DNA of 12,412 nucleotides from JACPSX01 sp035288405 [NCBI: bacterium]. Lineage in GTDB: Bacteria > JACPSX01. The position numbers and the translations under genes were made by a program. Location of the stretch: assembly GCA_035288405.1 (NCBI GenBank), contig DATEAK010000241.1, forward strand, positions 1 to 12,412. Reading direction: 5' to 3'. Shown here piece after piece: positions 1 through 12,412 of the stretch. Under the pieces are notes generated by a model, which did not search any database, was not told the DNA's origin, and worked only from the letters and a program-made list of their open reading frames with translations. Position 1 is the first letter of the stretch, and each line of letters begins with the position of its first letter.

Positions 1-922
1 CCTTGCCGATCTTGCGCACCACGGCCTGATTCGCAATGCGTGCCGCCGTGCCGAAATCGGCTCCTGCCAGAAGGCTCAGCGTCACCACTCCGATGAGTGT
101 GTCTTTCATTCCCGTACTGTCCACGATGGATTCCCGCGGCAGCAGGAACTGGAAGGCCTGACGCTCCGACGTGTACAGGCAGATCTCCTCATCACCCTTC
201 ATCATGATGACCCCTTTGGCGCCCAGAAGATCGCAGATCGTGTAGGCAATGGTGGCGCTGTCGGTCATCAGGCTGTTCACGCGTCGGAAGACGAATTCCT
301 GGGATTGCTCGTAATCAAATGCGAGGAGAGTTGTATTGACAAAGTAATCTGCATGGCGAGGCTTGGATTCCACCACGGTCAGCTTGCCGTGCTGGTTGGC
401 CAGGGAAAGGATCCCCCGGGCCAGGTCCGGATTGCTAAAAACCCCTTTGTCGTAATCGGAGAGCACGATGGCCTGCACTACTTCCAGATGGGATTCCACG
501 TACTTGAGCATGGAGGCCATCTCCGACTCCTGGATGGGATCGTTGGATTCCTGGTCGTAGCGGAGCATCTGGCGGTTGTGGCCTGTGGACATAATCCGGG
601 CTTTCAGCGTCGTGGGCCGGTTTTCAGAAAGAAAAATCCCACCTGTGTCCATGCCGGCCTCGATGCATGCTTTGCGGAACCAATGCGCGGCATCGTCGTA
701 GCCCACGATTCCTGACAGAAAGACCTTGGCGTCCAGTGCCCGCAGGTTGTTGGCCACGTTGGCCGCCCCTCCAAGCTTGTACTCCTCCCGGTCGATCTTC
801 AAGATCGGAACCGGGGCCTCGTGAGACAGCCGCACAGGTGTCCCCCACAGGTAGCGATCGGTCATCAGATCCCCTACGACCAGGACACCGAACTGGGGGA
901 ATTTTTCCAGATAGTTCTTCAT
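1..922 (-). CDS. PfkB/HldE-like carbohydrate kinase domain with altered catalytic loop (partial, C-terminus outside window)
   Basis: About 307 residues are visible, running off the left edge. Family (known): the kinase half of HldE/RfaE phosphorylates D-glycero-D-manno-heptose 7-phosphate at C1 in the cytoplasm, on the way to ADP-heptose for lipopolysaccharide. Seen: VLVVGDLMTDRYLWG at the N-terminus, SHEAPVPILK, the PfkB signature GGAANVANNL, and LSDYDKG, all aligning with HldE. Odd: the usual D-x-T-GAGD loop reads DSTGMKD (residues 268-274). The catalytic-base Asp survives but the anion-hole GAG does not. The usual DPKG segment reads ESK (185-187), TPN reads AFD (201-203), and the nucleotide-side T-x-x-G region reads MMKGDEE (240-246). 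It may therefore be a weak, altered-specificity or non-catalytic paralogue. Start: ATG at 922 is preceded by AAAGGGCG, and no in-frame homology lies upstream. Whether a nucleotidyltransferase domain follows is outside the window. The family is secure; the activity is uncertain. Confidence 0.85.
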   Translation of the reverse strand, partial: MKNYLEKFPQFGVLVVGDLMTDRYLWGTPVRLSHEAPVPILKIDREEYKLGGAANVANNLRALDAKVFLSGIVGYDDAAHWFRKACIEAGMDTGGIFLSENRPTTLKARIMSTGHNRQMLRYDQESNDPIQESEMASMLKYVESHLEVVQAIVLSDYDKGVFSNPDLARGILSLANQHGKLTVVESKPRHADYFVNTTLLAFDYEQSQEFVFRRVNSLMTDSATIAYTICDLLGAKGVIMMKGDEEICLYTSERQAFQFLLPRESIVDSTGMKDTLIGVVTLSLLAGADFGTAARIANQAVVRKIGK

Positions 923-1132
923 TTCGCCCTTTCGTGATTCGTTGGAGGCGGCGCCTCTCGTGAGGTATCGTCATGTCCTTGGAAATGCTTTATCTTATCC
1001 GGGAGGTGGCCGTTAGGTCAATGGCAAAGATGGCAGGAATTTTGCCGCTCCCTGCGGGAATGATTGCCTGGAGTTCCTGACCGGCTTGGACGATAAATAG
1101 GAATGGAACTCGAATGCCTCTTTTCCGTTTGC

Positions 1133-1161
1133 TTGACAAGGCCGGGAAGATCCTTTAGAAG
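1133..1161 (+). promoter_or_regulatory. Sigma-70-type promoter candidate for the coiled-coil/rimI pair
   Basis: A perfect -35 box TTGACA (1133-1138) is followed after 17 nt by TAGAAG (1156-1161), which matches four of six -10 positions. It lies about 75 nt upstream of the coiled-coil gene start. The spacing is ideal and the -10 is mediocre, so this is a plausible but unproven promoter. Confidence 0.5.
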
Positions 1162-1221
1162 GTAGCTAACACAAGAGTTTCTGCCGGCTCTTGAGCCGGG
1201 GTACTCATACTGGGATGACTC

Positions 1222-1228
1222 AAGGAGG
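1222..1228 (+). promoter_or_regulatory. Strong ribosome binding site fixing the coiled-coil gene start
   Basis: AAGGAGG lies 8 nt before the ATG at 1237. This nearly full Shine-Dalgarno sequence fixes the start codon and suggests efficient translation. Confidence 0.85.
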
Positions 1229-1236
1229 AATCGAGC

Positions 1237-3528
1237 ATGCCGGAACAGGATCAAGTAGCCAGAGATTCATCTGGGGAAGGCACAGTCTCCGGAGCCAAGC
1301 AGGAGATCGAAGCTCTTAGGGAGTTGTTGCAGGAAGTGTCCCAGGAGCGGCGCAGCTTGAAGACCATGCTCGATTACGCGGACATGAAAACCAAGGAACT
1401 AGCCGATAAGAGCGGGGTTTTCGAAGCCATTGAGGAGAATATCACCCGTCTGCAAGGCAATGCCAAAAAAGTGGAAGACCGAGTCAGCTCGATCGACCAG
1501 TTCCAGACACGGCTCGACGAGGCCGAGCGGGGGATGCACCGTCTCGACGATCTGGGTGCTACGGTCAAACGGGAAGTGACGAGCCTCAATTCCCTGGTTG
1601 AGCACGTCATGAACAAGACCAAGGCCTTGACCCAGCAGCGGCGCCTGGTGGAGAAGGCCAACGAGGAAGCGGGCCGGCTCAACGTCCTCCTGTGGGATAT
1701 GGAGTCCAAGGTCAACAAATTAGCGGAAGAAAACAAGCTGATCAAGAAAGCCGAAAAGAATGTGGCGAAACTCGAGGGGATGATCGAGGGTGTGACGTCC
1801 CGGATGAATCAGGTGGGCTCTCTGAGAGATCTGATCACCCAGGCCTCCTACAAGATCGAGACTCTGGAGAACCTTTCCGAGGGGCTGGAGGGGACTCTCA
1901 GCAAGTTCCAGAAGGACCGGGAATTTGTGGAAGCCCTCAAGGTGGATTCAGATATCCTCCGGGAAACTCTGGAAAATTGCCAGCGCAACATGGATGAGCT
2001 CTTCAAGCAGGACGCCCAGGTGGAAGAGATGCGCAAAGAGATCAACGTACTGGGCCCCTCCTTGGAAGCGATGCGGACGGAGATGAGAAGTCTGTCCCAG
2101 CGGGGCGAGATCCTGCAACGGGTGGGGCAGCGTCTCAAGGAACTCGATGCTCTAAACGCGCAGCTTGCCGATAAGGTCGCCAAGGTATCCGAGGACAAGG
2201 GAGAGGTCGACAAGATCGAGCAAAAGGTCCGCCAGGTCCACACGTTCCTAACGGACGAGGTGGAGAAGAAGATGGAAACCCTCATGGTGCAGGCCGCCAA
2301 CGTGGAGGAGACCCGCCGCAAGTTGGAAGACTTCGCCTTCAGCCTTCGGGAGGTGGAAAGTAAATTCGCGGGCTTCCGGGAAGAGCTCAAGGGGGTGGAT
2401 GCCATCGAGACGAACCTGAAGCGTCTGGGCCAGATGTCCCAAGACGTCACCGTGAGGGTCGAAGAAGTCGCTGCCCGCCGCCAGCTCGTGGAGCAAGTCG
2501 AGCGGAAGCTCAACGACCTGAACAATACGGTGATCAATATCGACATGAAGATGGAGACCCAGCTCCAGCGCAAGGGCCTGGTCGACAAGCTGGAAAAGAA
2601 GCTCGATGCGCTTGATTTTTACCTGGAAGACGCCAACCTCAAGGTGGACAAAACGACCAACCGGATTGCCTTCATCGAGAAGGTCGACAAGCGCATGGAT
2701 TCCCTGCGGGATCTCATGGACGAGGTGGAGAACCGGATCCTGGATCTGACCAAGGATAAGGTTTCGGTCGATGCTCAGGAAAAGAGAATTAACAAGCTGG
2801 TCATCACACTGGAGCAGCTCAGCGAGACCGTGGACAAGAAAATCTCGCAACTGGTCAAGGGCCAGGCGGAGTTTGCCAAATTAACTGAGATCAAGGATAA
2901 CCTGATCATCATGCTCCAGGAAATCGACGGCAAGGTGGAACGGGTCAACGCCAAGACACGGTCGGTTGACGAGGTTGAGGAGAAACTGATCACCTCCGAG
3001 GGGAAGATCCGGGAGCTGGAAGTCCGTATCGACTCCATCAAGGACGAGGAAGACCTGCTGCTGCAAACCGAGAAGCGCGTGGGACAATTGAGCGCCATGC
3101 TCGACACGATCGACGGCCGAATGAGCCAAATCTCGGAGAAGGAAAAGCTCTTAAGAGGCGTGCAGCAAGACGTGGCCACGGTGCATTCCCTCCTTGAAGA
3201 AGCCCGCCAGGAAATCAAGACCCTGCAATCCGAGAGCAAGCGGCTTGATGAGGTGGCGCAGAGGGTGGATGGTCTCGTCCAGGTCAATCGAGAGGTATCC
3301 TCCGAGATGGAGGATCTGGCCCGCAGAGAGGTCGAGATCGAGCGCGCCGAAGAACGCCTCAATCATCTGCAGATTGCCTACGAAGACATGAAGGTGAAAC
3401 TGACCAATCTGGCCCAGGAAACCCAGCTTGTGGAACGGGCCCAGGAAAAGGCCTCGGAACTGCGCTTTCTGATCGATGAGACGGAGAAAAAGATGCAGGA
3501 TTTGATCCGTTCCAGGGAGATGCAGTAA
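1237..3528 (+). CDS. Long coiled-coil protein made of 23 tandem 31-residue repeats, unknown function
   Basis: 763 residues, with no domain I recognise: no Walker A/B motif, signal peptide, membrane segment or cysteine cluster, so it is probably cytoplasmic. Residues 1-30 are a short leader. Residues 31-763 divide without remainder into 23 units. Nineteen are exactly 31 residues; the exceptions are unit 3 (45, two extra heptads, 93-137), unit 10 (32), unit 16 (35) and the last (32). Each unit has hydrophobic residues at 1, 4, 8, 11, 15, 18, 22 and 25 (heptad a/d), often acidic position 2, Lys/Arg at 21 and Val/Met/Ile at 22. The phase then resets, giving 28+3 residues, or one stammer per unit. 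Such a rod could be roughly 110 nm long if fully helical (inference). Generic searches would probably label it SMC-like or a chromosome segregation ATPase, but it has no ATPase head. rimI follows after 14 nt, so the two are probably co-transcribed. Confidence 0.9.
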   Translation: MPEQDQVARDSSGEGTVSGAKQEIEALRELLQEVSQERRSLKTMLDYADMKTKELADKSGVFEAIEENITRLQGNAKKVEDRVSSIDQFQTRLDEAERGMHRLDDLGATVKREVTSLNSLVEHVMNKTKALTQQRRLVEKANEEAGRLNVLLWDMESKVNKLAEENKLIKKAEKNVAKLEGMIEGVTSRMNQVGSLRDLITQASYKIETLENLSEGLEGTLSKFQKDREFVEALKVDSDILRETLENCQRNMDELFKQDAQVEEMRKEINVLGPSLEAMRTEMRSLSQRGEILQRVGQRLKELDALNAQLADKVAKVSEDKGEVDKIEQKVRQVHTFLTDEVEKKMETLMVQAANVEETRRKLEDFAFSLREVESKFAGFREELKGVDAIETNLKRLGQMSQDVTVRVEEVAARRQLVEQVERKLNDLNNTVINIDMKMETQLQRKGLVDKLEKKLDALDFYLEDANLKVDKTTNRIAFIEKVDKRMDSLRDLMDEVENRILDLTKDKVSVDAQEKRINKLVITLEQLSETVDKKISQLVKGQAEFAKLTEIKDNLIIMLQEIDGKVERVNAKTRSVDEVEEKLITSEGKIRELEVRIDSIKDEEDLLLQTEKRVGQLSAMLDTIDGRMSQISEKEKLLRGVQQDVATVHSLLEEARQEIKTLQSESKRLDEVAQRVDGLVQVNREVSSEMEDLARREVEIERAEERLNHLQIAYEDMKVKLTNLAQETQLVERAQEKASELRFLIDETEKKMQDLIRSREMQ

Positions 3529-3542
3529 GGCTGTCGAGAGCC

Positions 3543-4022
3543 ATGTCACGGAAAGTCGATCGGAAAGCGTCCATCGAGCCCATGACGTTCGAGGATCTGG
3601 AAGCAGTCATGGCGATCGAGAAGCTTTCCTTTTCCTCTCCCTGGTCCCGATCGGCCTTTGTTCATGAACTAGGGCTCGAGGGCCTCTCCTGTAATCTGGT
3701 TATCCGCCACCCCGATAGTCACTTCCCCGGCCATGTCGCGGGTTATGTCTGCTTCTGGCACGTCGTCGACGAGATCCACATCACGAATCTGGCAGTTCAC
3801 CCCGATTTACGCCGGCGTGGCTTCGGCCGCAACTTGATCCAGGAAGTTCGGAAATTTGCCGAATCCAGCCGGGCGAAACGGTTGCTTCTCGAAGTCCGGC
3901 GCTCGAATTTTTCCGCCCAAAATCTCTACCGGGAACTGGGATTTTCGCCGATCGGGGTTCGCCGGGGGTACTATGAGGATACGAGCGAAGATGCCCTGGT
4001 GATGGAACTCATTTTGCCATAG
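3543..4022 (+). CDS. rimI: Ribosomal protein S18 alanine N-acetyltransferase RimI
   Basis: A 159-residue GNAT-fold cytoplasmic enzyme. The family transfers acetyl from acetyl-CoA to the N-terminal alanine of ribosomal protein S18. Seen: the RimI hallmark EKLSFSSPWSRSAF (residues 26-39); the acetyl-CoA pyrophosphate loop RRRGFG (90-95); the general-base glutamate in LLLEVRRSN (E117); the acid tyrosine in LYRELGF (Y129), with the 12-residue Glu-Tyr spacing of E. coli RimI; and the C-terminal RRGYY (140-144). Length is normal, with a short N-terminal tail. The gene starts 14 nt after the coiled-coil gene and has only a weak purine-rich site (GAGAG), so it probably depends on the upstream transcript. 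Many genomes place rimI near tsaB or other translation genes; here its partner is the coiled-coil gene. No terminator is obvious in the 112-bp gap before the convergent gene. Confidence 0.92.
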   Translation: MSRKVDRKASIEPMTFEDLEAVMAIEKLSFSSPWSRSAFVHELGLEGLSCNLVIRHPDSHFPGHVAGYVCFWHVVDEIHITNLAVHPDLRRRGFGRNLIQEVRKFAESSRAKRLLLEVRRSNFSAQNLYRELGFSPIGVRRGYYEDTSEDALVMELILP

Positions 4023-4134
4023 AGACTGCTCCGAGACTCAGGGCGAAGATGAACTTTCGAAGATCCCATCGGGACCCGTTCGGGAAGGATAAATTCTGTA
4101 GCTGAATCCCTGGGAGAGGCGGGGCGAGCAAATC

Positions 4135-4587
4135 TCATAGATCCGGATCGTACTTGGGGCGCCGATCCCAAAGTCGTGGAAACGACGGGGTGGGAACAAC
4201 CTCCGGAAGCTTGGTTGGGAAAGAGTAGCTACAAACCCCGTTCAGGTTGCGCAGATCGCGCTCATCGATGGGGAACCGCTTGCACACGTCAGGCCTGCAT
4301 GTATCGTAGATAAGGCAGCGGTTTTCCTTGAGGTAGGGACAGGAAAAAATCAATTTGCAGCAGGCACCGCATTGGTTGCAGGAGCCCTGCCGAAGGCTCA
4401 GTTGCTGTTCGACGTAATGCGGGTCAAAGGCGCAAAGCCCAAATCGCCTGATTTTTCCCCACAACATGCGCAGTCCCCGAGCAGAAAAGAGGATCGGCAT
4501 GCCCTCTAGACAATGGAAGGGATTCGCGAATATCCTCGCTGCAATAATCGATTGGTTCTTGAGCAAGTCAATCCGCCTCTTGAACAT
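4135..4587 (-). CDS. YkgJ-family cysteine-cluster protein (putative Zn/Fe-binding)
   Basis: 150 residues. The core resembles the YkgJ/UPF0153 family, thought to bind zinc or an iron-sulfur centre through a dense cysteine set; the cellular role is not known. Seen: GSCNQCGACC (residues 68-77, C70, C73, C76, C77), then C83 in the CPYL segment, C91, C97, C102 and C119, with the family-typical CLIYDTCRPDVCKRFP. The N-terminal 60 residues are basic and partly hydrophobic (ILFSARGLRMLWGKIRRFG) and not clearly conserved. ATG 4587 has a GGAG site about 13 nt upstream; an internal ATG at residue 30 is an alternative start. It lies 78 bp downstream of another cysteine-rich gene on the same strand but has its own promoter-like sequence and a dyad directly in front, which suggests separate control. 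It converges with rimI. The family call is good; the function is open. Confidence 0.82.
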   Translation of the reverse strand: MFKRRIDLLKNQSIIAARIFANPFHCLEGMPILFSARGLRMLWGKIRRFGLCAFDPHYVEQQLSLRQGSCNQCGACCKLIFSCPYLKENRCLIYDTCRPDVCKRFPIDERDLRNLNGVCSYSFPTKLPEVVPTPSFPRLWDRRPKYDPDL

Positions 4588-4603
4588 AATTTGTCAGGTT
4601 CTC

Positions 4604-4630
4604 CATCTGACCGGAACTTCCGGTCCGATG
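4604..4630. promoter_or_regulatory. 27-bp near-perfect dyad, candidate operator or mRNA hairpin of the YkgJ gene
   Basis: Twelve of thirteen base pairs match around a single central base at 4617. The inner arms GACCGGAA (4609-4616) and TTCCGGTC (4618-4625) are perfect. The outer arms CATC (4604-4607) and GATG (4627-4630) also pair, with one mismatch at 4608/4626. It sits about where transcription would begin for the promoter at 4638-4665 and abuts the GGAG ribosome binding site. No U-rich run follows on either strand, so a repressor site or a translation-control hairpin fits better than a terminator. Confidence 0.6.
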
Positions 4631-4637
4631 CTGTCAA

Positions 4638-4665
4638 CTTCTACTCAAAATTTCCCAATTGTCAA
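4638..4665 (-). promoter_or_regulatory. Promoter candidate for the YkgJ-family gene
   Basis: On the minus strand, TTGACA (4660-4665) directly follows the stop codon of the PxxKW gene. After 16 nt comes TAGAAG (4638-4643), four of six -10 positions. A second TTGACA at 4632-4637 has no matching -10. The predicted transcription start falls at the edge of the dyad at 4604-4630. Confidence 0.45.
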
Positions 4666-4953
4666 CTACCCGCGGACGCTTCTCTTGGAGGCCTTCAGTG
4701 GATTGAGCTTCTTGGCGGGTTCCTTATCACCGTTCCCGTTGCTTACGTGGGTGGCATAGTTACAGCGACCCAGCACCCACTTGGCGGCGGGGTTCCCGTA
4801 GGTATCACAGAACTTCCCGGCGGATTCCTCGACGATATGGGCACAACCCTGGCAAGCCTCTACGATGGGGTAGCATTCCCCTCCGTTAAAAGAGCAGCCC
4901 TTCTCCTTCATGAAAACGCATTCGGTGCCGAGCCGTAAGGTAGCACAATTCAT
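4666..4953 (-). CDS. PxxKW-family cysteine-rich small protein
   Basis: 95 residues. It matches the pattern of the small 'PxxKW family cysteine-rich protein' group, whose function is unknown as far as I know. Seen: eight cysteines (C3, C12, C20, C27, C34, C37, C49, C64), arranged as ECYPIVEACQGCAHI then FCDTYGNPAAKW; the name-giving PAAKW at 55-59; the following GRCNYATH; and a basic tail NPLKASKR. The spacing suggests metal or Fe-S binding, which is inference. The ATG at 4953 is chosen because AAGGAGGTGA (4959-4968) stands 5 nt upstream. A GTG further upstream falls inside a GC hairpin and is not credible. It is small and soluble with no signal peptide. The YkgJ gene follows on the same strand. 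The group is, in my recollection, mainly found in anaerobic Deltaproteobacteria. Confidence 0.82.
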   Translation of the reverse strand: MNCATLRLGTECVFMKEKGCSFNGGECYPIVEACQGCAHIVEESAGKFCDTYGNPAAKWVLGRCNYATHVSNGNGDKEPAKKLNPLKASKRSVRG

Positions 4954-4958
4954 TGAAA

Positions 4959-4968
4959 TCACCTCCTT
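4959..4968 (-). promoter_or_regulatory. Near-consensus ribosome binding site of the PxxKW gene
   Basis: AAGGAGGTGA is almost fully complementary to the 16S anti-Shine-Dalgarno sequence and lies 5 nt before the ATG. It decides the start codon and predicts high translation of this small protein. Confidence 0.85.
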
Positions 4969-4989
4969 TTCAGAGATATTCACAATAAA

Positions 4990-5011
4990 GCCCGGGGCCG
5001 GAACCCCGGGC
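4990..5011 (-). terminator. GC-rich hairpin with T-rich tail, terminator-like
   Basis: Perfect 8-bp arms GCCCGGGG and CCCCGGGC enclose a 6-nt loop. On the minus strand the hairpin is followed by TTTATT. It lies 138 nt past the stop of the gene ending at 5149 and only about 20 nt before the ribosome binding site of the PxxKW gene. It may end the upstream operon, or act as an attenuator if the PxxKW gene is read from further upstream. It has no T tail on the plus strand. Confidence 0.65.
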
Positions 5012-5148
5012 ACACAAGTGTTGCAAAGTACAGGACAAGAGCGAAAAAGGCAAGGGGTTTTTCAGGAATTTTCAGGGGGGCGGAGGGTTCTCGCTATTTC
5101 CTATACCGTTGACCCGGGTGGTAACGGAAGTGGGTCTGTGGGTGGAGG

Positions 5149-5748
5149 CTACCCCTTACTTTTTTTTTGCTTGAGTTCCCCGATCACCCTGTCGTTGGCC
5201 TTCAAAAGGTTCTCGAGGTGGGCTCTGGCCTTTTCCTGAATCTCTTGCTCTACGGCTAGGAGGACGAGCTTTCCGGCCAGCGTTGAAATGCCGGGTATCT
5301 CCGGTACCTGGAGGGAAGACTTGCTCTGCCGAATTTCCTCCACCTGAGATATGACCTTTCTTTCATCAATCATTTTGTCGGCAGGATAGCGGTAGAGGAG
5401 CTTCACGTAATCCCGTTCCTTGGTTTCGTCGGCGCGCACTTCCCGAATGATGTTTTCCATGTCGATGGATACCGGCTTCTCGGCTTTTCCGAGCATCGCC
5501 TCTTTGACGGCCTCGAAGTACTCTTCCAGGGTCATTTTCTTGGCCAGGAGATCCTGCGGAATCTTGGAAGAAATCTCAAATTCGATTTCTCCGTTCGCAA
5601 CGTTGGCGTTGCTGATCTCGTAAGTGACCTCGTTGTAGAAAAAACGATCTCCCTTCTTGGGCTGATATTTCTTCTGGTATTCCTCTGTGAGGCGGGCTAG
5701 CCCCTGAGAGGCGAATTTCTGAAAATACTGCTCTTTCAGAGTAGGCAT
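5149..5748 (-). CDS. Conserved-looking cytoplasmic protein of unknown function
   Basis: 199 residues; I do not recognise a family. There is no signal peptide or membrane segment. The sequence is rich in charged residues. The N-terminal third (KYQPKKGDRFFYNEVTYEIS) looks like mixed strand and helix; the C-terminal half (KLVLLAVEQEIQEKARAHLENLLKANDRVIGELKQ) is probably a long amphipathic helix that may oligomerise. ATG 5748 is preceded by AGGAG about 9 nt upstream. The gene starts 28 nt after the stop of the exported-protein gene, so the two are probably one transcript. The last codons contain a run of nine A (minus strand, 5160-5168) coding Gln-Lys-Lys-Ser, where slippage would only change a few terminal residues or add a short tail. 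Coding status is well supported; function is unknown. Confidence 0.75.
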   Translation of the reverse strand: MPTLKEQYFQKFASQGLARLTEEYQKKYQPKKGDRFFYNEVTYEISNANVANGEIEFEISSKIPQDLLAKKMTLEEYFEAVKEAMLGKAEKPVSIDMENIIREVRADETKERDYVKLLYRYPADKMIDERKVISQVEEIRQSKSSLQVPEIPGISTLAGKLVLLAVEQEIQEKARAHLENLLKANDRVIGELKQKKSKG

Positions 5749-5776
5749 GCGTTCAGGATCTCCTCATGGGGTATCC

Positions 5777-6184
5777 TTAGAAATCGATACGTTGGATGTT
5801 TTTCGTAATGATTTCGAAGGCACCGTAACGACTCTTACCGTACACCTTAAGTTGTCCATCGACTACCATGTCGACGGTCTCGCTGGAATCTTTGAAGGTG
5901 ATCCGCGCGCGGCGCTTCAGGGCGTCGGCGTCGCTAAACGAGATGGTCTTGATCCGGTCGAAGGGAACGGTCAGTGAACCTTCTCCGCGGTTTCCCTGAA
6001 GTGTGGCCTGACCGTTGAAGCTGATCTGGGTGACGGGGGTGGCGATGTTTTGCCGGTCGATGATGGTGGCCGAAAAATCTCTGCCGGGGATGGGAATTTC
6101 TCCCGGTCCCCGCCCTGTAGTGCCCATCCCCACAGCGGCTACACCCAATAAAATCACGAACAACCACCCGAGTCTGTTTTTCAT
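5777..6184 (-). CDS. Small exported protein of unknown function with an internal duplication
   Basis: 135 residues. Residues 1-21 form a classic signal peptide: MKNR, a hydrophobic core LGWLFVILLGVAAVG, then a small-residue cleavage region. There is no lipobox cysteine, so the mature protein is probably periplasmic. The mature part looks beta-rich. Two similar segments can be aligned: GSLTVPFDRIKTISF in the middle and GAFEIITKNIQRIDF at the C-terminus, both G-x-h-x-h-x4-I-x-x-I-x-F, suggesting two related beta elements. I do not recognise a family. ATG 6184 has GGGAGAGG a few bases upstream and an extended -10 promoter 40-48 nt away. The 199-residue gene follows after 28 nt, so a cytoplasmic and an exported protein appear to be made together. 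No link to the neighbouring hydroxylase operon is evident beyond proximity. Confidence 0.8.
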   Translation of the reverse strand: MKNRLGWLFVILLGVAAVGMGTTGRGPGEIPIPGRDFSATIIDRQNIATPVTQISFNGQATLQGNRGEGSLTVPFDRIKTISFSDADALKRRARITFKDSSETVDMVVDGQLKVYGKSRYGAFEIITKNIQRIDF

Positions 6185-6223
6185 TCACCCTCTCCCGTAA
6201 GATTGCGCATCCACCAGCAGCGT

Positions 6224-6232
6224 AATATAGCA
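6224..6232 (-). promoter_or_regulatory. Extended -10 promoter for the exported-protein operon
   Basis: The minus strand reads TGC-TATATT, an extended -10 (TGn) plus five of six -10 positions, about 40 nt before the ATG at 6184. No good -35 is visible at 17 nt, as expected for extended -10 promoters. Confidence 0.55.
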
Positions 6233-6271
6233 AAATTGTCGGCGGGACGATCTATAAAATTGAGGAATTTC

Positions 6272-7249
6272 TCACTTTAGGACAGCCTGCATCGCCCTGA
6301 CCATGAGCGTTTGAGCCGCCCGGATCTTATAGCGGTTGCCGGGGAGGGGGGTAGCTTCCGAGAGGACCGCTTGGGCCGCTTCCGCGAGGAGATCCTTTCT
6401 GGGCTTCTGCCCCAAGAGCATCTCCTCGGCTTTCCGGGCCCGGAAGGGAATGGGGGCCACCCCACCCAGGACCAGCCGCATCTCGACAACCGTTCCTCTC
6501 AAGACCCGGCCCGAGCAAGCCGCGCTCACCACGGCGAAGTCTCCGGTTCCTCGCTCCCGGAACTTTAAGTAGGTTCCCCGGGTCCCCGCCTTGGGCTTGG
6601 GAACCTGGACTTCGATCAGGATCTCTCCAGGAGTTAAAACCGTTTCCCGGGTTATGTCCTGGGTGGGGAGAAGGAAAAATTCTTCCAGGGGAAGGAGCCG
6701 TTTGTCTTTGGCTCCGGCCAGCACGACTTGAGCGTCCAGAGCGATGAGAACGGGGGCTAAATCCGAGGGATGGACCATAGGGCATGGTTCGTTTTGCAGG
6801 ATCGCGTGATAGCGATTGACTCCGTCCAAGGCGAAGCAGGTCCTTCCGCCCTTCTTCGCACAGAGGAGGAGAGGATGGCGATAATAGAAGCAGCGGGGGC
6901 GCTGGCAGAGGTTGCCCGCCACGGTTCCCACCGCCCGGATTTGTGGGGTGGCAAGAGTGGAGAGTGCCTCCGAAAGGATTGGAAAATTCCGACGCAGGAT
7001 CGGATATCCCGCCAACTGGGACAGAGAGACCATGGCGCCGATCCTCAGGGCTCCATCCTTCTCGCGAAGCTGGGCCAGGCTCGGCAGTCTCTTCAAGTTC
7101 AGAATAAATTCCGGTTTGGCGATCCCTTCCTTGATTTCGTTGAGGAGATCGGTGCCTCCGGCAATGGGCAGGGCGGAAGGTCCCTGGCGTTTCAGGAACC
7201 GGCAGGCCTCTGCCACAGACTGGGGTTCGGCATAGCGGAAGGGGTGCAA
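6272..7249 (-). CDS. Xanthine dehydrogenase-family FAD-binding subunit (medium subunit)
   Basis: 325 residues. This subunit takes electrons from the 2Fe-2S subunit and passes them through FAD to an acceptor; it is cytoplasmic. Seen: the N-terminal FAD motif PIAGGTDLLNEIKEG (28-42), the second FAD motif TPQIRAVGTVAGNLCQ (101-116), and a C-terminal domain typical of CO dehydrogenase flavoprotein families. Between the halves is a cysteine-bearing segment: C115, C120, C130, C138, C156, including RCFYYR and CxxxxxxxC. 4-Hydroxybenzoyl-CoA reductase carries a 4Fe-4S cluster in this place, so a cluster here is plausible (inference). The start is TTG at 7249, with a purine-rich AGAGAGATTAGGA before it, only 3 nt after the stop of the large subunit, so translational coupling is likely. 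It is the last gene of the operon. The substrate cannot be told from this subunit. Confidence 0.92.
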   Translation of the reverse strand: MHPFRYAEPQSVAEACRFLKRQGPSALPIAGGTDLLNEIKEGIAKPEFILNLKRLPSLAQLREKDGALRIGAMVSLSQLAGYPILRRNFPILSEALSTLATPQIRAVGTVAGNLCQRPRCFYYRHPLLLCAKKGGRTCFALDGVNRYHAILQNEPCPMVHPSDLAPVLIALDAQVVLAGAKDKRLLPLEEFFLLPTQDITRETVLTPGEILIEVQVPKPKAGTRGTYLKFRERGTGDFAVVSAACSGRVLRGTVVEMRLVLGGVAPIPFRARKAEEMLLGQKPRKDLLAEAAQAVLSEATPLPGNRYKIRAAQTLMVRAMQAVLK

Positions 7250-7252
7250 GTC

Positions 7253-9526
7253 CTAATCTCTCTCTTGCAATCGGAGTTTGTCGAGGATCTTGTCGGGAGT
7301 GATCGGTAGGTCCTGGAACCGAATCCCGATCGCGTTGTAAATCGCGTTGGAGATCGCCGGTGCCACCGGAATCGATGGGGGTTCGCCGAGGGCTTTCGCA
7401 CCGAAGGGACCCGCCGGATCGGGGGCGTTCACGAAAATCGTTTTGAGGGGCGGGAGATCCACAATCACGGGAACCTTGTGCTCCAGGAAATTTCCGTTTA
7501 AGGTGACCCCGGTTTTCAGATCGGTGAGTAATTCTTCGGTGAGCGCAAACCCGAGCATCTGAATGACGCCGCCTTCCACTTGATTTTGAGCGGCCACAGG
7601 ATTTACGATGCGGCCCGAATCGTGGGCCGCCACGTATTTTACCACCGTAACCTTCCCGGTTTCCGTGTCCACTTCCACTTCTGCAAAGTGAGCTGCAAAG
7701 GAATTAATAACGAATTCCGTGCTCCCTGGGCGGATCTCAACGCGGACCCGACGTTCCTCGGGTGAAAGTAGAGCCACTGCTTCTTTCCAGGAGACCTTCT
7801 TTTTCGTCGGCCTGGTTATCTGGATGGCTCCCTTGTTCCAACTCACCGATTCACGACTTGTCCCCATGTGGGCACAGACGCGGTCGAGAATTTTCTCTCT
7901 TAGAGTCGTAGCAGCCTCTTTCACGGCAGTGCCCATGGAGAACGTGGTCGAGGACCCTGACGTGACCGGAGCTTCGGGGGTCGTTGCCGTGTCTCCGCCC
8001 AAGATGCTGACACGGGAGGGTTCAATCCCCAATGCTTCCGCGCCGATTTGAAGCAGCGTTGTGAAGGCTCCTTCCCCTACATCGATCGTTCCGACTCGAA
8101 TCTCCACGCTGCCATCCGGGTGGACTTCCACTTCAGCGCCTGCTTTATGGGCCAGCCCTCCCCGGTAGAGTCCCATAGCCATACCCAGTCCACGCTTTTG
8201 GTGCCCCGGGGATGAATTCGGTGAATGCCAGCGACGCTGCCAGCCGATGGCCTTCGCTCCCAGGCGCAGGCATTCGGACAGCCGGTTGCTCGAAAACGGG
8301 ATTCCACCCTCCACCGGCTGGTCGGAGACCAATTCCCCGGGAGGAGTTTGACGCTCACCGGGTTGTCCCTCGGGCTGCACGTGATGACGCCGGCGAAATT
8401 CCAAGGGGTCAAGACTCAGGGCCTCCGCAATCTTGTCCATGTGGACTTCCAGAGCGAATTGCCCTTGCGGGGCACCCAGCGCCCGGTAAGAGCCGGCCAC
8501 CGGAAGGTTCGTATACACGAGTGTCCCTTCGTATTTCGCATTGGGCGTCCGGTACAAATAAAGAGAGCCTTGACCGCACCGGCGGATTACCGCGTTGCCC
8601 GAGGACATGTAGGCGCCCTTGCTCATGATCGTGCGAGCATGGATTGCGGTGATCTCTCCGCTGCGGCTGATGCCCACCTTGAGGTGGGTAATCGACGGGT
8701 GGCGGCTGCGTCCGGCTATGAATTCTTCCTCTCTGGTGTACTCAAGGCGCACGGGCTTCCCGCACTTGCGGGCCAGGAGAGCGCACAGGGTGCCCATTCG
8801 GGTCTCATCCTTGCTGCCGAATCCGCCTCCCATGGCGGGGCAGATCACCCGGACCTGCTCCGCGGGGATCCCCAGACCTTGTGCCAGGGCAGGACGATCG
8901 ACCATATGAACACCCCGGCTTGATTTCCAAATGGTCAGAGAATCCCCTTCCCACCGGGCTAGAGCGGCTCGAGGTTCCATGCCGGCGGCGCAGTGCACCT
9001 GAGTCGTGTAGGTGCCTTCGAAGATATGCTGGGACTGCGCAAACCCTGCCTCTACGCTGCCCCGCTCCAAGACAATCGGCTTTCCTGCCAGATTGCCGCC
9101 CGGATGGATCGGGAAGGCATCCGGCTTCATGGCTTCCAGGGGATCGAAGAGAGCGGGTAAGATCTCGTACTCCACCCGAATGCGTTCCAGAGCGGCTTCC
9201 GCAATGTCTTCCCGAACCGCCGCCACGGCAGCTACCTCATCTCCGACAAAGCGCACGGTCCAATCCAAAACTGCCAGGTCGGACTGCAAACGGCGGTTCG
9301 GGGGAATATCCTTCGGCGTGATGACCGCGACGACTCCCGGCATTGCTTCGGCGGCCGACGTATCGATGCTCACGATGCGGGCATGGGGGTGGGGGCTGCG
9401 CAAGATTTTCCCGTGCAACATTCCGGGAAGCTTCAGGTCGCCCGTGTATTGCAGGCGGCCGGTCACTTTTTCCGCGGCTCCGAGACGCGTGAGGCTTTTC
9501 CCCACCACTGCGAGAGACCTAGGCAC
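7253..9526 (-). CDS. Xanthine dehydrogenase-family molybdopterin-binding catalytic subunit
   Basis: 757 residues with the GTG start chosen here; normal family length. It binds the molybdopterin cytosine-dinucleotide type cofactor and hydroxylates, or in some relatives reductively dehydroxylates, an unknown substrate. Seen: the N-terminal VVGKSLTRLGAAEKVTGRLQYTGDL region, GGGFGSK (233-239), SYRALGAPQ (346-354, with the Arg often near substrate), DVGEGAFTTLLQIGAEALG (where many relatives have GQG), and the catalytic glutamate in GEPPSIPVAPAISNAIYNAIG (E715). The frame is open to 9664, but residues upstream of the GTG overlap the 2Fe-2S gene in another frame and look non-homologous. The GTG at 9524-9526 overlaps that gene's stop and has AGAGGA 5 nt upstream. 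The FAD subunit follows after 3 nt. Candidate substrates include purines, aldehydes and aromatic acyl-CoAs; I cannot choose. Confidence 0.92.
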   Translation of the reverse strand: MPRSLAVVGKSLTRLGAAEKVTGRLQYTGDLKLPGMLHGKILRSPHPHARIVSIDTSAAEAMPGVVAVITPKDIPPNRRLQSDLAVLDWTVRFVGDEVAAVAAVREDIAEAALERIRVEYEILPALFDPLEAMKPDAFPIHPGGNLAGKPIVLERGSVEAGFAQSQHIFEGTYTTQVHCAAGMEPRAALARWEGDSLTIWKSSRGVHMVDRPALAQGLGIPAEQVRVICPAMGGGFGSKDETRMGTLCALLARKCGKPVRLEYTREEEFIAGRSRHPSITHLKVGISRSGEITAIHARTIMSKGAYMSSGNAVIRRCGQGSLYLYRTPNAKYEGTLVYTNLPVAGSYRALGAPQGQFALEVHMDKIAEALSLDPLEFRRRHHVQPEGQPGERQTPPGELVSDQPVEGGIPFSSNRLSECLRLGAKAIGWQRRWHSPNSSPGHQKRGLGMAMGLYRGGLAHKAGAEVEVHPDGSVEIRVGTIDVGEGAFTTLLQIGAEALGIEPSRVSILGGDTATTPEAPVTSGSSTTFSMGTAVKEAATTLREKILDRVCAHMGTSRESVSWNKGAIQITRPTKKKVSWKEAVALLSPEERRVRVEIRPGSTEFVINSFAAHFAEVEVDTETGKVTVVKYVAAHDSGRIVNPVAAQNQVEGGVIQMLGFALTEELLTDLKTGVTLNGNFLEHKVPVIVDLPPLKTIFVNAPDPAGPFGAKALGEPPSIPVAPAISNAIYNAIGIRFQDLPITPDKILDKLRLQERD

Positions 9527-10010
9527 GGGTCCTCTTTCCCCTTCTGGAAGCGGCAAGGACGGATTCGATGATTTTCGCGTACGCGCTGCAGCGGCATATG
9601 TTCCCCGATAGCGCTTGCTTGACCTGGTCGGGGCTCGGTCGCCGGGTACGTTCGAGGAAAGCATTCGCCGTCATGATAAAGCCGGGCGTGCAAAATCCGC
9701 ACTGGACTCCATCGTGGTCGACAAAGGACTGCTGGATCGGGTGCAGCTTGCCGTTTCGCTCCAGCCCTTCAATGGTGGTGATTCTCTGGCCGCGGGCCTG
9801 AACGGCCAAAACCTGGCAAGCATAGACGGGTTCTCTCTCGAGTAAAACGGTGCAGCTTCCGCACTCCGCCCGGTCGCAACCCTTCTTGGCGCCCGTGAGG
9901 CCCAAGTGATCGCGCAGGACTTCGAGGAGAGTCCAATGAGGCTCGATGGTCAAGGAACGGCGTTTTCCATTCACAATGAAAAAAACATCCCAGCGTTTTT
10001 TGATTTTCAC
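9519..10010 (-). CDS. Xanthine dehydrogenase-family 2Fe-2S subunit (small subunit)
   Basis: 163 residues from the GTG at 10010. It carries two 2Fe-2S clusters that relay electrons from the molybdenum site to FAD. Seen: the plant-type ferredoxin cluster GCDRAECGSC (C45, C50, C53) with C65, and the second, helical-domain cluster QCGFCTPG (C104, C107) with NICRCSAY (C139, C141). Length is typical. The open frame extends to an ATG at 10190, but that extension crosses the promoter at 10041-10070 and has no family similarity. The GTG has AGGAG (10020-10024) 9 nt upstream and begins just before the family's conserved KRWDVFFIVNGKRR. It is the first gene of the operon, and its last 8 nt overlap the start of the catalytic subunit. 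Confidence 0.93.
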   Translation of the reverse strand: MKIKKRWDVFFIVNGKRRSLTIEPHWTLLEVLRDHLGLTGAKKGCDRAECGSCTVLLEREPVYACQVLAVQARGQRITTIEGLERNGKLHPIQQSFVDHDGVQCGFCTPGFIMTANAFLERTRRPSPDQVKQALSGNICRCSAYAKIIESVLAASRRGKRTRA

Positions 10011-10019
10011 GTCTTGGTG

Positions 10020-10024
10020 CTCCT
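10020..10024 (-). promoter_or_regulatory. Ribosome binding site that decides the 2Fe-2S subunit start
   Basis: AGGAG on the minus strand, 9 nt before the GTG at 10010. Together with the promoter just upstream, it rules out the much longer open frame. Confidence 0.75.
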
Positions 10025-10040
10025 GGTAAGATTGGCCCGC

Positions 10041-10070
10041 AGTATAAATAGGCTCTCCTCTCTTTGTCAA
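10041..10070 (-). promoter_or_regulatory. Strong sigma-70-type promoter of the hydroxylase operon
   Basis: On the minus strand a perfect -35 TTGACA (10065-10070) is separated by 18 nt from TATACT (10041-10046), five of six -10 positions. Transcription would start near 10034, giving a leader of about 25 nt before the GTG at 10010. CTCCTC (10055-10060) and GAGGAG (10072-10077) form an inverted repeat around the -35 box, which may be chance or a repressor contact. Confidence 0.75.
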
Positions 10071-10084
10071 TGAGGAGGTGGCGA

Positions 10085-10096
10085 TTTTCCGGAAAA
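10085..10096. promoter_or_regulatory. Perfect 12-bp palindrome upstream of the hydroxylase promoter
   Basis: TTTTCCGGAAAA is centred about 56 nt before the predicted transcription start and 14 nt upstream of the -35 box. The position suits an activator site. No regulator gene lies in the window to match it, so the role is inference. Confidence 0.4.
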
Positions 10097-10374
10097 AATT
10101 GGGATTTCTTGCAATTGTCAGGCGAGGGGGGGAAGAACCGCTCATCCTTCGGAGCTGGAGGACTCCCTCATGATGCAAATGGCTCAGCACGGTTTTTCGC
10201 GTTTTAGGTCAGATTGCAGATGGCTTTTCTCTGGGATTGGTGTGCGAACGAGAACCAGCCGATGCTTACGGGCCGGCTGGCCACCTTCGCATCATGAACC
10301 GGCTCGGCGTCACAGGGGAGGAGCCATAGAAATCCTCGGCCGGTTTCTTCATCGGTGTCGCCTCCAACGTACGG
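10097..10374. other. Intergenic stretch between the two molybdoenzyme loci
   Basis: About 280 bp with no recognisable gene. It holds a 28-codon minus-strand frame with a good ribosome binding site (listed separately) and an inverted repeat CCAGCCG (10255-10261)/CGGCTGG (10274-10280) with a 12-nt loop. The repeat lacks a convincing T tail, so it is a poor terminator candidate for the upstream molybdoenzyme gene. A plus-strand frame at 10170-10424 has GGAGG 8 nt before its ATG but runs antisense into the next gene and has arginine-rich, non-protein-like composition. Confidence 0.4.
10266..10352 (-). CDS. Possible 28-residue small ORF downstream of the molybdoenzyme gene
   Basis: The peptide starts MKKPAEDFYGSSPVTPSR and ends WPAGP. 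GGAGG lies 8 nt before the ATG, and the start is 22 nt after the stop of the molybdoenzyme gene, as for a coupled downstream gene. I recognise no family, and CISM operons would normally have a ferredoxin-like subunit here. It could be a genuine small protein, the stump of a lost partner gene, or chance. Reading other frames onward gives no recognisable continuation. Confidence 0.2.
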   Translation of the reverse strand: MKKPAEDFYGSSPVTPSRFMMRRWPAGP

Positions 10375-12412
10375 TCAGGCTTTGTACAACTTCACCCGCG
10401 GACTGGATTCGATGGCGGCCGTGATAATGTCCACGGTTTCCCAGCGCGTCGAAAGCAGCCGGTTGTAGGGGATTCCGTTACCGATGATGGGGTTCATGCC
10501 AAAAGCCCGGCGAGCCAGACCGCTGGCAACGCCGGCCACTTCGGGATGCACGAGTTCGGTGATCCTCACGGGCACCGGGCCGATCTTGCCGCCGAACTGG
10601 CTTTCGACCCAAACCCGATCGCCGTCCTTCAGTCCTTTCTTCGCGGCGGTCTTTGGGTTGATGAGAAGCTGCCCGAAGTAGGGGTCGTTCGCGGATACTT
10701 CTTGCAGGTAAGGATTCCCGTTCGTATTGCTGATGTCGAAGAGGAAGGGAGCCGTCTTCCAGACGACGCTGTACAGGTCGAAGTCGGCAGGCGCTGCGAA
10801 GGCCGGACCCCGTCTCCAGGTTGGCACGGGCTGGTAGTGGAAGCGGATTTCTTCCTCGCTCCAGCCCGGATGGGTGACGCCGGCTTCCTTCAGGTTCGCC
10901 AGCAGATCTTCTCCCACTTTCTTCAACGCCGCGTTGTAAATCGGGTGCCGCGTCTTGTTGTCGGGGAAGTAATAGTAGTTGAACACTTTTGCGGGCGGGA
11001 TCTTGCGGGCAATGAAGCCCACGTCTTTAAATGCCGCCAGTCCCTTGTTGGGGCCGTATCGGGACTTGAGCATGCGATCTACGATCTCGTCCACGGTGTA
11101 CTTGCCGTCCAGCGCGAGCCTGTAGTCTTCACCCAGTTCCCGGTTGAGAACGTGGTTCAGTCCGCCCTTGCCTTTCAGGATGCCGGCTCTCTCCGCCAGG
11201 TCCAGCAAAATGGCGTCCGCCTGCCGCGACTGGTACATGGCCGGCACCACAGGTTGTTGTACCAGGCTTCCGGTGAAGTTCGGCCTGGCCAGGCTCCAGC
11301 ATTTCCGTTCCGTGATCGTGGCCATAAGGGTCCGCTCCAGGACGCTGCTCTCGGGCAGGACAATATCGGCAAAGGCGGTATGTTCGTCCAGGTGATAGGA
11401 GATGGAGGCGATGAACGGAATGCGCCGTAGTGCCTCGCTGATCCGCTCCGATTCGGCGGCGGCTTTCGTGTACAGGTTGGTTCCAAAGGTGAGCATCACC
11501 TCGGGCTTGTACTCCAGGTGGTATTTCTCCGGATCGAGAATGACGTCTACCATGCGGAACCCCTGGGAGAAACCGTAATAGCAGAATTCGGCTGCATCGA
11601 TCCGGTTCGGGGGAAACTGGAAAGGATTGGGCGCATTCACCCCTTTGCTGGCGGGCGTAACGACACCGTCGGCGTCCGGCTTCATAACAGGGCCCGGCTC
11701 CGTGCCGTTGTCCCCGCCCGGAACATCCATGGCCCCCACCAGTGTGTTGACGACCATGGCCATCCAGTAGGCGAGATGGCCGAGATAGTGCCCGGTGAGA
11801 CCGCGGCCGATGGAGATCGCGGCGGGGCGATACGGGAAGGTGAAGCCGTCGATCTCGATCGTGCTGCCGATCCGGGCGGCTTCAACATACTCTCGGGTGA
11901 TCCGGCGGATGTTTTTTCCCGGAATCGTCGTGATGTCCTGTGCCCATTCCGGGGTGTATGGCTTGAGGTGCGCCTTCAGGATCGAGAAGGCGGGTTGCGT
12001 CTGCACCCCTTTCACGGTGAAGCCGCCTTCCAGCGCGTAGTCCTTGATCGTCGGATCGTCGAACGGCTTTGCCTTGTTTTCAACCGAGTCCCAGACCAGG
12101 GGCTTGTTGCTGGCCGCGTGGCGCATGTAGTTCCCGTCGGGATCGATGAGGTAGGGGCCGTTGCTCCGATTCTTCAGGAACCAGTCGTCGTAGGTGTTGA
12201 GTTCGTACAGAATGACGTTGGCCATAGCCAGGAGGAAGGCCAACTCCGTTCCCGGCCGAATCGGCACCCATTCCCCTTTGCTTGCCTCTACGGAGCAGCG
12301 GGGATCCACCACGATGGTTCGCATTCCCCTTTCCACCGCGTCCACGATATCCAGGGATGAGGGTTCCGCCGGCGCGAAATTGGGGCCCAGCGTGTTTCCG
12401 ATTGTGATGCAG
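10375..12412 (-). CDS. DMSO-reductase-family molybdopterin oxidoreductase catalytic subunit (partial, N-terminus outside window)
   Basis: The last 678 residues are visible; the frame stays open to the window edge, so the GTG at 12345 is not the real start. The visible part begins in the molybdopterin-binding domain: TIGNTLGPNFAP, then RTIVVDPRCS and WVPIRPGTELAFLLAMANVI. It continues through GAMDVPGG and ends with the beta-barrel C-terminal cofactor domain (FLFDISNTNGNPYLQE, LINPKTAAKKGLKDGDRVWV). The N-terminal 4Fe-4S site, any Tat signal and the Mo/W ligand lie outside the window, so location and reaction cannot be read. Segments such as STIEIDGFTFPYRPAA and RGLTGHYLGH remind me of the phenylacetyl-CoA:acceptor oxidoreductase/thiosulfate-polysulfide reductase side of the family; this is weak inference. 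No iron-sulfur or membrane partner gene follows downstream. Confidence 0.88.
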   Translation of the reverse strand, partial: CITIGNTLGPNFAPAEPSSLDIVDAVERGMRTIVVDPRCSVEASKGEWVPIRPGTELAFLLAMANVILYELNTYDDWFLKNRSNGPYLIDPDGNYMRHAASNKPLVWDSVENKAKPFDDPTIKDYALEGGFTVKGVQTQPAFSILKAHLKPYTPEWAQDITTIPGKNIRRITREYVEAARIGSTIEIDGFTFPYRPAAISIGRGLTGHYLGHLAYWMAMVVNTLVGAMDVPGGDNGTEPGPVMKPDADGVVTPASKGVNAPNPFQFPPNRIDAAEFCYYGFSQGFRMVDVILDPEKYHLEYKPEVMLTFGTNLYTKAAAESERISEALRRIPFIASISYHLDEHTAFADIVLPESSVLERTLMATITERKCWSLARPNFTGSLVQQPVVPAMYQSRQADAILLDLAERAGILKGKGGLNHVLNRELGEDYRLALDGKYTVDEIVDRMLKSRYGPNKGLAAFKDVGFIARKIPPAKVFNYYYFPDNKTRHPIYNAALKKVGEDLLANLKEAGVTHPGWSEEEIRFHYQPVPTWRRGPAFAAPADFDLYSVVWKTAPFLFDISNTNGNPYLQEVSANDPYFGQLLINPKTAAKKGLKDGDRVWVESQFGGKIGPVPVRITELVHPEVAGVASGLARRAFGMNPIIGNGIPYNRLLSTRWETVDIITAAIESSPRVKLYKA

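What the first reader, a model, noticed from the sequence alone, without database searches (positions are those of the whole stretch)
1327..3525. A 733-residue coiled coil built from 23 tandem 31-residue units (four heptads plus a stammer)
Dividing the protein from residue 31 by hand gives 23 consecutive units with no remainder; 19 are exactly 31 residues and the others differ by +14, +1, +4 and +1. Each unit repeats the same hydrophobic ladder and a Lys/Arg-hydrophobic pair at 21-22. Since 31 is 28+3, every unit contains a stammer (a three-residue insertion), known to overwind coiled coils locally. A regularly repeated stammer would give a filament of defined supercoil, about 3.44 residues per hydrophobic step. 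Generic annotation would call this SMC-like and miss it. The strict length conservation despite sequence divergence implies selection on geometry, as in a cytoskeletal rod, ruler or spacer.
Basis: partly seen in the sequence, partly recalled or inferred. Interest (0 to 1): 0.75.

Follow-up and report, generated by a model that had tools for sequence, protein, structure and literature searches.

The report
Fixed-length coiled-coil rod of 31-residue units
A bacterial gene makes a long rod-shaped protein built from repeated 31-residue segments that should twist unusually tightly, and in most of its relatives the rod keeps the same length, which suggests a structural part whose shape is under selection.

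Summary
The gene is window 1237-3528 (ATG, 763 aa, ribosome-binding site AGGAGG). Hydrophobicity peaks at 3.455-3.458 residues with harmonics of 31. A profile trained on other units of seven homologues puts the window's units in phase, all other phases being negative. The repeat has nine layers spaced 4-3-4-3-3-4-3-4-3: four heptads plus one stammer. Three irregular places (+14, +1, +4) match the hand count.

Of 60 relatives aligned (pairwise identity down to 21%), 52 have no indel in the rod against the window; eight do (1, 11, 65+7 residues, or frameshift-like ends). SMC arms from carrier genomes are about as constant in length but have period 3.50, so the constant length is not special; the period is. 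SpiroCoCo, the best database match, carries the same 31-residue period only in its C-terminal part and has a different architecture. Three more distant relatives are longer, and two of them hold the 31-residue phase poorly.

Most likely it is a cytoplasmic structural rod, about 108 nm if straight, overwound relative to a heptad coil. Filament, spacer or scaffold is inference; neighbours are metabolic and charge does not band at 31.

The parts
1223..1228 (+). AGGAGG ribosome-binding site, 8 bases before the ATG
   Evidence: upstream sequence printed
1237..3528 (+). gene of the coiled-coil rod protein, 763 aa
   Evidence: ORF; 91% identical orthologue L001; dN/dS 0.089 against L001
1321..3525 (+). 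rod, residues 29-763, 31-residue units with one stammer each
1501..1578 (+). irregular stretch, residues 89-114, where the phase gains 14 residues
   Evidence: slip placed at 112 in the window, 104 in L021, 88 and 116 in L022
2257..2259 (+). residue 341, the +1 irregularity
   Evidence: same place in L021 and L022
2800..2829 (+). residues 522-531, the +4 irregularity
   Evidence: placed at 522, 524 and 533 in window, L021, L022; at 530
1600..1776 (+). conserved patch 1, residues 122-180, with near-invariant N142, G146, N149, W153, D154 outside the core positions
2488..2643 (+). conserved patch 2, residues 418-469; unit 435-465 is the most conserved of those listed

Best explanation
It is a soluble coiled-coil rod whose sequence repeats every 31 residues: four heptads plus one three-residue stammer, nine layers per unit (shown from sequence). 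The mean spacing of 3.44-3.46 residues per layer should make a left-handed supercoil tighter than a heptad coil, with a calculated pitch of about 100-130 A against 147-189 A (inferred from geometry). Length and irregular places are kept in most of the divergent relatives, with two conserved patches about nine units apart (shown). Most likely it is a parallel homodimer in the cytoplasm, about 108 nm long if straight, that serves as a structural rod: it either assembles laterally into a filament, or links two partners that bind the conserved patches (inferred).
For: Periodicity and stammer pattern. The nine proteins window, L001 and L018-L024 all peak at 3.454-3.457. Motif 1 to motif 2 is 315 residues in 34 of 34 rows that have both, and motif 1 to motif 3 is 594 in 30 of 31 and 593 in one, counted without an alignment (52 rows examined, the rest lack a motif as written; L001 and L052 are one protein). 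52 of 60 relatives have no rod indel against the window between residues 45 and 750. No transmembrane segment: 0 of 61 exceed a Kyte-Doolittle 19-residue mean of 1.6. No catalytic Pfam domain; the one Pfam match over its cut-off is a coiled-coil model, Nuf2_DHR10-like. dN/dS 0.089 against L001.
Against: No assembly, partner or localisation is known. Charge does not band at 31 residues: autocorrelation 0.13 at lag 31 in the window against a mean shuffle maximum of 0.14, and lag 31 is not among the top ten for the family mean. SMC arms are about as constant in length. Neighbours are mostly metabolic genes. AlphaFold gave mean pLDDT 57 and pTM 0.27 for a monomer with a two-row alignment; it is nearly all helix, with breaks in low-confidence parts. 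Two distant relatives hold the 31-residue phase poorly. Oligomer state and orientation were not tested.
Confidence: 0.6

Rival explanations
1. It is a member of the SpiroCoCo family, as NCBIfam scoring would say.
For: Whole-protein scores pass both cut-offs: SpiroCoCo_C 151.1 against 125, SpiroCoCo_N 80.4 against 75. All 8 members of alignment A2 match SpiroCoCo_C at 1e-10 or better. The C-terminal 285-residue stretch of the three SpiroCoCo proteins fetched peaks at 3.455-3.458 with lag 31 at the top of the autocorrelation (tied with 45 in L035).
Against: The score appears to be a sum over repeats: single stretches in relatives reach 59.5 bits (close relative in G001) to 84.1 bits (G215), below the cut-off. 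The three SpiroCoCo proteins are 1309-1693 aa, have a hydrophobic N-terminus (19-residue mean 1.95-2.7), a main rod of period 3.634-3.636 and a tail after the 31-residue part; the window protein has none of these.
Confidence: 0.15
2. It is an ordinary long heptad coiled coil (SMC- or Rad50-like stalk) and the 31-residue unit is incidental.
For: ASRP, Rad50 and SMC models match, the best at 1.3e-23. A nearly constant length is also seen in SMC arms.
Against: SMC arms peak at 3.499-3.506 and score below zero on the 31-residue profile (three SMC proteins, six arms). The split test separates the right phase from the next best by 66 to 135 bits. No ATPase domain was found, and the SMC score of 56.3 is far under the 567.35 cut-off.
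Confidence: 0.07
3. It is specifically a length standard or spacer (ruler) between two bound partners, not a polymer.
For: Length is kept in most relatives at low identity. The motifs of the two conserved patches lie a fixed 315 residues apart in 34 of 34 measurable rows. FilP-family filament formers are reported to differ in rod architecture (PMC2680258, passages).
Against: No partner is known. A group of three (L129-L131) lacks 65 residues including the W-motif unit. The indel rate is like that of SMC arms. I lowered this rival from 0.25 to 0.2.
Confidence: 0.2
4. It is an intermediate-filament-like cytoskeletal polymer.
For: It meets the published operational definition of a rod-domain protein: more than 80 residues of coiled coil, no signal, membrane or enzyme domain (PMC2680258, passages). 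SF-assemblin, which polymerises, has a comparable design of four heptads plus one skip residue (PMC8435291, one passage).
Against: No charge banding at 31. No assembly data.
Confidence: 0.35

Closest known systems
SpiroCoCo family coiled-coil protein (NCBIfam NF047514, NF047515)
   Same: A C-terminal stretch of 285 residues shares the 31-residue, 3.455-3.458 period in the three proteins fetched.
   Different: Hydrophobic N-terminus, 1309-1693 aa, main rod at 3.634-3.636, extra C-terminal tail; the window protein is soluble and 31-periodic throughout.
SF-assemblin of striated rootlets
   Same: Rod of regular units of four heptads plus a short insertion (29 = 28+1; PMC8435291, passage).
   Different: The insertion is one residue, not three; eukaryotic; no sequence relation was tested here.
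Crescentin
   Same: Long bacterial coiled-coil rod with a discontinuity in the heptads (PMC10873595, passages).
   Different: [quoted passage not shown] here a stammer in every unit.
FilP / Scy / Scc bacterial rod proteins
   Same: Bacterial coiled-coil rods; FilP and Scc form filaments (PMC2680258, passages).
   Different: FilP relatives differ in rod architecture; Scy's 51-residue hendecad-based repeat (recalled; one search found no paper to read) winds the other way.
SMC coiled-coil arms
   Same: Very few indels at low identity, in sequences from genomes that carry the rod.
   Different: Period 3.50 and not 31-periodic; heads and hinge (architecture recalled).

Membership tests
SpiroCoCo (NCBIfam) | whole-protein score over the curated cut-offs | tested here: met
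   151.1 against 125 and 80.4 against 75; single stretches in relatives stay below the cut-off
SpiroCoCo (NCBIfam) | N-terminal membrane segment, main rod near 3.635, 1300 or more residues (features read from three proteins here, not from a written definition) | tested here: not met
   KD19 maximum 0.36, period 3.455-3.458, 763 aa
SpiroCoCo (NCBIfam) | 31-residue period in the C-terminal domain (also read from the three proteins) | tested here: met
   3 of 3; window
SMC / Rad50 | ATPase head domains and score over the equivalog cut-off | tested here: not met
   SMC_prok_B 56.3 against 567.35; no ATPase domain in Pfam
Bacterial rod-domain (IF-like candidate) proteins | more than 80 residues of coiled coil; no signal, membrane or enzymatic domain | tested here: met
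   definition in PMC2680258 (passage); signal peptides judged only from hydropathy
Bacterial rod-domain (IF-like candidate) proteins | assembles into filaments | not testable with these tools
   needs purified protein and electron microscopy
SF-assemblin-type segmented rods | four heptads plus one skip residue, 29-residue unit | tested here: not met
   unit is 31 with a 3-residue step

The most novel reading that the evidence does not exclude
A new class of bacterial structural protein: a roughly 100-nm natural coiled coil of constant length with a regular stammer in every unit, overwound along its whole length, used as a cytoplasmic ruler or filament in many bacterial genomes. Its 31-residue module also forms the C-terminal stalk of SpiroCoCo proteins.
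Probability: 0.3. Interest if true: 0.8.

Novelty: new variant of a known kind. Interest (0 to 1): 0.55.

Why it matters
[quoted passage not shown] Here a natural rod of some 730 residues carries a stammer about every 31 residues and keeps the pattern over large sequence divergence. If a structure bears this out, it gives a natural example of a long overwound supercoil and shows how stammers are spread over a rod. The constant length and whole-unit architecture also make it a good test case for whether bacteria use protein rulers.

Tried and rejected
Myosin-like charge banding at 31 residues: not above shuffles, rejected. SMC/Rad50 identity: rejected. Phage or plasmid origin: no tblastn match in either collection and no relative among viral contigs in a pattern scan that reaches close relatives only. 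Solved relatives: none at E 0.01 for the single sequence; the eight profile hits (5.8e-05 or weaker) are generic helical proteins such as sigma-1, designed bundles and chemotaxis receptors. Operon logic: an mtnP-like ORF (one representative named by NCBIfam) lies downstream in 33 of 46 loci, and leuB-like and asd-like clusters lie upstream in 22 and 24 of 46. These are lower bounds, because most loci hold only about 1.5 kb of flank. Other branches have NAD(P)HX epimerase/dehydratase (three loci), a penicillin-binding protein, pdxJ or rimI, so no function was read from it. Indels in clean multiples of 31: not found. First Viterbi settings stayed in one phase or overfitted and were replaced. Half failed on zero counts and was rerun.

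Rows dropped before counts: the SMC control used loci L089-L110, minus L109 (wrong frame picked), so 21 sequences; seven further SMC rows (L111-L117, mostly partial) were not used. In one search, L001 and L052 (one orthologue, near-identical to the window), L025-L027 and L035 (distant or SpiroCoCo) and L082-L083 (truncated) were left out; 17 members without loci were added and include most of the indels, so the low rate (0.0065 per 100, 43 sequences) understates them and one search is the fair figure. About a dozen short fragments listed were not examined.

Literature: no title or abstract start listed (0 papers; 1; 8; 2) or 81 (25 listed of 49) pointed to a 31-residue stammer coiled coil; one search found no paper with the word SpiroCoCo. 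The library is open-access only. Papers were seen as search listings and 'find' passages, none in full.

Full report
What is there. The finding lies in an ORF at window 1237-3528 on the + strand, 763 aa, starting 30 codons before the stated start, with AGGAGG eight bases before the ATG. The one relative found by the scan of public genome contigs is a 91% identical protein in a Candidatus Tectomicrobia metagenome assembly (L001); dN/dS between the two is 0.089.

The repeat is real. In residues 31-763 the hydrophobic Fourier peak is 3.455-3.458 residues (31/8.97), with minor peaks near 31/13 and 31/7; the top autocorrelation lags are 31 and 62; the BLOSUM score at lag 31 is far above 300 shuffles. 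A family profile gives nine layers per 31 residues with spacing 4-3-4-3-3-4-3-4-3 (state positions 0, 4, 7, 11, 14, 17, 21, 24, 28). The extra 3 is the stammer, centred on position 14; position 11 is polar in most units. The window needs three phase slips, +14, +1 and +4, which reproduces the hand count of 23 units. Because that profile had been trained on the family, I ran a split test: units of seven homologues, without the window, predict the phase of other units of the window, with 49 to 87 bits in the right phase and negative scores in all others.

It is a family. The nine proteins of the first core set are 755-765 aa and 24-54% identical apart from L001 (91% to the window), with one single-residue gap in the rod. 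Counted without alignment, the distance from the LNVLLWDME-like motif to the EDANLK-like motif is 315 residues in 34 of 34 rows that have both, and to the C-terminal motif 594 in 30 of 31 (52 rows examined). Of 61 aligned members, the window included, 53 have no rod indel between window residues 45 and 750, that is 52 of 60 relatives; two of these (L132, L133) cover only part of the rod. The other eight: L023 (1 residue); L127 and L128 (11 residues near 66); L129-L131 (65 residues near 96, including the W-motif unit, plus 7 near 709-712); L074 and L134, where the family match breaks off at profile positions 712 and 587 while a frame runs on, so frameshift-like, L074 close to its contig's start. 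The lowest pairwise identity is 21%.

More distant members. Three are longer, 896, 913 and 881 aa (L025-L027). L025 has 137 more residues before the W motif, about four units, and runs 452 residues in one unbroken phase with four slips in all; L026 and L027 need 9 and 10 slips, so the regular 31-residue phase is weaker there, and lag 7 rather than 31 leads their autocorrelation.

Control for the length argument. SMC was sought in 30 of the carrier genomes, 27 with a match; 21 sequences were used. The N-terminal arm has no indel in 210 pairs (mean identity 0.35) and the C-terminal arm 0.17 per 100 residues (0.32), against 1.0 in the hinge and 0.64 in the N-terminal head part. The rod has 0.046 per 100 over 59 sequences without L074 and L134, and 0.095 with them (mean identity 0.45 and 0.44). 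So a nearly constant length is what one sees in another mechanically constrained coiled coil; it is not proof of a ruler. The period does separate them: SMC arms peak at 3.499-3.506.

SpiroCoCo. NCBIfam would name the protein SpiroCoCo. Three proteins over that family's cut-off were found among 386 genomes. Each is 1309-1693 aa with a hydrophobic N-terminus and a main rod at 3.634-3.636, but a C-terminal 285-residue stretch shows 3.455-3.458 with lag 31 leading (tied with 45 in L035). The 31-residue period is therefore shared, while the architecture is not; single stretches of the rod family's members score 59.5-84.1 bits, under the cut-off of 125, so the whole-protein pass appears to come from summing repeats. 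Descent from a common module is likely but was not tested with a tree.

What it does. There is no membrane segment by hydropathy (0 of 61) and no enzyme domain. The commonest neighbours are metabolic: an mtnP-like gene downstream in 33 of 46 loci, leuB-like and asd-like genes upstream in at least 22 and 24. In the window itself it is rimI downstream and a divergent HldE-type kinase upstream. Conservation is concentrated in residues 122-180 and 418-469, part of it at positions outside the core, which suggests binding sites. I therefore infer a cytoplasmic structural rod, probably a parallel dimer, either a filament subunit or a spacer. With 1.485 A per residue (recalled), 727 residues give about 108 nm. 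The supercoil pitch is calculated at about 100-130 A against 147-189 A for heptads. The lack of charge banding at 31 is against myosin-like packing. AlphaFold is too weak to decide.

Comparison with what is known. The 2016 study of alpha/beta coiled coils says that stammers increase left-handedness, that a stammer strains the helix into a short 3-10 segment, and that the vast majority of known structures deviating from the heptad have periods above 3.5 (PMC4786415, passages). SF-assemblin is the nearest design analogue, 29 = four heptads plus one skip residue (PMC8435291, passage). Crescentin has a stutter (PMC10873595, passages). [quoted passage not shown] The searches listed no paper that points to a 31-residue stammer rod (open-access library only; 25 of 49 listed).

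Noticed in passing
L035, L036, L037 (SpiroCoCo proteins): They join two coiled-coil regimes: a main rod near 3.635 residues and a C-terminal 31-residue, 3.455 module followed by a short tail; NCBIfam cut-offs seem to be passed by a different architecture (the window's) through summed repeats.
   Followed up: partly
L022, L023 and most of L043-L081: The rod gene often sits before an mtnP-like gene (33 of 46 loci) and after leuB/asd-like genes, a recurrent metabolic neighbourhood of unknown meaning.
   Followed up: partly
L129, L130, L131: These three lack 65 residues including the conserved W-motif unit, plus one heptad near the C-terminus, a natural deletion experiment.
   Followed up: no
window 3543-4022: rimI (ribosomal protein S18-alanine N-acetyltransferase) starts 14 bases after the rod gene's stop codon.
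   Followed up: no
window 6272-10190: Three-subunit molybdenum hydroxylase of the xanthine dehydrogenase/aldehyde oxidase kind: FAD, molybdopterin and 2Fe-2S subunits.
   Followed up: no
window 10375-12411: Molybdopterin oxidoreductase large subunit, N-terminally cut by the window end.
   Followed up: no
window 4666-5013: PxxKW / DUF6811 cysteine-rich protein.
   Followed up: no
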